From Leptospiraceae bacterium (lineage in GTDB: Bacteria > Spirochaetota > Leptospiria > Leptospirales > Leptospiraceae): 64,000 nucleotides of DNA. Location of the stretch: NCBI GenBank assembly GCA_015075105.1, contig JABTUZ010000001.1, positions 1,809,001 to 1,873,000 on the forward strand. The letters run 5' to 3'. Of the stretch, positions 1-64,000 are shown one piece after another. The notes under the pieces were generated by a model. It had not been told where the DNA came from. It ran no database searches and saw nothing but the letters and a program-made list of their open reading frames with translations. Each line of letters opens with the position of its first letter. Position 1 is the stretch's first letter. The translations under genes were made by a program, and so were the position numbers.

Positions 1-943
1 CAAAAAATTTTTTTGCACTATAGGGTTGTCTTCCCAATTCATCAATCCTTGCAGAAATATCTATATAGACATTTTTATTAGACGTTAATAATTTATCTGC
101 TTTTTGTAAATTGTGAGAATACTCCGCAAAATGTAAGGCTACAAATTTTACATTTGGATGTCTTCCAAATAACTCATCTCTTTCTTGCAATACTTCATCA
201 AAAGAAGGGTATTCATTGGAAGCAAAAGACCATTCTGGACGACGAACAAGCTCGTCGTATCTTTCATTTTTTTCGTCAATCGGAGAAAAAAAACTTTTTG
301 GGTCAACTGTATGAATAAAAATCGGTAGATTGTGTTTTGCGCACTCTTGAAATAATGGATCTAAAATCGAGTCGTTCATTTTCAGTCTTTCACCATTTCT
401 TTTTTTTAGCATTAGACCAAAATTTTTCCAAAGTTTAATCCCCTTGGATCCGACTGAAATATCTTTTTTTAAATCATCCAACATTAGCGGGATAAAGTTT
501 TCTCTTTCATCTATTCTTTTCCAATTGAATGTGCTGAAATGAATTATCCTTGGGTCATTATATGAGCTTTTTATTTTTTGAAATTCCTCACCTGTTTTAA
601 AACTTAGATTTATCATCTTTACAATTTTCAACTCATCCATTAATTTCGTAACTTCTTCTGGATTTTTTTGAAATGGAAAACCGAGATGACCGTGCATTTC
701 AAAGACAGGATAAGTTGGCAAATTTTTTAATCGTATGTCTTTCATTTCAAGCATCGAAATCGGATAAAACTCTGTCACTAGTACATTTTTTTTCACGTAA
801 GGAACATTTTTAGGCACGGAAAAGCCTAAGGCTCCAAAAAGTAAAAATCGCATCTTAATCTGAATATAAGGAATTTGGTAAGCAAGAAACAAAACATTTC
901 CAAAAAGAGACAAAAAGAGAAGGATTTTCAATTTATTTTTCAT
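1..943 (-). CDS. Amidohydrolase-family protein, 3' end outside the window
   Basis: Reading the minus strand from an ATG at 941-943 gives an open frame of about 314 codons that runs off the left edge. It starts with a hydrophobic segment (about residues 5-25) that looks like a membrane anchor or uncleaved signal. It continues with features of the amidohydrolase_2 (metal-dependent hydrolase/decarboxylase) fold: a metal-binding HxH in FEMHGHLGF, a GSKGIKLW segment, a second histidine in PIFIHTVDP, and a later FVALHFAE strand. This family hydrolyses or decarboxylates small organic substrates; the substrate here cannot be inferred. It is transcribed divergently from lon with a 54-bp gap. No good Shine-Dalgarno sequence precedes the ATG, so the start is tentative. 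Confidence 0.7.
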   Translation of the reverse strand, partial: MKNKLKILLFLSLFGNVLFLAYQIPYIQIKMRFLLFGALGFSVPKNVPYVKKNVLVTEFYPISMLEMKDIRLKNLPTYPVFEMHGHLGFPFQKNPEEVTKLMDELKIVKMINLSFKTGEEFQKIKSSYNDPRIIHFSTFNWKRIDERENFIPLMLDDLKKDISVGSKGIKLWKNFGLMLKKRNGERLKMNDSILDPLFQECAKHNLPIFIHTVDPKSFFSPIDEKNERYDELVRRPEWSFASNEYPSFDEVLQERDELFGRHPNVKFVALHFAEYSHNLQKADKLLTSNKNVYIDISARIDELGRQPYSAKKFF

Positions 944-997
944 TGAGGTAAAACATAGAATATAAATCTTAGTCGTAAAGAGAAATTTTTCATACTT

Positions 998-3388
998 ATG
1001 GCAAAAAGGGAGAGAAAAAATACAACGGAAAATCAAATCCTTCCTTTGGAGGACGCACTTCCACCGGATTTATTTTTACTTCCGATTAAGTCCAGACCTA
1101 TTTTTCCCGGAATTATCACCCCACTTCTTATTCCGCCCGGCAAATTTACAAATTCTATTGAAGAAGTTTTAAAATCAAACGGGTATATTGGTCTTGTGCT
1201 TCTGAAAGACGATAAAAGCACAAAAGACCCTGTAGAAAATATTTTTCAATCTGGGACGGTAGCTAAAATTTTCAAAAAGGTAAACCTTCCTGAGGGAGGA
1301 ATCAATATCCTTACAAATACGATTGCGAGATTTCAAATTGAAACTATCCTATCCAATTCTCCCCACTTAATCGCAAAAGTAAAATATCCGAAAGAAATTA
1401 ATAGCGCAAATAAAACTACAACAAAAGCTCTCATGCGATCTCTACTTATTCTTACAAAAGAGTTAGCAAAAAATAATCCTCTATTTACAGAAGAAATGAA
1501 ACTCACTTTAGTAAACATGGATGAGCCGGGAAAAATGGCAGACTTCGTTGCATCTATTCTAAATTTAGAAAAACAAAACTACCAAGAAATTATAGAGTCC
1601 ACCGATATTCAGGATAGGCTTGAAATGGTGATTTTATTTCTAATTAAAGAAATCGAACTAATCAGCCTTCAAAAAAAAATACAAGGTCAGATCAGTGAAA
1701 AAATTGATAAACAACAAAGACAATTTTTTCTTCGAGAGCAATTGAAAGCGATTCAAAATGAGCTTGGGGTGGGTGATGGAAAATCTGAAAAAAAATACGA
1801 TTCGCTCTTAGAAAGATTGAAAAAAGCAAATGTGGATGAGCAAGTAGTAGAAGAAGTTGCAAGAGAAATTACAAAATTTTACACAGGAGACATGAACTCG
1901 GCAGAAACGAATGTTAGTCGGAATTACTTAGACCTATTAAATTCCTTGCCTTGGGAAAATCCTCCTGAAAGAAAAATCGACCTACAATTAACAAAAAAAA
2001 TCTTAAATAGAGACCACTATAAATTAGATGATGTAAAAGATAGAATCTTAGAATCTTTGGCAGTGAAAAAACTAAACCCAAATAGCAAAGGCTCTATACT
2101 TTGCCTTGTAGGTCCCCCCGGTGTAGGGAAAACTTCCATTGCTAAATCTATTTCAGAGTCTCTCCATAGAAAATTTTATCGAATTTCTCTCGGAGGGATG
2201 AGAGACGAGGCAGAGATCAAAGGACACAGAAGAACCTACATCGGATCTATGCCGGGAAAAATCATCCAAGCACTTAGGATACTGAAAGAGAAAGACCCTG
2301 TAATTATCTTGGATGAGATAGACAAGCTATCCACCGGCCAAGGAGACCCGGCTTCTGCACTATTGGAAGTTTTAGACCCGGAACAAAATTCGTCTTTTAG
2401 AGATCACTATTTAGATTTACCATTCGATATTTCAAGAGTATTGTTTGTTGCAACTGCAAACAATCTAGACACAATCCCCAGAGTGCTTTTAGACAGGATG
2501 GACGTTATACGCCTTTCCGGGTATATCACCGAAGAAAAAGTTGAAATTTTCAGAAAGTATCTATGGAAAAAAGAATTAGAAAAAAGTGGATTGAAAAATA
2601 AAAAAATCCAATTTGATACAAAAGCAATAATCTCTCTAATCAACTCTTATTCTAGAGAATCAGGCCTTAGAGGACTCGAAAAAATGACCAATAAAATTGT
2701 GCGTAAAATTGCGTACAAAACCGTAACCGGCGAGTCTTTCAAAACCACAATCACGGAAAAGGACTTAAAAGATTATCTTGGAATCCCCATTTTTACCGAT
2801 GACAGAATGACAACGCCAAAACTACCCGGGACTGCACTCGGTCTTGCCTACACTCCTATCGGTGGAGCAACACTTTTAATCGAAGCTATTTTTATTTCGG
2901 GTAAGGAAGGCTTACTCGTAACAGGGAAGTTAGGCGAAACCATGAATGAGTCTGCGACTATTGCTTATAGCTATATCCAAAGTTTACTCGGAGATGACTC
3001 ACTTTTCAAAGACAAAAAAATCCATATCCACGTTCCAGATGGTTCAACTCCAAAAGACGGACCCAGTGCCGGAATTACTATGGCGACCGCAATTCTTTCT
3101 CTAATTTTAGGGAAAGCAATACGACCCGGTTACGCCATGACGGGAGAGCTTACCCTTACTGGTGAAGTTTTACCCATCGGGGGGCTTCGCGAAAAAATCA
3201 TAGCCGCAAAGAGAGCTGGGGTACATAAAATTATCTATCCGAAAGACAACGAGCCGAACCTGTCAGAAATTCCAAACTACATAAAAAATAGAGTTCATTT
3301 TTTTCCGGTCACAAAATATTCTGAAATCATAAAAATATTATTTGGTGAAATTAAAATACAAAATAAACTAAACAAAAAAGGAAAATAA
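998..3388 (+). CDS. lon: ATP-dependent protease Lon
   Basis: 796 residues, the normal length for bacterial LonA. The N-terminal domain begins [20 protein letters not shown], followed by a helical region ([22 protein letters not shown]), the AAA+ domain with Walker A GPPGVGKT near residue 372 and Walker [10 protein letters not shown], and the C-terminal protease domain. The catalytic dyad is visible as Ser690 (KDGPSAGIT) and Lys733 (LREKIIAAK). Their 43-residue spacing equals that of E. coli S679/K722. Lon degrades misfolded and regulatory proteins in the cytoplasm. The next gene starts one base after the stop, so the two are probably co-transcribed. No heat-shock promoter element could be assigned with confidence. 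Confidence 0.97.
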
Positions 3389-3389
3389 T

Positions 3390-4511
3390 ATGGGTGTCCC
3401 ATTTATAGATATAAAAAGATTTGAGAGCGGATTTTTAGAAGAGTGGAACGAAAAAGTAAAAAACTTGAGCGCGAAAGCCGGTTTCATCGGTGGAGAAGAA
3501 GTTACCAACTTGGAAAAAAATCTATCCGATTATTGCGAAGTCAAGCATACAATTTCTTGTGCAAACGGAACTGATGCTATCCAGCTCGCCTTACGAGCTG
3601 TAGGCGTTGGAAGAGGAGACAAGGTGTTACTGCCCGATTCTACTTTCTGGGCAACTTATGAAGCAGTCGTAAATTGCAGTGCAGACCCTTACACAGTTGA
3701 CACTGACATGAAAGACCTGCAAATGAATTTTAGTGACTTTGAAAAAGCCGCAAATGAAGTAAAACCCAAAGCTGCCATTTTAGTTCACCTGTACGGATGG
3801 GGATCGGAAAGACTAAACGACTATAGAGAATTCTGTAAGAAAAAAAATATTATACTGATAGAAGACGGGGCACAATGTTTTGGCGTGAAATACAAGGGAG
3901 AAGAAATTTACAAAAATGCGGTAATCTCTACTACTTCTTTTTATCCAGCAAAAGTTCTTGGGGCTGCGGGAGATGCGGGAGCAGTATTCACAAACGATAG
4001 TGCACTTTCAGAAAAGGTTAGAATTTTAGCCAATCACGGAAGAACTTCTCACTATGGTCATGGTGCTGTCGGTTGGAATTCCAGAATGGATTCCCTGCAA
4101 GCAGCATTCCTAAATCTATCTCTAAAAAGATTTCCAGAAAGACTTGCCTCAAGAAAAAGTATCGCAAAAAAATATCACGATGAACTTTCTAAACTTGGGG
4201 TGAATAGGATTCTTCCTCCCACTGATTTTGAAGAAAATGGATATTGCAATGTGACTCTTTTCCCAAATGAAAAACGGACAAAATTAGAAGCTCTATTGAA
4301 AGAAAAAGGAATCGGATTCGGAAATATTTATCCAGGAGCTATGAGTGATCAACCGGGTGCAAAAGAATTCTTAAAAGCCAGATTCGGAGGGAAAAATGCA
4401 CAAGAAATTTCTTCCACAGTTTTAAATCTTCCCTTATTCCCATACATGAAAGACGAAGAATTCAAGGAAGTAATTGGAGTAGTCTCAGGATTTCAGAGTG
4501 GAAAAGATTAG
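3390..4511 (+). CDS. DegT/DnrJ/EryC1/StrS-family PLP aminotransferase
   Basis: 373 residues with the family's fold-type I PLP signatures: [14 protein letters not shown] near residues 59-72, EDGAQCFG with the cofactor-binding Asp, and the Schiff-base lysine K188 in [15 protein letters not shown]. The C-terminal part includes [10 protein letters not shown] and [13 protein letters not shown], which are typical of sugar aminotransferases such as WecE/PglE/DesI. The family transaminates keto-sugar nucleotides for surface polysaccharide or glycan synthesis; the exact sugar is not determinable. It begins 2 bp after lon and its 3' end overlaps the next gene by 14 bp, suggesting one transcript. A lone sugar aminotransferase outside a glycan locus is a little unusual. 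Confidence 0.9.
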
Positions 4512-5196
4512 ACTCACAGTAGTAATCGTACTGCTTTCGATTTTAGCAATTCTTACTTTTACACTTTCCAAGAGCTGGTTTTTTTTCGATAAAGGAATCG
4601 AACTAAAAGACGAAGAAATTGCAACCGAAGAAACATCAATCGAATGGAAAGACGACCCCGGGTCATTCTCACAAATTATATGGCAAAATTTTTTGATCTA
4701 CCCTACCGGTCTTGTAAAAGAATCCGGTGGGTTTGGACCGGAAGAAACACTTCACCATGCGAAAAATCTGACTTTTATAAATTTGAATACTGGGGAAAAC
4801 ACAAAATTATTCCAAAAAAAAGTGTATATCTGGGATTATTTTTCGGGAAACTTTAAAAAGAAAAACAACAAGATCAATTCAGATGAGGCTAAATTTGATT
4901 CTATTGATATAGGAAATCGTCTTATTATAATAGCAATGACAGAAGATACGAATAAAGACGGATTTTTAAACAATAGAGATAAACCAAAACTATATGTTTA
5001 TGATCCCTTAGGTGGAGACCTTACGTCCGTGATACCAGATAACTTCTGGTTTGAAAGAATATTGTACAATACCAAAAAAAATACACTCGCTTTAGTTATA
5101 AAAAAGAGTCCCCAAAAAAAAGAAGAGAAAGAGATTTCGGCTTTTCTTTTTTATAATGTAATCACACAAAAAAAACAGATCATTATTCCAGAGTAA
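4498..5196 (+). CDS. Membrane-anchored hypothetical protein
   Basis: 232 residues starting at GTG (4498-4500), inside the 3' end of the aminotransferase gene, which suggests translational coupling. An N-terminal transmembrane segment ([19 protein letters not shown]) is followed by an exported, beta-rich, polar region containing an Asp/Asn-rich stretch [19 protein letters not shown] that resembles an EF-hand-like or beta-propeller calcium loop. No catalytic motif is visible and I do not recognise a family. The calcium-loop idea is inference from the DxDxDG-like spacing only. The stop at 5196 is 2 bp before the next ATG, so it sits inside the lon-to-oxidoreductase run of genes. Confidence 0.8.
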
Positions 5197-5198
5197 TT

Positions 5199-6209
5199 AT
5201 GAAAGCAATTCAAATAGATTCATTCGGCTTAGAAAATATCCAATACAAAGAAATCCCAGACCCGGCACCTGTAGAAAGTTCTGAAGTTTTGGTTCGATTT
5301 CGTGCGGCATCTTTAAACTATCGCGACTATCTTGTAGTGACTGGTAAATACAACCCAAAATTTCCTCTTCCTTTAATCCCATGCAGCGATGGAGCAGGTG
5401 AAGTTGTAGAGATAGGAAAAAATATAAAAAACTTTTCTGTAGGCGACAGGGTTTGTGCAACTTTCGCACCAAATTGGGATTCAGGAAAACCAACCAAGAA
5501 AGAAATCAGAGCCTCTCTCGGTGGTCCACTCGACGGCACTTTGAGAGAGTATGCTGTTTTACCGGAGTCGGGTTTAGTGAAAATTCCATCCCATCTGTCT
5601 TTTGAAGAAGGAGCAACTCTACCTTGCGCAGCACTAACCGCATGGTCTGCCCTATTTGGTGAATCTCCTGTTCTACCGGGTGAGTCTGTAGTCATTCAAG
5701 GAACGGGTGGAGTCTCAATTTTTGCATTGCAGTTTGCGAAGCTCGCCGGTGCGAAGGTAATTTTAACTTCATCTTCAGACGAAAAATTATCTCAAGGAAG
5801 GAAGTTAGGCGCAGACTTTCTTATCAATTACAAAACAGACCCGAAGTGGAGTAAAAAAGTTCGAGAGTTTACAAATGGAGAAGGTGCAGACCATATAGTA
5901 GAAGTTGGCGGAGCCGGTACCTTAGACGAATCTATTCAATCGGTAAAATTATTTGGAAGCATTTATCTAATCGGGGTCTTGAGTGGCTCTTCTCCTTCCT
6001 TAAACTTACTCCCTATCGTAATGGGGCAGGTCAAGATTCAAGGAATAGTAATCGGACCAAAAAAAAGTTTTGAAAAAATGAATAGGGCAATCACAGAAAA
6101 TTCTATTCATCCTGTAATAGATAAAATTTTCCCGTTAGAAGAAACTCGCCGCGCAATTGAATACCTTAGAGATGGTAAACACTTTGGAAAAATAGTGATA
6201 ACCATTTAA
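5199..6209 (+). CDS. Zinc-independent NAD(P)-dependent alcohol dehydrogenase / quinone oxidoreductase family
   Basis: 336 residues of the medium-chain dehydrogenase/reductase superfamily. The N-terminal GroES-like domain has SLNYRDYLVVTGKY and IPCSDGAGEVVEIG. The Rossmann domain has the dinucleotide motif GTGGVSIFALQFAKLAGA, then GADFLINYKTDP and HIVEVGGAGTLDESI. The structural-zinc cysteine cluster of classical alcohol dehydrogenases is not apparent, which places it nearer the zinc-free NADPH:quinone reductase-like branch. It converts alcohols, enals or quinones with NAD(P)H; the substrate is unknown. It is the last gene of the lon-led run and converges with the LptF/G gene, whose stop is 10 bp away. 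Confidence 0.88.
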   Translation: MKAIQIDSFGLENIQYKEIPDPAPVESSEVLVRFRAASLNYRDYLVVTGKYNPKFPLPLIPCSDGAGEVVEIGKNIKNFSVGDRVCATFAPNWDSGKPTKKEIRASLGGPLDGTLREYAVLPESGLVKIPSHLSFEEGATLPCAALTAWSALFGESPVLPGESVVIQGTGGVSIFALQFAKLAGAKVILTSSSDEKLSQGRKLGADFLINYKTDPKWSKKVREFTNGEGADHIVEVGGAGTLDESIQSVKLFGSIYLIGVLSGSSPSLNLLPIVMGQVKIQGIVIGPKKSFEKMNRAITENSIHPVIDKIFPLEETRRAIEYLRDGKHFGKIVITI

Positions 6210-6219
6210 AAAAGTTCAG

Positions 6220-8220
6220 TTATTTAGAGGTCAGTTTATTTCGTATCCGATGAACGATAAATTTTATTTTACTCCATACAAAATACATTGGCTTTAGGAT
6301 AATTTTTACCTTGTTAAGATAAGGAGATACTTTTTGAAAAAAAGGACTAATAAATGGCGTACCTGCAAAAAGTCGTTTTTTGAAAAAGAAATTGTTCAAA
6401 AAGCCAATAAAAGCGCCATTTTCTAGCGTTGTAAAAAGCCCTGAAAGGGGTTTTTTTTGCAGTAGCGTCATAAATTTAAACCATTTTTCAAAAGGTAGTT
6501 GAATGTCTGTTCTTGTCATCATTATATAGATACTGATGGATGCGATTACAATATTGGCACTCCAAGGACCGATCCAATTTGGAATTTTAGATTTATAAGA
6601 AATGCTATTCCCTAAAATAAAAAACAAATAATAAATAAATAAAAACACTATCGCAAGAGTAAAGCTCATTCCCTTCCCCGATCTTTTCACTACAAGACCT
6701 AACGGAAAAGATAAAAAGAAAAATATCTGACAAGAAATTGGAGCAGCTATTCTTTTATGTATCTCTACATTAAAAGCCGTAACTGTTTTTTGGGAGTCTT
6801 TGAGTAGATTTAAAAGTTGAGTGAGTGTCGCATAACGGTTAGTGAGATCGTCAGAAGATAGAGTTCCATTTTGAGCACCTGTAATTATATCCATCTTCAT
6901 CTGATTGACCATAGAATTCAACCCACCGATTCCTTTTATGGACAACCCCATTTCCTTAACCATTTCAAGTCCGGGCACATTTTCAAGCCCTTCTGATTCA
7001 ATGCTCCTTTTTATTGAAAAAAGCATGGGAAAAGAAAAAGTCTCCGGTTTGATATTAAAACCAATCATAGATTTTTGTTTTTGAGTAGGAACATTATAAT
7101 CCATTTCCCCGTTCAAGAAATTTGTGATGGTGAATCCGTCTTTTTTTTCGTTCCACTCCAATACAAATCCACGTTTCAATCGAATGGATTTTTCATATTC
7201 CCCTTTTAAATTTTTCTTTTCTACAATCGTGCCTTCTTTTGCAGAAATAATTTGAGTAACCCTTGATCCCCCCATAGGGATTACAATATTGTTATGGCGA
7301 ATAAAATCATTTCCCTCCATATAAATTTCCCACTCTCTGATTTGTACACCTTGCAGTTGGCCTGTATCACGATTCATCCCTTCTGTGTACAGAGTCCTGC
7401 CTTTTTTAGCAAAAGTTTCTTGAGTTTGATCACCACTAAACTGTCCGGGTGTAACTGCAATCATCGGATTGTACGCCATGATCCAATTATTGAACTCATT
7501 TAACTTTCTGGTATTTTCAGGAGCAAGATAAAAATTTAAATACCCCACTACAATTGCCGCAAGAAAACCAAATATTAAAAAATTAGAATAGATTCTTGTA
7601 AAACTAATTCCAGCTGATCTCATTGCAGTAATTTCAGAATCACCGGAAAGCCTGCCGGATGCCATAATCCCACTCATAAGACAAGCCATAGGAATAGTTG
7701 ACGGCAGTGTATTTCCAAGAAGATACCCAAAATAGTCTAAGAGTCTAAGTGCGTCAACTCCCTTCCCTACAAATAGACCTACCATTTTTTGCAGAGCCAT
7801 TGCCATATAGATCATCGTAAAAAAAGCAAGAGCCACAAGAAACGGACTGACAATTTCTTTTAGAATATATTTATTCAAAATAGGAAATCGAAAAAATGGG
7901 AAAATTCTTTTTTTGTCTGTGTGGATTATAAATGGCGTACCTGCAAAAAGTCGTTTTTTGAAAAAGCAATTGTTCAAAAAGCCTATAAAAGTGCCATTTT
8001 CTAGCGTTGTAAAAAGCCCTGAAAGGGGTTTTTGCAGTAGCGTCATAAATCCTTTAGGCATATCTTCACCGGACTGAATCCGTATAGTTCTTAAATCTTC
8101 TGTAGGATTTTTATTTGATTTTGGTAAACCAGTGAATTCTTTTTTTACGACAGGATTCTTTTTGATTCCGGTTTTTTCTTTGGATGATTTTTTTTTGGTA
8201 ATAGGTTTCTTTTTTGGCAT
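6220..8220 (-). CDS. LptF/LptG-family LPS export permease carrying two in-frame palindromic-repeat insertions
   Basis: 666 residues. The core (about 105-575) has the permease layout: N-terminal membrane helices ([40 protein letters not shown]), the sequence [14 protein letters not shown] typical of LptF/G, a periplasmic domain, and C-terminal helices ([21 protein letters not shown]). LptF/G with LptB moves LPS out of the inner membrane. The N terminus is unusually long and basic. Residues about 57-98 and 582-624 are nearly identical 41-42 aa segments ([17 protein letters not shown], then [13 protein letters not shown]) encoded by the dispersed 124-bp repeat. Both lie outside the conserved membrane core, in predicted cytoplasmic tails. 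It starts 5 bp after the miaB stop, so it is an operon with miaB. Confidence 0.92.
6350..6475 (+). repeat. 124-bp-class palindromic repeat, copy 1 (in frame in LptF/G C-terminal tail)
   Basis: 126 bp running from ATAAATGGCGTACC to TAGCGTCATAAAT. The two ends are imperfect inverted repeats (AATGGCGTACCTGCAAAAAG against TATGACGCTACTGCAAAAA read from the other end). Inside are a TTTTTTGAA/TTCAAAAA-type stem (GAAATTGTTC at its loop) and a second hairpin AAAAAGCCC-tgaaa-GGGGTTTTT. Its length is a multiple of three and the gene's strand is free of stops, giving residues about 582-624 of the permease. It differs from copy 2 by three extra T residues (one extra Lys codon). Confidence 0.93.
7928..8050 (+). 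repeat. 124-bp-class palindromic repeat, copy 2 (in frame in LptF/G N-terminal tail)
   Basis: 123 bp, almost identical to copy 1 about 1.6 kb away in the same gene and the same orientation. It encodes residues about 57-98 of the permease on the minus strand without stops. The conserved ends, ATGGC/GCCAT stem and AAAAAGCCC/GGGGTTTTT hairpin are all present. The sequence before it ([18 protein letters not shown]) is the extended polar N terminus. The sequence after it leads directly into the first membrane helix, so the insertion sits just outside the membrane domain. Confidence 0.93.
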
Positions 8221-8225
8221 CTTGC

Positions 8226-9596
8226 CTAAACGGATTTCCCTTTTAGTGTAGCGCTTGTCGCAGACTCAATTTTTACGTTTACCAATTTTCCGAACATATC
8301 CTCCGCTTGAAATCCTTCCAAAATCGGGAATACAGCCATTCTACCGCAATTGGTTCGTCCTGAGACCTCTTTGTTTGATTTTTTGGAAGTTTCTTCTACT
8401 AGTATTTCAAAAGTTTTTCCGATTTTTTGCTGGTTGAGTGAGTGAGAAATCTTAGTCTGTAAATTTACTAACTTGGTCAATCTTTCCGATTTCTCTTCTT
8501 CTGAAACATTGTCTGTAAAGTGCTTTTTAGCAAATGTTCCTTCTCTTTCAGAATACTTAAACATAAACGCCATATCAAATTTACACTTCTCGATTAGGTC
8601 TAAAGTATCTTGGAAGTCGTCTTCTGTTTCTTCAGGGAATCCAACAATTACATCGGTTGTCAGTCCTACATCAGGCACAAGACTGCGAATTTTTTCTACA
8701 AGACCTAAATATTCTTCTCTTGAATAATTTCTTTTCATTAGTTTGAGTATCTTTGAGCTACCCGATTGAAGGGGAAGATGAATATTTGGAGAAAATCTTT
8801 TTTCTTTAGCCATTAGCTCTAAAAGATGAAGTGGAAAATCTTTTGGATGAGGGGAAGTAAATCGTATTCTCGAAATGTCCGTATCGAGTAAAATCGCCTG
8901 TATGAGATCCGTAAAATCCAACTTATCGTATTTATACGAATTTACATTTTGTCCAAGCAGTGTAACTTGCTTTACCCCTTTTTCGCATAAGTCTTGGATT
9001 TCTTTTACAATAGATGAAACATCTCTACTTCTTTCTCTTCCTCTGGTGTAAGGGACAACACAAAAAGTACAGAAATTATTGCAACCTCTCATAATCGTAA
9101 CAAAAGATTGAACTTTATTTATTATGCTTGGCTGGATTTCATCATAGGTTTCAATTTTTGATAATCGAGTAAGACTAATTTTTCTTTCACCAGATCGAAT
9201 TTTTTGGATTATGCCGGGTAGTTCTCTATAATTGTCAGGGCCAACCACTACATCTAAAGGAAGCTCAAGATGAAATAAATCTTCTCCAAGGTTTTGAGCC
9301 ATACAACCAAGAATCCCTATGATCAAGTTTGGATTTTTCTTTTTTAGGTAGCCTAAATTTTGTAGTCTTCCGTAAATTTTTGCGTGTGCATTTTCTCTCA
9401 CGGCACAAGTATTTATAAAAATTATATCCGAGTTTTCTACCGAAGTGGCCTTGCTATAGTTCGCCTCTTTCATAAGAGAAGAAACAAGCCCCGAATCGTA
9501 TTCATTCATCTGGCAGCCGTAAGTTTCAATATACACTCTGCCCATCTCACGATCTAAAAGTCTTTCTGTGGTTATTTCTTGTACTTGAGTATTCAC
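8226..9596 (-). CDS. miaB: tRNA-2-methylthio-N6-dimethylallyladenosine synthase MiaB
   Basis: 456 residues. The N-terminal UPF0004 domain has the auxiliary cluster cysteines C28 ([12 protein letters not shown]), C64 ([10 protein letters not shown]) and C98 (GCMAQ). The radical-SAM domain has C172, C176 and C179 in [21 protein letters not shown]-terminal TRAM domain follows ([12 protein letters not shown] onward). The [13 protein letters not shown] segment fits MiaB rather than MtaB or RimO. The enzyme adds a methylthio group to i6A37 of tRNAs. It lies between a 7TM phosphatase gene (52 bp upstream) and the LptF/G gene (5 bp downstream), probably in one operon. Confidence 0.95.
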
Positions 9597-9648
9597 AATT
9601 CTAAATTATTTTACCAAAAAAATCTGTAAAGCCGATTTGATTCGTTTG

Positions 9649-12600
9649 TCAAATACTTGCCTTCTCTTTTAGGATTTCTTTTAATTTTAACCCTCTCGCA
9701 TTAAGAGGATCTTTCGCAAGTGCCGATTCTAATATTTTTTCTGCACGGGTGTACTGCTTGATTATAGAGTACGTTTCAGCAAGATGAACTAAGTTTTTTA
9801 TTTTTTCTGGATCTCGTAGTCTAACTCTTTCACCGTAATCGACTGACTTGGAGTGAAGACCTGCTTTCCGATAACAGTAAGAAGCAACAAAAAGCATTTC
9901 TGTATCTCCGGGCTGGATAAAAATAAAATCTTCTATATAAGAAATTGCATCTTTATATTCCTTTTGATCTATATACGCCTTGATAATCGCTCTCAATAAT
10001 TCTGGCTGGTATGTATTTTCTTTTAGGGCAAGTTTTAACTCTGAAATTATAGCCCCACTCTCAGTTAAAGATTTTATTTTTTCTAAAACTTCTTCAGATG
10101 AAGATACACTGTCTGTTGGTTCTATATTTTCTTTATAACTCAAACGAATCAAAGAAAAGTCGTCTGTGATTTCACCGGCTTTTTTAATTTCTTCTACTGT
10201 TTGTTGTAAATCCCCGTTTGAAGTTTCAATATTTTTTAAAAATAAAGTTTCATTCTCATTGATGATTCTTTCACCATTCTCGTCTGTTCCAAGAAGTAAA
10301 TCGTCTCTACCGTCAGAGCCGATGTAGATAACGTCTCCTGCTTCAAGTTGAAAGGTACGAATAGAAATTTCTCCCTCCATACCGTGGGTACCGAGTTTAC
10401 GAAACAACAATTCACTCTCAATAAATTCGGCTTTTTTGTCTCTGTAAAGAACTGTCCACGGGTGCTCTGCGTTTAGATAGTACATAAGCCCAGTTTCTTC
10501 ATCTACTAAACCTATTACAAGAGAGATCAACATGGAGCCGTTAAAACTTTCGAATATTTTATGAAGTTCGATAAATGTATTTTTAATCCATCTTTCCGGG
10601 TGTGTGTCTTGGGCTTGATGAGTGATTCTTGTCCTTTCTATAATAGATTCAAAAACTGCTCCAAGAACTAAAGCACCACCTGCCCCTTGAATCGACTTAC
10701 CCATTGCGTCTGCATTCACAAAGGCAATGTAATTTTTCTCTTTTAGAATTATATTTTGAGCTGCACTAATATCTCCACCGATCTCTTCGTGTCTATTTCT
10801 GAATTCAAACTGCTTTTTCTGCTTTGTGTAAAATTCTAAATGAACATTCTTGCTTTTTGTTTTGTTCGTTCCGAGTGGCTTGAGAAGAAGTGAAGTAAGA
10901 AAGTAATCTCCGTCTTGCTGTTGCTTCAATGCTTGCACTTCATCTAAGGTATTCTTCAATTCTTGAGTTCTTTCTTCTACTTTAATCTCAAGAGTTTCGG
11001 CATAGTCTTCTAATTTCTCTTTACTGTCTCGAATAGAGCTAACCATACTGTTGAACGATCTGGATAAAAATCCAATTTCATCTTCCACTTTTACTGGAAC
11101 TTCAACTTCCAAGTCTCCCTCGTTTACTTTTTTTACTCCGGCAAGCAAGGAATCGAGAGGATTGATTAATGCACCGAGAAAGAAAAAACGAAAACCGACT
11201 GTAATAAATAATACAAACAGTGTAAGTATGATTACCATTTTTTTACCGGAAACAGTTACAAAACTTCTGTACGCTTTAGTGGAATAACCATACTCTGCCA
11301 AAGTATCCTTTTCTTCATCATACACTACAAAAGAAACAAAATGTTTTTCTGAATATGGATTGCCCCTATACACCCTTGTTCCCTCTTCATTCATTGGCAA
11401 AATGTACAAAAGAATTTCAGATTTTAGTTTTTCTTCTTCCGAATTTGATTTTTGCAAATGTGTAAGCATGACTTGTTTAAAAGTTTCAAAATCCCCACTT
11501 TGAGAATTTAGAAACTTCGTAAGTTGACCTCTGAAATTACGATTCTCCATTTTTTTTATTTTTATTCTTCTGTAATTTAGGAAAGACTCCAAAGAATCCA
11601 AAGAATTTTTTAGAGTTAAAAAAATCTTAGCTTCAGGAGAAACAGAAGTAGATTTGTTTTTTAAAAATTCTCGATAGCCTCCAAAATAAGAGTGAGAGTC
11701 TGTAATAATAGTTTCTATGTCTGAAAAAGAATTCAGAGATTTCATTTTTTCATATATTCTTGTATTTAGAAACTCAAGTTTTAAAGATTCATTTGCTTCA
11801 CCGAGTTCTTTTTCAGAAATCTTCTTTTTTAACTCGTCCTTTTTGGGGTCAAAATAAATTGAGTACTCTAAATCTTTTTCTGATTTAGTGTTTTGACTAT
11901 AAAATAACTTTGAGAGATTTGCGTGAGACTTGCTATAAAACTCTTCTCTATCTTGAAGTGAGTAAAAACTAATAGATAAAAATGCAAGAAGAAGAGTTAC
12001 AATGCTAATCCCGATAATCTTTACCATAAAACTTGTTTTATCTTTTGTAGTATTTATATACGTTACTACAATTATAAACCCACCGATTACGGAAGTTAAA
12101 TCCCAAATTGTATGGTAAGTTGACCTCTCTAACGCACCTTCTCTACTAAGAGAGTTAGCTACAGCAGACGAGCCTACAATAATAAAAATAGAAATCATGA
12201 TAGCAAAGACCGCCCATCTCTCCCATGTCTTAGTCACTATTGTTCTCCAAATTCCAATCCCTATCATCACAAATGTATTGAGTAAAATAAAAAGCCCAGA
12301 AATTTTATTTGCAGATTCTGCTTCAAAATCGTAATAAAAACCAGAAAAATTATAAGTTATCTTTGACTGTAATGTTTGTACTATAAAAAAAATCAGCATG
12401 ACAATAGATAACAACCCTTGCCCAAGTCCAAAAATTCTAGAAAATCGTAAATTTCTAGGATCAGGAAAATAAAAGAAAAACTTACAAATTGCAAAAATTC
12501 CGAATAAGGTTCCCCCAACTGTCACATATCTGTGATAAGCACCCAAAGGAGAGTAATAGCTGGAAGCAACAAAATAAGCAAGCCCCATAATACCTAGAGA

Positions 12601-12747
12601 AAATACAAACGCCATGCCCATATAAAAACTCGCCTTAGAGCGATTTGGAATGGTTAAAAAGAATAAACCAATCAATAAAAAATAAAAAAACGGAATAAGA
12701 GAGCCTACTGAAAAAAAATTAAAATAGAATCGATCGAAAAAATCCAT
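9649..12747 (-). CDS. 7TM-HAMP-SpoIIE (PP2C-type) phosphatase with C-terminal TPR
   Basis: 1032 residues. About seven hydrophobic helices occupy residues 15-245. They are followed by a helix at 240-265, an extracytoplasmic helical region, another helix (KMVIILTLFVLFITVGFRFFFLGA), a HAMP linker (PLDSLLAGVKKVNEGDLEVEVPVK), a coiled coil (EKLEDYAETLEIKVEERTQEL), a SpoIIE-type phosphatase domain with Asp motifs (VNADAMGKSIQGAGGALVLG; IYIGSDGRDDLLLG), and TPR-like helices to the end. Such receptors dephosphorylate anti-sigma-factor antagonists in partner-switching signalling in response to an external cue. No anti-sigma gene is nearby, so the target is unknown. Large receptor-phosphatases of this type are common in Leptospira. 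Confidence 0.9.
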   Translation of the reverse strand: MDFFDRFYFNFFSVGSLIPFFYFLLIGLFFLTIPNRSKASFYMGMAFVFSLGIMGLAYFVASSYYSPLGAYHRYVTVGGTLFGIFAICKFFFYFPDPRNLRFSRIFGLGQGLLSIVMLIFFIVQTLQSKITYNFSGFYYDFEAESANKISGLFILLNTFVMIGIGIWRTIVTKTWERWAVFAIMISIFIIVGSSAVANSLSREGALERSTYHTIWDLTSVIGGFIIVVTYINTTKDKTSFMVKIIGISIVTLLLAFLSISFYSLQDREEFYSKSHANLSKLFYSQNTKSEKDLEYSIYFDPKKDELKKKISEKELGEANESLKLEFLNTRIYEKMKSLNSFSDIETIITDSHSYFGGYREFLKNKSTSVSPEAKIFLTLKNSLDSLESFLNYRRIKIKKMENRNFRGQLTKFLNSQSGDFETFKQVMLTHLQKSNSEEEKLKSEILLYILPMNEEGTRVYRGNPYSEKHFVSFVVYDEEKDTLAEYGYSTKAYRSFVTVSGKKMVIILTLFVLFITVGFRFFFLGALINPLDSLLAGVKKVNEGDLEVEVPVKVEDEIGFLSRSFNSMVSSIRDSKEKLEDYAETLEIKVEERTQELKNTLDEVQALKQQQDGDYFLTSLLLKPLGTNKTKSKNVHLEFYTKQKKQFEFRNRHEEIGGDISAAQNIILKEKNYIAFVNADAMGKSIQGAGGALVLGAVFESIIERTRITHQAQDTHPERWIKNTFIELHKIFESFNGSMLISLVIGLVDEETGLMYYLNAEHPWTVLYRDKKAEFIESELLFRKLGTHGMEGEISIRTFQLEAGDVIYIGSDGRDDLLLGTDENGERIINENETLFLKNIETSNGDLQQTVEEIKKAGEITDDFSLIRLSYKENIEPTDSVSSSEEVLEKIKSLTESGAIISELKLALKENTYQPELLRAIIKAYIDQKEYKDAISYIEDFIFIQPGDTEMLFVASYCYRKAGLHSKSVDYGERVRLRDPEKIKNLVHLAETYSIIKQYTRAEKILESALAKDPLNARGLKLKEILKEKASI

Positions 12748-12863
12748 TGGGATACCTTCTTATTTTGACTTATGAAGCAGGTTTTATTGGTTATTATCAT
12801 TCAAAAGAAAACCAAGAAATCCCATAGAGAATGGAACTATTAGAAATACATTTTGTCAAATCA

Positions 12864-12987
12864 ATAAATGGCGCAACGGCAAAAAGTTTTTCTTGGAAAT
12901 AAATACACTCCAATACTTAAGAGAAATCGCCATTTACTAGCTACCCAAGCACTTGCGTTGCAAGAACTGGGAAATAGCGTCAAAAAT
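12864..12987 (+). repeat. 124-bp palindromic repeat, divergent copy 3 in the lpxD leader
   Basis: Exactly 124 bp, with the family's ends ATAAATGGCG and TAGCGTCAAAAAT, but with an almost completely different interior. The outer stem is kept and even extended (AAATGGCG with CGCCATTT). An inner stem TTGGA/TCCAA replaces the usual one. The second hairpin is CCCA-CTTGC-gtt-GCAAG-TGGG instead of AAAAAGCCC/GGGGTTTTT. Structure conserved without sequence argues for selection on, or copying of, the fold. It lies 78 bp upstream of lpxD and would be in its 5' leader if the promoter is upstream. Confidence 0.75.
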
Positions 12988-13065
12988 ATATTGATTAAAA
13001 ATTTTTCTTTGACACAAATTGAAAGAATCAAAATCATAAAAAAAAATATATCAAATGGTATCTAA

Positions 13066-14130
13066 ATGAAAATTTCAGCAGACGAGATAATACAAGACTT
13101 TAAAGAAACAGGGATCTTGCAACTGATTAGAGGGGGCAAGATAATTGCAGAAAATATTTCTTCTGCGGAAGATTGTAAAAAAGGGGACTTGGTTTTTGTT
13201 GATAATAAAAAATATATCGACTCAGTTTTAAAAAATTCTCCCTCAGTGGTAATCACTAATTCAGATTTAAAGGATAGTTTTCCTGAAACTGAAATTTCCT
13301 CTCTAATTGTAGCTTCCAATCTCGGACTTGCACATGCACTTATACGCCAAAAATATGCAGATCGAAATTTTAGAGATACCGAAGAATGGGGGAAAGTTCA
13401 CCCAAACTCAGTCGTTCATCCCACTGCCAAAATTCACGAATCTGTAATCGTTGGTCCTTGTGCCGTTATCGGTAAAAATGTTTTCATTGGAAAAAATTCA
13501 GTTATCATGGCAAATGTTGTGATTGAATACGATGTAAAAATTGGTGAAGATTGTATTTTGTATCCAGGAGTTTATGTTGGATACGAATGCATCATCGGAA
13601 ATCGAGTTACCATAAAACCGGGAAGTATCATAGGCTCAGAGGGTTATGGCTTTGCACAAGACAAAGAGAAAAAAAGTTATCGTATCCCTCAAACAGGGAA
13701 GGTAATCTTGGAAGATGATGTATTGGTAGGAGCAAATAATTGTATTGATAGAGCTGCTTATGGACAAACCATTATAGGGAATGGTACAAAAATGGATAAT
13801 CTTTGCCACATAGCGCATAACGTCCAAACCGGAAAAGATTGTCTATTGACAGCAGGGCTTGTAGTCGCTGGCTCTACAAAGATTGGGAACAGAATGATTG
13901 CAAGCGGTCAGGCAGGAATTTTAGACCATTTAACTATTGCAGATGATGTTGTTCTTGTTCAAAGAGCTGGTGTTACGTCTGACATTAAAGAACCCGGAAT
14001 CTATGCTGGTCTTCCAACCCTGCCTCTCTCGGATTACATGAAAACTACTGCGATTTTCAGAAAACTACCGGATTTGAAAAAAGAAATTTCAGACATAAAA
14101 AAAAGAATTTCTGATTTAGAAAAAAAATAA
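13066..14130 (+). CDS. lpxD: UDP-3-O-acylglucosamine N-acyltransferase LpxD
   Basis: 354 residues. The N-terminal uridine-binding domain contains the [17 protein letters not shown] segment. It is followed by left-handed beta-helix hexapeptide repeats (from [19 protein letters not shown]) and a C-terminal helical extension ([19 protein letters not shown]). The catalytic histidine motif [13 protein letters not shown] is intact. LpxD adds the second acyl chain in lipid A synthesis in the cytoplasm. Its start is ATG at 13066, immediately after a TAA (13063-13065) that closes a 65-codon frame beginning inside repeat copy 3. The only upstream Shine-Dalgarno candidate is weak. Confidence 0.93.
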
Positions 14131-14233
14131 TCTTTTCTAAGACTATCTCAAAAAATGGACTTTGGCTTGTCGTGGGGTAATCCTTATTTTTTCGAGCCTA
14201 CTTTCGGGAACTATTTAGAAGATGATGATGGAA

Positions 14234-14680
14234 ATAGTGAAGTTAGAAATCTTTTTTATTAGGTTTATCTTTTACGATAGAGGTTTTGAAATTTCGCTTT
14301 TAGTGCAGATTTTACACTTTTCGTACACAAATGTGGGATCTCCACTCTTTTTAGTAAAGTGCATGTTTTATACCAATTGTGAACCTTTTATGCAAAAATG
14401 TGGGAACTCCAATTCGGAGGACTGATGCTTGAAGTCTGAGGTCGGAAAAAGTGAAGGTAGAATCTTTGCAAATAGGTTTATCTTGTAGGATGAGGTTTTG
14501 AGCTTTAGTAGAGTTTTTGAAATTACGCATTTAGTGCAGATTTTATACTTTTCGTACACAAATGTGGGATCTCCACTTTTTTCAGTAAAGTGCATGTTTT
14601 ATACCAATTGTTCACCTTTTATGCAAAAATGTGGGAACTCCATCGTTTTAGGTGGATTACGCCTTTAGTGCAGATTTGGG
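14234..14680. repeat. Tandem intergenic duplication with GTGGGA(A/T)CTCC motifs
   Basis: The 665-bp stretch 14131-14795 holds no convincing gene. It contains two direct copies of a unit of about 180-195 bp (14234-14412 and 14449-14643) and the start of a third (about 14655-14680, TTTAGTGCAGATTT). Shared blocks include TTTTCGTACACAAATGTGGG, TAAAGTGCATGTTTTATACC and TTTTATGCAAAAATGTGGG. Each unit has one GTGGGATCTCCAC and one GTGGGAACTCCA. Reverse-complemented, the latter reads GVPT/GDPT-like peptides, as in the 3' part of DUF1564 genes, so these may be decayed DUF1564 ends. A GACTATCTC at 14141-14149 recurs at an IS remnant edge (17829). Confidence 0.8.
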
Positions 14681-14795
14681 ACTTTTTCTGTAAAAGCTAA
14701 AAAAATTTTCCAAAAATTGCAAAATTTTTTTTTCTAAAGCAAACTTTTTTTACCTTATAAAGAAGAGCAGAGAATTTTACTTTAAGGAGAAATTT

Positions 14796-15287
14796 ATGAA
14801 CCCACAAAAATTTACAGAAACACAATCGAGCTTGCTTGTTCCGGCAAAATATATGGACGAGTTTAATAGGAGAACAACGGGTTTTTCGAGACGAAAATAT
14901 TTGCACGCACTGTTGAATAGATACAGAAATGTGATTCTTTGGGGGACTTTTGAGAAGATGGAGAGGGTCAAAAAGGCTTACCAAGAAGTCGGACAGAATT
15001 TGCAGAAGAAGAATTTTACCCCGAATAACGAAGACTGGATTGAGCTTGGGATTCTTGCAGACTGGCTTGGCACCACAAAGACCGCTCTTTTTACTCTTTT
15101 GTTAGTGCTTGACCTTGCCGAATGGGACATAATTCTCCCCAGCCGATTCTTCGAGAATGGAGTTCCCACCCCGGTAACCACGATTGCGGGGGGAGCTTAC
15201 CTTTCCAAGAGAAAAACTACTCGCTACAATAGGCTAAAACGACACAAACCCGACGAAAAAGAAGCAAAAACCCCTAACCTACTTTAA
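14796..15287 (+). CDS. DUF1564-like protein (Leptospira-type family)
   Basis: 163 residues with a strong Shine-Dalgarno AAGGAG 8 bp before the ATG. The N-terminal half is polar and basic (SLLVPAKYMDEFNRRTTGFSRRKYL). The C-terminal half has NEDWIELGILADWLGTTKTALFTLLLVLDLAEW followed by the NGVPTP turn (residues about 133-138) and a basic tail. The arrangement of helix, [FY]xxLLxLxL and N-x-GVPT matches my memory of DUF1564 proteins, expanded in Leptospira and of unknown function; the helical basic character suggests nucleic-acid binding, which is inference. A truncated inverted copy lies at 57215-57463. Confidence 0.72.
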   Translation: MNPQKFTETQSSLLVPAKYMDEFNRRTTGFSRRKYLHALLNRYRNVILWGTFEKMERVKKAYQEVGQNLQKKNFTPNNEDWIELGILADWLGTTKTALFTLLLVLDLAEWDIILPSRFFENGVPTPVTTIAGGAYLSKRKTTRYNRLKRHKPDEKEAKTPNLL

Positions 15288-15315
15288 ACCTATTCCGCCT
15301 AACGTCTCAATTTAT

Positions 15316-15340
15316 AATTTTGCACACTGTGTGCAAAATT
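15316..15340. repeat. Near-perfect short palindrome downstream of the DUF1564-like gene
   Basis: AATTTTGCACA and TGTGCAAAATT form an 11-bp inverted repeat around a 3-bp centre, 29 bp after the stop codon. It could act as a hairpin at the transcript end, but no U-run follows on the plus strand. On the minus strand the following T-rich sequence is interrupted. A protein-binding palindrome is equally possible. The rest of 15341-15741 contains no supported gene. Confidence 0.6.
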
Positions 15341-15741
15341 AAAGAAAAATTTTCCAAAATGAGCCTATCTAAATCCAAGCAAATATCCATACCCCTTATA
15401 TTTATTGGCTTATCTATACCATCTCTCACCCCTTTTTCTTGTTTTTCTGAAATGAGTTACATTTCATTTATGGTTATTAAAACTGAAGAAATTGGAGTAG
15501 AGCTACGTGACATATTGGAAAAAAAGATTGCGAAAAACTATAATGATTAGAATTCGAGACGAGAGTCTCTGTTATACAATTTTAAATTTCTGACCTCTTC
15601 AAATATTTGCCTGAATTACAATTTTTTGAAATTAGACCATTCAATCCATTTTCAATGAAGGAACTTGGGCACTTTGCCCACAAGGCCTGTTTGGGAAAAG
15701 ATAGAAGCACTAAGAATAAAAAGTGTAGCAGATTCTTTTCT

Positions 15742-15865
15742 ATAAATGGCGTACCTGCAAAAAGTTGTTTTTTGAAAAAGCAATTGTTCAAAAAACCAAT
15801 AAAAGTGCCATTTTCTAGCGTTGTCCAGCTCTTGTCCACAAGGGCTGGACAATAGCGTCATAAAT
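15742..15865 (+). repeat. 124-bp palindromic repeat, copy 4 with an exchanged hairpin
   Basis: 124 bp. The first 80 bp closely match copies 1 and 2 (ATAAATGGCGTACCTGCAAAAAG through GTGCCATTTTCTAGCG). The second hairpin is replaced by the near-perfect 32-bp palindrome TTGTCCAGC(T/C)CTTGTCC...GGGCTGGACAA at about 15821-15852, after which the standard end TAGCGTCATAAAT resumes. It is intergenic, between the DUF1564-like gene and the attC-like palindrome. Confidence 0.92.
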
Positions 15866-15911
15866 TAAATTATTTTTGGGAAGAACAAATAAATTTTTTC
15901 ACCAGAAATAT

Positions 15912-16059
15912 CGCATAACGTTAGAGCGTATGAGACGTTTTTGTGAAGGCAAGTATTTTTGCTTCCGTTTGCAAAAATCGTGACTGAACAAAAATATGGC
16001 GTAGCCCAAGACCCTGAATCTTTTCTCGGGGTCGCGGCTCATCACGCTCATGTTGTGCG
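15912..16059 (-). repeat. 148-bp imperfect palindrome resembling an integron attC site
   Basis: The left arm 15912-15934 (CGCATAACGTTAGAGCGTATGAG) pairs with the right arm 16038-16059 (CTCATCACGCTCATGTTGTGCG). The terminal 8-bp boxes have one mismatch, then comes a short unpaired spacer, then an 11-bp stem with one bulged base. The interior is variable and self-paired (GACCC/GGGTC). This R''-spacer-L''...L'-spacer-R' arrangement, located 17 bp after a minus-strand gene's stop, is how attC sites follow integron cassettes. The GTTATGC box and the bulge are not the textbook consensus, and no integrase is in the window, so the attC reading is tentative. Confidence 0.5.
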
Positions 16060-16075
16060 TTTGTTGGCACTTGAA

Positions 16076-16570
16076 TTATAAAATATTGCATTCCTTTGCC
16101 TTAGAAATTATAAATTTTTTATCTTTACACCTTTCCAGAATTTCATAATTATTTTTCAACCTTTCAACTTTTGAGATCGCTATACTTTTTTGATCTAATT
16201 GCTCAATTATAATTGTGGGTAAAAAATATAAGTCATAAGTGTTCTCATCTATAGGGTGAATTCCATTGACAATATCTGATGTCTTTGTTGATTGGATATA
16301 TGTTTTAACATCAGATTTATATTCCCGATCAACTCCTCCTCTTGTACCTCCGGTAAAACTTATTGAGGTTCTAGCAGTTTTTACTTGACACCTAATTATT
16401 TCTTCCTCTTCACCTTTATCTTTTAGTGCAATGATGATATCGTAAGGTGATAGTGGCAAATCTACTAAGGAAATATTCCTATATTTTTTCATAAGTAAAC
16501 CAACTACTATATGCTCATGGGTGAAGCCATCTATGGAAGCCTGCCTTCCTCGTTCCTCTGAATTCTCCAT
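16076..16570 (-). CDS. Putative PD-(D/E)xK-like nuclease, candidate restriction partner
   Basis: 164 residues, not assigned to a known family. A possible nuclease core is SPYDIIIALKDKGEEEEIIRCQVKTA, where an Asp and a QxK replace the standard D-ExK, followed by an Arg/Gly-rich strand (FTGGTRGGVDREYKSDV) and LYFLPTIIIE. Its start is 1 bp beyond the stop of the DNA methyltransferase fragment, the arrangement of a restriction-modification pair. Since the methyltransferase is broken, either this protein is inactive or it is not a toxic endonuclease. The attC-like palindrome begins 17 bp after the stop. Confidence 0.6.
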   Translation of the reverse strand: MENSEERGRQASIDGFTHEHIVVGLLMKKYRNISLVDLPLSPYDIIIALKDKGEEEEIIRCQVKTARTSISFTGGTRGGVDREYKSDVKTYIQSTKTSDIVNGIHPIDENTYDLYFLPTIIIEQLDQKSIAISKVERLKNNYEILERCKDKKFIISKAKECNIL

Positions 16571-16571
16571 A

Positions 16572-16866
16572 CTACTTCCTTAATACAATAATCCAATCTG
16601 TATTAATTCTCTCATTTCTTGGAACTTTTATAAAATGTTTTATTATCTCTGAACCGAAATAATTTTCAATTTTAAATCCAATAAGTTCTGCCATATCCAT
16701 TAGGTAACGCCAAGACTGAAAAATTTCACCACGTATATTATTATTTCCTACTACTACAATATATCTTCCATTATATTTTAGTACGCGATGAACTTCTTGA
16801 AGGTTTTGAATAAAAATGTCCCATTTTTCGTTAGGGTTTACAGAGGAATTTTCATACAGCATGTTG
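16572..16866 (-). pseudogene. DNA methyltransferase, C-terminal fragment
   Basis: Reading frame ending in NTDWIIVLRK. It contains EVHRVLKYNGRYIVVVGNNN and GFKIENYFGSEIIKHFIKVP, which match the last strands and helices of site-specific N4/N6 DNA methyltransferases that begin with an HGIHKYPAKF segment. The usual catalytic (S/D/N)PPY motif should lie just upstream but is absent. The junction with the IS256-family remnant is at about 16850-16870. Together with 17838-18310 it makes one disrupted gene. The right boundary given here is approximate. Confidence 0.75.
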
Positions 16867-17837
16867 CATAATTTCTTTTTCGTCAATATATTTTTCAGTC
16901 CTTACAAATACCTTTAAAAAATCATCGATTGTCGCATAACCTTTCACTCTCCGGAACTTTTGTTCCTGATGTAGAAATGCAGCACCAGCCCAACGCTTAA
17001 TCATGTCTCCCTGCTTAATCCAACGTTTTACTCTGAACATTCTAAAGCGTGGATTAGAGAATGCCGATTCAATTAGATTTGTCGTATAGAAGGAAATCCG
17101 TAAAGATGGGGGCATTTTTATTTTATGTAAAGTCAACAACTCATCAATGCATTCATGGAAACTTTCGGCAGCGTTATGACTAATCTTTCCCAGCTAATTA
17201 TGAAGATTTTCGAATTCTCGTTTTGCTTCATCATAGTCATTGAGTCCATACGCCTGGCGAAGTTTTTCCTTGAATTCGAAGTGATATTTTTTTGCCAATT
17301 TTGATTCAACGTTCCATGATTTATGATTCAAACATCTTTGGATGACAACCTGATTATCAAAATGATTTTCCAGAGCTTTCTTAAGTGCCTTTGATCCATC
17401 GATTACCGCAACAACCTTTTCAGTAAAGAGGATTCCTCTTTCTCGTAACTGATCAAGACAAGAAAGAACTACTTCTGTATTTTCGGTAGAACCTTGAGAA
17501 ATCGATAGAAAATGCTTCTCGCCTAACGTATCAACACCAAGAATAACAACGACTACATCACCTCCAATGTGGATGCCATCAACCATTATGGCCCAAAAAT
17601 TTCGGTCTGCTATTTTTCTCGAATTCAGTTTAACGGCGCTTTCACGCACGAAACGTTCTATTTCAGTCACAGCATATGTACGAAAATAATTTAGACTCAT
17701 TTTTTGTGATTGATCAGAGGATTGAGATTTGTTTTGTTTGTTCATTGGGAACCTTCCATTATTTATTTTTTTGCCAAAAACCATAGTTTTGGCTGGTTCC
17801 TCTTTTTTCAAACCCTAACGATTTTTGGGACTATCTC
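16852..17837 (-). mobile_element. IS256-family (mutator) transposase remnant with in-frame amber
   Basis: A minus-strand frame from a TTG at 17811 to 16852 encodes about 318 residues interrupted by one TAG at 17194-17196. Family signatures are the first Asp in IMVDGIHIGG, the second in VVAVIDGSKALKKAL, RCLNHKSWNVESKL, and the Glu in FYTTNLIESAFSNPRFRMFR followed by RWAGAAFLHQEQKF. IS256-type transposases are usually about 390-410 aa, so roughly 80-100 N-terminal residues are missing. The frame also ends at the methyltransferase junction without a clear terminal inverted repeat. It is therefore a decayed element that split the methyltransferase gene. Confidence 0.82.
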
Positions 17838-18310
17838 GGGTCTATATCAATTCCTACGCTATTTCTCCTTAAAAAATTCGCCTCAATATTAGTTGTGCCA
17901 CTTCCGGCGAAAGGATCTAAAATAATATCCTTTTCTTCTGAATATTTTTGGATAATCCATCTTGGTAATTCGGGAAAAAATTTTGCAGGATACTTGTGAA
18001 TCCCATGCGATAAAAAACTCTGGTCATAACTTATAAATAAAAATCTATCTTCATTTTTAATTTCTAATTTAATTGGTATATCACCATCTACTCGGACTAA
18101 TTGTTCGCCAAAGGAATTAAAAATTTTTTTGGTAGAAATTTCAGAGAAAGAAAAAAGTGAATCTGAAAGTTTTTCTCTTTTTCGAAGAAGACTTTCTTTT
18201 TTTTTCTCAAATCTTGCGTTTATTTCATCGAGAGAAATTTGATATTCAGGGCTTTTGGAGACACTTTGTACCATACTATGTAACTTTATCTTCGGGATAA
18301 ATATCTGCAA
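17838..18310 (-). pseudogene. DNA methyltransferase, N-terminal fragment
   Basis: 158 codons beginning MQIFIPKIKLH. They contain a coiled-coil-like charged stretch and then the hallmark of this methyltransferase group, HGIHKYPAKFFPELPRWII, followed by the SAM-binding motif DPFAGSGTTN and VGIDIDP. The frame closes at a TAG created by the sequence GAGATAGTCCC at the IS remnant's edge. With the downstream fragment the total is only about 255 residues and lacks the catalytic PPY motif, so the insertion was accompanied by loss of the central part. It would have methylated adenine-N6 or cytosine-N4 in a restriction-modification system. Confidence 0.78.
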
Positions 18311-18673
18311 TATTTTTTCATACCAGAAAAGAGGAATAGTGCTTTTTTAGGAAACTATTGCTCTTTGAATATGATTTTAAAAAATTAAAACCGTTACCTA
18401 TGTCCTGATACATACAAAGTGCCAATATCGCATAACGAACAATAATCTAAACACAATAATATAAGTCAAAAATTATCATTTGATTTCATTTTAAAATCCC
18501 TAAAAAATTATTTTATTTCTCTAAATTTTTTCCTTCTTTTCCTTAACATGAAACGCATCTATTTTTTAAATGGAACTCACAAAACTGTGACATAAGTTTT
18601 CACAGTCAATTTAGACCAATTTTAGATGAGCTATACATTTTTCCGATAATAGAATTAGAGTCGGTAATTAAAC
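18311..18673. other. AT-rich intergenic region bearing a copy of the AATATCGCATAACG boundary motif
   Basis: No gene is supported here. At 18424-18437 lies AATATCGCATAACG, identical to 15907-15920 at the outer edge of the attC-like palindrome. The two copies therefore bracket the methyltransferase/nuclease block of about 2.5 kb. The preceding AAGTGCCA (18418 onward) also matches, in inverted orientation, the AAGTGCCA next to 16059-16069. No partner arm that would complete a second palindrome was found within 150 bp. The rest is AT-rich and probably contains the promoter of the deacetylase gene. Confidence 0.6.
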
Positions 18674-19882
18674 TTGGAAGAGAATCTAACAGAAGAAGAA
18701 AGAGCAGTCCAACAAATCGTCAATGAATTTTCAAAAGAAAGCTCCGAATACAACGAATACGAAATCAAAAGAAAAAAACTATTCCTTTTTGGAATTATTA
18801 CTTTTGCCTCAGCGATATTGATTTCGATATTCATTTATACAATCAGCAGTTTCTATTATCTAAAAAGTCAGATTGAAAAAAAAGAACAAGAGTTAGAAGA
18901 ATTAGAACAAAACTACAGTTCCCTTCTTTTGCAGGAAGAATCCAAAGAGGAAGAGCTACTGAAACTAAAAGAGTCTATGGTAAAGATTGGAAAATCAGAT
19001 ATAGACTTAAATGATGTGATTAAACAAAATATAGAATCCATACGATTGATGAATGAAGGCGCGACAGGTTTCAATATTTCCAGAGGGAATGTGAACTTTA
19101 AAGAAATTGCATTAACTTTTGATCTAAGTTCTGGAGAAGATCTGCGTAACCTCTATGATTATATTCAAAAATACGATATACGCACAACAATATTTATTTC
19201 TAATGAAGTGGACTCGGATCTCACTGGAGCGTTATTTCTTTCAGAGAATATTTCTATGCTAAAAAAATTAGCTTCTCTTGGAGAAAAGGTGGAGTTTGGA
19301 AATCACACTTGGAGTCATTTCAATCACCATAGAAGTTTGTTTGAAAGATCTTTCAGAAAAAGACTCGCCTATAGTTATCTTTCAGATTCTCCTCTAAGTT
19401 TTGAACTTATGGGTGAGCAAATTCTAAAAGTTGAAAATAAATTCAAAGAAATTACTGGTAGAGAAATTTCCAAAATTTATCGTCTCCCTTATGGCTCGAT
19501 GAATCAGCTCATTTTAAATTCTTATGCAAAACTTGGATACGATAAACATATTTTCTGGTCATCGAATGGACCAAAATTATCACTGGCGATTCTTGACTAT
19601 ATAACAAATCCCTACATTTCTAAATTCAATTCAAATACAAAAAAGAAAGAGCTTATCAAAAACCCAAACTATTGGACTAGCTCGGAAACAAAAACAATTC
19701 TATTTGATTTTGAAAAAAAAGACAAACACGGAATGAATGGAGCCATTATCCTGATGCACCTCGGAACAAAAAGGAAATTTGATAAATTATTTTATGTTCT
19801 TCCAGAGTTTATTTCAGAAATGAAAAAAAAAGGATATTCCTTCGTAACAGTGTCAGAGGTTTTAAACGATAAGCAAGACTAA
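18674..19882 (+). CDS. Membrane-anchored polysaccharide deacetylase-like protein
   Basis: 402 residues starting at TTG (18674); no ATG is suitably placed. It has a short cytoplasmic segment, one transmembrane helix (LFLFGIITFASAILISIFIYTI; about residues 35-56), a coiled coil (IEKKEQELEELEQNYSSLL), and a NodB/CE4 domain from about 136. Motif 1 reads ALTFDLSSG, so the second Asp of TFDD is replaced. Motif 2 is present as FGNHTWSHFNHH, and motif 3 as YRLPYGSMNQ. CE4 enzymes remove acetyl groups from peptidoglycan or exopolysaccharide in the periplasm or at the surface. The altered motif 1 occurs in some subfamilies, and activity is uncertain. Confidence 0.85.
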   Translation: MEENLTEEERAVQQIVNEFSKESSEYNEYEIKRKKLFLFGIITFASAILISIFIYTISSFYYLKSQIEKKEQELEELEQNYSSLLLQEESKEEELLKLKESMVKIGKSDIDLNDVIKQNIESIRLMNEGATGFNISRGNVNFKEIALTFDLSSGEDLRNLYDYIQKYDIRTTIFISNEVDSDLTGALFLSENISMLKKLASLGEKVEFGNHTWSHFNHHRSLFERSFRKRLAYSYLSDSPLSFELMGEQILKVENKFKEITGREISKIYRLPYGSMNQLILNSYAKLGYDKHIFWSSNGPKLSLAILDYITNPYISKFNSNTKKKELIKNPNYWTSSETKTILFDFEKKDKHGMNGAIILMHLGTKRKFDKLFYVLPEFISEMKKKGYSFVTVSEVLNDKQD

Positions 19883-19889
19883 AATAGCC

Positions 19890-21161
19890 TTACTCGGTAT
19901 TTAGATTCAAGTCAAATCCTAAAGAATATTTGTAACGAAATAGAACAGTTTCATACTGCATAAGTGTATCTATCAGCATTAATCTTGTCTCGTTAAACGC
20001 TCTTCTTGTGTCCATATACTCAATGAGTGTCGCACCACCACTTTTATAGGCAAGCTCCATAATCTTAATTGCCTCGGTTGACTTAATAATAGAATTTTGA
20101 TTAATATTTTTTATGGCGCTATAACGTATTTTTATTTCTTCGCTTAAAATTTTAATCTCATTTGTAAGATTCAAATAAAGCTCTTCTTTGGATTTTTCTG
20201 CTTGTTTTTTTGTTGCAATGCTTTTCGCAATTTCACCTTGATTTCTTGAAAATACCGGAATAGGAACTGTAACTGTAGCACCATAAAATTTCTGATTTTG
20301 TTGATTGAAAGCGTCTAACGCAACCACTACATCAGGAACTGCATGAGATTTCTGAAGACGAATATTAGAAATAGAAAGCTCTTCATTTCCGATGAGTGCC
20401 AAATAATCAGGTCTTCCGTGTAACGCACTTTGAATTGCAGTATCAACCTGAATCTCAGGAGGATCATTGGGAAATGCTAAATTCTCATTGATCTGAATGT
20501 CTATTTTATTAGAATCATGTCCCAACAATACCGTTAAAGCTGCCTTAGAACGAAGGTAGCTGACTTTGTTTTGAATGATTTGGGTAGCGTATTGATCTCT
20601 TGCAACCTCGGAACGAATTAACTCTAAATTAGAAATATCTTGCTTTGACAATCTCTTCTTATTGATTTCTGCAATTAGATTCATTGCAGTATAATTATCT
20701 TCTGCAAGAAGGAGTCTCTCTTTTGCAGCGAGAGTCTCGTAATACACAGTACCTATCATCAGATAAACTTGTCTTACCGCTTCTGCAAATAAGAGCTCTG
20801 TTACTTTCATGTTTTTGTCGGCTAAATTCATGCGGGCTTCTCTCTTGCCGGCTGTTTCAATTTGATAGCCAAGGTTAATTCCATACTGCTGGGCTTCGGG
20901 ATCAAATTTGCCTTTGTAGTAAGGGAAAACATCTGCATTTAGAGAGATATACGGATTTGGACGAAGAGACGCAGTAATTTTATCTCCTTTGGCTTTATCC
21001 AATTCATACCTAGAGACCAATATTCTCTTTGAGTTTTTCAAACCAATTTGCAAGGCTTCATTCAAATTCGTAAGTTTTATACTCGTGATTGAATTCTCTG
21101 CAAAAACTGAATGACTCAGGATTACAAAAAGAAAAAGAATTCTTTTAAATATTTTTTTCAT
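19890..21161 (-). CDS. TolC/CzcC-family outer-membrane efflux protein
   Basis: 423 residues with an N-terminal signal peptide (FKRILFLFVILSHSVFAEN) and the duplicated helical layout of outer membrane efflux proteins (LNEALQIGLKNSKRILVSRYELDKAKGD; the second repeat has TAIQSALHGRPDYLALIGNEELS). It has GATVTVPIPVFSRNQGEIA, typical of the second repeat. It forms the outer-membrane duct of the tripartite pump encoded just upstream. The start codon abuts the RND pump's stop (shared position 21161), so the genes are translationally linked in the order adaptor, pump, duct. Confidence 0.92.
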   Translation of the reverse strand: MKKIFKRILFLFVILSHSVFAENSITSIKLTNLNEALQIGLKNSKRILVSRYELDKAKGDKITASLRPNPYISLNADVFPYYKGKFDPEAQQYGINLGYQIETAGKREARMNLADKNMKVTELLFAEAVRQVYLMIGTVYYETLAAKERLLLAEDNYTAMNLIAEINKKRLSKQDISNLELIRSEVARDQYATQIIQNKVSYLRSKAALTVLLGHDSNKIDIQINENLAFPNDPPEIQVDTAIQSALHGRPDYLALIGNEELSISNIRLQKSHAVPDVVVALDAFNQQNQKFYGATVTVPIPVFSRNQGEIAKSIATKKQAEKSKEELYLNLTNEIKILSEEIKIRYSAIKNINQNSIIKSTEAIKIMELAYKSGGATLIEYMDTRRAFNETRLMLIDTLMQYETVLFRYKYSLGFDLNLNTE

Positions 21162-24100
21162 TAATTGTAAGTTCTTTTATAATATTTTAAAGTTAACAAC
21201 GGCATTGTGTACATACCTAATATGAGTGCAAAAATTAATCCTCCGACAATTACAGTCGCCATTGGGCGTTGAACATCAGATCCGATAGCGGTAGTAAACA
21301 TTGCTGGAAGTAACCCAAGTATTGCAACCGACATCATAAGTAGTCTGGGTCTGAATTGATCGGCAGAGACTTGCAATACTAACTCGTTAAGGTGGTGAGT
21401 ATTTTTTCTCCATTCACTCCTAAAATGAGAAATATAAATCACTCCACTCATAATGGAAACTCCGAATAAAGAAATAAACCCTACCCCTGCGGAAACGTTC
21501 AAATTCATAGACCTTACAATTAGAAAAATACTACCCCCGGCTATTGCAATCGGTATCGTTGACAATACCAAAAGAGTGTCGGTAATATTTTTAAACATAC
21601 TATACAAAGTAAAAATTACAAGTAGAAGTGTAATAGGGACAACCACGACAAGTCTTTTCCCTGCTCTTGTGAGATTTTCAAATTGTCCTCCCCATTCTAT
21701 GTTCATGTTTTCTGGAAATACAATATTTTTAGATACAACTTTTTTCGCTTCAGCTACAAAACTTCCTTGATCTCTGTCTTTTATACTCACCCAAACAGAA
21801 ACCATTCTTCTTCCATTTTTTCTGGCTATCATACTTGGAGATTCTTTCAATTCAATTTTTGCAATCGAAGAAAGTGGGTATTTTTTATTTGTCTTACTTC
21901 TAATGAGTAAATTCCCGATAGAATGTATTGTTGCTCTTGCCTCTTCCGGATAACGCACTGTGATTGCATAACTTTGATTATTCTTATACAAACGACTGAT
22001 TTCTTTTCCTCCGATTGCCATTTCTGTCAAATCTTGAACATCAGAAAAATTTATTCCTGCTCTCGCTGCGGCTTCACGATCCATTGTAATAATTAATTCG
22101 GTTTGAGGACCTTCTTGTTCTATCCCAATTCCTGCAACTCCTTTTAAAGGAGAAATCAAATGTAAAATCTCCTCTGCCTTTTTTCTAAGTTCGACTACAT
22201 CAGCTCCCGAAATCTGTATAGACAGGTCTGCGGCAGAGCCGGTGACCGCTTCAGACACATTATCCAAAATAGGTTGAGAAAAACTAAATCTCACTCCAGG
22301 AAATTCGGCGATCATTCTATTTTTTAGAATTTCAATCAGCTTGGATTTTTTATTAACCGTCTTCCACTGTGAATAAGGAATAAGCGTGATAAGTGCTTCG
22401 ATTCTATTGGAGCCAAAAGGATCTGTCCCGTCGTCATTTCTGCCGGTTTGCGTGACCATTGCTTTTACTTCAGGATACTCCATTGCAATTGTCCGAAGTC
22501 CCTCTGCAATTTCTGCTGTTCTTTTTAAATGAACCCCAGACGGCAAAATGCACCTTAGGTTTAAAGAGCCTTCATCTAATTCAGGTAAAAATTCTGTACC
22601 GGAAATAAAAATAAAAACAATTAAAATCGTACCGACTGAAACAGAGACGATTCTCAAAAACTTACCCGGATGAAGAAGAATTTTTTCTAAATGCTTTATA
22701 TATAAACTTTTCATCCACTCAAATATTTTAAACTCTTTTGGCTGAATAGGCTTTCTAAAGAAGAATGCAATGATTACGGGAAGAACTGTCAGAGAAAATA
22801 TCAAAGCTCCAAGGAGAGTAAAAAACAAAGTAAAAGCCATCGGTCGAAATAATTTTCCTTCTACTCTTTGAAATAAAAAAATCGGAAGATAGGCGAGTAA
22901 AATTATTACAATAGAATAAATCACTTCCTTCTCTACATACCCCGATGAGGTTTCTATGATCTTATCAATATCAGATTTTTTTTTCTTTAAATCATTCTTT
23001 CGGATAAGGCTAAAAATATTTTCAATAATCACTACAGAGCTATCCACTATGATTCCAAAATCTATTGCACCCAGGGACAATAGGTTTGCAGGAATCCCGG
23101 TAATGTGCATTAGAGTAAATGCAAAAAGTAGAGATACTGGAATAGTAATCGCAGTTGCAATTGCAGCACGCACACTTCCAAGTAAAAATATCAGCATAAA
23201 CACAACGATAGAGATTCCCTCTAACATCGTTCTAACCACTGTTTTTAAAGTAACAGAAACAAGCTCTTCTCTATCATAGATAAATCGAATTTTCATTCCT
23301 TTTTCTTGGAGTAGCTTTTCGATTTCAATAAATCTACTTTTTATATTGTGAATCACCTCACTCGGATTTTCTCCTCTCCTCATCAAGATTAAACCTTGCA
23401 CTCCATTGCTTTGCGTAAAAGCCGGGTCACTTAAGGAATATCCAAGAATTCCTTTTGGAGTTGCCGGTACGATTTTTACTTTTCCTATATCACGGATAAA
23501 AATTGGGATTTCTTTTTTTGTTGTAACAATAACACTTTCAATGTCAGATTCATTCTCAATAGCGCCTATCGCACGCAAAGGAATTCCTTGATTCCCGCGA
23601 CTAATAACGTTTCCACCAGTATTCGCATTATTTTCTTCAACCGCATGAGCTATATCTTTTAATGTGACATCATACTTATCTTGATTGATTGGATTTATCT
23701 CAATCTGGTATTGCTTAATTTCCCCTCCGAAGGTGATCACATCAGCTACACCGGGAGATTGAAGTAGTCTCGGAATCAACTCCCAAGTTTGAAAAGTTCG
23801 AACATCCATTATAGAAGATTTTTCATCCGATTCAATTACATAACGTAAAATTTCACCTACAGGTGTAGAAAGTGGACCGAGAACCGGTGGCTCAACCCCT
23901 TCAGGTAGAATCACCTCACTTAATTTTTCTGTTACCAAAGTTCTTGCAAAATAATCATTCACGTTCTCATCAAAAGTTAATCTTACAATAGAAAGTCCAA
24001 GTATGCTTTGAGACCTTCTTGTGATTACCTTTGGAAGTCCGTTGAGAGTTCTTTCAAATGGAATAGTTACAAGTCTTTCTACCTCCGAAGCTGCACGCCC

Positions 24101-24256
24101 GGGAAATTCGGTAATCACAATCACTTCAGTGTCTGCTACATCAGGATAAGCCTCAATTTTTAACTGAGTAAGAGAATAAAATCCGGCAAGCACTACAAAC
24201 AAAAGTCCAGCAACTACAAGCAACCTTTGCTTCAAAGAATATTTCATTAGGCTCAT
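21161..24256 (-). CDS. CzcA/CusA-family heavy-metal RND efflux pump
   Basis: 1031 residues, the standard RND length, with 12 predicted membrane helices and two large periplasmic loops. N-terminal marks include IEAYPDVADTEVIVITEFPG and VERLVTIPFERTLNGLP. Helix 4 has DFGIIVDSSVVIIENIF, the signature region of the metal-exporting HME branch rather than the drug-exporting HAE branch. It uses proton import to extrude cations, most likely Zn/Co/Cd, or Cu/Ag; the metal cannot be decided by eye. It lies between the adaptor (6 bp upstream) and the outer-membrane duct (1 bp overlap). Confidence 0.94.
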   Translation of the reverse strand: MSLMKYSLKQRLLVVAGLLFVVLAGFYSLTQLKIEAYPDVADTEVIVITEFPGRAASEVERLVTIPFERTLNGLPKVITRRSQSILGLSIVRLTFDENVNDYFARTLVTEKLSEVILPEGVEPPVLGPLSTPVGEILRYVIESDEKSSIMDVRTFQTWELIPRLLQSPGVADVITFGGEIKQYQIEINPINQDKYDVTLKDIAHAVEENNANTGGNVISRGNQGIPLRAIGAIENESDIESVIVTTKKEIPIFIRDIGKVKIVPATPKGILGYSLSDPAFTQSNGVQGLILMRRGENPSEVIHNIKSRFIEIEKLLQEKGMKIRFIYDREELVSVTLKTVVRTMLEGISIVVFMLIFLLGSVRAAIATAITIPVSLLFAFTLMHITGIPANLLSLGAIDFGIIVDSSVVIIENIFSLIRKNDLKKKKSDIDKIIETSSGYVEKEVIYSIVIILLAYLPIFLFQRVEGKLFRPMAFTLFFTLLGALIFSLTVLPVIIAFFFRKPIQPKEFKIFEWMKSLYIKHLEKILLHPGKFLRIVSVSVGTILIVFIFISGTEFLPELDEGSLNLRCILPSGVHLKRTAEIAEGLRTIAMEYPEVKAMVTQTGRNDDGTDPFGSNRIEALITLIPYSQWKTVNKKSKLIEILKNRMIAEFPGVRFSFSQPILDNVSEAVTGSAADLSIQISGADVVELRKKAEEILHLISPLKGVAGIGIEQEGPQTELIITMDREAAARAGINFSDVQDLTEMAIGGKEISRLYKNNQSYAITVRYPEEARATIHSIGNLLIRSKTNKKYPLSSIAKIELKESPSMIARKNGRRMVSVWVSIKDRDQGSFVAEAKKVVSKNIVFPENMNIEWGGQFENLTRAGKRLVVVVPITLLLVIFTLYSMFKNITDTLLVLSTIPIAIAGGSIFLIVRSMNLNVSAGVGFISLFGVSIMSGVIYISHFRSEWRKNTHHLNELVLQVSADQFRPRLLMMSVAILGLLPAMFTTAIGSDVQRPMATVIVGGLIFALILGMYTMPLLTLKYYKRTYN

Positions 24257-24262
24257 ATTTTA

Positions 24263-25255
24263 TTAGTATCCGAAACTTATTCCTTTTAATAAACCTGTTC
24301 CTCTTACTACGACCCTATCCCCTTTTTCAAGACCGGATACAATTTGAGTGTACAAATCTGCTTCAATCCCAGTCTGAACTTTTACTCTTGAAAAAGATCC
24401 ATCGTCTTCTTCACGAAATACATAAGAGTCTTCACCGATTAATATAAGAGCTTCATTCGGTAAAGCCAGCCCGGGTATGTTTACTTCTTCTATTTGCCCG
24501 CTGCCATACATCCCCGGTTTTAAATGTTGTTTGGTATTTTGAAGTAATATTCTTACCTTGGTAGTCCTACTGATTGTATCCACTACGTCGGAAATTTCTT
24601 GGATTTTTGCTTTAATAGTCTCTGAAGGAAATGCGCTGAATTTTAGAGTGATTTGATTGCCAGGTTTTATCTGATCCATTTTTGATTCTGGAACCTCGGC
24701 AATGACAAACACCCAGCCGACAGGAAGTCGATTCAATTTTTCAATTGGAACTCCGAGTAATTTCAATCGGTTGTTATTTTCTTCTAATGCTGCACTCATC
24801 TGCTCCAATTGAACTTGAGCGTCAGACAATTCTTTTCCGGGTGCTGCTTGATTCTCTACTAAATATTTTAATCTGGAGTAAGACTTTTTTGCGCCATAAA
24901 GAGCGGCCTTGTTCTTCAAGTATTCAGTGTACACAGCAGACTGCTCTTGGGTTTCAAAGAGGTAGGCTTTTCCACCAAGACTATTGGCTACACAACTAAC
25001 GCTTACCCGAATCGGTACTGTGAGTTTTACTCCAAGATTTTTTGTTGTAATTTCATCTATAACAATTGCAGAAGGGAGTCTGCCCTTCCCCTGTTTTCTG
25101 ATAATCGCACCATTTGACTCGGAAATTAATTTCACTATCTCATCTGAGCTGTGTCCGCTTTCTTTTTTACAGTACGATATAAATAGAAAAAAATGAACAA
25201 TGAAAAATAATAAACTAATTTTTCTGGATATAAATAATTTCTGGAAGTGTAGCAA
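24263..25255 (-). CDS. RND efflux periplasmic adaptor, predicted lipoprotein
   Basis: 330 residues from a TTG start at 25255. The signal sequence ends in a lipobox-like HFFLFISYC, so the protein is probably lipid-anchored. It has the membrane-fusion-protein layout: alpha-helical hairpin (EYLKNKAALYGAKKSYSRLKYL...QLEQMSAALEENNN), lipoyl/barrel region (GWVFVIAEVPESKMDQIKPG), and a C-terminal beta domain (LKPGMYGSGQIEEVNIPGLALP). It bridges the RND pump and outer-membrane duct. The hairpin is fairly short, as in CusB/CzcB types. It is the first gene of the three-gene efflux operon; no metal-responsive regulator is adjacent. Confidence 0.9.
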   Translation of the reverse strand: MLHFQKLFISRKISLLFFIVHFFLFISYCKKESGHSSDEIVKLISESNGAIIRKQGKGRLPSAIVIDEITTKNLGVKLTVPIRVSVSCVANSLGGKAYLFETQEQSAVYTEYLKNKAALYGAKKSYSRLKYLVENQAAPGKELSDAQVQLEQMSAALEENNNRLKLLGVPIEKLNRLPVGWVFVIAEVPESKMDQIKPGNQITLKFSAFPSETIKAKIQEISDVVDTISRTTKVRILLQNTKQHLKPGMYGSGQIEEVNIPGLALPNEALILIGEDSYVFREEDDGSFSRVKVQTGIEADLYTQIVSGLEKGDRVVVRGTGLLKGISFGY

Positions 25256-25397
25256 TTTTTAATAAACCAAACCCAAGCAAGAATCTTATTTATGGAATTA
25301 AGACAAATGCAATTTTTACAAGGTCTAGTTTTTTTTATATAGGTAGAGCTTCAAGTATTAATCCAAAGTTTCAAATTGATTCAAATACACAGGATTT

Positions 25398-26714
25398 TTA
25401 AACTAAAAGTTGATGCGGGTGCTCTATTAAATCTTTAAATTCACTTAAAAATTTTGCACCTACTGCACCGTCAACCACCCTGTGATCACAAGATAATGTA
25501 ACAGTAATAGTTTTTCCTGCGACGATTGTTCCATTTTTCACTACAGGTTTTTCTACTAAAGAGCCTACCGCCATAAGTGCTCCTTCCGGCTCATTGATAA
25601 TTGCAGAAAAACTAGAAATCCCAAACATCCCAAGATTAGAAATCGTAAAAGTTCCATCGGTATATTCGTCCGGTTTCAATTTGCGCTTTCGAGCCTTGTC
25701 GGCTAACGCTTTAATTTCGTGGTGAATTTCAAGAAGACTCAAACTATCCGCTCCCCTCACATAAGGAGTGATGAGCCCCCCATCCAAAGATACAGCGATT
25801 CCGATATCGACTCTGCCATGCCTAAGTATATGATCTCCTCTCCATGAAGAATTTGCTTCCGGTACTTTTACAAGTGCAATGGAGCAGGCTTTAGTAATCA
25901 TATCGTTTATGCTAACCGATTCAGGCTCTTCTTTTTTCTTTTCAGCAAGAGATTTCAAATCAGAATTAATTTTTTTTCTTAACTCAAAAACCGGCTCTGC
26001 ATCAAATTCCAAGTTCAGATAAAAATGGGGAATATTATTTTTTGCATCGTGGAGTCTTTTGGCTATCACCTGACGCATACCTGAAATCTCAATGATCTCA
26101 TCTTCTGTTACAGCAGAATTCAACCGACCTCTGTTTTGAGATTTTCCATTAGAAATAAAACCCAACACGTCTCTCTTTAAAATTCTTCCTCCGGGTCCAG
26201 TTCCTTCTACTTTCGTAATGTCGAGTCCTTTATCTAAGGCAATGGATTTTGCAAGTGGAGATGCAATTAGCTTTCCCTTAACCGGAATTCCGAATGACTT
26301 AGGAGGTGGCTCTAAAACCTTTACTGAGGAAGGAGGGGGATCGACCTGAACACTTGGCTTTACAGGCTCTTCGATTGCCTTAGAAGAAGCCTTTGCGGGT
26401 TCTGGGATTGGATTAGAGATAGATCCATCTTCTAATTTCTTTTTTGCCTCTTGTATTAATGCACTTACATCTTCACCGGATTTTCCGATTATGGCGATAG
26501 GAAGACCGACCTTTACTTTTTTTCCTTCTTCTGCAATTATTGATAAAATAGTTCCGCTGTCAAAAGCCTCAAGCTCCATAACTGCTTTGTCTGTTTCTAC
26601 CTCTGCCAAAATATCTCCCGGCTCAATAGAATCTCCGATTTTTTTAATCCACTTTACCATTAGTCCTTCCGCCATAGTTGGGGAAAGTTGAGTCATTTCA
26701 GTAATCTTTGCCAT
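25398..26714 (-). CDS. pdhC: Pyruvate dehydrogenase E2, dihydrolipoamide acetyltransferase
   Basis: 438 residues. A single N-terminal lipoyl domain has the lipoylated lysine in EVETDKAVMELEA. A Pro/Ala/Ser-rich linker follows, then a peripheral subunit-binding domain (IASPLAKSIALDKGLDIT, EGTGPGGRILKRDV). The catalytic acyltransferase domain ends in CDHRVVDGAVGAKFL, where HRVVDG is the active-site motif. It transfers acetyl groups from E1 to CoA. It is the third gene of pdhABC, 2 bp after E1 beta. E3 (lipoamide dehydrogenase) is not in the window. Confidence 0.95.
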   Translation of the reverse strand: MAKITEMTQLSPTMAEGLMVKWIKKIGDSIEPGDILAEVETDKAVMELEAFDSGTILSIIAEEGKKVKVGLPIAIIGKSGEDVSALIQEAKKKLEDGSISNPIPEPAKASSKAIEEPVKPSVQVDPPPSSVKVLEPPPKSFGIPVKGKLIASPLAKSIALDKGLDITKVEGTGPGGRILKRDVLGFISNGKSQNRGRLNSAVTEDEIIEISGMRQVIAKRLHDAKNNIPHFYLNLEFDAEPVFELRKKINSDLKSLAEKKKEEPESVSINDMITKACSIALVKVPEANSSWRGDHILRHGRVDIGIAVSLDGGLITPYVRGADSLSLLEIHHEIKALADKARKRKLKPDEYTDGTFTISNLGMFGISSFSAIINEPEGALMAVGSLVEKPVVKNGTIVAGKTITVTLSCDHRVVDGAVGAKFLSEFKDLIEHPHQLLV

Positions 26715-26716
26715 AT

Positions 26717-27691
26717 CTACTCCAAAATTTTCCTGACTTTTTCTTTTACTTTATCCGCAGTTGGTAGAGAGAGTTGCTCTAAATTTGCTGCATAGGGCAT
26801 GGGCACATCTTCTTGAGTTATTCTTTCCACAGGGTGATCCAAAAAATCAAAAACATTTTTTTGAATTAAGTAAGCAAGATGCGCTCCATAACCTGCTACA
26901 GGCCAACCTTCCTCTACTATGAGTACCTTGTTTGTCTTTTTGACAGACTTGTAAATCGTATCTTCATCTAAGGGTCGAATAGAGCGAAGGTCTAAGACTT
27001 CTGCATAAATTCCTTCGCTTTCTAATTCGTTTGCTGCTTGAATTGCATACAGATAACCCCTCGACCAAGTGATAAGGGTGATGTCGGTTCCCTCTTTTTT
27101 AATTTCTGCTTTTCCGAGCGGGATTAGAAATTCTTCATCAGGAATTTCCCCTGTAACACCGTACAATACTTCACTCTCTATAAAGATTACAGGGTTGTTG
27201 TCTCGAATGGAAGTTTTCAGAAGCCCACAAGCATCTTTTGGAGTAGATGGAGCTACTACTTTCAACCCGGGAATATGAGCATACCAACTTTCAAAACATT
27301 GCGAGTGTTGGGCAGCCAACCTTCCGCCTACTCCACCTGCACCTCGAAAAACCATAGGAATTGGAAATTGCCCCCCACTCATGTAGAGTAATTTTGCTGC
27401 TGCGTTCACTATATTGTCTATAGCTACAAGAGAAAAATTCCAAGTCATAAATTCTATGATAGGTCTAAGCCCAAGCATAGCAGCACCAACTCCCACACCC
27501 GCAAACCCATTTTCAGAAATCGGTGTGTCTATAACCCTCTCTTCTCCAAATTTTGCAAGCATACCCTGGGAAACCTTATACGCACCTTGGTAATGCCCCA
27601 CTTCTTCACCCATTAGAAATATATTAGGGTCTTTTTCCATTTCTTCGCACATTGCACGATTCAAAGCGTCTCTATAAGAAATAACAGCCAT
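26717..27691 (-). CDS. pdhB: Pyruvate dehydrogenase E1 component, beta subunit
   Basis: 324 residues with family marks MGEEVGHYQGAYKVSQGML, TPISENGFAGVGVGAAM, RGAGGVGGRLAAQHSQ and VEEGWPVAGYGAHLA. It forms the alpha2-beta2 E1 heterotetramer that decarboxylates pyruvate with thiamine diphosphate. The upstream alpha-subunit stop and this start share position 27691, so translation is coupled. Acetoin and branched-chain dehydrogenase beta subunits look similar, but the size and the lipoyl E2 partner favour pyruvate dehydrogenase. Confidence 0.94.
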   Translation of the reverse strand: MAVISYRDALNRAMCEEMEKDPNIFLMGEEVGHYQGAYKVSQGMLAKFGEERVIDTPISENGFAGVGVGAAMLGLRPIIEFMTWNFSLVAIDNIVNAAAKLLYMSGGQFPIPMVFRGAGGVGGRLAAQHSQCFESWYAHIPGLKVVAPSTPKDACGLLKTSIRDNNPVIFIESEVLYGVTGEIPDEEFLIPLGKAEIKKEGTDITLITWSRGYLYAIQAANELESEGIYAEVLDLRSIRPLDEDTIYKSVKKTNKVLIVEEGWPVAGYGAHLAYLIQKNVFDFLDHPVERITQEDVPMPYAANLEQLSLPTADKVKEKVRKILE

Positions 27692-28674
27692 TACACATCC
27701 TCCGCATAAACATGTTTGTACAACCAGCCGAGTGGTGGCTCTTCACTCTCTTCCGCATAACGCACAGATTCCTGTACTTGGGACACTACCCTCGATTCAA
27801 TTTCATCTAATTCTTTTTCTGAAATACCACCTTCCAATAAATCTCCTTTTGCCCTAAGTAGAGGATCTCTTTTTTTATACATATCTACTTCTTCCTTGGT
27901 TCTGTACTTAGCCGGGTCACTCATGGAATGTCCTCTAAATCTATAAGTAGAAATTTCTATTAAAGTAGGACCTTCTTGCCTTCTCGCGCGATCTACAGCA
28001 TTTTTTACGTGGTCTCTTACTTTTCTTACTTCGTCTCCTTCGATATGATCCCTTGCTATATTATAAGCCACTGCACGAATAGACACATCTTTTACGGCAA
28101 GAGAGCGATACTCGGGAGTTCCCATTGCATAGTGGTTATTTTCGCAAATCAAAATCAAGGGTAACTTCCAGATTGCGGCTAAATTTAACGCCTCGTGAAA
28201 AGCCCCCATATTGGCAGCCCCTTCCCCGAAAAAACAAATACACACCCCATCTTCTTTTCTATATTTAATAGCATAAGCAGCACCGGCAGCAAGTGCAATG
28301 TGACCCCCTACAATTCCATGCCCTCCAAGAAAGTGCTTAGATTTATCAAAAAAGTGCATTGACCCTCCCTTACCGAGAGAGACCCCCGTTTTTTTACCGA
28401 ATAGCTCTGCCATAAGCGCATTTACATTCAAACCTCTTGCAATCGCATGACCATGATCCCTATATGTCGAAAAAATATAATCTCTTTTGTCCAAAGCAGC
28501 GATTGCACCCACCCCTACTGCCTCCTGCCCGATGTATAGATGACAAAACCCGCCAATTTTGCCTTCACTGTAAGCCTTTGCCGCTGCTTCTTCAAACCGA
28601 CGGATGAGAAGCATTTCTTCATAAAACTTTCTTAGCTCTTCTATGCTTTCTTTTGATTTCAATGAACTGCTCAC
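27691..28674 (-). CDS. pdhA: Pyruvate dehydrogenase E1 component, alpha subunit
   Basis: 327 residues with the thiamine diphosphate motif CFFGEGAANMGAFHEALNLA ending in an Asn pair (ICENNHYAMGTP). It also has GGFCHLYIGQEAVGVG near the N terminus and the phosphorylation-loop-like YRFRGHSMSDPAKYR, both characteristic of E1 alpha. It is the first gene of the operon pdhA-pdhB-pdhC, which supplies acetyl-CoA to the TCA cycle and fatty-acid synthesis. The region 28675-28769 upstream likely holds the promoter; no specific operator is recognised. Confidence 0.95.
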   Translation of the reverse strand: MSSSLKSKESIEELRKFYEEMLLIRRFEEAAAKAYSEGKIGGFCHLYIGQEAVGVGAIAALDKRDYIFSTYRDHGHAIARGLNVNALMAELFGKKTGVSLGKGGSMHFFDKSKHFLGGHGIVGGHIALAAGAAYAIKYRKEDGVCICFFGEGAANMGAFHEALNLAAIWKLPLILICENNHYAMGTPEYRSLAVKDVSIRAVAYNIARDHIEGDEVRKVRDHVKNAVDRARRQEGPTLIEISTYRFRGHSMSDPAKYRTKEEVDMYKKRDPLLRAKGDLLEGGISEKELDEIESRVVSQVQESVRYAEESEEPPLGWLYKHVYAEDV

Positions 28675-28769
28675 AGATGACCTCTTTTTGAAAAATGGTT
28701 TTCTTCAAATACTTTAACTTCAATTCAATTGTGTCCACTTTATTTTTATTGCTATATTCGTGAAAACAT

Positions 28770-28804
28770 AAAAAAATCCGGCTCATACGGAAGAATTGAG
28801 CCGG
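28770..28804 (-). terminator. Rho-independent terminator after the 28813-29292 lipoprotein gene
   Basis: On the minus strand, CCGGCTC and GAGCCGG form a 7-bp GC-rich stem (28778-28784 with 28798-28804) around a 13-nt loop, followed by a run of T residues (complement of the A-run near 28769-28776). It lies 9 bp beyond the lipoprotein stop, separating that unit from pdhABC. Confidence 0.85.
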
Positions 28805-28812
28805 AAATGCAA

Positions 28813-29292
28813 CTAATACACCATGATATTCATTGTTTGATCGTTTGTAGTTGTTGCAGTCTTATTGCATGAGTTGAAACTTGTAGTCCCGGACACGCCT
28901 GCTGTAACAAAAGATGTGTTGCTAAATGCGCTTTGAGCATTCGGGAACTTGTTTTGATTCAAATGACAAGAAGTCGCTGCTCTAAAACTTGTAGCACAAT
29001 CCGATAGTGAATGGTAATCCGATTCGGTAAAATATTTTGTAATCTCTTTGTTACACATAGTAGCGTAGTTAAATCCATATCCATCTGCAATACACGAGTT
29101 TAATACGTACACTGCCCACCTGCATGCGTTAGTTACATTTGGCGACCCTCCAGATAATGCTAAAGATAAAAGAGTAGATTTCGTTTCTCTGTCGTTTGAG
29201 TCTCTCTTCTCACAATTTGCTATAACAATGCTCAATGCGAATACGATTGCAAGTCTGAAAAATAATCTATTTGAAGTTTTCTTGAAATTCAT
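28813..29292 (-). CDS. Small cysteine-containing lipoprotein
   Basis: 159 residues. The signal peptide ends in a spirochaete-style lipobox (SIVIANC), predicting export and lipidation. The mature part has a low-complexity start, then NACRWAVYVLNSCIADGYG, a MCNKEITKYF segment, DCATSFRAATSCH and a final SCNKTATTT, with several cysteines that could form disulfides. I do not recognise the family. It lies 11 bp downstream of a beta-barrel porin gene on the same strand and is followed by a strong terminator, so the two may share a transcript. Confidence 0.82.
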   Translation of the reverse strand: MNFKKTSNRLFFRLAIVFALSIVIANCEKRDSNDRETKSTLLSLALSGGSPNVTNACRWAVYVLNSCIADGYGFNYATMCNKEITKYFTESDYHSLSDCATSFRAATSCHLNQNKFPNAQSAFSNTSFVTAGVSGTTSFNSCNKTATTTNDQTMNIMVY

Positions 29293-29303
29293 CTTCGTGC
29301 TCC

Positions 29304-30800
29304 TTAAAATTTTGCCACAACGCCCAGAACTATAGAGTTCTGAGATTTTGCGGGTCTTCCTTTTTCATCAACAAACTGTTCTCCAAGCCCTCTATCGTGT
29401 CGCAGATCTACTTTTACAATCAAATGCTCGTTGTAGATATACGTTGGAGTGATTGTATAGGTTCTAACTTGACCGAGATTCCCTGCCGGTTTTGAGTTCA
29501 CTTTATTGTAGTTGGGATCCAAATCCATTCTTCCAGAAGGAATCTGCCCATACAGTGGCGCATTCACAACAAGCGGTCCACCATATCGACTATCATCAAT
29601 ATGCTCATAACGCATGGCTAAGGCAAATTTTTCTGTGAAGGTATATTTAAACCATACCCCGTAAGTGTTGTAGATTCTTTTTACTTTGTTGCTACTTCTA
29701 TTCACAGAAATATCGCCTATTCCATCGTTGTTCAAATCAATAATCTTATTTCCTTCGTTTACGTATGCGTAAGAATATTCTGCAACAGATCCGGACTTTT
29801 CTCCAAAGGTCCAATCGAATAAAAGAAAAATTTTCTCACTTGGAGTAAAGATCAATTGAGAGTGATTGATAAACCAGTAGTCTCTATTGAACTGCACATT
29901 TGGTCTGGACGGTTTCGCACTACTTCCTGAATATTGTAAATATTCACCCATAGCGTAAGCCTCATTTGAAATTCTTCCTTGATCTAAATCATTTCCAAAC
30001 CCGGTATTCCACACCAATTTAATTCGGTCTCTTTTTATATTACCTTTCAATTGAGTACCGATAGCTGGAGTTTTACTCAGCCTATCGTTCGCATTCCACC
30101 TCGAAGTATCCGTAAGCATAGTGGGGCTCCCGGATGCGTTATTCGGATTGTCTCTTGTCATGCTCGGGTCCCTATACGAAGAATAAGGATTATTGTATCC
30201 TGTACCCATGATGCTATTGTAAAGAAAGAACGCAGCCGACCAATCGTCGCTCACTGTCAAAGTGGCTCTTGCACCTGTATGAATAAACGGAATCGTATTG
30301 AAGAATATATACCCAATAGTGTAATTAATGTTGTCTTTAGAATCCAACACCTCATTGCCTAAATGAGTAGCCATCTTTCCCATATCCACTGTAAGACCTT
30401 TTAATACAGGAAAATATATAGATACATAGCCCTGTTGCAACATATTCATGTTGTAAATATTATTTGTTGTGGAGTATGGTCTTTCTTGGAAAACGTTATT
30501 TGTTCCGTTTTGAAGATCCAAACGAAAACCCCAACGCTCTTCTTTTGTAGCTACTTTTTCTATCGCAAGTTTAACGTTATTTATCGTAACTTGTTTGTTA
30601 TACCCATCGAAAGTTCCGGAAGGGTCATACTGATTTCCTTGTTTATTGTTTGTTGCGTATTTATAATACACATCCACATAACCGGAATAGTTTACCGTAT
30701 CGTACCATTTTTTTTCCTCTTTTTCTTCTGCCAAAACAGAATAAGACAAGAGAAAAAACGGAAAATATAAAACTATTTTTTTGTAACATTTGTTTTTCAT
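29304..30800 (-). CDS. Outer-membrane beta-barrel porin (OmpL-like, bbp2 type)
   Basis: 498 residues with signal peptide (ending SYSVLAEEK) and alternating amphipathic strands, such as YSGYVDVYYKYATNN, RWGFRLDLQNGTNN, LTVDMGKMATHLGNEVLDS, FALAMRYEHIDDSRYGG, and a final strand NSIVLGVVAKF ending in Phe, the usual barrel-assembly signal. The overall pattern resembles the putative beta-barrel porin-2 family. It contains a calcium-like loop (DLNNDGIGDISVN). It probably allows solute diffusion across the outer membrane. A 292-bp AT-rich gap upstream, shared with the divergent gene at 31093, likely contains both promoters. Confidence 0.85.
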   Translation of the reverse strand: MKNKCYKKIVLYFPFFLLSYSVLAEEKEEKKWYDTVNYSGYVDVYYKYATNNKQGNQYDPSGTFDGYNKQVTINNVKLAIEKVATKEERWGFRLDLQNGTNNVFQERPYSTTNNIYNMNMLQQGYVSIYFPVLKGLTVDMGKMATHLGNEVLDSKDNINYTIGYIFFNTIPFIHTGARATLTVSDDWSAAFFLYNSIMGTGYNNPYSSYRDPSMTRDNPNNASGSPTMLTDTSRWNANDRLSKTPAIGTQLKGNIKRDRIKLVWNTGFGNDLDQGRISNEAYAMGEYLQYSGSSAKPSRPNVQFNRDYWFINHSQLIFTPSEKIFLLFDWTFGEKSGSVAEYSYAYVNEGNKIIDLNNDGIGDISVNRSSNKVKRIYNTYGVWFKYTFTEKFALAMRYEHIDDSRYGGPLVVNAPLYGQIPSGRMDLDPNYNKVNSKPAGNLGQVRTYTITPTYIYNEHLIVKVDLRHDRGLGEQFVDEKGRPAKSQNSIVLGVVAKF

Positions 30801-31092
30801 AGCCTAACCCTCAATCAATCTCATGCAAAATGTGTGCCAAAAATAAGAATTTAACAAAATAAAGGAAATGCTCACTTTTCAAACAATTAATGCACTTTTT
30901 AATTAAAAAAAAGATTAAGATAGAATCAATAAAAGGACTACATGCCTAAATATTAAGCATTTTAAAATTTATTAAATAAATGCTAAGCTATTTGTATAAA
31001 TATTATACTTGAATTATGGCTTAAATAGTTTCTATATTTACAAACCGAATTTGAATTTGCTAAAAATCTTGTATTAGAGAAGTATAGATGCG

Positions 31093-32250
31093 ATGCATAG
31101 AAATGTCTTAATTTTTCTCACCTTTTACAATTTTTTATTTTGTCAGGATATAAAAAAACCACCAGTGCAATCTCTACTTTTTCCTACACTCTCCATAGGC
31201 TCCGAAAAAGTAGGGGTAATCTCCACAGACTATGGAGCTTCAGGTAGATTTTCTGTTATCAATTCTGAAGTATTTTTATCCACCACAGGATTTTCCAACG
31301 TACATTCAGACGCATTAGCAAGATACATCGACGGGAAAGTTTATGTTATTAATAGATTGAACAGAGACAACATTCAAGTATTAAATCCAAACCTTGGGTT
31401 TTTAACAGAGTTAGAATTTTCTACAGAATCAGGATCTAACCCTCAGGATTTTATAAAAATCAATTCTGAGAAAGCCTACATTTCCAGATACAATCGCTCC
31501 TCTATTTTAATAGTAAATCCGTCAAGCGGCACACCTATCGGGCATATTGATCTAAGTAGTTTTAATGAAACAAATTCACCGATTTTGGACAATCTCCCTG
31601 AAATGAATCAAATGTATTTGTACGAAGGCAAGGTCTATATTCAAGTTCAAAGATTGGACAGAAACGACGAATCCGGGTATTTTGCGCCTAACGCATCTTC
31701 TCAATTACTCGAAATTGATACTTCTACAGATAGAGTGATTCAATCCTATACATTTCAATCCAGAAACCCGATGAGTAAAATTCAAAAAGTGGAGCTATTC
31801 GGCGACCCACACTTAATCATGGCTCTTCCGAATCGCCAAGGTTTTTTGAGTAAGATTGATGGAGGAGTGGAAGGGTTTAATTTAAAAACAAAATCGTTCT
31901 ATCCAAAATTTTTGTATTCAGAGTCAGAGGCAGGAGGAGACATACTGGATGTGAAAATAAAAAATGACTCACTTGGTTTTGCTTTTGTTTTAGACTTGAG
32001 CCTAAATAAGTACATTCAAAGTTTCAACCCTTCTACAGGAAAAAAAATTTCTACATTAGCCTACTTCCCTGCCAATTATGGAAATATCTCTGGATTAGCA
32101 CTTTCTTCAAGTGGAAAATTATACACAGGTGAATCTAACTTTTCAAAGCCCGGTGTAGCGATTTACGACACAAACAATGACAACAGAAGACTGAACCAAG
32201 CTACAATAGATGTCGGACTAAGACCGTTTGATATAATTGTATTAGAATAA
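31093..32250 (+). CDS. Secreted beta-propeller-like hypothetical protein
   Basis: 385 residues with a short signal sequence (VLIFLTFYNFLFCQ). The body consists of repeated strands of the type DGKVYVINRLNRDNIQVLNP, EKAYISRYNRSSILIVNPSSG, EGKVYIQVQRL and SGKLYTGESNF, a pattern of YVTN/NHL-like propeller blades. It ends LRPFDIIVLE, a typical final blade. No catalytic residues are evident; such proteins usually act as binding or surface proteins in the periplasm or outside the cell. The stop is 24 bp from the convergent gene at 32274. Confidence 0.78.
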   Translation: MHRNVLIFLTFYNFLFCQDIKKPPVQSLLFPTLSIGSEKVGVISTDYGASGRFSVINSEVFLSTTGFSNVHSDALARYIDGKVYVINRLNRDNIQVLNPNLGFLTELEFSTESGSNPQDFIKINSEKAYISRYNRSSILIVNPSSGTPIGHIDLSSFNETNSPILDNLPEMNQMYLYEGKVYIQVQRLDRNDESGYFAPNASSQLLEIDTSTDRVIQSYTFQSRNPMSKIQKVELFGDPHLIMALPNRQGFLSKIDGGVEGFNLKTKSFYPKFLYSESEAGGDILDVKIKNDSLGFAFVLDLSLNKYIQSFNPSTGKKISTLAYFPANYGNISGLALSSSGKLYTGESNFSKPGVAIYDTNNDNRRLNQATIDVGLRPFDIIVLE

Positions 32251-32273
32251 TTTTTGAACTATTGTGCATTTTT

Positions 32274-32693
32274 TCAATAGCAAATCTTGGATAAGTACAA
32301 GGTCCAATCAAGATAGTAAACTTTTTTAATTCCATAGTCAAATGTTTCAAATAGCCAAATATCTTCATTTGTAAGATTTTCTTCACCCAATTCAAGGTAC
32401 GCAGTAGAAATATCTTCGGAAATTTCTTTGAACAAAATATAGTGATTTGCTTTTTTGGGGTCTAATTCCCTGTCTTTGAATGCGTACAACGCACCCAAAA
32501 TTGCAGAGAAAATACCTTTTTTCAAGATGGTATTTTTCTTTAGATTCAACTCTGAATAAATTTTTTCTGCTTCTGTACTGATTTCTTCTTTGTCAAATTT
32601 TTGAACTAATGATTTTTGTTCTTCTTCTCTATAATCACCCGACTTAGAATTTTTTAATTGAGAGATTAGATCGTGAGCATCCGGCTTAGCCAT
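32274..32693 (-). CDS. Hypothetical protein, 139 aa
   Basis: Small soluble, charged protein, mainly helical, starting MAKPDAHDLISQLKNSK and ending DYGIKKVYYLDWTLYLSKICY. One moderately hydrophobic helix (KKGIFSAILGALYAF) lies in the middle. No recognisable motif. It begins 21 bp after the UbiD-family gene's stop on the same strand, so it is probably co-transcribed with that decarboxylase and topA. Coding is supported by length, start and lack of overlap rather than by homology. Confidence 0.65.
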   Translation of the reverse strand: MAKPDAHDLISQLKNSKSGDYREEEQKSLVQKFDKEEISTEAEKIYSELNLKKNTILKKGIFSAILGALYAFKDRELDPKKANHYILFKEISEDISTAYLELGEENLTNEDIWLFETFDYGIKKVYYLDWTLYLSKICY

Positions 32694-32714
32694 CTGTAAA
32701 ATCTACGCATAGAC

Positions 32715-34487
32715 TTATAAATTGTCTATGATTTTTCCAAATTTCTCATCTACTTTTTTTTGAACTTTTTTGTCCGGCTCTAATACTGGTGGATACCAAT
32801 CCTTCATTCTACAATCAAAAATTACAGGTGCAGAAAACGAAATATGATTTCTAACCACATTGTATTTTCCGTAAAGGTCACCCGCAGGCTCAAAACGAGT
32901 AAATACAGTCCAGATAAAATCATGCTCTGATCTTACCGCATCTATTGAATCGTCCACAAGAAATACAAACAGAAAACCCTGCACAATTTTTTCACTAAGC
33001 AGTTTCTCAGGAAGCCTATCACCCTTTTTGTATTTTTTCCCGGAGATAACCAAAGCCCCATCAATAAAAATTCTTGGATTAGAAAATAGAGAGCACTTTA
33101 AATGTCCGGTTATACTTTTTTTCAGAGAGTTCTTTTTTTCTCCAAGACCGAGAAGAATCATTTTACTTCCTTGGTTTACACCAGGTCCCGTATAGTCGAG
33201 TGTGTCTTGAGAAATATTACTCAAGATATAAATGTCCGTATTCGGGTTTATTCTCTCCAAAATTATAGTAAAAAATTTCTTAAAATTCTTTAGCTCAACT
33301 TTGCAATCTGTAACAAACAAACACTTAGTGAGTGAAAGGTGGCCTTCCCCTAAGATTCTAAGTGCTGCAGTGAACGCCTCTTTCGGATAACGCTCTTTTA
33401 CTATAGCACCGGCTAGAGTATGAACTCCAGATTCTTCAAAAGCCCAGACAGATTCTAATTTTGGCATCACAAGTGGAAACATGGGAGATAGCAACTCTTG
33501 TAAAAACTCTGCAATAAAATGGTCTTCTTGAGGAGGTCTTCCTACTACAGTCGCAGGCCAGATTGCATCTTTTCTGTGGTAAATGGATCGAACTTTTAAA
33601 ATAGGATAGTCATGCTTTAAAGCGTAGTATCCGTAATGGTCTCCGAAGGGCCCCTCTGGTTTTCTTTCTTTTGGTGGAATTTCGCCTAGTATTACAAAAT
33701 CTGCATCTGCAACAATTGGTAGAGGGCTAATGTTTTTATTTCTATACATTTTTAACCTCTCTCCGAGTAGTAGAGATGCGATAATTAACTCACTCAAATC
33801 TTCTGGCATAGGTGCAATTGCAGCCAAGGTCAGTGCAGGAGGTCCACCTACATAGATGTGTGCAGGAAGAGGCTTATTTAGTTTTTCAGATTCAAAATAA
33901 TGAAACCCTCCTCCTCTGTGGATTTGTATATGCATACCTGTAGTATTTGAGTCGTGGAATTGAATCCTGTACATCCCGAGGTTTGATTTTCCGGTCAGTG
34001 GACTTTCTGTGTAAACGAGGGGTAGAGTGATAAAAGCTCCACCGTCTTTGGGCCATGACTTTAATTGGGGTAGTTGAAAATTATCCACAGGAAAAATAGA
34101 CTTACCTAAAACCAAGGGAGAGTGTACTTTTTTTAAGCCAACTTTTAATGCTTCAAAGGCAAGACTTCTCGCTTCCCAAATTTTTCTAAAATTGGGGGGC
34201 ATCATATTTTGAGCTGTGTCGGCTAACTTTTTTATTAGTTCAATCGGACGATTTCCAAAAGCGATCCGAATTCTTTTTTCTGACCCGTATAAATTCGTTG
34301 CTACGGAAAACTTAGTTCCTTTTACATTTGTAAATAAAATAGCTGGGCCTTTTTTTGATACCACCCTTCTTTGTATTTCTGCAAGCTCTAATTTGGGATC
34401 TACTTCTTCATCAATGAAAAGGAGCTCATTATTTTTTTGTAAAATTTCTGTAAATTCTTTCGTAGATCGGATTGGGAAGTTTTTCAT
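32715..34487 (-). CDS. UbiD-family decarboxylase
   Basis: 590 residues. It has the family's N-terminal segment (IQRRVVSKKGPAILFTNVKG), the central fold (VYTESPLTGKSNLGMYRIQ, HIQIHRGGGFHYFESEK, YVGGPPALTLAAIAPMPEDLSE) and the later metal/prFMN region (PEGPFGDHYGYYAL, VGRPPQEDHFIAEFLQELL). UbiD-type enzymes use prenylated FMN and Mn/K ions to decarboxylate aromatic or unsaturated acids. In Leptospira, which makes menaquinone, a futalosine-pathway role (MqnP-linked decarboxylase) is possible, but it is inference. No UbiX flavin prenyltransferase is in the window. Confidence 0.9.
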   Translation of the reverse strand: MKNFPIRSTKEFTEILQKNNELLFIDEEVDPKLELAEIQRRVVSKKGPAILFTNVKGTKFSVATNLYGSEKRIRIAFGNRPIELIKKLADTAQNMMPPNFRKIWEARSLAFEALKVGLKKVHSPLVLGKSIFPVDNFQLPQLKSWPKDGGAFITLPLVYTESPLTGKSNLGMYRIQFHDSNTTGMHIQIHRGGGFHYFESEKLNKPLPAHIYVGGPPALTLAAIAPMPEDLSELIIASLLLGERLKMYRNKNISPLPIVADADFVILGEIPPKERKPEGPFGDHYGYYALKHDYPILKVRSIYHRKDAIWPATVVGRPPQEDHFIAEFLQELLSPMFPLVMPKLESVWAFEESGVHTLAGAIVKERYPKEAFTAALRILGEGHLSLTKCLFVTDCKVELKNFKKFFTIILERINPNTDIYILSNISQDTLDYTGPGVNQGSKMILLGLGEKKNSLKKSITGHLKCSLFSNPRIFIDGALVISGKKYKKGDRLPEKLLSEKIVQGFLFVFLVDDSIDAVRSEHDFIWTVFTRFEPAGDLYGKYNVVRNHISFSAPVIFDCRMKDWYPPVLEPDKKVQKKVDEKFGKIIDNL

Positions 34488-34549
34488 ATTATTAGACTCT
34501 ATACATCCATTAAAAAACTACAAAAAAAAACACAACAGTAAAATTCTAA

Positions 34550-36451
34550 TCAAGGTTTCTCATAACTTACAAACTCACAATAGGGAAATCTACTGCACCT
34601 GTAATAGAGCCTCTTTTTTCTAGTCAGGTTTTGTACAAGTTTTCCATCTCCACACAATGGACATGGATTTTCTTTTTGGACAAGAGATTCTGGGTTTTTC
34701 AAGTTTTCCAATTTACTGTTTTTGCCTGATTTCACTTTTGATAAGGCTTGAGAAAAGGGAGAATAAAATTTTTCCAATAGTTTGACTCTACTCAACTCTC
34801 CACTCTCTATCCTGTCTAAATCTTTCTCCATTTCGGCGGTAAATTTCTCATCTGTAAAATCCGAAAAATTTTCTACCATCACCCCATCCACTACACCCCC
34901 AAGCTCCGTAGGAAAAATATACGACTTTTTTATTTCTATATATTTTCTTTTTTTTAAAATTTCAAAAATCGTAGAGTACGTGGACGGTCTTCCAATCCGA
35001 GTCTTTTCCATTTTCCTGATTATTGAGGATTCCGTATAACGTACAGGAGGATTTGTTTCTTTTTTTTCAGAAGTAATTTCCACTACTTTTAGTTCATCTC
35101 CTTTCCTGACTTGAATTTTATCGTAATCCTTAAACTCCTTTAATTTACCAAAAGAGAAGCCTTCCATAAAACCTCGAAACAATACTTTGTCACAACTGAA
35201 CTGAAAAGAATAATTTTTATAATCTGCTGAAATTGTAGTATTTTCGATTTCTGTGGGCTTCATTCCGGAAGATACAAATCTTTCCCAGATCAATTTGTAC
35301 AATTTTAACTGGTCTATATTTAAAAAACTTTTTATGGATTCAGGATTTTTCCATACATCTGTAGGTCGAATCGCCTCGTGTGCAAATTCTTTCCCACTTT
35401 TTTTTTGCGGATTTTTAGAGATATAGTCTTTCCCATATTTATTTTCTATAAACTTCTGCCGGCTTTTCTCTGCTTCTAAACTCACAGACCTTGAATCTGT
35501 TCTCATATAAGTTACAAGCCCCGACTTCCCGAATTTTCCGAGATTCAAACCTTCGTATAGCTCTTGGGCTACTTTCATAGTTTTTTTTGGAGAAAATTGT
35601 AAAAATTGAGACGCATCTTGTTGTAAGGCAGAGGTATTGTAGGGAGACGGCGGATTTTTTATTTTTTTCTTTTTAAGAACTTCTTGTACTTTCAAAAATA
35701 CATCACGAGTATTTTTTTTATCTTGTTCATAACTAAAATCCTTTAAAATTTTTTCTAAATGATCTTTTGTTTTAATTTCTGCAATTTCCCCAGAAATTTT
35801 TTTAAGAGTCATATCAAATTGAATTTTATCTTTCGTTTCAACTTGAGCATCAATTGTAAAATATTCTTCCGGTGTGAAATTTTTTATTTCTAGTTCTCTT
35901 TTGCAAATCCAAGAAAGCACAACCGACTGAACCCTACCCGCAGACAATCCTTGAACAGAAATTTTTTCCCAGAGGATAGGGCTAATCATATAGCCTACCA
36001 AGCGATCTAATATCCTTCTTGCAATTTGAGACTCCACTAAATTAGAATTGATAGACTCTTTATTTGCCAAAGAATTCCATATCGCCTCTTTACTAATCTC
36101 TCTAAACTTAACCCTGTAAAAAACTTTTTTTTCTTTTTGCAAAATTTCTTTTAGCTCATGGCAAATAGCTTCACCTTCTCTGTCGGAGTCCCCACCCAAG
36201 TATATCTCAGTTACTCCTTTTGCCTTTTCACGAATCTGCTTCACTACCTTTGATTTAGTTTTGGGGATTTCAAACTCAGGAGTAAAATTTTTTGAGACTA
36301 AAATCCCAAGTCTTTTTTCCGGGAGGTCTAAAACATGACCAAAGCTTGCTTCTACAAAAAAATCATTTCCCAAATATTCTCGAATTGTTTTTGCCTTAGT
36401 CGGTGATTCGACCAAAAATAATTTTTTAGAAGTTGGATTAGCTTTAGCCAT
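34550..36451 (-). CDS. topA: DNA topoisomerase I (type IA)
   Basis: 633 residues. A TOPRIM domain comes first (KLFLVESPTKAKTIREYLG, with the acidic triad GGDSDREGEAICHEL). The gate domain has the catalytic Tyr in SGLVTYMRTDSR. A single C-terminal four-cysteine zinc ribbon (CPLCGDGKL ... YYRCSRFPYCEF) ends the protein. It relaxes negative supercoils. It is shorter than E. coli TopA (865 aa), mainly because it has only one zinc ribbon, a common variation. It is transcribed toward the UbiD-family gene with a 62-bp gap. Confidence 0.95.
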   Translation of the reverse strand: MAKANPTSKKLFLVESPTKAKTIREYLGNDFFVEASFGHVLDLPEKRLGILVSKNFTPEFEIPKTKSKVVKQIREKAKGVTEIYLGGDSDREGEAICHELKEILQKEKKVFYRVKFREISKEAIWNSLANKESINSNLVESQIARRILDRLVGYMISPILWEKISVQGLSAGRVQSVVLSWICKRELEIKNFTPEEYFTIDAQVETKDKIQFDMTLKKISGEIAEIKTKDHLEKILKDFSYEQDKKNTRDVFLKVQEVLKKKKIKNPPSPYNTSALQQDASQFLQFSPKKTMKVAQELYEGLNLGKFGKSGLVTYMRTDSRSVSLEAEKSRQKFIENKYGKDYISKNPQKKSGKEFAHEAIRPTDVWKNPESIKSFLNIDQLKLYKLIWERFVSSGMKPTEIENTTISADYKNYSFQFSCDKVLFRGFMEGFSFGKLKEFKDYDKIQVRKGDELKVVEITSEKKETNPPVRYTESSIIRKMEKTRIGRPSTYSTIFEILKKRKYIEIKKSYIFPTELGGVVDGVMVENFSDFTDEKFTAEMEKDLDRIESGELSRVKLLEKFYSPFSQALSKVKSGKNSKLENLKNPESLVQKENPCPLCGDGKLVQNLTRKKRLYYRCSRFPYCEFVSYEKP

Positions 36452-36525
36452 TCAATTAGAAACTTTGCTTAGATAGATGCACTTTAAAGTATGGTATATC
36501 AAGATCAATAGAATTTTTTAAATTT

Positions 36526-36649
36526 ACTTATGACGCTACTGTAAAAACCCCTTTCAGGGCTTTTTACAACGATAGAAAATGGCGATTCTATTGGCTTTTT
36601 GAACAATTGCTTTTTTTAAAAAACGACTTTTTGCAGGTACGCCACTTAT
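36526..36649 (-). repeat. 124-bp palindromic repeat, copy 5 (inverted, intergenic)
   Basis: 124 bp in the gap between topA and a small gene, reversed relative to the other copies. Its minus strand runs from ATAAGTGGCGTACCTGCAAAAAG to CAGTAGCGTCATAAGT. The AAAAAGCCC/GGGGTTTTT hairpin is kept. Paired changes occur in the first stem (ATGGCG opposite CGCCAC/T). Read in the frame used inside the permease gene, it has TAA stops and a one-base shift, so this copy is not protein-coding. The remainder of 36452-36783 contains no gene. Confidence 0.93.
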
Positions 36650-36740
36650 TATTAAAATTACACGTTCAATAATTCTATCAGCTTGTAGTTTATATAAAAA
36701 CGAAAGAGTTGGGAAAAGTTTAAAAAAATCAATTACAAGA

Positions 36741-36775
36741 AAAATCCGGCTTCTTATCGAGTTTTTAGAAGCCGG
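36741..36775 (-). terminator. Rho-independent terminator of the small 36784-36972 gene
   Basis: CCGGCTTC (36746-36753) pairs with GAAGCCGG (36768-36775) in an 8-bp stem with a 14-nt loop. On the minus strand it is followed by TTTT and then more T-rich sequence. A-residues on the other flank mean that it could also stop plus-strand transcripts. It lies 8 bp past the gene's stop. Confidence 0.85.
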
Positions 36776-36783
36776 AAAAATCG

Positions 36784-36972
36784 TTACGCATAAATATCTA
36801 GTATTTGTTTTGCCTGTCCAGGCTCCTTTTCTGTAACGTTTTGAAGTACATTCAATTTGATTAGTTTTGAATTCAGTTCACTTTGTGCCTGAAAGATTTC
36901 CTTTGGTAGATTGGCAATCCTCTCAAAACTTAAAACGGGTGATATGGTATTTCCAAGGTTTGCAATATTCAT
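36784..36972 (-). CDS. Small conserved-looking protein, 62 aa
   Basis: MNIANLGNTISPVLSFE, then a helix IANLPKEIFQAQSELNSKLIKLNVLQN and a short tail. It has its own terminator and a reasonable upstream region (CAGGAGGCAGTT gives a strong Shine-Dalgarno before the ATG), so it is expressed as a single small gene. The MNIANL start and the short helical body recall the small YjfB-like putative motility proteins, but similarity is weak and no function is claimed. Confidence 0.72.
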   Translation of the reverse strand: MNIANLGNTISPVLSFERIANLPKEIFQAQSELNSKLIKLNVLQNVTEKEPGQAKQILDIYA

Positions 36973-37141
36973 AACTGCCTCCTGTTTTTATTTATTCTGT
37001 CCCCCCACTTCTACATTCGGATAAATAGAAAAAAACTTTAGCACAATTTTTTTTAAAAATCGGGTTTTTCTATTTTCAAGTTAATGAAATACAATTTCTC
37101 TGACAATAAAATAGGGAAAGATTGAAAGAGTCTAAATCTAT

Positions 37142-37993
37142 ATGGAATATTTCTATCTATTGAAAAATGCGATTCGGGCAGAATCTGAAAAGAATTTTGC
37201 AAAAGCATACAATATTTACAGTGACACTTTCAAATCCTGCACGACTCCAAAAACTCAACTCAGAATTCTTACAAAAATGGCTTGGTGCCAATATCAAGTA
37301 GGGAACAAAGAGGAGACTGAAAATATTTTTTCCAAGATCAGCTCTATGTATCCTGATGCACCACACGGAATTCAGTGCTATGCCGATTTTTTAGTAAGAA
37401 CAGGTCGCCATAAATTAGCCAAAAACATTTTAACAAAAGCATTAGAAAGATTCCCAGAACAATTAGAGCTGTATCTGTCTCTTGCGGCACTTTTAAAGAG
37501 TACCAATCGTTCTTTTGAAGCAATCGAAATACTAAAATCTGCCCTTACAAAAGAAAATTTGATTATCGGAAAAACCATTAAACGAAAAGATATGTGGGCT
37601 GAACTCGGATCCATGTACTACGACCGAAACAACTACAATTCAGCTATTGTATGTTTGAAGAAGTCTATGAGAATGGGAGAAGAAAACGAATTTTACCACT
37701 ATGACTTATTGGCTTTTTGCCACATAAAAATCAATGACCCAAAAAATGCACTAAAATATATAGACCGCCATATCAAAATCTATGGAGACCAAGACCCCAC
37801 AGATTATATTCTAAAAGCCAGAATCCACTCTCGTTTAGAAGAGTTGCCCGAAGCTGCGTCGTGCATTCTAAGAGCTTACGCATTTGAAAATTGTATATCT
37901 TTGAGCTTAGACGAAATGTCGGACTTTTCGGCACTAATCAAGAATGGATTTTTTCAAACTCTAGAAAATGTAGAATTTGAAGCTACTTCTTAG
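37142..37993 (+). CDS. TPR-repeat protein
   Basis: 283 residues made of tetratricopeptide repeats from end to end: AYNIYSDTFKSC, KMAWCQYQVGNKEETENIF, YADFLVRTGRHKLAKNIL, LAALLKSTNRSFEAIEILKSAL, LGSMYYDRNNYNSAIVCLKKS, KNALKYIDRHI. There is no signal peptide or membrane helix, so it is a cytoplasmic protein-protein interaction scaffold of unknown partner. Its 3' end overlaps the convergent gene at 37983 by 11 bp. Confidence 0.85.
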   Translation: MEYFYLLKNAIRAESEKNFAKAYNIYSDTFKSCTTPKTQLRILTKMAWCQYQVGNKEETENIFSKISSMYPDAPHGIQCYADFLVRTGRHKLAKNILTKALERFPEQLELYLSLAALLKSTNRSFEAIEILKSALTKENLIIGKTIKRKDMWAELGSMYYDRNNYNSAIVCLKKSMRMGEENEFYHYDLLAFCHIKINDPKNALKYIDRHIKIYGDQDPTDYILKARIHSRLEELPEAASCILRAYAFENCISLSLDEMSDFSALIKNGFFQTLENVEFEATS

Positions 37994-39407
37994 TCAAGTA
38001 GGTATCCACTTCGCTTACTAATTCTTCTTCGGGAGCCTGTATAAAAGTAGTTATTTGAGGTTTTTTGGATTCGTCAATATTTCCAAATTCACCTGTTATA
38101 GAATGGCTCAACAAGTCCTTTATCAGACCAAGAATTGCAGGATCCTTACAATTCTGAATCGAGATGATGTTTGGAACTTCTTTATCCCATCGAAATTTAA
38201 TATCGTTATTCTGAACATAGAAAGATTCTGTTTGACCGTCCCCATCAGCATCAATCAATATATAACGAGTTGAGTCCCCACCTACAAGAGTAAGACGTTT
38301 TCCTCTTCCTTCTTTTACGGCCACTTCTGATTTTGCTGGCTCGGTTTGTTTTTTAAGTGGCTCTTGCTTTCCGGTTTCTGCGGCTTTTTCAGATTTAGGC
38401 TCAACCGATTGAGGTTCCGAATTTGTCGCTTCAATCTGTTTATTTTGAACAGGTAAGTTTTCTACAAAAAATGTAGAGTTGGTCACATTCAAATGAGTTA
38501 ATAAAAATTTGTATTTATCTATGTGCGATTGAATCAATTTTGTTCTTAGCTCAGTAAACATTTTCCCATAATTGGTTTGTACAAAATTTCTTCCGTCTTT
38601 ATCTATTTTCATAAAATCAGGCACGCCATGAGTTCTGGCAAAAGCGATATAGTCTGGATTGCCGTCGGTCTGGACTGTAAAAAAATCTTGATCATCCTCA
38701 TTGCCGGGAAATTTCACTTCAGGCAATTTTTCTTTTGCGTCTGGTTTATCGTGGTTGCGTAAAGCCGATTTTAAAAATTCCAATCTATCTTTGTGCTTAG
38801 TTCTTGCTTCTTCTGTTTTTTGTTTTGCTTGCTTATGTGCGAAGGAATTTAGCCCTGCACTTCTTAACTGAACTTGTTCGTCTTCTTCTCTCTGTCTTAA
38901 AGAAATATTTAGATTGCGTAAAATAGAATCGTATCGATACAAAAGTTTATAAATCATATCGTCGTATTCTTCCAAAGATTTTCCAAAACTTGTTACTTGA
39001 CCAGCTCTTTTTGTTCTCTGAATATCCAACTCTTCAAATTCTCTGATAAACTGAACTCTCTCTGCATAGTTTCGCAACTTCTCATTGTACTCGTCTCTTT
39101 TTCTTTTTACGTCAACTATATCATCGTATCCGTCTTTTAATAGATATATTTCTCCGTCTTTAATCACAAGTAGAGTTGATTCAGAGGTGTCTTTGGATAG
39201 AACTGCTGTTTTTAAGGGTCGATTCTTGGAATCCAACTGATTGGAGTAATGAAAAGCCAATCGGTCAATAGAAAAATCTGTAATATTGTGAAAATTAGGC
39301 GAAGATTGAAAAGCCGGCTCGGAAGCCAGATTTATAGAAAAAAATACGGTCAAAAAAAGAAAAAGAATGAACATGTTGCTTCTCCGAAATTTCCAGAATA
39401 AAATCAT
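37983..39407 (-). CDS. Exported hypothetical protein with charged helical region
   Basis: 474 residues with a signal peptide (FILFLFLTVFFSINLASEP). The protein has an Arg/Glu-rich helical middle (VDVKRKRDEYNEKLRNYAERV, QKTEEARTKHKDRLEFLKSAL), two segments that refer to calcium-like loops (KIDKDGRNFVQTN; LIDADGDGQTESFYVQ) and a Lys/Glu/Pro linker (EPLKKQTEPAKSE). No family is recognised. The repeated DxDxDG patterns suggest metal-binding in the periplasm. It follows the 39445-40287 gene on the same strand with a 37-bp gap. Confidence 0.75.
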   Translation of the reverse strand: MILFWKFRRSNMFILFLFLTVFFSINLASEPAFQSSPNFHNITDFSIDRLAFHYSNQLDSKNRPLKTAVLSKDTSESTLLVIKDGEIYLLKDGYDDIVDVKRKRDEYNEKLRNYAERVQFIREFEELDIQRTKRAGQVTSFGKSLEEYDDMIYKLLYRYDSILRNLNISLRQREEDEQVQLRSAGLNSFAHKQAKQKTEEARTKHKDRLEFLKSALRNHDKPDAKEKLPEVKFPGNEDDQDFFTVQTDGNPDYIAFARTHGVPDFMKIDKDGRNFVQTNYGKMFTELRTKLIQSHIDKYKFLLTHLNVTNSTFFVENLPVQNKQIEATNSEPQSVEPKSEKAAETGKQEPLKKQTEPAKSEVAVKEGRGKRLTLVGGDSTRYILIDADGDGQTESFYVQNNDIKFRWDKEVPNIISIQNCKDPAILGLIKDLLSHSITGEFGNIDESKKPQITTFIQAPEEELVSEVDTYLTKK

Positions 39408-39444
39408 TTAGCTAATGTTAATCCGGTCATAAAAATCATCAAGC

Positions 39445-40287
39445 TTATTTAGCTCTGATTTTCTTTTGAACGAAAGAATATTCGAGTCCGGGAAAGTCTT
39501 TTCTTTGCCCATCCAACCGAAACTCCAAGGTGTCGATCTCCGGAAAATTTGAAAAAATAGTCTTTTCTATCGCCATGAAGGTAGATTTTAGTATTAAAAG
39601 TCGAGTTTTTTTGATTTCTCGTTTTCTTTCTTCCGGGTCAATATTCACTTTCTTGGAAAAAAAATGCCCCTCGTCTGAATCTTCGGACTCTTCTCCAAGA
39701 TTTGGATTTTCTACCCTAAACTTCAAAGCCTCGATTTCATCGCTGATCGTAGATTCACGAAAATCAATAATAAGTTTTTTTTCATTTTCACGAAACCAAG
39801 AAGAAATTACAGAGGTCTGGAGATCGGGTAGTTTTTTTAGGTTTACAGAAAAAACAATTTCGTTACCCAAAGACTCTTCATAAAAAGGGGGTCCTCCGAC
39901 TTCACCAATTAGAGTAACTATTTTTTTCGCAGGGTCATCAAGAAGTAAATTCATCTTACGATTTAACTCAAATACATTTCCCAAGCCATCCGACACATAC
40001 ACTTTACCCAAAACCAATTTTTCTTTTGGAGGAATTTCGTATAAAGCAAACGGGACGAGTAGTTTTAGAGGATTTTTACTGGCGAGAAAAAATACAAACA
40101 CAAATAGTATAAATACAGCCCAAGAGAAAAATAACAACAAAAACTTTTTGTCTGACTTTTCTAATTCTTTTTCACTTTCCTGAAGAATTTTGTCTTTCAC
40201 TGGAACAATTTTTGACTCACTCAATGAACGAAAAAAATTGATTATTGAAATAAAAAAATTTTTAATCTTTTGCATTCGCATAGTCAT
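39445..40287 (-). CDS. Membrane protein with GerMN-like periplasmic domain (tentative)
   Basis: About 280 residues. The open frame reaches back to 40302, but a GGAGG lies inside its first codons, so translation most likely starts at one of the ATGs at 40287 or 40281 (MTMRMQKIKNFF). A cytoplasmic helix precedes one transmembrane segment (FLLLFFSWAVFILFVFVFFLA). The periplasmic part (LVLGKVYVSDGLGNVFEL, VTLIGEVGGPPFYEESLGNEIVF, LIIDFRESTIS) has the strand pattern of GerMN domains, found beside amidases in sporulation and cell-wall loci. It overlaps the amidase gene's 3' end, which supports an envelope role. Confidence 0.7.
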   Translation of the reverse strand: MTMRMQKIKNFFISIINFFRSLSESKIVPVKDKILQESEKELEKSDKKFLLLFFSWAVFILFVFVFFLASKNPLKLLVPFALYEIPPKEKLVLGKVYVSDGLGNVFELNRKMNLLLDDPAKKIVTLIGEVGGPPFYEESLGNEIVFSVNLKKLPDLQTSVISSWFRENEKKLIIDFRESTISDEIEALKFRVENPNLGEESEDSDEGHFFSKKVNIDPEERKREIKKTRLLILKSTFMAIEKTIFSNFPEIDTLEFRLDGQRKDFPGLEYSFVQKKIRAK

Positions 40288-41377
40288 GCAAACCTCCGGC
40301 AATTCCCTTTAATAATCTTATCCGAAATTTTTCTTTTTGAATAAGTTTAGATTCCTTACTATTAGATAAATATCCCATTTCCACAAGAATTGCCGGCATA
40401 AGACTCCCCCTAAGTACGGAAAAATCCGCTTTTTTTACACCACGATTCAGAATTTTCGGGCTTAGTTGTTTTTCCAGTCCTTTTTCCACAAACCCGGCAA
40501 GTTTCTTACTTCTCCTTTGCACTACAGAGGATAACAGACTCGCCCGAATTTTCATTACATCCTTACTGTATTTCCCTGAAAGTAGCTTATTTTCTAAAAT
40601 TGCAAGCTCTCTTGCATTTTCTGTTGTAGGGGTTTGCGATAGAAAATATATTTCAAATCCATTTGGCTCTGTACTCAAAGAAGAATTGCAGTGAAGGCTG
40701 ATATATATAGACTCCCCTTTTTTCCGAAAAACTTGGTTTGCAATCTCTGACCTTTCCTCTAATTCCAAAAATATATCCGTACTCCTTGTAAGAACGATAT
40801 TTAAGTTCGGGTATTTTTTATTGAGGTAGGTTTTTAAATCTTTTGCTGTTTTCAGAGTAATATCCTTTTCTTGCACCCCGGATGAATCGGAAGAGCCAGG
40901 ATCTTTTCCCCCATGACCCGGATCTATAATCAGGTTCTTTAAAGAAATTTTTTCTGAAGAAATTTTTTCAGGATCAGAAATTTGTAAATCTATAAAATTT
41001 TCTCTAAAACTGTAAGAAACTTCTTTCTCTGTCAAATACATAAAAATCACTTCTACTACATCCGGAGGCAATAATAGTTTGCCCTTTTTGTGCAAAAATG
41101 GACGACTGATCTTTTCCAAAGATTTTGAGTACACATAGAAAAACGACCCAATCCGAAAAAGTATTTCTCTTTTTTTTCTACCTTGAATTTTCCCCTTCAA
41201 AGTAGAATAATCAATGCTTAGATTCAATTCAGGAAATCTTTTTTTTAAAGATTCAAACGAAATATAATTTTGATTATTCTCAAAGGGGATTTGAATACTT
41301 TTCGCAAAAATTTCATAAGCGAAAAATACAGATACTAAAAATACTAGAATCCGAATACAGACTTGATTTTTTTCCAA
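40262..41377 (-). CDS. N-acetylmuramoyl-L-alanine amidase (Amidase_3)
   Basis: 371 residues with an N-terminal signal/anchor (CIRILVFLVSVFFAYEIF). A region of about 110 residues resembles an AMIN-type or copper-amine-oxidase-like beta domain. The zinc amidase domain has LIIDPGHGGKDPGS (first His), the Glu in LELEERSEIAN, SLHCNSS (second His) and the terminal catalytic Glu in AILVEMGYLSN. It cleaves the amide bond between MurNAc and the stem peptide in the periplasm during cell separation. It overlaps the helicase gene (34 bp upstream) and the GerMN-like gene downstream. Confidence 0.92.
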   Translation of the reverse strand: MEKNQVCIRILVFLVSVFFAYEIFAKSIQIPFENNQNYISFESLKKRFPELNLSIDYSTLKGKIQGRKKREILFRIGSFFYVYSKSLEKISRPFLHKKGKLLLPPDVVEVIFMYLTEKEVSYSFRENFIDLQISDPEKISSEKISLKNLIIDPGHGGKDPGSSDSSGVQEKDITLKTAKDLKTYLNKKYPNLNIVLTRSTDIFLELEERSEIANQVFRKKGESIYISLHCNSSLSTEPNGFEIYFLSQTPTTENARELAILENKLLSGKYSKDVMKIRASLLSSVVQRRSKKLAGFVEKGLEKQLSPKILNRGVKKADFSVLRGSLMPAILVEMGYLSNSKESKLIQKEKFRIRLLKGIAGGLHDYANAKD

Positions 41378-42930
41378 ATCGTATTTGGCTTCTTTTTTAC
41401 TGAATTGGATTCGTCATTTATATCAAATAGATTTCTCTTCGACTTATCGTAATGAGTTTTCTTTTCAGTTGTACGTGAAGAATGATGCTTTGGCTTATGC
41501 TCAAATTTACTTCTATGACCTTTGGGCTTTGTAATTTTAACATTGGTCTTTCCCATTTCACCGATGACAGAATCTGCTTTTTTCAGATAGTTCTCTGCTT
41601 CTTCTAAATTTGAATAAGGTCTATCATCTCCACCGATTTTCTTTTTGTATTCTTGCTTTCCTTTTTTATCTTGAAATCTACCTTTCCCTTTTTTGTTTCC
41701 ATGTTTGTGAGTAGATTTTTTCCCATTCCTTGAATTTTGAAACTCGTTATTTTTAGAAAATTCTTTTTCGTTTTCCATGATAAATTTTTTGTATTCTCCT
41801 TTGGGAAAGTTCAGATAGTCTTCCCTTACCTGCAACATTGCTATTTTTCTACCAATTAGAGTTTCGATCTTTTCAAGCTCAGTGTAATCTCTTTCAGAAC
41901 AAAAACTGATAGATGTACCCTTTCTCCCTGCTCTTGCAGTTCTGCCGATTCTATGTACATAATTTTCCGAATCCGAGGGAAGATCAAAATTGTACACAGA
42001 ATTAATGTTATCTATATCAATTCCTCGTGAAGCAACATCGGTCGCTACCATGTACCTGTACTTTCCCAATTTGAAATCTTTCAGCAAACGAATTCTTTTT
42101 TTCTGATCCAACAGTGAAGAAATTCCTGTGGCTGCAATTCCATAATTTCTAAGATTGATAACTATTTCTGAAACCATTACTTTCAAATTAGTAAAAATAA
42201 TTCCCAATCCTTCGCTTTCTTCGTTTAAGATTAAGTTCACCAAGTAGGGAATTTTTTCTTCTCTGCCAAGATGGATCAACTTCTGGTCAATATTTTCAGT
42301 CGTAACTTTTTCAGGCTCGATCTGTATCTCTACAGGATCATTCAAATAATCCGCAGCAAGCCTCACTACATAATAGGAAAGAGTTGCGGAATACAGAAAG
42401 GTTTGTTTATTAGAGTGGCATTTCTTCATAAGAAAACGAACATCTTTGATAAACCCCATATCAAACATTCTGTCTGCTTCGTCCAACACGAAAAACTCGA
42501 TCCCAGACAAATCTATTTTTTCGTTTTTTATGTGGTCGAGTAACCTGCCCGGTGTCGCTACAATGATACTTGCATCCTTTAACTCTTTTTCCTGCTCTTT
42601 GTAATTGGCTCCACCTATGATGGTCGCAACATTGGATTCAGAGTACTTCAGCAATTTTTTTGCTTCTTCTGCAATTTGAATTACAAGCTCTCTTGTAGGA
42701 GCCAAAATCAAAGCCCTTGGATGTTTAGAGTCATCAGTCAGTATTCTGTGAACGATTGGAATTAAAAATGCTATGGTTTTCCCTGTTCCGGTCTGAGCCA
42801 ATCCGGTTATGTCTCTTCCTTCGAGGCTGGGTAAAATTGCCTTCTCCTGAATCGGAGTAAGCTCTAAAAAACCAAGGTCAGAAATGGCTTTTTTAATTCT
42901 TGAATCTATTGGTAAATCTTCAAATTTCAT
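41344..42930 (-). CDS. DEAD-box RNA helicase
   Basis: 528 residues from the ATG at 42930 (MKFEDLPIDSRIKKAI). The frame extends to 42981, but this start overlaps the previous gene's TGA as ATGA, which fits coupling. Motifs: Q motif FLELTPIQEKAI, Walker A AQTGTGKT, PTRELVIQ, VATPGRLLDH, VLDEADRMFD, YSATLS, VATDVASRGIDI, YVHRIGRTARAG. A long basic C-terminal tail (KKSTHKHGNKKGKGRFQDKKG) probably binds RNA. It unwinds RNA in ribosome assembly or cold adaptation. Closest in style to RhlE/CsdA-type helicases; the exact type is not assigned. Confidence 0.93.
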   Translation of the reverse strand: MKFEDLPIDSRIKKAISDLGFLELTPIQEKAILPSLEGRDITGLAQTGTGKTIAFLIPIVHRILTDDSKHPRALILAPTRELVIQIAEEAKKLLKYSESNVATIIGGANYKEQEKELKDASIIVATPGRLLDHIKNEKIDLSGIEFFVLDEADRMFDMGFIKDVRFLMKKCHSNKQTFLYSATLSYYVVRLAADYLNDPVEIQIEPEKVTTENIDQKLIHLGREEKIPYLVNLILNEESEGLGIIFTNLKVMVSEIVINLRNYGIAATGISSLLDQKKRIRLLKDFKLGKYRYMVATDVASRGIDIDNINSVYNFDLPSDSENYVHRIGRTARAGRKGTSISFCSERDYTELEKIETLIGRKIAMLQVREDYLNFPKGEYKKFIMENEKEFSKNNEFQNSRNGKKSTHKHGNKKGKGRFQDKKGKQEYKKKIGGDDRPYSNLEEAENYLKKADSVIGEMGKTNVKITKPKGHRSKFEHKPKHHSSRTTEKKTHYDKSKRNLFDINDESNSVKKKPNTIWKKIKSVFGF

Positions 42931-43727
42931 ATTTTTACTTTTTTCGCTATGATTTGTATTGTATCCCCATAACAAGTCCAATCTGCAAGTGTTTTATAAA
43001 CAAAATTTGAAAGAAATTTCCCCTTCCAGCCGAGGTCTCTGTGTTTGTGATAAGAAAAAGGCTTTTGGAACACGATTTTCATACCCATTTTGTCAAAAAC
43101 ACGAGACAAAGAGAGAGGATCGTAGTCAACAAAATGGTCTTTTGGGTGGGTCAAAAACCAATTTTTCGGGTTAGTTCTAAATGTAGGTCCATCAAAAGAA
43201 GGGCAGGCAAGCATAAAAAGACCATTCTCTTTTACCATGGACTCAATCTTCCATAGAATCTCTTCTTGATTTTCAAAATGCTCTAAAACAAAATAGGAAG
43301 ACACAAGATCGTATTTCTCTTTGGGTTGATAATTCTCAAAAGAGCCTGAAACTACATTGAGTCCAAGTGATTTCGCATAACGCACTTCATTCTCAGAAAT
43401 TTCTATTCCTTTTGTAGTAAAACCACTTTGCCTTGCCTCGTCTAAAAAAAATCCTGCTGCACACCCAATTTCAAAAACAGAAGGACTTTCCGATTTTAAA
43501 TATTTGTGAACGAGTAGAATTCTTTCTTTGGCGATTTTTCGTAAAAAAGATTCGTCTTCATAATACGTTTTTTTGTACTGACTTTTGTATTCTTCCATAA
43601 AATAAGAATCTTCATAGACTCTTGACTTTGCCGGTAAAAAATAATACGCTCCGGTATTTCGGCATACCTTGTAATACTCTGGATAGTTTTCATCTTCCGA
43701 AAAATCGAAAATTTTTACTCTTTTCAT
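42927..43727 (-). CDS. SAM-dependent class I methyltransferase
   Basis: 266 residues. The SAM-binding motif I is VFEIGCAAGFFLDEARQSG, followed by TKGIEISENEVRYAKSLGLNV, SYFVLEHFENQEEIL and LFMLACPSFDGPTF. N-terminal Cys-containing and aromatic residues (YYKVCRNTGAYYFLPAKSRVYEDSYF) recall methyltransferases acting in polysaccharide or lipid biosynthesis. The substrate is unknown. It shares one base with the stop of the MgtC-type gene upstream and overlaps the helicase start, so all three are in one operon. Confidence 0.85.
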   Translation of the reverse strand: MKRVKIFDFSEDENYPEYYKVCRNTGAYYFLPAKSRVYEDSYFMEEYKSQYKKTYYEDESFLRKIAKERILLVHKYLKSESPSVFEIGCAAGFFLDEARQSGFTTKGIEISENEVRYAKSLGLNVVSGSFENYQPKEKYDLVSSYFVLEHFENQEEILWKIESMVKENGLFMLACPSFDGPTFRTNPKNWFLTHPKDHFVDYDPLSLSRVFDKMGMKIVFQKPFSYHKHRDLGWKGKFLSNFVYKTLADWTCYGDTIQIIAKKVKI

Positions 43728-44431
43728 TAAATAGCTTTTGTTACATTGTAAGATAGAATATGCTCATCTTCACTCAGCTCGTTCATTAATTCTTCTTCCA
43801 TAACAGGTGAAATATGAATGTCTGCTCTATATTCCACCTCGTTCACCCTCTTATTTATCATTTCAGAATCAATGACTATCCCTTTTCGGTACATTTCCTT
43901 TTTTAAGTGGGAGACTTTTTTTGCTTTTTTCAAAACCAATCTAAGCGTTCTTAACCTTGGGCTTTTTGCCTGAGTTATCTGCTCTAAGTATTTCACTCCA
44001 AACAAAATCAAAACTACAAATCCGGTAGAAACAAAACCCAACACATAGAATCCAGCTCCTATAGCAAGACCAATGGCAGCGTTCGTCCAAATTGTTGCCG
44101 CAGTCGTAAGACCAATCACTACCCCACTTCCCTTACTCTGCAAAATTGCACCCGCACCTAAAAATCCAATACCGCTCACTACTTGTGCCGCAAGCCTTGC
44201 CGGATCCCCGGTAATTTTTGAAATGCTCTCTCCACCAAGTGTTTTTGAAACTGAAGTTGAAAGATGAATAGAGATTATCATTATTAGAGTTGCACCAAGA
44301 CAGATGAGCATATTAGTTCTCAAACCTGCGGGCTTTCTCGAAATTTTTCTTTCAAATCCAATTACAGCACCGGAAAGACAAGACAGACCTAACTTTATCA
44401 AAATTGTATTTAACTCATCAATATCGAACAT
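43727..44431 (-). CDS. MgtC/SapB-family membrane protein
   Basis: 234 residues. Four to five transmembrane helices occupy residues 10-145 with the family hallmark RKPAGLRTNMLICLG near the second helix and DPARLAAQVVSGIGFLGAGAI. A soluble C-terminal ACT-like domain follows (RLVLKKAKKVSHLKKEMYRKG to the end). MgtC proteins modulate Mg homeostasis and ATP synthase activity and aid survival in low Mg. It starts 80 bp from the divergent RidA-family gene at 44512. Confidence 0.9.
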   Translation of the reverse strand: MFDIDELNTILIKLGLSCLSGAVIGFERKISRKPAGLRTNMLICLGATLIMIISIHLSTSVSKTLGGESISKITGDPARLAAQVVSGIGFLGAGAILQSKGSGVVIGLTTAATIWTNAAIGLAIGAGFYVLGFVSTGFVVLILFGVKYLEQITQAKSPRLRTLRLVLKKAKKVSHLKKEMYRKGIVIDSEMINKRVNEVEYRADIHISPVMEEELMNELSEDEHILSYNVTKAI

Positions 44432-44511
44432 AAGCCTTATTTTTTTAAATTAGTGAAAAAGTACAAGCAATTTTTTATTGAAAAGAGACTGTCTGAATTT
44501 AGCCATGACAC

Positions 44512-44970
44512 ATGACTCCTTTAGAAAAACTAAAATCTCTCAAATTAGAACTCCCGACCCCTCCAAAAGCTATCGCAGCCTATATCCCTGCAAAATCTTC
44601 CGACAAACTAATCTTTACATCCGGTCAACTTCCAATGAAAGACGGAAAACTAAAATTTACAGGTAAATTAGGCAAAGAAGTCGATTTAGAAATGGGAAAG
44701 GAATGCGCTAAAATTGCATGCCTAAACGGGCTATCTGCTATTTCCGGTGTTTTAGGAGGTCTGGATAGAATTTCAAAAATTATTAAAATAGGTGTTTATG
44801 TAGCGTCCACACCTGAATTCACTGACCACCACTTAGTCGCCAATTCTGCGAGTGAGCTTTTGGTCAATATCTGGGGGAACCTTGGAAACCACGCAAGATT
44901 TGCGATAGGAGTCCCTTCCCTTCCATTGGACGCACCTGTTGAATTGGAAATAATTGCAGAAATACGATGA
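44512..44970 (+). CDS. RidA/YjgF-family protein (long variant)
   Basis: 152 residues with the RidA core: LIFTSGQLPMKDGKL, the helix CAKIACLNGLSAISGVLG, DRISKIIKIGVYVAST, and the C-terminal RFAIGVPSLPLDAPVELEIIAEIR. RidA enzymes deaminate reactive enamine/imine intermediates. This length and the extra turn fit the Atu1372-like branch, whose activity is less certain. It leads a short plus-strand operon with a membrane protein (4-bp overlap) and ispD. Confidence 0.88.
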   Translation: MTPLEKLKSLKLELPTPPKAIAAYIPAKSSDKLIFTSGQLPMKDGKLKFTGKLGKEVDLEMGKECAKIACLNGLSAISGVLGGLDRISKIIKIGVYVASTPEFTDHHLVANSASELLVNIWGNLGNHARFAIGVPSLPLDAPVELEIIAEIR

Positions 44971-45476
44971 ATTTTCTTAAAGAGTTGTTGTTTCTATTCA
45001 ATGCTTTTCCAGTCATTCTTAAAGGATGGGTGATCAAGACCTTTCATGCCTACACAAAGTTCGCAGAATTTTGGAACGAAAAATCTTTGGTTGGAAAAGT
45101 TTTATTTCTCTGTCTATTAATTCAATTGATAGTGAGCACACAAGGCTGGATTGACTACACCGTGAATTTTAATCAAATCAAAGAAGAAATTTCTGTATCC
45201 GTTCGATCAAATACCTTTTTTATTTTAGCGAGCCTTTTCAATTTCTTCTTTGTAGGTTTCTGGAAAAGCCATTGGGTCAAATACCTTTTTTATCTATCTC
45301 AGGGTTTTTGCGCTGCCATTTTTCTAATTAGTTTTCTATTTTCCGATTTTTACTTTGTAGAATTCCTAAAAAAAACAGATTACGAATTTAACTCTGCATT
45401 TTATATTTTTATTATCTCATGGGTCATAAATACGATTCTATTTTTGTTCAATGAATCACAGGAAGTGAGAATTTAA
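44967..45476 (+). CDS. Hypothetical integral membrane protein
   Basis: 169 residues with about four hydrophobic segments: LVGKVLFLCLLIQLIVST, FILASLFNFFFVGFW, YLFYLSQGFCAAIFLISFLFS and AFYIFIISWVINTILFLF. No motif or family is recognised. ATGA overlap with the RidA-family gene and direct abutment to ispD (stop 45476, next start 45477) place it in the same operon. It could be an accessory envelope protein. Confidence 0.78.
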   Translation: MNFLKELLFLFNAFPVILKGWVIKTFHAYTKFAEFWNEKSLVGKVLFLCLLIQLIVSTQGWIDYTVNFNQIKEEISVSVRSNTFFILASLFNFFFVGFWKSHWVKYLFYLSQGFCAAIFLISFLFSDFYFVEFLKKTDYEFNSAFYIFIISWVINTILFLFNESQEVRI

Positions 45477-46235
45477 TTGAACAGTATTTATGGGGTTGTT
45501 CTCGCCGGTGGAACAGGCAGTAGAATGAAGAATGATTTCCCTAAACAATTTCTAAAATTAAACGGAAGAAGTTTACTCTCCCATTCAACCGAGAGAATGA
45601 ATAGCTTTCCTTTTTTTAAATCTATTATCATAGTTTCACACCCAAAGTTTATCCAAGAAACTGAGGAGGAAGTCGCTCAATACTTACGCGAAGGAGATAG
45701 GATTGTAGAAGGTGGAGCTACAAGACATGAGTCAACATTGTCAGCTTTAAATTCTATTTCTTTCGATAGCTCAGATATATTTGTATTTCACGATGCAGCA
45801 AGACCTTTTTTTACTAACACAGAAATTTATGACGTGTGCAGATCGGCTACAAAAACCGGCGCGTCTACTCTTGCAACTAACGTATCTGAAACCGTAGTTG
45901 AATCTTCTAATAATACCGTGATATCTATCTTGAACAGAAATTCTGTCTTTTTAATCAAAACCCCTCAAGCCCTACAGATGGAACTCTATACAGAAAAACT
46001 GCAAAACATTGATTTTACGCAAGACAAAGAGCCAACCGATCTTTGTTCGTGGACTGCACTCGCCAAGGTGCAAACTTCTATCGTGAACTCAAACCCATTC
46101 AATATAAAAATTACAACCAAAGATGACTTAAATTTAGCAGAAAAATTCTTCGACCTTTTCTTAGAATGGGAAAGCAAAAATCCTTTTGATCCAAAAAATT
46201 GTGGAGGTTGTTCGGTTCGAAAACACATTCAATAA
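45477..46235 (+). CDS. ispD: 2-C-methyl-D-erythritol 4-phosphate cytidylyltransferase IspD
   Basis: 252 residues from a TTG start directly after the previous stop. The nucleotide-binding motif is VVLAGGTGSRMKNDFPKQFL. Other marks are EGGATRHESTLSAL and VFHDAARPFF. The enzyme makes CDP-methylerythritol in the non-mevalonate isoprenoid pathway. A Cys-rich tail (CGGCSVRKHIQ) extends slightly beyond the usual C terminus. Bifunctional IspDF is excluded, since no IspF domain follows. Confidence 0.92.
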   Translation: MNSIYGVVLAGGTGSRMKNDFPKQFLKLNGRSLLSHSTERMNSFPFFKSIIIVSHPKFIQETEEEVAQYLREGDRIVEGGATRHESTLSALNSISFDSSDIFVFHDAARPFFTNTEIYDVCRSATKTGASTLATNVSETVVESSNNTVISILNRNSVFLIKTPQALQMELYTEKLQNIDFTQDKEPTDLCSWTALAKVQTSIVNSNPFNIKITTKDDLNLAEKFFDLFLEWESKNPFDPKNCGGCSVRKHIQ

Positions 46236-46330
46236 TAGATGCACCTGCAAAAAAAATCACGCTTGCTATTCAATACAATTTGCCATTGATTCGCAATGTA
46301 AAAAATCCAAAAAGTGGAGATTTCATGATA
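46236..46330 (+). repeat. Possible degenerate sixth copy of the 124-bp repeat family
   Basis: Just after ispD, ATAGATGCACCTGCAAAAA resembles the left end ATAAATGGCGTACCTGCAAAAA. About 50 bp on, GCCATTGATTCGCAATGTAAAAAATCC resembles GCCATTTTCTAGCGTTGTAAAAAGCCC. The right end is not recognisable. The 287-bp gap between ispD and the acyl-CoA dehydrogenase contains no gene. Confidence 0.35.
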
Positions 46331-46522
46331 ATTCTATAATTTTTTAAAAAAAATTGAAAGAGAATTTTTTTGTAATCCATGTTTTTACTGAATTGAACTC
46401 TAAATTGAACTAGAACCTATCCTCTCTTATCCTTTCCTATTGCTGAAATTTTCCTATTATTCTATTTGCCTTCCAGAATGCCTTTAAAAAAATTGAATAT
46501 AATAACCGTAAGGATAAGAATT

Positions 46523-47686
46523 ATGTATCAAGCCTTCACAGAAGAACAAATTCAGATGAGAGACCTTGTTCGAGATTTCGTCAAAAGGGAGATTACCCCT
46601 GCAGTTGCAATGGAATGGGACGAGAAAAATGAACACCCTAAAGAATTAATTACCAGAATGCGTAAAGAGCTGGGAATGAATGGAGTTACTATCCCTGTAG
46701 AATACGGTGGATTGGGACTTGGCTCCATGGAACAATGTATCATGATCGAAGAAATGACCAAAGGTTGTCTCGGAATCACTCTATGCTTTGGTTACACAGG
46801 GCTTGGGCAGCTACCGATTTTAAAAGGGGCATCTCCTGCTCAGGCAAAAAAATGGCTAGAGCCAGTGATTTCAGGGGATCACGGAATTTCCTTTTGTCTT
46901 TCAGAGCCTGGAGCCGGCTCCGACGTACCGGGAATGGTCACAAGAGCAGAGAAAAAAGGCGACAAATATATCATCAACGGAGTAAAGCAATGGATTACCG
47001 GTGGAGGAGATGCAAACGCCTACACAGTTTTTGCTTATACCGATAAAAACCGAGGCACAAGAGGAGTGAGCTGTTTTTATGTGCCAAGGGATACTCCGGG
47101 TTTATCCCTAGGAAAAAAAGAGAATAAACTGGGAATTCGTGCAAGTGACACTCGTCAGATTATTTTTGAAGACGTTGAAGTTCCTGCAGAAAACTTAATC
47201 GGAAAGGAAAACCTTGGCTTTATTTATGCTCTACAAACCCTAAATGCTTCAAGACCCTTTGTAGCTGCAATGGGCTTGGGTATATGCCAAGCTGCACTAG
47301 ACCATGCTTCAAAGTATGCAAGAGAAAGAGAGCAATTCGGTAAAAAGATTTCTACATTCCAAGCAATCCAACATATGTTAGCTGATATGTCAATAACTAC
47401 AGAGGCTGCTAGAGAATTGACTTATAAAGCGGCAAGAATGTCCGAAACAAATGATCCAAACCTACCAAAATTTGCGGCTATTGCAAAGGCTTTCACTTCT
47501 GAAAGTGCTGTAAAAGTAGCAACTGATGCAGTGCAGATATTCGGCGGTTACGGTTATACAAAAGAATACCCTGTAGAAAAATTAATGCGCGATGCAAAAA
47601 TTCTAACCATTTTCGAAGGAACTACTCAAATCCAAAAAAATGAGATCGCCGCTTACGTAATCAGAGATTCTGCAAGTAACAAATAG
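46523..47686 (+). CDS. Acyl-CoA dehydrogenase
   Basis: 387 residues from ATG 46523. A longer frame exists from 46466, but TAAGGA lies 7 bp before the chosen ATG and the family starts YQAFTEEQIQMRDLVRDFV. Marks: GVTIPVEYGGLGLGSMEQ, FCLSEPGAGSDVPGM, FVAAMGLGICQAALDHA, YAREREQFGKKI, and the catalytic Glu in TIFEGTTQIQKNEIA. It is the FAD enzyme for the first step of fatty-acid beta-oxidation, using an electron-transferring flavoprotein. The substrate chain length is not apparent. A bidirectional terminator follows. Confidence 0.94.
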   Translation: MYQAFTEEQIQMRDLVRDFVKREITPAVAMEWDEKNEHPKELITRMRKELGMNGVTIPVEYGGLGLGSMEQCIMIEEMTKGCLGITLCFGYTGLGQLPILKGASPAQAKKWLEPVISGDHGISFCLSEPGAGSDVPGMVTRAEKKGDKYIINGVKQWITGGGDANAYTVFAYTDKNRGTRGVSCFYVPRDTPGLSLGKKENKLGIRASDTRQIIFEDVEVPAENLIGKENLGFIYALQTLNASRPFVAAMGLGICQAALDHASKYAREREQFGKKISTFQAIQHMLADMSITTEAARELTYKAARMSETNDPNLPKFAAIAKAFTSESAVKVATDAVQIFGGYGYTKEYPVEKLMRDAKILTIFEGTTQIQKNEIAAYVIRDSASNK

Positions 47687-47709
47687 TCCAACCTCTGAAG
47701 AATGAATAG

Positions 47710-47742
47710 AAAAATACGTCGAGTTTTCGGCGTATTTTTTTT
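47710..47742. terminator. Bidirectional terminator between the acyl-CoA dehydrogenase and ABC ATPase genes
   Basis: AAAATACG (47711-47718) pairs with CGTATTTT (47731-47738), extended by an inner CG pair, with A-run before and T-run after. This is the form of a hairpin that stops both converging transcripts. The ABC gene's stop codon lies at its right edge. Confidence 0.8.
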
Positions 47743-48547
47743 ATTTAGGCACTACTGTAAAACGTCTATTTTTCTTTAATACTTTTAGTGAAAGCGAAAA
47801 TATCTCCGATAATTTTTTATCCGTAAATTGGCCTTCTATTTCTCCTGAAGAGATCAATCTCCCATCTTTGATTAGCGCAGCATGAGTGTAAAATTCAGGA
47901 ATTTCGTCTGGTCTGTGGGTGATTAATATTGAAGTAAAGTTTTTTCTTTTTCTTATCTGATTTAATATCTCAAAAAAATCTTCCCTTGCAGAAATATCGA
48001 GGGAAGAGCAAGGCTCGTCTAAGATCAAAATTTTTGGATTAGAAATAATTGCACGAAGAAGTAAGATTTTCTTTTTTTCTCCCGAAGATAGGTTAGAATA
48101 GTTTTCCTCTTTTCTTTTCAACCAGCCGAATTTTTTCAACACTTTTTGAACGACTTTTTTTTGAGTTTTTTCCATTTCAAAGTACACTCCGATTGTAGAA
48201 AAAATTCCTGTAGAAACGATATCTTCTATGGTCAAATTTCTTTGTAGCCTTTCTGATTGATGTTCGCTTTGAAGTATCCCGATTTTCTTTTGGATTTCAT
48301 TTAGAGGAATGTTGCCGTATTCTTTTCCAAAGACCTTGATAACTCCTGATGTAGGCCAAAGAGAACCATAGATTATATTTAGTAGAGTTGTTTTTCCGGA
48401 TCCATTTTTTCCAAGAAAGACCCAGTTTTCTCCCTGATGAATAGTAAGATTGATTTTGTTTAGAATAATTTTTTGGTTTCTTATAAAAATTATATCTTTG
48501 AGTTCAATAATTTTTTTAAGGGACTGTTTGCTACGCTTGACCGTCAT
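47741..48547 (-). CDS. ABC transporter ATP-binding protein
   Basis: 268 residues. Walker A FLGKNGSGKTTLLN, Q-loop KIGILQSEHQSE, signature LSSGEKKKILLLRAI, Walker B KILILDEPCSSLD, H-loop ILITHRPDEIPE. The style is that of cytoplasmic ModF/YlmA-like ATPases found without a permease, and no permease gene adjoins it. The transported substrate, if any, is unknown. It overlaps the HDOD-domain gene upstream by 17 bp, so the two are co-transcribed. Confidence 0.9.
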   Translation of the reverse strand: MTVKRSKQSLKKIIELKDIIFIRNQKIILNKINLTIHQGENWVFLGKNGSGKTTLLNIIYGSLWPTSGVIKVFGKEYGNIPLNEIQKKIGILQSEHQSERLQRNLTIEDIVSTGIFSTIGVYFEMEKTQKKVVQKVLKKFGWLKRKEENYSNLSSGEKKKILLLRAIISNPKILILDEPCSSLDISAREDFFEILNQIRKRKNFTSILITHRPDEIPEFYTHAALIKDGRLISSGEIEGQFTDKKLSEIFSLSLKVLKKNRRFTVVPK

Positions 48548-49997
48548 AAAGAGTAGTTATTTTTTTTAAATACTTATTTAGCTTTTCCTCTGAGTCAAGA
48601 GAAAATGTTTTTAAGATATTTCTATCCATAGAATAGAAATTCCCTTTGTTTTCAATGGCGTTGGAGAGCATATTGGCAAGGTAGATTATCTCTACAACAT
48701 CTTTGTACTGTGGTGGAGCTAAAAAAGGCCTATGGTGGAATTCAATGACTGCGACTAAGTCATCCGGGAATCCCCATTTTTTAGACAGCATTGCCCCAAT
48801 AGTAGAATGACTTATACCGATAGCGATTTCTTCGAGAACTGTAGAATTACTTCTTTCCTGATTGGCGTAGTTGCTCATTCGACTGAACAAAGATTTATCA
48901 ATTGTTAATAGAACGAGTTTTCCAATATCATGTAGCACTCCACCTACTGCAACAAGATCAGAGTATTTTCCTTTTCCGTGATCCATCGCAAGCAATCGAG
49001 CGATATAACTGCAAAGGTTGGAATGATCCCAAACCTTTTGCAATTTATCAAAACGCCCATCCATAATTTTCATTACACCGGAAACATAGAGCATATTGCG
49101 TACATTTTTTAATCCTACAACCTTGACGGCTGCGAGTATTGTGCTGACCTTATTTCGATTAGAAAAAAAGCTGGAGTTAGAAAGTTTTAAAAGCCCTGCA
49201 CTCAAAGATAAATTTTTCTCGATCTCGTTTGCAATTATATTAAGATTCGAGTCGGGGTTATTGCACATTCTTATTAGCCTGTTTAAACTCTCCGGCAATG
49301 GCGGAATCTCTTCGATCTCACTCATGATTTTTACTTTAAATCTATTTGTAACTTCCACAGGGACAATTTCTTTCGGAATTGATAAGGAAACTTTTGTAAC
49401 TCCGGATGAACTTGTGATACTAAATTTATCAGCCCCAATTCCAGTGTTCTTTAGCAAGAGATGAACCAAAATCAAACCAAGTCCTGCACTTTCTTGATTA
49501 TCGGACATTTCTAAAAAAGCCTCCGATAGGTCTTTAAATCTTTTAGAAGCCTCCATCCTTGCTTCAATTCTTCGCATCTCCTCCGGCAAGATAGTGGAAT
49601 TATTTTGAACAGTCAAAGTCAGTATTTGATTTTCCAACTTACCTTTAAAAATCACTCTATAGGAAGATTTTTTTAGGAAGTCTTCCTGTTCGCTCCATTT
49701 CTCTGTTACCTCCTGAAAAAAACTATGCATCCCATTTCGATATTGAACAGGGTCTTCTATGTTTAAATTATTTCTGGAAAAATAATCTCTTTTTACGATG
49801 GCCTTCCCTGCATTTGTCAGGACTTCTTTTATTATAGAATATACGACTTCCAATAAATACAGGTTGTCTAAATGGCTCATTACTTTTTGAAGAAGTGAGT
49901 AAATATCTTGATTGATTTCATCGCTTACAAAAGAAAACTCCAAAGAGAATTCTTCTCCGTTTATCAGTTTGTAATGAATCTCATCTATATCAAACAT
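48531..49997 (-). CDS. HATPase-like/HDOD fusion signalling protein
   Basis: 488 residues in two parts. Residues about 1-215 resemble a GHKL ATPase: LLEVVYSIIKEVLTNAGKAIVKR (N-box-like), LTLTVQNNSTILP and NQESAGLGLILVHLLLKNTG (G-box-like). From about 233 there is an HDOD domain: IPPLPESLNRLIRM, NLSLSAGLLKLSNSSFFS, AAVKVVGLKNVRNML, VGGVLHDIGKLVLL, HSTIGAMLSKKWGFPDDLVAVIEFHH. HDOD proteins are non-enzymatic relatives of HD-GYP domains that control motility and stress. The combination suggests a cytoplasmic regulator that senses ATP or a partner kinase, which is inference. Confidence 0.82.
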   Translation of the reverse strand: MFDIDEIHYKLINGEEFSLEFSFVSDEINQDIYSLLQKVMSHLDNLYLLEVVYSIIKEVLTNAGKAIVKRDYFSRNNLNIEDPVQYRNGMHSFFQEVTEKWSEQEDFLKKSSYRVIFKGKLENQILTLTVQNNSTILPEEMRRIEARMEASKRFKDLSEAFLEMSDNQESAGLGLILVHLLLKNTGIGADKFSITSSSGVTKVSLSIPKEIVPVEVTNRFKVKIMSEIEEIPPLPESLNRLIRMCNNPDSNLNIIANEIEKNLSLSAGLLKLSNSSFFSNRNKVSTILAAVKVVGLKNVRNMLYVSGVMKIMDGRFDKLQKVWDHSNLCSYIARLLAMDHGKGKYSDLVAVGGVLHDIGKLVLLTIDKSLFSRMSNYANQERSNSTVLEEIAIGISHSTIGAMLSKKWGFPDDLVAVIEFHHRPFLAPPQYKDVVEIIYLANMLSNAIENKGNFYSMDRNILKTFSLDSEEKLNKYLKKITTLYDGQA

Positions 49998-50122
49998 TGG
50001 TTTATTGAAGACATAAAATAATTTCCTTTAGAGTAAAGATAGTAGATTTTTCAAAAAATTTTTGATTTCTGTGCTACTTTTGTCTGAGTCAGGGTGTAAT
50101 ATAATCATAAGGAGAAAATTCT

Positions 50123-50332
50123 ATGAAACAAATTAACCATGACCGATTCCAAGAAGAGGCATTTTTCATTGAAAATGATTGCTTAGGGCTAAAAAAACAC
50201 GTAAATTCCATATTGGTAGAATTAAACGAACAAAACAAGAACTCACCAATTTTTAAAAGAAAATTTTCTAAAAAAATCTCTTCTAAAAAATCTCAAGAAA
50301 TTGTATTAAAGGAGATTCCATTTATTTTTTAG
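50123..50332 (+). CDS. Small hypothetical protein, 69 aa
   Basis: Strong Shine-Dalgarno (AAGGAG, 8 bp before the ATG). The protein is polar and basic: MKQINHDRFQEEAFFIENDCLG, followed by FKRKFSKKISSKKSQEIV. No family is recognised. The length, start signals and a 125-bp gap to the divergent HDOD gene support a real gene. Confidence 0.6.
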   Translation: MKQINHDRFQEEAFFIENDCLGLKKHVNSILVELNEQNKNSPIFKRKFSKKISSKKSQEIVLKEIPFIF

Positions 50333-50389
50333 AAAGATTTCAAACTATTTCTTATAGACAGATTTGGGAATTAATGTTTTTCTGTAAGA

Positions 50390-50644
50390 ATGGCAGTGAG
50401 AAAAGGTTTATTAGCTCCAAAATCGAAAAAGTTGAAAAATAAAAGAGATTTTTTGGACTCTTATGAATCTTATAGATATATGGACACGGCGACTTTTTTT
50501 GCTCCGGACCTATTCAATTACAGTGATGGTCGATGGGAATACTCAAAAGGTTGGTTAGAAAAAAATATTTACCTCCAAGAGTGGGATTTTCTTGAAGACT
50601 TCAGAAATAGGGTTTATTCTCACAACCCTATTTCTTCGATTTAG
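50390..50644 (+). CDS. Small hypothetical protein, 84 aa
   Basis: Starts MAVRKGLLAPKSKKLKNK, with a basic N terminus and an aromatic C-terminal half (SYRYMDTATFFAPDLFNYSDGRWEYSKGWLEKNIYL). No motif, signal peptide or membrane helix. The Shine-Dalgarno is weak. It follows the previous small gene by 57 bp and may share its transcript. It converges on the 50669-51541 gene. Confidence 0.55.
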   Translation: MAVRKGLLAPKSKKLKNKRDFLDSYESYRYMDTATFFAPDLFNYSDGRWEYSKGWLEKNIYLQEWDFLEDFRNRVYSHNPISSI

Positions 50645-50668
50645 GTCATAAATTCTTTAATTCAAGAA

Positions 50669-51541
50669 TCAATTCGTTAATTTTAGATTTCCAATATCTA
50701 AAAAGTTTCTATACACTAATTTATTAGTTTGTTTTGCCTGATCAAAAATCAAAATTACGACCTTGTTGAATGTAAAATAGTTGGGTCTGTATTGTGTGTA
50801 GTGGTGACTAAATATTGTAGTCTGGTACCTTGCGTTGTAAATTGTATAATTGTGTTTATCTGCCTGCGTATTGATCTGCCTTCTTTCTTCGTCTTCTCCG
50901 GGAGATTTTAAATTGTGAAGAATTATCTTATCGCTTGGAGGACCCATTTCTCCGTAAAGAGTAAATGCCATTGATTTCTGAGGATTTCTGGAAAGATACA
51001 ATACATACTCCGATAAACTCGGCTCTCCGATTTTTACCTTTTCTCCTCGGAGTTGCCTTGCTTCAATCTCTGCTTTTCTTTCATTATAGCGTTTCTCTCC
51101 CCAGATTTCCTTTACATCAATATTCTCAGGAACTAAATTGGAAAAATTCACGATATGATTCACTTTCTTTGGATCAAAATTTCTCCACGCCGGATAAGGA
51201 ACAAGATTTCTAGCATCTTTATCAATAGAGTCAGATTCGTTTACCGCTAAAACATAAATAGAAAGGTTTAATGGCTCATAGACATGATTTTCAATTTCAA
51301 TTTGAGCATCCATAAATTCTCCCTTCCCATTTCCTGCGTGTCTGCGAACGAAAGAAATTTTACCCACCTTAAACCGAGAATCATATATCGCTAAAGGATA
51401 ATAATCCTTCAAGTCCCCGTACTTGTCTGACGTAACTTCATCTTTCTTTTCAGCTGTGGCAGGTTGATTGGTCTGACCCATCACCTGGATTGCCACAAAA
51501 GATAAAATTAATAATATGGAAATTTGTAAGACTTTTCTCAT
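50669..51541 (-). CDS. Exported hypothetical protein, beta-rich
   Basis: About 290 residues. The frame begins at GTG 51550, but ATG 51541 (MRKVLQISILLILSFVAIQVMG) gives a typical signal peptide, with cleavage expected near VMGQT. The mature protein has KVGKISFVRRHAGNG, FMDAQIEIENHVYEPLNLSIYVLAVNE, HIVNFSNLVPENIDVKE, SEYVLYLSRNPQKSMAFTLYGE and a long final region rich in Tyr, Asn and Thr. I do not recognise the family. A periplasmic or surface location is inferred only from the signal peptide. Confidence 0.75.
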   Translation of the reverse strand: MRKVLQISILLILSFVAIQVMGQTNQPATAEKKDEVTSDKYGDLKDYYPLAIYDSRFKVGKISFVRRHAGNGKGEFMDAQIEIENHVYEPLNLSIYVLAVNESDSIDKDARNLVPYPAWRNFDPKKVNHIVNFSNLVPENIDVKEIWGEKRYNERKAEIEARQLRGEKVKIGEPSLSEYVLYLSRNPQKSMAFTLYGEMGPPSDKIILHNLKSPGEDEERRQINTQADKHNYTIYNARYQTTIFSHHYTQYRPNYFTFNKVVILIFDQAKQTNKLVYRNFLDIGNLKLTN

Positions 51542-51631
51542 GCCTACCACCGATTCTGGATTCTTATTATAAATATCGTATTTTTTACCTATTAAGATTA
51601 GAGAAGATTTATATTTCTTTATAAGTTTCTG

Positions 51632-52153
51632 TTAAAAACCTTCAAGAGTATAATCCCCGCTTCCGCTCCCATCCCCACTTCTAATCCGTACAGTGTTTCT
51701 GATTCCGGAAATTTCTACAATTTTCAACTCTTCATTGCCAGAGTTTCCGAATGAATTCACAGTATCAAGGACTTCACAGTTTGCAGGATTGATTCTTTCT
51801 AAACTTATGTCCCAACTTCGGGGGATTGCACGAATCGTAACCTCGGTCTCTTCGCCTAAATTTACCTGAATTATGTCGGATGCAGTATTTGCGAGTAGAG
51901 TTCCACTGAATTTAGAATTTTTCCCGACTGCCCCCTTGACAGTTCCACAATTCGGATTTGTATTCAGTGAATTCAGAGCTGTAGTTTGAGCTAATGCAGC
52001 CACTTCTTCGCTATTTGAGGCAGAATTCCCCTGAACTACCCCACATTGAATGGAAAAAAAGAAAGCTGTAGATAAAAATACAAGCTTGGAAATCAAAAAA
52101 AATTTACTATTTCGATTGGCTTTCCTGACTTTAAAAAAAATATTTCGTTGCAT
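51632..52153 (-). CDS. Lipoprotein with PPC-like beta domain
   Basis: 173 residues. After a basic start and hydrophobic core, the lipobox-like FFFSIQC predicts a lipidated Cys. The mature part contains SGTLLANTASDIIQVNLGE, EVTIRAIPRSWDISLERINP and VRIRSGDGSGSGDYTLEGF, a beta-sandwich pattern like pre-peptidase C-terminal (PPC) domains that end in GDYTL. PPC domains assist secreted proteins but also occur alone in Leptospira surface lipoproteins. The function is unknown. Confidence 0.75.
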   Translation of the reverse strand: MQRNIFFKVRKANRNSKFFLISKLVFLSTAFFFSIQCGVVQGNSASNSEEVAALAQTTALNSLNTNPNCGTVKGAVGKNSKFSGTLLANTASDIIQVNLGEETEVTIRAIPRSWDISLERINPANCEVLDTVNSFGNSGNEELKIVEISGIRNTVRIRSGDGSGSGDYTLEGF

Positions 52154-52353
52154 TTCTTTACTTATATTTATATTTAATGTATATTTTATTAGACCAGAAA
52201 ATGAAACAAGTAAATTTCATTTTATTCAATAGTCTCAAAACTTAGAAGTAGGGAGCTAATAGGAACTAAAATAGATTTTTCGTCGATATTGAATGGTGAT
52301 TTCTTATGATTTGAAAGAAATCTATTTTAAAGAAAACTTTATGCACACTCGCT

Positions 52354-54264
52354 ATGTTTAAGATACATTATAACATTTTTTATTTAGTCATGCTGTTTCT
52401 TTCTTTAAAAAGTATTGAGTCTATAGAGCCACTTGTTTTGCAACCCGACTTTACAGGCAAATCCCTTGGTTATAGTTTAGAGTATTTTGAAGACAAAGAA
52501 AAAATATTCGATATTGAGCAGATTATCGAAGTAGATTCTATTTCTTCAAGAAAAATCAACTGGAAAAAATCTTCCCAAGAATCCCCCGGGTTCGGATATA
52601 CTAATTCTGCTTATTGGATGAAATTCTCCATAGAAAATCAAACTCAAACAGAAAAAGAAATGTTTCTAGAAATTGCTTACCCTCTATTGGATAAAATTTA
52701 TTTTTTTGAAATTAGAAAAAATAAAAAAATTACAAAAAAGTTTGTAGGAGATTCAATTCCATTTCATAAGAGAGAAGTCGCCTTCAGAAATTTTTTATTT
52801 TCTCTCAAAGCTCCAACAGGTATTTCAACCTATTATCTGAAAATCGAAACTGAAAGCTCTATGGTGATTCCTATATGGCTCTGGTCACCGAAGAGTCTTC
52901 AAGGAAAATTATCCGATGAAAGCCTTATTCTGGGGAGCTATTATGGAATTTTATTTGTAATGGCTCTATTCAATCTATTTTTATTTTTATCTATTAGAGA
53001 CAAAGTATATTTCGTTTACGTTATGTTAATTGTTACTTTCGGGATTTTTCAATCTACACTATCGGGTCACAGCTTTCAATATATATATCCAAACAATACC
53101 TATCTCGCCAAAATATGCATCCCGATATTTATGATGGCTTCTATTTTTTGGATCATTCAATTTACAAGATACTATCTGAACACTCCTCAATTTCTTCCAA
53201 AAACTGACCTCGCAATGAAAATATTTTCAGGAATCATTTTCATCTTAGGAGTAGCTTCCTTTATCGAAAAATACTATATTATCGTTCCTATCCAAGTCGG
53301 GTTTTCCATAATTTGTGTAATCGGAATGAATATAGTTGCAATACAATGCCTGATTCAAAAAAATAGATCTGCAAAATTTTATATCCTCGCATGGGGTTTT
53401 ATGTTGAGCGCTATCTTAGTTTATAGTTTAAAAACACTTACAGTTCTGCCCAATAATTTTTTTACAAGTTGGTCCCTTCTCATCGGCTCTACCGCAGAAA
53501 TTACTCTTTTATCTTTTGGATTAGCGGACAGAATCAATCGAATGAATAAGGAGCTTCATAAAGTGAAAAACGATCTTGAAAAAATGTCTCAAGTCAAAGA
53601 TGCGTTTTTATCAAATATTTCTCACGAGATACGCACCCCATTGACTACTATCTATGGATTTTCAGAACTGATAGATCTATTAAAACCAAAAAATCTTCAG
53701 TCTGTGAAAAACTACAACAAAGAAATATTGTATAGCACAGAAGAGCTGATTGACTATATAAACAATATCATGCTTATCACAAATATCGAAAGCATCCCGA
53801 ATATTAAAAAAGAAAAAATTCAAGTTTCAAGTTTAATCAAAGATATACTAAGAGGACTAAAAAAAATATCCGAAAAAAATCAATTTGATATGAAATTAAA
53901 TGTCCCGGTAAATATATCAATAAATTCAGACTCCGAATTATTAAAAAAGTCGTTAGAAGTTTTTATTAAAAATGCAATCATGTATAGCCCTACAAATAGA
54001 AATGGAATGGTCTCTGCTTCTAAAAACGGGGATATTCTAAAAATAGAAATACAAGATAACGGGATAGGAATTGAAAAAGAAGAAATTACCAAAATATTTG
54101 AAAAATTTTATCGAATAGACTCTTCCTTGCACTACGATGTCAGTGGAATGGGAATCGGGTTATTTTTAGCAAAAAGAATTATTCTACAATTAGGGGGTAG
54201 AATTGAAGTAGAAAGTGAAATTCTGAAAGGAAGTAAATTTAAAATTTTTATACCGACCCGCTAA
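52354..54264 (+). CDS. 7TMR-DISM sensor histidine kinase
   Basis: 636 residues. A signal peptide is followed by an extracellular beta domain (GFGYTNSAYWMKFSIENQT, FLEIAYPLLDKIYFFEI), seven hydrophobic helices (about residues 195-390), a coiled coil, the HisKA site LSNISHEIRTPLTTIYGF with the phosphorylated His, and a HATPase domain (FIKNAIMYSPTNRNG, QDNGIGIEKEEI, MGIGLFLAKRI). This is the 7TMR-DISM receptor type, which probably binds a small carbohydrate-like ligand outside and signals to an unknown response regulator, as none is adjacent. Confidence 0.92.
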   Translation: MFKIHYNIFYLVMLFLSLKSIESIEPLVLQPDFTGKSLGYSLEYFEDKEKIFDIEQIIEVDSISSRKINWKKSSQESPGFGYTNSAYWMKFSIENQTQTEKEMFLEIAYPLLDKIYFFEIRKNKKITKKFVGDSIPFHKREVAFRNFLFSLKAPTGISTYYLKIETESSMVIPIWLWSPKSLQGKLSDESLILGSYYGILFVMALFNLFLFLSIRDKVYFVYVMLIVTFGIFQSTLSGHSFQYIYPNNTYLAKICIPIFMMASIFWIIQFTRYYLNTPQFLPKTDLAMKIFSGIIFILGVASFIEKYYIIVPIQVGFSIICVIGMNIVAIQCLIQKNRSAKFYILAWGFMLSAILVYSLKTLTVLPNNFFTSWSLLIGSTAEITLLSFGLADRINRMNKELHKVKNDLEKMSQVKDAFLSNISHEIRTPLTTIYGFSELIDLLKPKNLQSVKNYNKEILYSTEELIDYINNIMLITNIESIPNIKKEKIQVSSLIKDILRGLKKISEKNQFDMKLNVPVNISINSDSELLKKSLEVFIKNAIMYSPTNRNGMVSASKNGDILKIEIQDNGIGIEKEEITKIFEKFYRIDSSLHYDVSGMGIGLFLAKRIILQLGGRIEVESEILKGSKFKIFIPTR

Positions 54265-54311
54265 CTTATTTTGAAATTTGGCTTGCCTTCTTTTATAAGG
54301 GGTATAAAATC

Positions 54312-55469
54312 TTGTCCATGAAATTTAATTTTTTATCTAAAATTCTTATATTACAATGTATAGTTTCCATTGGAATTGTTGCAAAAGAGCCCGGAAATTC
54401 CCAAAAAATCCCCAAAAGAGACTATTGGCCAACTACAGATTGGCAGACTATTAGCCCTTCTAAGGTAGGTTTAGTCGAAAATTCCTTAAAAAAATTGGAC
54501 GAATACGCTTTTACTATTACCGGAGACGATAAAAACAGAAAAGGAATTAGAACAGACGGTATAGTAATCATTAAAAATGGTAGATTAGCCTATGAAAAAT
54601 ACGCAAGAGGCTACACTAAAGACAAGCTACATTTAGCATGGTCTGTGACTAAAAGTTTTGTAAATGCTTTGTATGGTTTTGCTCGTAAAGACGGCCTTAT
54701 AAAAATAGAAGACTATGCTTATAAATACTACCCAAGTTTAGACAAAGACAAGTACAAGGAAATTAAAATCGATGATATTTTAAGAATGAGCTCAGGCTTA
54801 GACTGGAGTGAAGGCTACGAAGCCTCTCCACTCAAATCAAGCGTAATTGCTATGCTTTACACTTCTGGACACGAAGACATGGCGGCATTTACTGCATCTA
54901 GAGAAATGGTACATAAACCAGGCACCCATCTCTACTACTCCAGTGGAGATTCAAATTTATTAATGGGCATCTTGAAAAATATTTTAAAAAATGAATACTC
55001 TAACTATCCTTGGAAAAGATTATTCGATAAGATTGGAATGAAAAATGTAGTTTGGGAAAAAGATAAGTCCGGCACTTTTGTTGGCTCTTCTTATATCTAT
55101 GCTACTCCAAGAGATCTGGCTAAATTTGGGTATTTGTATTTGAATAATGGTGTATGGGGGAAAGAAAAATTATTCGATGATGACTGGGTAAAATATACTT
55201 CTACAGTTGCACCTGCCTATTACACTACGCCTAACTATAAAGATCAACTTACAGCCCAGTGGTATGCAAATATTTCTGATACCAAAAATAAAATCCAAAA
55301 AGTATTACCCGACGCGCCAGAAGACACAATCATGGCATCGGGGCACTGGGGACAAAAAATATTTGTAATTCCTTCTTGGGACATGGTAGTAGTGAGGGTT
55401 GCAGACGACAGAGACGGTAGTTTTGATGAAAACCATTTTATGAAATTAATTAAAGAAAGCATACGTTAG
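54312..55469 (+). CDS. Serine hydrolase, class C beta-lactamase/penicillin-binding-like
   Basis: 385 residues. TTG 54312 is favoured over ATG 54318 because an AAGGGG sits 9 bp upstream of the TTG. A signal peptide precedes the domain, which has the SxxK motif in AWSVTKSFVNALYG, the YxS/N motif in TGTHLYYSSGDSN-like LYYSSGDSNLLMGIL, and a late HWGQKIFV in place of KTG. The family includes esterases, D-aminopeptidases and penicillin-binding proteins acting in the periplasm. The exact substrate is unknown. The next gene starts 12 bp later and is probably co-transcribed. Confidence 0.88.
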   Translation: MSMKFNFLSKILILQCIVSIGIVAKEPGNSQKIPKRDYWPTTDWQTISPSKVGLVENSLKKLDEYAFTITGDDKNRKGIRTDGIVIIKNGRLAYEKYARGYTKDKLHLAWSVTKSFVNALYGFARKDGLIKIEDYAYKYYPSLDKDKYKEIKIDDILRMSSGLDWSEGYEASPLKSSVIAMLYTSGHEDMAAFTASREMVHKPGTHLYYSSGDSNLLMGILKNILKNEYSNYPWKRLFDKIGMKNVVWEKDKSGTFVGSSYIYATPRDLAKFGYLYLNNGVWGKEKLFDDDWVKYTSTVAPAYYTTPNYKDQLTAQWYANISDTKNKIQKVLPDAPEDTIMASGHWGQKIFVIPSWDMVVVRVADDRDGSFDENHFMKLIKESIR

Positions 55470-55481
55470 GCGGAAATATCT

Positions 55482-55796
55482 ATGAGCAAAAGACTTAAAA
55501 TCACTCTTATTACTGTTGATATTTTTATTACAATCGGTGTTGTTTGGGGAATATTCAATTGGACTCATATCAAAAACTTTCCAAAAATTTTGCCTTCTTT
55601 CCATTCCAAAGAATATTGCTCTTGCTATTTTGTAGTCAAACAATCAAAAGAATATTGCGAAAATTATGCAAGACAGTGGATCCCGATAAGTAGCTATTCG
55701 ATAGACGAAAATACAAAAACTATCACTACGAAAGGGATGGGACAAGAAATATCCTCAAGATACATTAGCGAAAGAACCGGGTGTGGAATTCTATAG
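55482..55796 (+). CDS. Small membrane-anchored cysteine-containing protein
   Basis: 104 residues. One N-terminal transmembrane helix (KITLITVDIFITIGVVWGIF) is followed by a short exported domain with four cysteines, CSCYFVVKQSKEYCENYARQ and TGCGIL, that could make two disulfides. A GGCGGA Shine-Dalgarno lies 8 bp before the ATG. No family is recognised. It is probably translated with the serine hydrolase immediately upstream. Confidence 0.75.
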   Translation: MSKRLKITLITVDIFITIGVVWGIFNWTHIKNFPKILPSFHSKEYCSCYFVVKQSKEYCENYARQWIPISSYSIDENTKTITTKGMGQEISSRYISERTGCGIL

Positions 55797-55939
55797 ATTT
55801 CCAACTCAATATTTCTATGAGGATAGTTTTTTGTTGAACTGCAAAAATCTCAAATGAGATTTTAGCCTTTGATCAGTGGGTATGCTTTATAATTTGTGTC
55901 TATTAATTTGAAGATAGACTTTGGGTAGGTGTGCTATTT

Positions 55940-57175
55940 ATGAATAAAATTTACTTTTGGCGTAATGTATTTCTTATCTATTCAACACTACTATTAATCT
56001 TATTTCTTCCATCGTGTAAAAATAAAAAACAAACTAAGTTTGTACTAGAGACAGTAACTGCTTTAGACCATAGGATCCCTGCACCTTCTAAAGAAGATAT
56101 GAAAAAAATTATTGAAGAAGGAAAAAAAACTATCTCGATGAAATTTGGAGAAGAAATCGAATTAGAGTTTCACGATAACGGTTATATTTCATTAGAAGAT
56201 TTATTTTCTTCCATTCAATACCAGAAACAAAATCATTATACCACAAAATATAAATACGATTTTCAACAAATGGAGAAAGCAAACATTTTTTCTAATCCTG
56301 AATATAAAAAAGAAGTATTGGATTTTTTAAAATCTTGGAGCATTGAATCATTACAAAAATTTTTTCCAAATAAGAAAATCTCAAATTATAAAGAAGTAGA
56401 AATTGAATTATTAAAAACCTATCACCAAAAAATGTATTGGCTCACCTCTCTCAAAACAAATAAAAATGAGCCACTGCTAAATATTCCTCTTAAAAATCAT
56501 CAATCTTACATAGAATGGAAGGCTTTTATGTACGATCAAAGTAAATACGATGTTATTTTTACTAATACGATTATAGTTCTAGATACAATTAATACCCCCT
56601 ACCCTCACTCTGTAGTTAAACACGCAAAAGTAGGAGGCTCTTCTTTTGAAAGTCCGAAAAGAAATCCGATGCTTGGCAACTCTCTTCTAATTAATTTTTT
56701 AGAAGAATACGGCAATATTGATGGGATTAAAAATCCATTTCAGTTAAATTCTGAAAAGAAAAACAAAATCATCGGAGGGCTTTTTTTTGCTCATGAGTTT
56801 GGCCACGCGTTTTTTCAAATCCCCGATGTTTACGATCACCCAGAATCTTGTTTAATGAACGCAAGCATGGACAGTGGAAATATGGAAAAAAGTTATGAAC
56901 TCCTGCTCTCCGATCCTCATCCTTGCCCTAAATGCAAGCCTTGGATTCAATCCAAGAAAAATTTTATCGAAGCCGAAATTCTATTCTCTAAAAGTCAATT
57001 TCAAGATGCAGGAGAAAAATTTTTAATCTGCGCTTCTAATCTTCCCACTCAAATTGATAGCGACAGAAACAGATATTTACTACAAATTTATAGTCAAGCA
57101 AAACTTGCATTTAGCAAAGTAAACAATTTAAACAAAATTCAAGTAATTGAAAGTTTAGAGTCTTCTCTAAGGTAA
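55940..57175 (+). CDS. HExxH zinc metalloprotease-like lipoprotein
   Basis: About 411 residues. ATG 55940 is preferred over GTG 55931 because GTAGGTG lies 8 bp upstream. The signal ends in a lipobox-like LFLPSC. The body has a long helical region and then the metal motif GGLFFAHEFGHAFFQIPDVYDHPESCLM at about residues 282-309: HEFGH, a PD(V)YDHP segment and a Met turn, the pattern of gluzincin/metzincin-like enzymes, although the third ligand is uncertain. Two late CPKC/CxxC-like cysteines occur (HPCPKCKPW). It is likely an outer-surface or periplasmic protease; substrates are unknown. Confidence 0.78.
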   Translation: MNKIYFWRNVFLIYSTLLLILFLPSCKNKKQTKFVLETVTALDHRIPAPSKEDMKKIIEEGKKTISMKFGEEIELEFHDNGYISLEDLFSSIQYQKQNHYTTKYKYDFQQMEKANIFSNPEYKKEVLDFLKSWSIESLQKFFPNKKISNYKEVEIELLKTYHQKMYWLTSLKTNKNEPLLNIPLKNHQSYIEWKAFMYDQSKYDVIFTNTIIVLDTINTPYPHSVVKHAKVGGSSFESPKRNPMLGNSLLINFLEEYGNIDGIKNPFQLNSEKKNKIIGGLFFAHEFGHAFFQIPDVYDHPESCLMNASMDSGNMEKSYELLLSDPHPCPKCKPWIQSKKNFIEAEILFSKSQFQDAGEKFLICASNLPTQIDSDRNRYLLQIYSQAKLAFSKVNNLNKIQVIESLESSLR

Positions 57176-57214
57176 TTTTTTTCTAGGGACTTTTCAGTTT
57201 GAGGCTGTGTAAGC

Positions 57215-57463
57215 TAAGTTTTTCTTTTTTCGTCAGGCTTGTGTCGTATCAGTCTGTTGTATCGGGTAATTTTTCTCTTGGACAGGTAAGCTCCCCCCGC
57301 AATCGTGGTTACCGGGGTGGGAACTCCATTCTCGAAGAATCGGCTTGGGAGAATTATGTCCCATTCGGCAAGGTCAAGCACTAACAGAAGAGTAAAAAGA
57401 GCTGTCTTTGTGGTGCCAAGCCAATCTGCAAGAATGCCAAGCTCAATCCAGTCCTCGTTATAT
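57215..57463 (-). pseudogene. Truncated inverted copy of the DUF1564-like gene
   Basis: The minus strand reproduces the 3' two-fifths of the gene at 14796-15287: the segment encoding DWIELGILADWLGTTKTALF and NGVPTPVTTIAGG is nearly identical, including the GGAGTTCCCACC motif. The first part of the gene is missing, and the 3' end is partly altered with frame changes. It sits at the junction between chromosomal genes and the phage-like module, so it may mark a recombination or insertion point. Confidence 0.85.
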
Positions 57464-57535
57464 GAAGTTTTTATGTCGCTTTTAGTTTTTGATGTTTAAA
57501 TTCCGACATTCAAATATGAATTTTTTAGAGCTTAC

Positions 57536-57662
57536 AGGAAAAAAAACAATACGATCTATTTATTAGAAAATACAATAAAAGTGAATTTTCTAAAGAAGAA
57601 TTAACCCCAAAAAAAATTTTAAATAATATAGATTTAACAAAATTTCAAAAGGTAGCTGTATG
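57536..57662 (+). pseudogene. 3' fragment of an unknown gene
   Basis: An open frame without a good start encodes about 40 residues ending KYNKSEFSKEELTPKKILNN and KVAV, then TGA overlapping the next ATG as ATGA. The high Lys/Glu content and ATGA coupling match the packed gene style of the phage-like region. It appears to be the surviving end of a gene cut at the left boundary of the module. Confidence 0.4.
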
Positions 57663-57767
57663 AAAAATATTTGTGAGAAATGTAAAATTCAAAAGAAAAA
57701 ACTGTATCAATATAACTTGTGTTCAAGTTGTTTAAGTGAAATTTTTAAACGATTAAGATTTTTATAA
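57660..57767 (+). CDS. 35-aa CxxC/CxxC mini zinc-ribbon protein
   Basis: MKNICEKCKIQKKKLYQYN, then LCSSCLSEIFKRLRFL. Two CxxC pairs 15 residues apart form a minimal zinc ribbon, with a basic C terminus. Its ATG overlaps the preceding TGA. Small zinc-ribbon proteins are common in phages and plasmids and often bind DNA or RNA; function is not claimed. Confidence 0.5.
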   Translation: MKNICEKCKIQKKKLYQYNLCSSCLSEIFKRLRFL

Positions 57768-57788
57768 GACGAAGGTAGAAACTAACGC

Positions 57789-57872
57789 ATGAAAAAATAT
57801 TTTGAAGTTTGGACAGCTACAGATCATTATTCCTTTGGAATTAGTTTAAGTACTAACTTTTATAGTCTGAGG
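57789..57872 (+). pseudogene. 5' end of a gene cut by the IS3-family element
   Basis: ATG at 57789 opens 28 codons (MKKYFEVWTATDHYSFGISL and so on) that stop at the element's left end. It shares the TAACGCATG start context with the gene at 59571. When the element is removed, the frame does not join the coiled-coil gene on the other side, so the two flanks may not be halves of one gene. Confidence 0.5.
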
Positions 57873-57897
57873 TGTACCCGTTTTAGTGGAGAGATTT

Positions 57898-58749
57898 TTA
57901 AGCCACAAATTTTTCTTCAAACTTTGAAGGGCTTTGATAGCCAATGAAAGAATGAAGTCTTTTCCTATTGTAAAATACTTCAATATATTTGAAAACATCT
58001 TTTCTCAATTCTTCATAATTTTCAAATTTATTTCTATAAATCAATTCTGTTTTGATTGTCTTGAAAAAAGATTCTGCAACTGCATTATCCCAACAATCTC
58101 CTTTGCGGCTCATACTGGATTCAAAACCATTCCAGAATAAAATTTTCCGGAACAGATTGCTTTGATATTGAGAACCTCTGTCCGAATGAAATATTAATCC
58201 CGAAGCAGGCTTCCTTTTTCTGATGGCACTTCTGAGAGCATCAATCACAAGTTCTTTTTTCATATGGTTTTTCAACGACCAGCCAACTACTTTTCTGGAA
58301 TATAAATCGACGATTACACACAAATAATAAAATCCATTTTTTATTTTGATATATGTAATATCAGAAACCCAAACTTTATTTGGTGCATATGCAAAAAAAT
58401 TTCGATCCAGGAGATTTGGAGAGACTGGGAGATTTTGATTCGTTACAGTTGTTGTGACTTGAAATCTTGCAGGTTGAATACCCTGTATTTTCAGCTCTTT
58501 CATGAGTCTTTTTACTCTTCTTTTCCCTATAAAATTTTCCTGTTGATGTAGCTCTTTTACAATTCTCCTCGCTCCATAAACTTTTTCGTTCTCTTCGTAA
58601 ATATTCAATATCTTTCGTTTCAGAATTCCATCTTGAAATTTTCTTTCAGAAGAATTGGCTCTCCGCTTCTTGTAATAGTTACTGGGTGATATTCCTAAAA
58701 CCCTGCACATTCTCTCTACCGTATATTCCTTACGGTTTTCATTTATCAC
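57898..58749 (-). CDS. IS3-family transposase OrfB (DDE integrase core)
   Basis: 283 residues as a free frame from GTG 58749. As part of OrfAB it is entered from the slippery site about 45 bp further upstream. A helix-turn-helix-like HTH_21 region (VLGISPSNYYKKRRANSSE) is followed by the rve core: first Asp in VWVSDITYIK, second in FHSDRGSQYQS, and Glu in DCWDNAVAESFFKTIK, with the final basic helix FYNRKRLHSFIGYQSPSKFE. All three catalytic residues are intact. It carries out cut-out/circle formation and integration. Confidence 0.93.
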   Translation of the reverse strand: MINENRKEYTVERMCRVLGISPSNYYKKRRANSSERKFQDGILKRKILNIYEENEKVYGARRIVKELHQQENFIGKRRVKRLMKELKIQGIQPARFQVTTTVTNQNLPVSPNLLDRNFFAYAPNKVWVSDITYIKIKNGFYYLCVIVDLYSRKVVGWSLKNHMKKELVIDALRSAIRKRKPASGLIFHSDRGSQYQSNLFRKILFWNGFESSMSRKGDCWDNAVAESFFKTIKTELIYRNKFENYEELRKDVFKYIEVFYNRKRLHSFIGYQSPSKFEEKFVA

Positions 58750-58757
58750 AGATACTA

Positions 58758-59057
58758 TTATTTCTGTAGTTTTGAGAGAACGGCCATAGCCTTTTTTAAG
58801 ATATCACGTTCCATCTTTGCTTCGGACAATTCATACTGAAGCTGTTGGATTTCAATATCTTTGGGATCGATTTTCTTTTCCATTATATCACCTTTCTTGA
58901 ATTGTAAATTCTTTCTCCAATGATACAAAAGATCTTTTCGTATTCCTAAATTGGAAGCAATTTCTTTTGCTGATTTGCCGGATGAAATAAAATGATTTAC
59001 TGCATCCTTTTTGAATTCCTCTGTATATGTTTCCCTTGTTTTTGGTCCCTTGGTCAT
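58758..59057 (-). CDS. IS3-family OrfA (DNA-binding regulator)
   Basis: 99 residues. The N-terminal helix-turn-helix of the HTH_Tnp_1 type is YTEEFKKDAVNHFISSGKSAKEIASNLGIRK with RKDLLYHWRKNL. The C-terminal leucine-zipper-like helix is IEIQQLQYELSEAKMERDILKKAM. It binds the ends of the element. Its last codons contain the A_AAA_AAG slippery heptamer that leads into OrfB. Confidence 0.92.
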   Translation of the reverse strand: MTKGPKTRETYTEEFKKDAVNHFISSGKSAKEIASNLGIRKDLLYHWRKNLQFKKGDIMEKKIDPKDIEIQQLQYELSEAKMERDILKKAMAVLSKLQK

Positions 59058-59104
59058 TTTTATCCTCTTTTAAAGGCTAAAATTTCTACACTTTTTCGGG
59101 TACA

Positions 59105-59574
59105 GTTCAATTTCAGTTCCTTCCTCTTCGGATTCAACGTCCCTACTACTGCAATTAAGAAGTCAGGACCTGCAAGCTTTTGAGCGTGAAAGAGAGTCCT
59201 ATCGTGAACAATTAAAATTAAAAGACGAAAACCATCGAATTGAAATTGAATCCATCCGGAGAGAACACAAGGCAGAGCTTGAACGTGAAAAGCAGAAATA
59301 TGAATTTCAGTTAGATTTATTGAAATCGAATCAATTATCTTTAGAAGAAGACAGAAAAAGAGTCACCGAAGCGATAGAAAAAAGAATTCGAGCAGAGGCA
59401 AGAAAGCCGGTGGATAATAATTTTGATTTATCGACTCTTTTAAATCATCCGATAGCCGTTCCTCTTCTTGGGAAACTATTTGGAGTAGATCAATCAGTTT
59501 TATCTGGAATGAATTCAAATGAGCTAATGAATGCACTGAAAGATTTTTTGCCTTCGAACGGAGCTAACGCATGA
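59105..59574 (+). pseudogene. Coiled-coil gene truncated at its 5' end by the IS
   Basis: An open frame enters from the element boundary. It encodes a long charged coiled coil (LQAFERERESYREQLKLKDE, EHKAELEREKQKYEFQLDLL, EEDRKRVTEAIEKRIRAEARK) and then a small globular end (LSTLLNHPIAVPLLGKLFG). A TTG at 59320 could start a shorter protein, but the coding signal clearly extends upstream to the IS. Its TGA overlaps the next ATG (ATGA). It could be a phage tail-like or replication accessory protein; not assigned. Confidence 0.6.
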
Positions 59575-59738
59575 CAGAGCAAGATTTGAAAGAGCAAAGA
59601 AACCAGATCATTGTTTTACAAAAAAAAATGAATATTCTGGTTTCTATTTTGAAAATTTTATTTCCGATGTTGAAAAAATTTTTATCGAAAGAAAATTCTC
59701 AAATGATTGAAACAGCTTTGGGAGAAATCGGGAAATGA
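59571..59738 (+). CDS. 55-aa amphipathic small protein
   Basis: MTEQDLKEQRNQIIVLQKKM and then NILVSILKILFPMLKKFLSK, a hydrophobic/amphipathic helix, followed by ENSQMIETALGEIGK. The ATG overlaps the preceding stop (ATGA) and its own stop overlaps the next ATG, so it is a link in a coupled chain. A membrane-associated or minor-coat-like role is possible in a filamentous-phage context, but this is speculation. Confidence 0.6.
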   Translation: MTEQDLKEQRNQIIVLQKKMNILVSILKILFPMLKKFLSKENSQMIETALGEIGK

Positions 59739-59956
59739 TTTTAGAACATTTTTCGATGGAGTTAAAAAGAGTTTTTTGCGGGACAGAGGTTAACGCATAC
59801 ACTTGGAACGATCTGGAGGAAAGGTATTTTTTACAAGAATTTAACAGAAAATATCTTTCCGGCAGTTCGTCGTCTCAGAGATCATTCTCTGGGATCGCTA
59901 CAGCCGTAAATCCCTCGACGGTAGTCGAGAGGAAAAAATTTACATTAAGGAGATGA
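59735..59956 (+). CDS. 73-aa hypothetical protein of the phage-like module
   Basis: MILEHFSMELKRVFCGTEVN, followed by AYTWNDLEERYFLQEFNRKYL, a Ser-rich linker and a basic end (VVERKKFTLRR). It is ATGA-coupled to the previous gene and ends 4 bp before the next start. No family is recognised. The tight packing and common strand support a real gene. Confidence 0.6.
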   Translation: MILEHFSMELKRVFCGTEVNAYTWNDLEERYFLQEFNRKYLSGSSSSQRSFSGIATAVNPSTVVERKKFTLRR

Positions 59957-59960
59957 GCCG

Positions 59961-60362
59961 ATGAATGTAGGCTTTTTAGAGTCACGAATACAAAAAAATG
60001 ATAAGGGCGAAGAAAAAGGTTTTTTGAATCTTGTTATCAATCTTCCTTTCTATGCAAGATCAGAATTTTTCTGTGTCGAAAACAGAGAAAAGAAGACTGA
60101 TAGATCACCAGACTATTTAGTTTTTTTCCAGAAAAATCTTGTAGGGTCAATCTGGAATAAAACCTATACCGACAAAAAAACGAATACGGAAAAAATGTTT
60201 CGTTCTGGGACAATTTTCTTTCTTGGTGCAAATGAAAACAAGCTAAATTTTGCGGTTTTCCAGAACGAAAAGACTGGTGACGAGGTTGTCACGGTTCGGG
60301 ATCGGGAACGTGACGAGGAAGTTCAGACGGTAGAGGAAAATTTGCCGGATGAAGTATATTGA
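59961..60362 (+). CDS. DUF736-like / possible ssDNA-binding protein
   Basis: 133 residues. MNVGFLESRIQKNDKGEEKGFLNLVINL opens an OB-like series of strands. Then come SPDYLVFFQKNLVGSIWNKTY, SGTIFFLGANENKLNFAVFQ and an acidic tail (ERDEEVQTVEENLPDEVY). The layout, including PDYxVF and xGxxWxKTY, resembles DUF736 proteins of plasmids and phages. The acidic C-terminal tail and the position just before a Rep gene are also what ssDNA-binding proteins of filamentous phages show. The assignment is tentative. Confidence 0.55.
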   Translation: MNVGFLESRIQKNDKGEEKGFLNLVINLPFYARSEFFCVENREKKTDRSPDYLVFFQKNLVGSIWNKTYTDKKTNTEKMFRSGTIFFLGANENKLNFAVFQNEKTGDEVVTVRDRERDEEVQTVEENLPDEVY

Positions 60363-60416
60363 GCATTTATTTTAAAGCGGGGACGCGAGGCGAATAAGTG
60401 GCGATGAACGGAGAGA

Positions 60417-60463
60417 AATGTCGGGTTATTTCGGGTAAAACCGGATAGCCCGACATTTTTTTT
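60417..60463 (+). terminator. Strong rho-independent terminator
   Basis: TGTCGGG (60419-60425) pairs with CCCGACA (60449-60455) around a loop that contains its own small GGGTAAAACC hairpin, followed directly by T8. It ends the transcript of the small-gene block 59105-60362 and separates it from the rep gene. Confidence 0.9.
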
Positions 60464-60481
60464 AGATTTTAAAAACTTTCA

Positions 60482-60504
60482 GGGGGGGGGGTAGTAACAC
60501 CCCC
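60482..60504. repeat. G10 tract with GGGGG/CCCCC hairpin before rep
   Basis: Ten G residues (60482-60491) are followed by TAGTAACA and five C residues (60500-60504), forming a short GC stem. It lies 45 bp upstream of the rep start. It could be a replication nick/origin hairpin, a slippage-prone regulatory tract or part of the rep leader. Otherwise 60363-60548 contains no gene. Confidence 0.7.
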
Positions 60505-60548
60505 TTGCTAATGACAAAACTTTATGAATAAAAGGAAAAATACCGAAA

Positions 60549-61649
60549 ATGAGGCTTCCAGATCAGGATTTACGCATTCCGTTTGTAGATTGGTTGAGTT
60601 TTTCGGTGAAATATGAGTCTATAACCTTTGGATGGATTGAAGAAATTTTTGGTTTGAGAACGGATTTAGAAAAAGGCTTTAATGGTTATTCTCATTCATT
60701 TTTGACTGATTCAGGTGCAATTTGTGGTTTTTCACCAGAAAAGCAAGCTATGAAAATTCATATTAGTTTGTCTTCTAAGGCTTTATTCAATTTAAACGGA
60801 AAAATTGAAATCCATGATTTAATTCGACAGATTATTAAAAGAGGTGGAACATTTTCCAGAATTGACCTTTCACAAGACGACTATGACGGTTATTTGAATT
60901 TACCGGAAATTTTAGAAAAATTAAAAAATCAAGAAGTATCTACGAGGTTTAGGGGATTTTTGAAAGTAGAACTTTTTAATCCTCAGTTTATGGAGTTTGA
61001 GCTTGGCTCTCTTTTTCGGGATCCAAAAAAGCAGAAAAACGGTCAGACCTTATATATTGGTGATTGGCATTCAGATATTTTTTGTAGAATTTACGACAAA
61101 AAAAAACAAACAAAGTCAGAGCTTCCTTATTGGAATCGAGTAGAATTTCAGTTACGGCATAAAGTGGCGAATGAGTTTTGTAATCCTACGATGAAGGTTG
61201 ATTTTAAAACCGGAGAAATTAAATCATTTGACGGGTCTTTTGGGGATCGGAGTTTTCCAAAAACAGTATATTACTATTTAAAATTTTTAAATCCTTCGTT
61301 TAAAATGCAAACGATAGATGACTATGGAATATATTATTTACAGGAAAAACACAAAAGACATTGGGACGTTTGCAATTGGTGGGTGAATTTTTTAAGAGTT
61401 GGAGAAGGTGAGAAAATAGGACTTCCGAAAAATGAAACAGGACTCGAAGAAATTAAAGCATGGCAGATAAATCAGTGTTCCGGTGCGGATTATTTGCTTT
61501 TAGAAACCTATGGAGAAAAATATTCTCACGAAAAACTTTTGAAAGGTCGTGAGAAGTTCGAGAAAAATAAAAAATATCAAATTCTTTTGAAAGAATTTCA
61601 AGAAAAAAATCAATTTATTCACGAAGAAAATATTTCTGATGTGGCGTAA
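60549..61649 (+). CDS. Phage/plasmid replication initiator, Rep_trans-like (filamentous-phage type)
   Basis: 366 residues with AAAGGAA Shine-Dalgarno about 10 bp before the ATG. The pattern IPFVDWLSFSVKY near the N terminus, GFNGYSHSFLTDSGAICGFS, KIHISLSSKALFNLNG, GTFSRIDLSQDDYDGYLN, TLYIGDWHSDIFCRIYDKKKQ and YWNRVEFQLRHKVAN is that of replication initiation factors (PF02486, including CTX-phage RstA and plasmid Rep proteins). These nick DNA through a Tyr to start rolling-circle replication. It defines the module as ssDNA-phage- or rolling-circle-plasmid-like. Coding strand and codon use match its neighbours. Confidence 0.82.
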   Translation: MRLPDQDLRIPFVDWLSFSVKYESITFGWIEEIFGLRTDLEKGFNGYSHSFLTDSGAICGFSPEKQAMKIHISLSSKALFNLNGKIEIHDLIRQIIKRGGTFSRIDLSQDDYDGYLNLPEILEKLKNQEVSTRFRGFLKVELFNPQFMEFELGSLFRDPKKQKNGQTLYIGDWHSDIFCRIYDKKKQTKSELPYWNRVEFQLRHKVANEFCNPTMKVDFKTGEIKSFDGSFGDRSFPKTVYYYLKFLNPSFKMQTIDDYGIYYLQEKHKRHWDVCNWWVNFLRVGEGEKIGLPKNETGLEEIKAWQINQCSGADYLLLETYGEKYSHEKLLKGREKFEKNKKYQILLKEFQEKNQFIHEENISDVA

Positions 61650-61729
61650 TTTTTCAAAAAGTGTTGCTTATGTGGGTAAAAAGCGGGAAAAAACCGTCCA
61701 AAAAGCGGGTAAAAAGATTTTTTTTAAGC

Positions 61730-61774
61730 ATTGTAAAAATAAGTTTTGCAATATTTTTACAATACTTTTAGAAT
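61730..61774 (+). promoter_or_regulatory. Promoter and operator-like inverted repeat of the toxin-antitoxin unit
   Basis: ATTGTAAAAATA (61730-61741) and TATTTTTACAAT (61752-61763) form a perfect 12-bp inverted repeat. Within and beside it, TTGCAA (61746-61751) and TAGAAT (61769-61774) are spaced by 17 bp as -35 and -10 elements. Such overlap is typical of autoregulated toxin-antitoxin operons. The upstream 61660-61715 repeats AAAAAGCGGG.AAAA. The function is inferred, not shown. Confidence 0.6.
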
Positions 61775-61798
61775 AAAATTTATCGGGAGTAAAAGAAA

Positions 61799-61822
61799 AT
61801 GGGAAAAGATGAATTGGAATGA
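61799..61822 (+). CDS. Seven-codon leader ORF coupled to the toxin gene
   Basis: ATG GGA AAA GAT GAA TTG GAA TGA encodes MGKDELE. A GGGAG lies 9 bp upstream, whereas the toxin's own ATG has no good Shine-Dalgarno. The leader's TGA overlaps the toxin ATG as ATGA (61819-61822), so the toxin is likely translated by reinitiation. It is short enough to be chance; conservation would be needed to prove it. Confidence 0.4.
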   Translation: MGKDELE

Positions 61823-62106
61823 GTAAAGATTTTACAATTTATTATGATCCAAGAATCGAAGAGACTCATATTTCTGAGCATAATGTTTCAATTGAGGAAA
61901 TAACTGATTTTTTTGAGAATAAAAAGTTTGTATTTTGGAAAAGAAGGGATAAATCCTATGTGGCCTTTGGAAAAACAAGCATTGAAAGATATTTAAAAAT
62001 AGTTTACAGAAAGATGTCTGTTTATGAATATTTTATAATTACGGCATACGATATTATTGACCAAGAAGAAATAGAAATAATCGAGGAACTTTATGAAAGT
62101 AATTAA
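61819..62106 (+). CDS. BrnT-like (RelE-fold) toxin
   Basis: 95 residues. IYYDPRIEETHISEHNVSIEEITDFF is followed by SYVAFGKTSIERYLKIVYRK and FIITAYDIIDQEEIE. This is the BrnT/DUF4258-like pattern with KHGVS-like, YxAxGxTxxxRYLxVV and ITAxD segments. RelE-fold toxins of this group cut mRNA or block translation. The next frame, overlapping by 14 bp, encodes a small basic protein that fits an antitoxin, so the toxin-first order of BrnTA is seen. The start is chosen by the ATGA coupling with the leader ORF. Confidence 0.72.
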   Translation: MSKDFTIYYDPRIEETHISEHNVSIEEITDFFENKKFVFWKRRDKSYVAFGKTSIERYLKIVYRKMSVYEYFIITAYDIIDQEEIEIIEELYESN

Positions 62107-62239
62107 AGATAAAAGTTTTAATGTTCAATATGTAATTCCGAACAAAAAGGAACAGAAAGAAATTGATAGAATTATTGAAGAAACATCGAAAGAAAAATTA
62201 ACTCGTGAAACATTAAAAAAATACAAAAAGCCAAAATGA
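62093..62239 (+). CDS. Putative antitoxin, 48 aa
   Basis: MKVIKDKSFNVQYVIPNKKE followed by IDRIIEETSKEKLTRETLKK and a basic end. It overlaps the toxin gene by 14 bp and the following gene by 4 bp (ATGA). BrnA-type antitoxins are small and follow the toxin, but no ribbon-helix-helix motif is obvious here, so the identity rests mainly on position and size. The protein is too short for standard ORF cut-offs. Confidence 0.6.
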   Translation: MKVIKDKSFNVQYVIPNKKEQKEIDRIIEETSKEKLTRETLKKYKKPK

Positions 62240-62676
62240 AAATTTCCACTGTTCCTTTAAAAGACTATAACCAAACCGTTGAAACTGTTTTACGACTTGC
62301 AAGAGATTACACAATAGATTTGATTCCGTTTTACGGGATGACGATTTTCGCTTTTTATGATTATGTCAGACGACTTTCCTATATTCCTGATCCGGTAGGA
62401 AAAGAAACTGTAAGCCGTCCTAAATATACTTTGCAAAAAAATTGGACTGGCGCGAGAGATTGCGACGACAAGACTGTGCCTATTTTGTCTAAAGCTATTA
62501 TTTTGGGAATACCGGCGCGTGCGGTAGTCTGTGGAGAAACTGAAAGACCTCACCATATTTATCCAGAAATAAAAATAAAAGGAAACTGGATGGTTGCAGA
62601 TGCGACTTATCCAGAAAGATGTTTGTTTGATAAAAAGCTATACAACGAAAAATTTAGAAAAGAATTTTATGTTTAA
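62236..62676 (+). CDS. Transglutaminase-like cysteine protease-fold protein
   Basis: 146 residues. The central motif GARDCDDKTVPILSKAIILG contains the catalytic Cys. RPHHIYPEIKIKGNWMVADATYPE supplies the His and Asp, so the Cys-His-Asp triad of the transglutaminase-like superfamily is complete. Such small proteins occur in phages and may process structural proteins or peptidoglycan. It is ATGA-coupled to the antitoxin. In this module it is likely a structural or assembly protease, which is inference. Confidence 0.72.
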   Translation: MKISTVPLKDYNQTVETVLRLARDYTIDLIPFYGMTIFAFYDYVRRLSYIPDPVGKETVSRPKYTLQKNWTGARDCDDKTVPILSKAIILGIPARAVVCGETERPHHIYPEIKIKGNWMVADATYPERCLFDKKLYNEKFRKEFYV

Positions 62677-62730
62677 CTGATTTCAAAAATCAAATTTCAA
62701 AAAAAATAAAAAAATGTCCCTTATGTGATA

Positions 62731-62768
62731 CTTTCCTGTCCCTTATACGGAAAGGCTGATTTTTTTTT
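62731..62768 (+). terminator. Possible terminator after the toxin-antitoxin/transglutaminase unit
   Basis: CTTTCC (62731-62736) pairs with GGAAAG (62749-62754), followed by GCTGAT and T9. The decamer TGTCCCTTAT occurs twice (62715-62724 and 62737-62746), once in the loop. The six-base stem is weak, so this may instead be a regulatory site for the next gene. Confidence 0.45.
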
Positions 62769-62808
62769 GCTTGTACGATTTCTTTTTAAACTGTCATATC
62801 TTGCATAT

Positions 62809-63948
62809 ATGCTAGAACTCATCACATTAGAAGGCGACAAAGTTTTTCCGGCTGGAACTGATATTGTTTCGGTTACGGGGAAATTTTATCCCAAAGAATC
62901 TATTGACGGTCAACTTTTCGGGACGTTAGTCGTCGATTCCTCTATTGTAAAATATCCATACATAAACCAATTGAATGGCTCAGATACGGAAGACATTTCG
63001 CTTAACGGCGATTTTGTCGTAGATGGTTTTTCCTTGCCGATTGATAAAGAAATTTATCCGGATGTAACGCTTTCAGGTGATGAATTTTTAAATGGATTTA
63101 GCTTTGGTCGTGGCTTTGGTCGCGGTCTTGGTCGTTCATTTGGCGGATTATCTAAAGGGCTTTCAAGGATGGGACGTGGGCTATCTCGAAGCGGAAGAAG
63201 TTTGTCAAGAGGTTTAGCAAAAAGCACTCAGTCTGTTTCTAAAGGATTGTCTCGGACAGGGCAGAGTTTGTCACGTGGAGTTAGTGCTTACGGTAAAAGT
63301 CTTGGAAAATTTTATTCTGGAATCGGTCGCGGTCTTGGTCGTGCAGGGACATAGCTTGCAAAAGGTTTGGGTCAAGTTGGTAGTCAATTAACTCAAGGTA
63401 TTGGTTCTATTGTTACTCAAGGGCAAGGACAGCCTCAAGAAGAAGAAGAACAACCAGAAGAGCAATTAAATGAAGATATACAATCTCAGGAAGAAGAATC
63501 AGATGAGCAAATATCTGAAGGTGAGGCCATGAACGATAATTTTCAAAATGAAGAAATTCCGGAGAATCCTCCTGAAATTAATGGTTGGGGTGATATAGCA
63601 CAGGGACTTTCTAATGTTGCTGGAAAAGTAAATTCTCCTTATGGACAGGTTGCGAGTCTTGGTTTGAATATTTTAAGTCAATTCGATAATAATAAAAAAC
63701 CAAGTCAAAACGCATTTGATATTTTACAAAAATTGAGAACTGTTCCGAAAAAATCAAAACCTGTAATTGTGAAAAAACCGAACGGACAAACTTCAATTAA
63801 AATGAAAACGGGAACACCAAATTTTAGATCGGATAATTCCACAGAAGGAAAGCCGTCTATTTTCGAAAATAAAGCGGTTTTGATTGGCGGAGCAGTTGTT
63901 TTAGCAGGTGGCGCATATTTACTTATGAACAAGGGAAAGAAAAAATGA
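62809..63948 (+). pseudogene. GR/SR-repeat structural-like protein split by an in-frame amber
   Basis: ATG 62809 starts MLELITLEGDKVFPAGTD; the frame's upstream part to 62725 is probably not translated. A beta-rich N-terminal domain (about 80 residues) is followed by a repeat region of GLGRS/GLSRxGRSLSRG type with basic residues. The frame then stops at TAG (63352-63354) and continues in the same frame to 63948 with LAKGLGQVGSQLTQGIGS, an acidic Gln/Glu-rich region and a C-terminal membrane helix (AVLIGGAVVLAGGAYLL) plus basic tail, the form of filamentous-phage coat proteins. Readthrough, sequencing error or a mutation could explain the TAG. Confidence 0.7.
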
Positions 63949-64000
63949 AAAAACCAAAATTGTCAAAATATCCAAAAATGCCAAAAACAACGGCAAGCCC
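63945..64000 (+). CDS. Lys/Pro-rich protein, 5' end only
   Basis: ATG at 63945 overlaps the preceding TGA as ATGA. The visible residues are MKKPKLSKYPKMPKTTASP, so the protein starts with a strongly basic, proline-rich segment. It continues beyond the window. No function can be assigned; the coupling shows the structural operon extends to the right. Confidence 0.55.
   Translation, partial: MKKPKLSKYPKMPKTTAS

Follow-up and report, generated by a model that had tools for sequence, protein, structure and literature searches.

Small palindromic repeats can invade proteins in frame, and Rickettsia is the best-known case. The RPE of Rickettsia and the WPE of Wolbachia are palindromes, similar in size to the repeat described below, that are read in frame within genes (PMC10969869, PMC2229807, PMC3767692); the target duplication of RPE is listed as unknown (PMC2229807). 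Here, we analyzed a 64,000-nucleotide stretch of a Leptospiraceae genome (the window), in which an LptF-like LPS-export permease gene carries two in-frame copies of a short dispersed repeat. Like RPE and WPE, this element has a length of about 100-150 bp, terminal inverted repeats and open frames, occurs in both genic and intergenic DNA and is fused to conserved proteins. Its palindrome is imperfect, and several conserved genes that are unrelated to one another carry it as an in-frame insert. Unlike them, it belongs to an unrelated lineage and shows a clear 6-bp target duplication. Peptides from its three open frames matched nothing in NCBIfam or Pfam up to E 10, a comparison made at the peptide level.

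Three further classes of repeat invite comparison. With bacterial MITEs (such as Correia, RUP and ERIC), the element shares its shortness, AT-richness, lack of coding capacity on its own, terminal inverted repeats and target duplication, as well as many near-identical copies (PMC2229807). In contrast to these, it duplicates 6 bp at ATTTAT, whereas duplications of the TA type are the common ones, its length is frame-neutral, and no parent IS was found for it. The enterobacterial RU-1, RU-2 and RU-3 repeats also resemble MITEs and have open frames that are fused to genes, but the insertions described here sit inside genes and have clear bounds, and orthologues of LptF, an ACT-domain gene and an Lsa33-like lipoprotein show the empty sites. 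GTAG/CGTC-tagged REPs likewise place palindromes in frame in genes, sometimes twice per ORF, and the body of our element ends in CGTC on one strand. However, REPs are RAYT-linked and 20-40 bp long, whereas the element has a 111-bp body flanked by a duplication of 6 bp and lies outside the class of 20-40 bp palindromes with a tetranucleotide tag. The reading that fits best is that the element works like RPEs, but probably forms a family unrelated to them, whose target duplication can be read.

An earlier inspection of the window without database searches (the sequence-only reading) knew of such spread in Rickettsia and of no description in Leptospira-like genomes. Our literature search, largely outside subscription papers, also found no such element in relatives of Leptospira, but in-frame palindromic repeats within ORFs have already been published for organisms other than Rickettsia, and a single ORF can hold two of them. 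In this spirochaete lineage, insertion is directly readable from the 6-bp duplication, empty sites, matched ends and frame-neutral length; therefore, the tolerance of gene-invading repeats becomes countable. The copies amount to natural experiments, in which 39 residues have been inserted into an LPS-export permease and into the signal peptides of lipoproteins.

Two insertions in an LptF-like gene

We named the 666-aa host protein LptF-like because it has the domain and fold of LptF while scoring below the LptF equivalog level. The LptF_LptG domain (PF03739) spans residues 117-567 (E 1e-81), and solved LptF chains rank first both by profile and by fold comparison. TIGR04407 (LptF) is the top model with 184.5 bits, under the equivalog cutoff of 230. 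Residues 1-28 (window 8220-8137, minus strand) form a lysine-rich N-terminal extension that is missing in the 7 orthologues and is unrelated to the element. An initial contig scan with the insert-bearing protein as the query returned no match, and terminator-like sites within 5800-9700 did not exceed the number expected by chance, so a terminator role was rejected.

With both flanking 6-mers included, the N-terminal insert occupies window 7928-8050 and starts at coding nt 171, and the C-terminal insert occupies window 6350-6475 and starts at coding nt 1746 (Table 1). Both are in frame, in codon phase 2, and both fall outside the conserved domain, as the sequence-only reading had placed them. 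That reading had described residues about 57-98 and 582-624 as near-identical copies of a 124-bp palindromic repeat; two near-identical in-frame copies were indeed found, while the residues now read 57-97 and 582-623, the length is 123 bp (126 bp for the C-terminal copy), and the inverted outer arms make only an imperfect palindrome. The two copies are 95% identical across 126 columns (E about 1e-54), which excludes chance similarity. The N-terminal copy differs by 1 base from several copies elsewhere and by 3 bases plus AAA from the C-terminal copy; being nearer to copies elsewhere than to its neighbor, it marks the two as independent arrivals.

Both segments are missing from 7 of 7 same-family orthologues. 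When the flanks of the N-terminal insert are joined at one ATTTAT, they align without a gap to the orthologues (SDIPKD-F-KVHTD), and the LptF motif upstream of this insert is conserved with all orthologues. The length of the C-terminal tail varies among orthologues, so the empty site there is less exact. Since the element brings its own ATG, which forms residue 58, translation across the N-terminal insert is something that we infer. AlphaFold modeled the core with good confidence and most of both inserts with pLDDT below 50; the alignment was gapped at the inserts, and the model hints weakly that they may be disordered.

Table 1. Positions of the host gene, the element copies and the duplicated targets within the window
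Feature	Position	Strand	Remarks
LptF-like LPS-export permease gene, 666 aa	6220..8220	minus	PF03739 and solved LptF chains
Target duplication ATTTAT, downstream copy, C-terminal insert	6350..6355	minus	
C-terminal element body	6356..6469	minus	114 bp (extra AAA); residues 582-623 including target
Target duplication ATTTAT, upstream copy, C-terminal insert	6470..6475	minus	
Target duplication ATTTAT, downstream copy, N-terminal insert	7928..7933	minus	
N-terminal element body	7934..8044	minus	111 bp; residues 57-97 including duplicated target
Target duplication ATTTAT, upstream copy, N-terminal insert	8045..8050	minus	
Older diverged copy	12864..12986	minus	Profile match 69.5 bits
Subfamily copy with different inner hairpin	15742..15865 (about)	minus	CCAGCCCTTG...CAAGAGCTGG
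Further copy, outside ORFs	36526..36649 (about)	plus	ACTTAT duplication on both sides
Older partial copy	52271..52357	plus	Profile match 29.2 bits
Possible very old copy	55838..55941	plus	Profile match 20.4 bits, E 0.001

Element structure and target-site duplication

The usual element consists of a 111-bp body and a 6-bp duplicated target, giving 123 bp end to end, and the extra AAA brings the C-terminal LptF-like copy to 126 bp. Each usual insertion adds a net 117 bp, or 39 codons, and thus leaves the reading frame unshifted. Three of the six phases are free of stops: sense phase 2 (...TPFI), sense phase 0 (...RYAIY) and antisense phase 0 (INGVPAKSR...SSVIN). Phase 2 opens with F-M-T-L-L, which includes the ATG.

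The flanks of 43 copies with both ends recognized were compared with 2000 partner shuffles at lengths of 3 to 12. At 6 bp, the left and right flanks agreed at 232 of 258 positions, compared with 221.1 in the shuffled pairs (sd 1.69, maximum 228), an agreement exceeding all 2000 shuffles; among the lengths compared, the excess appeared at 6 bp only. The flank pairs were identical in 31 of the 43 copies, and off-consensus targets often changed on both sides together (ATTCAT, ACTTAT, TTTTAT, ATATAT, AATTAT). Because both sides vary together, the flanking 6-mers are a target-site duplication, usually of ATTTAT.

The terminal inverted repeats are present but imperfect (about 13/20, with a common CTGCAAAAA core), and complementarity between the outer arms (23-25 nt) is 72-74%. 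Single copies retain an inner hairpin with one of two alternative stem sequences. A form with a 45-bp body is also present, apparently produced by deletion between two CTTTTT stretches. Of the two strands of the N-terminal LptF copy, only the non-coding one folds better than shuffles (z -3.6, against z -0.8 for the coding strand). RNAalifold predicted zero pairs for 26 diverged copies, a conserved RNA structure was rejected, and Rfam had no match within the window.

Copies in the genome and among relatives

Twenty-six diverse copies were used to build a sequence profile. The genome (3.42 Mb, 4 contigs) contains 98 matches to this profile and 43 BLAST matches, of about 123 bp. The element thus exists as many near-identical short copies without a transposase gene, and copies such as the one at 36526-36649 confirm that it also occurs in non-coding DNA. 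Three tandem copies at C2:953262-953618 have common ATTTAT junctions. The relatives, traced via an orthologue, are uncultured Leptospiraceae/Leptospirales assemblies, and the 7 same-family genomes gave 0 to 2 weak profile matches each. A DNA query against 392 other genomes of the phylum (two candidates scored per genome) found no match. By these searches, the element is peculiar to this lineage. Phage, plasmid and viral collections contained no match to the element, and such carriage was rejected.

Both large contigs end in a copy of the element or a relative of it (C1 2007054-2007153 and C2 1410329-1410425). This suggests that the assembly broke at the repeat, and C1 and C2 may therefore be one chromosome. 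The window also holds a different 236-nt repeat in inverted orientation (15025-15260 and 57226-57461, 93% identity) and a 134-nt direct repeat (14278-14411 and 14509-14642, 94% identity).

Other host genes

Three other exported proteins also contain the peptide of the LptF inserts (sense phase 2), read in frame and always within the signal peptide, so the genome search proposed in the sequence-only reading did find it inside other proteins. One is an Lsa33-like FecR lipoprotein (MNKIF-insert-IGIVISALTILGIGNC), whose gene has GGAGG ahead of its upstream ATG and whose orthologues have plain short lipoprotein signals and no insert. The second is a LolA-like protein with the insert at codon 10, before the hydrophobic core, and the third is an unassigned lipoprotein (MRF-insert-IILIFFLSAC). 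In an ACT-domain gene (locus L172, C2:949500-957000, positions 3436-4233, minus strand), the three tandem copies are read in sense phase 0 and interrupt the conserved GIIYR motif; compared with relatives, this gene stops early in the second ACT repeat, and thus it may be decaying. For three hosts (LptF, the ACT-domain gene and the Lsa33-like lipoprotein), the empty site is seen in orthologues. The open frames, together with the conserved upstream sequence, suggest that the inserts are translated.

A subclass B1 metallo-beta-lactamase carries an old phase 0 copy, placed after the lipobox and ahead of the catalytic domain. This lipoprotein (locus L121, C2:88100-92100, ORF 1910-2794) is nearest to the CHM/BMHC models. 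An ElyC-like protein and an amino-acid permease each end in element sequence, and a nucleotidyltransferase-like ORF, for which Pfam support is sub-threshold, may hold a short form of the element in antisense orientation. N-terminal insertions seemed at first to be present in a TPR gene (C1:26044), an antiporter-like gene (C2:498212) and a handful of other genes; these were left uncounted, since the element may merely abut their starts. At about 1960-2057 of locus L175, a small lipoprotein-like ORF takes its stop from TTATGA at the left end of an element, and this TTATGA also overlaps an ATG in another frame; stop and start may thus be coupled before a TPR gene.

Where insertions persist

Within the window, 96 of 125 ATTTAT sites (77%) lie in ORFs. 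The 28 copies with scores of 90 bits or higher were taken as young, together with the third tandem copy. With the tandem counted as one event, this gave 27 insertion events, of which only 6 are in genes despite the large share of target sites there. When every empty site was closed, no ORF of 90 aa or more was found to be broken by a young element. All 6 in-gene events lie in open phases, as expected for two thirds of coding target sites, a count that alone is not significant. Phase 2 is intact in all 5 single in-gene copies but in 9 of the 20 others (p 0.04); it should be noted that open frames also served to recognize the in-gene copies. Three of the five phase-2 insertions fall within about the first 10 codons, where 6 of the 96 target sites lie (p 0.002 in a post hoc test). 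ATTTAT in phase 2 encodes F-I; signal peptides often have this pair where they begin with hydrophobic residues, which may explain the choice of these sites. Changes from the consensus in coding copies are few and mostly amino-acid-changing; in these small numbers, therefore, the peptide shows no sign of constraint.

Origin and maintenance of the insertions

We consider it very probable that the repeat is a selfish, non-autonomous MITE-like element that persists in intergenic DNA or where a gene tolerates it, that it hit LptF twice and that the inserts are likely passengers. A transposase acting in trans would insert the 111-bp body into AT-rich targets, mostly ATTTAT, duplicating 6 bp. The 117-bp gain would keep the frame, and translation would be stopped only where the target falls in one of the three closed phases. 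Selection would remove insertions that break genes or disturb folded cores, and the survivors would lie in intergenic DNA or in tolerant protein parts such as the variable LptF tails and the starts of signal peptides. LptF was hit twice independently, and the inserts are most likely tolerated, flexible and nearly neutral. RPE-like in-frame spread into both tails, as the sequence-only reading had proposed, is borne out by orthologues without the segments and by the peptide in other proteins; the N-terminal tail aligns as that reading foresaw, the C-terminal site less exactly.

Whether the inserts do anything for their hosts was also weighed. It is improbable, in our judgment, that the element is adapted to coding DNA, with its length and open frames kept for a niche in the ends of membrane and exported proteins and with some inserts functional; if true, it would be an independently evolved protein-invading palindrome system outside Rickettsiales, in envelope proteins. 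Co-option of the peptide for a useful property of LptF tails or signal peptides, such as a basic patch (FFKKR) preceding a hydrophobic stretch or a binding surface, strikes us as less likely still. LptF was hit twice, the other phase-2 insertions are all in exported proteins, the signal-peptide inserts put KKR directly before the hydrophobic core, and phase 2 is intact in 5 of 5 single in-gene copies versus 9 of 20 others (p 0.04), all of which co-option would accommodate. However, a retained frame shows only the need for the host protein, the few changes in coding copies mostly alter amino acids, and both LptF inserts have pLDDT below 50. The added interaction surface suggested earlier thus found no support, neither in a confident fold nor in the pattern of changes.

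Alternatively, the N-terminal segments might be untranslated, with starts at the element's ATG and the element as a new start region. Phase 2 does include an ATG in F-M-T-L-L, and a diverged copy and a TPR gene may use such starts, but GGAGG precedes the upstream ATG of the Lsa33-like gene, the upstream LptF motif is conserved in all orthologues, and the C-terminal LptF insert lies beyond the reach of this idea, to which we give very little credence. That the segments are ancestral to the LptF-like protein, or that the dispersed copies are pieces of its gene, draws on nothing but the common sequence and can practically be dismissed: empty sites contradict it, no relative carries the segments, and the other copies, intergenic ones included, are bounded by the same duplications while the DNA around them is unrelated.

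For the selfish MITE-like element that we favor, the poor terminal inverted repeats (about 13/20) count against the MITE reading. End scans allowing 3 mismatches found no end pair spaced like an IS, and neither a transposase nor an autonomous parent with these ends was detected. The one IS compared, a four-copy DDE_Tnp_1 IS, was rejected as the parent, as its ends differ from those of the element. Its four identical copies (loci L217-L220, C1:1023627-1184335), each with a 502-aa DDE_Tnp_1 frame, are clustered within 160 kb.
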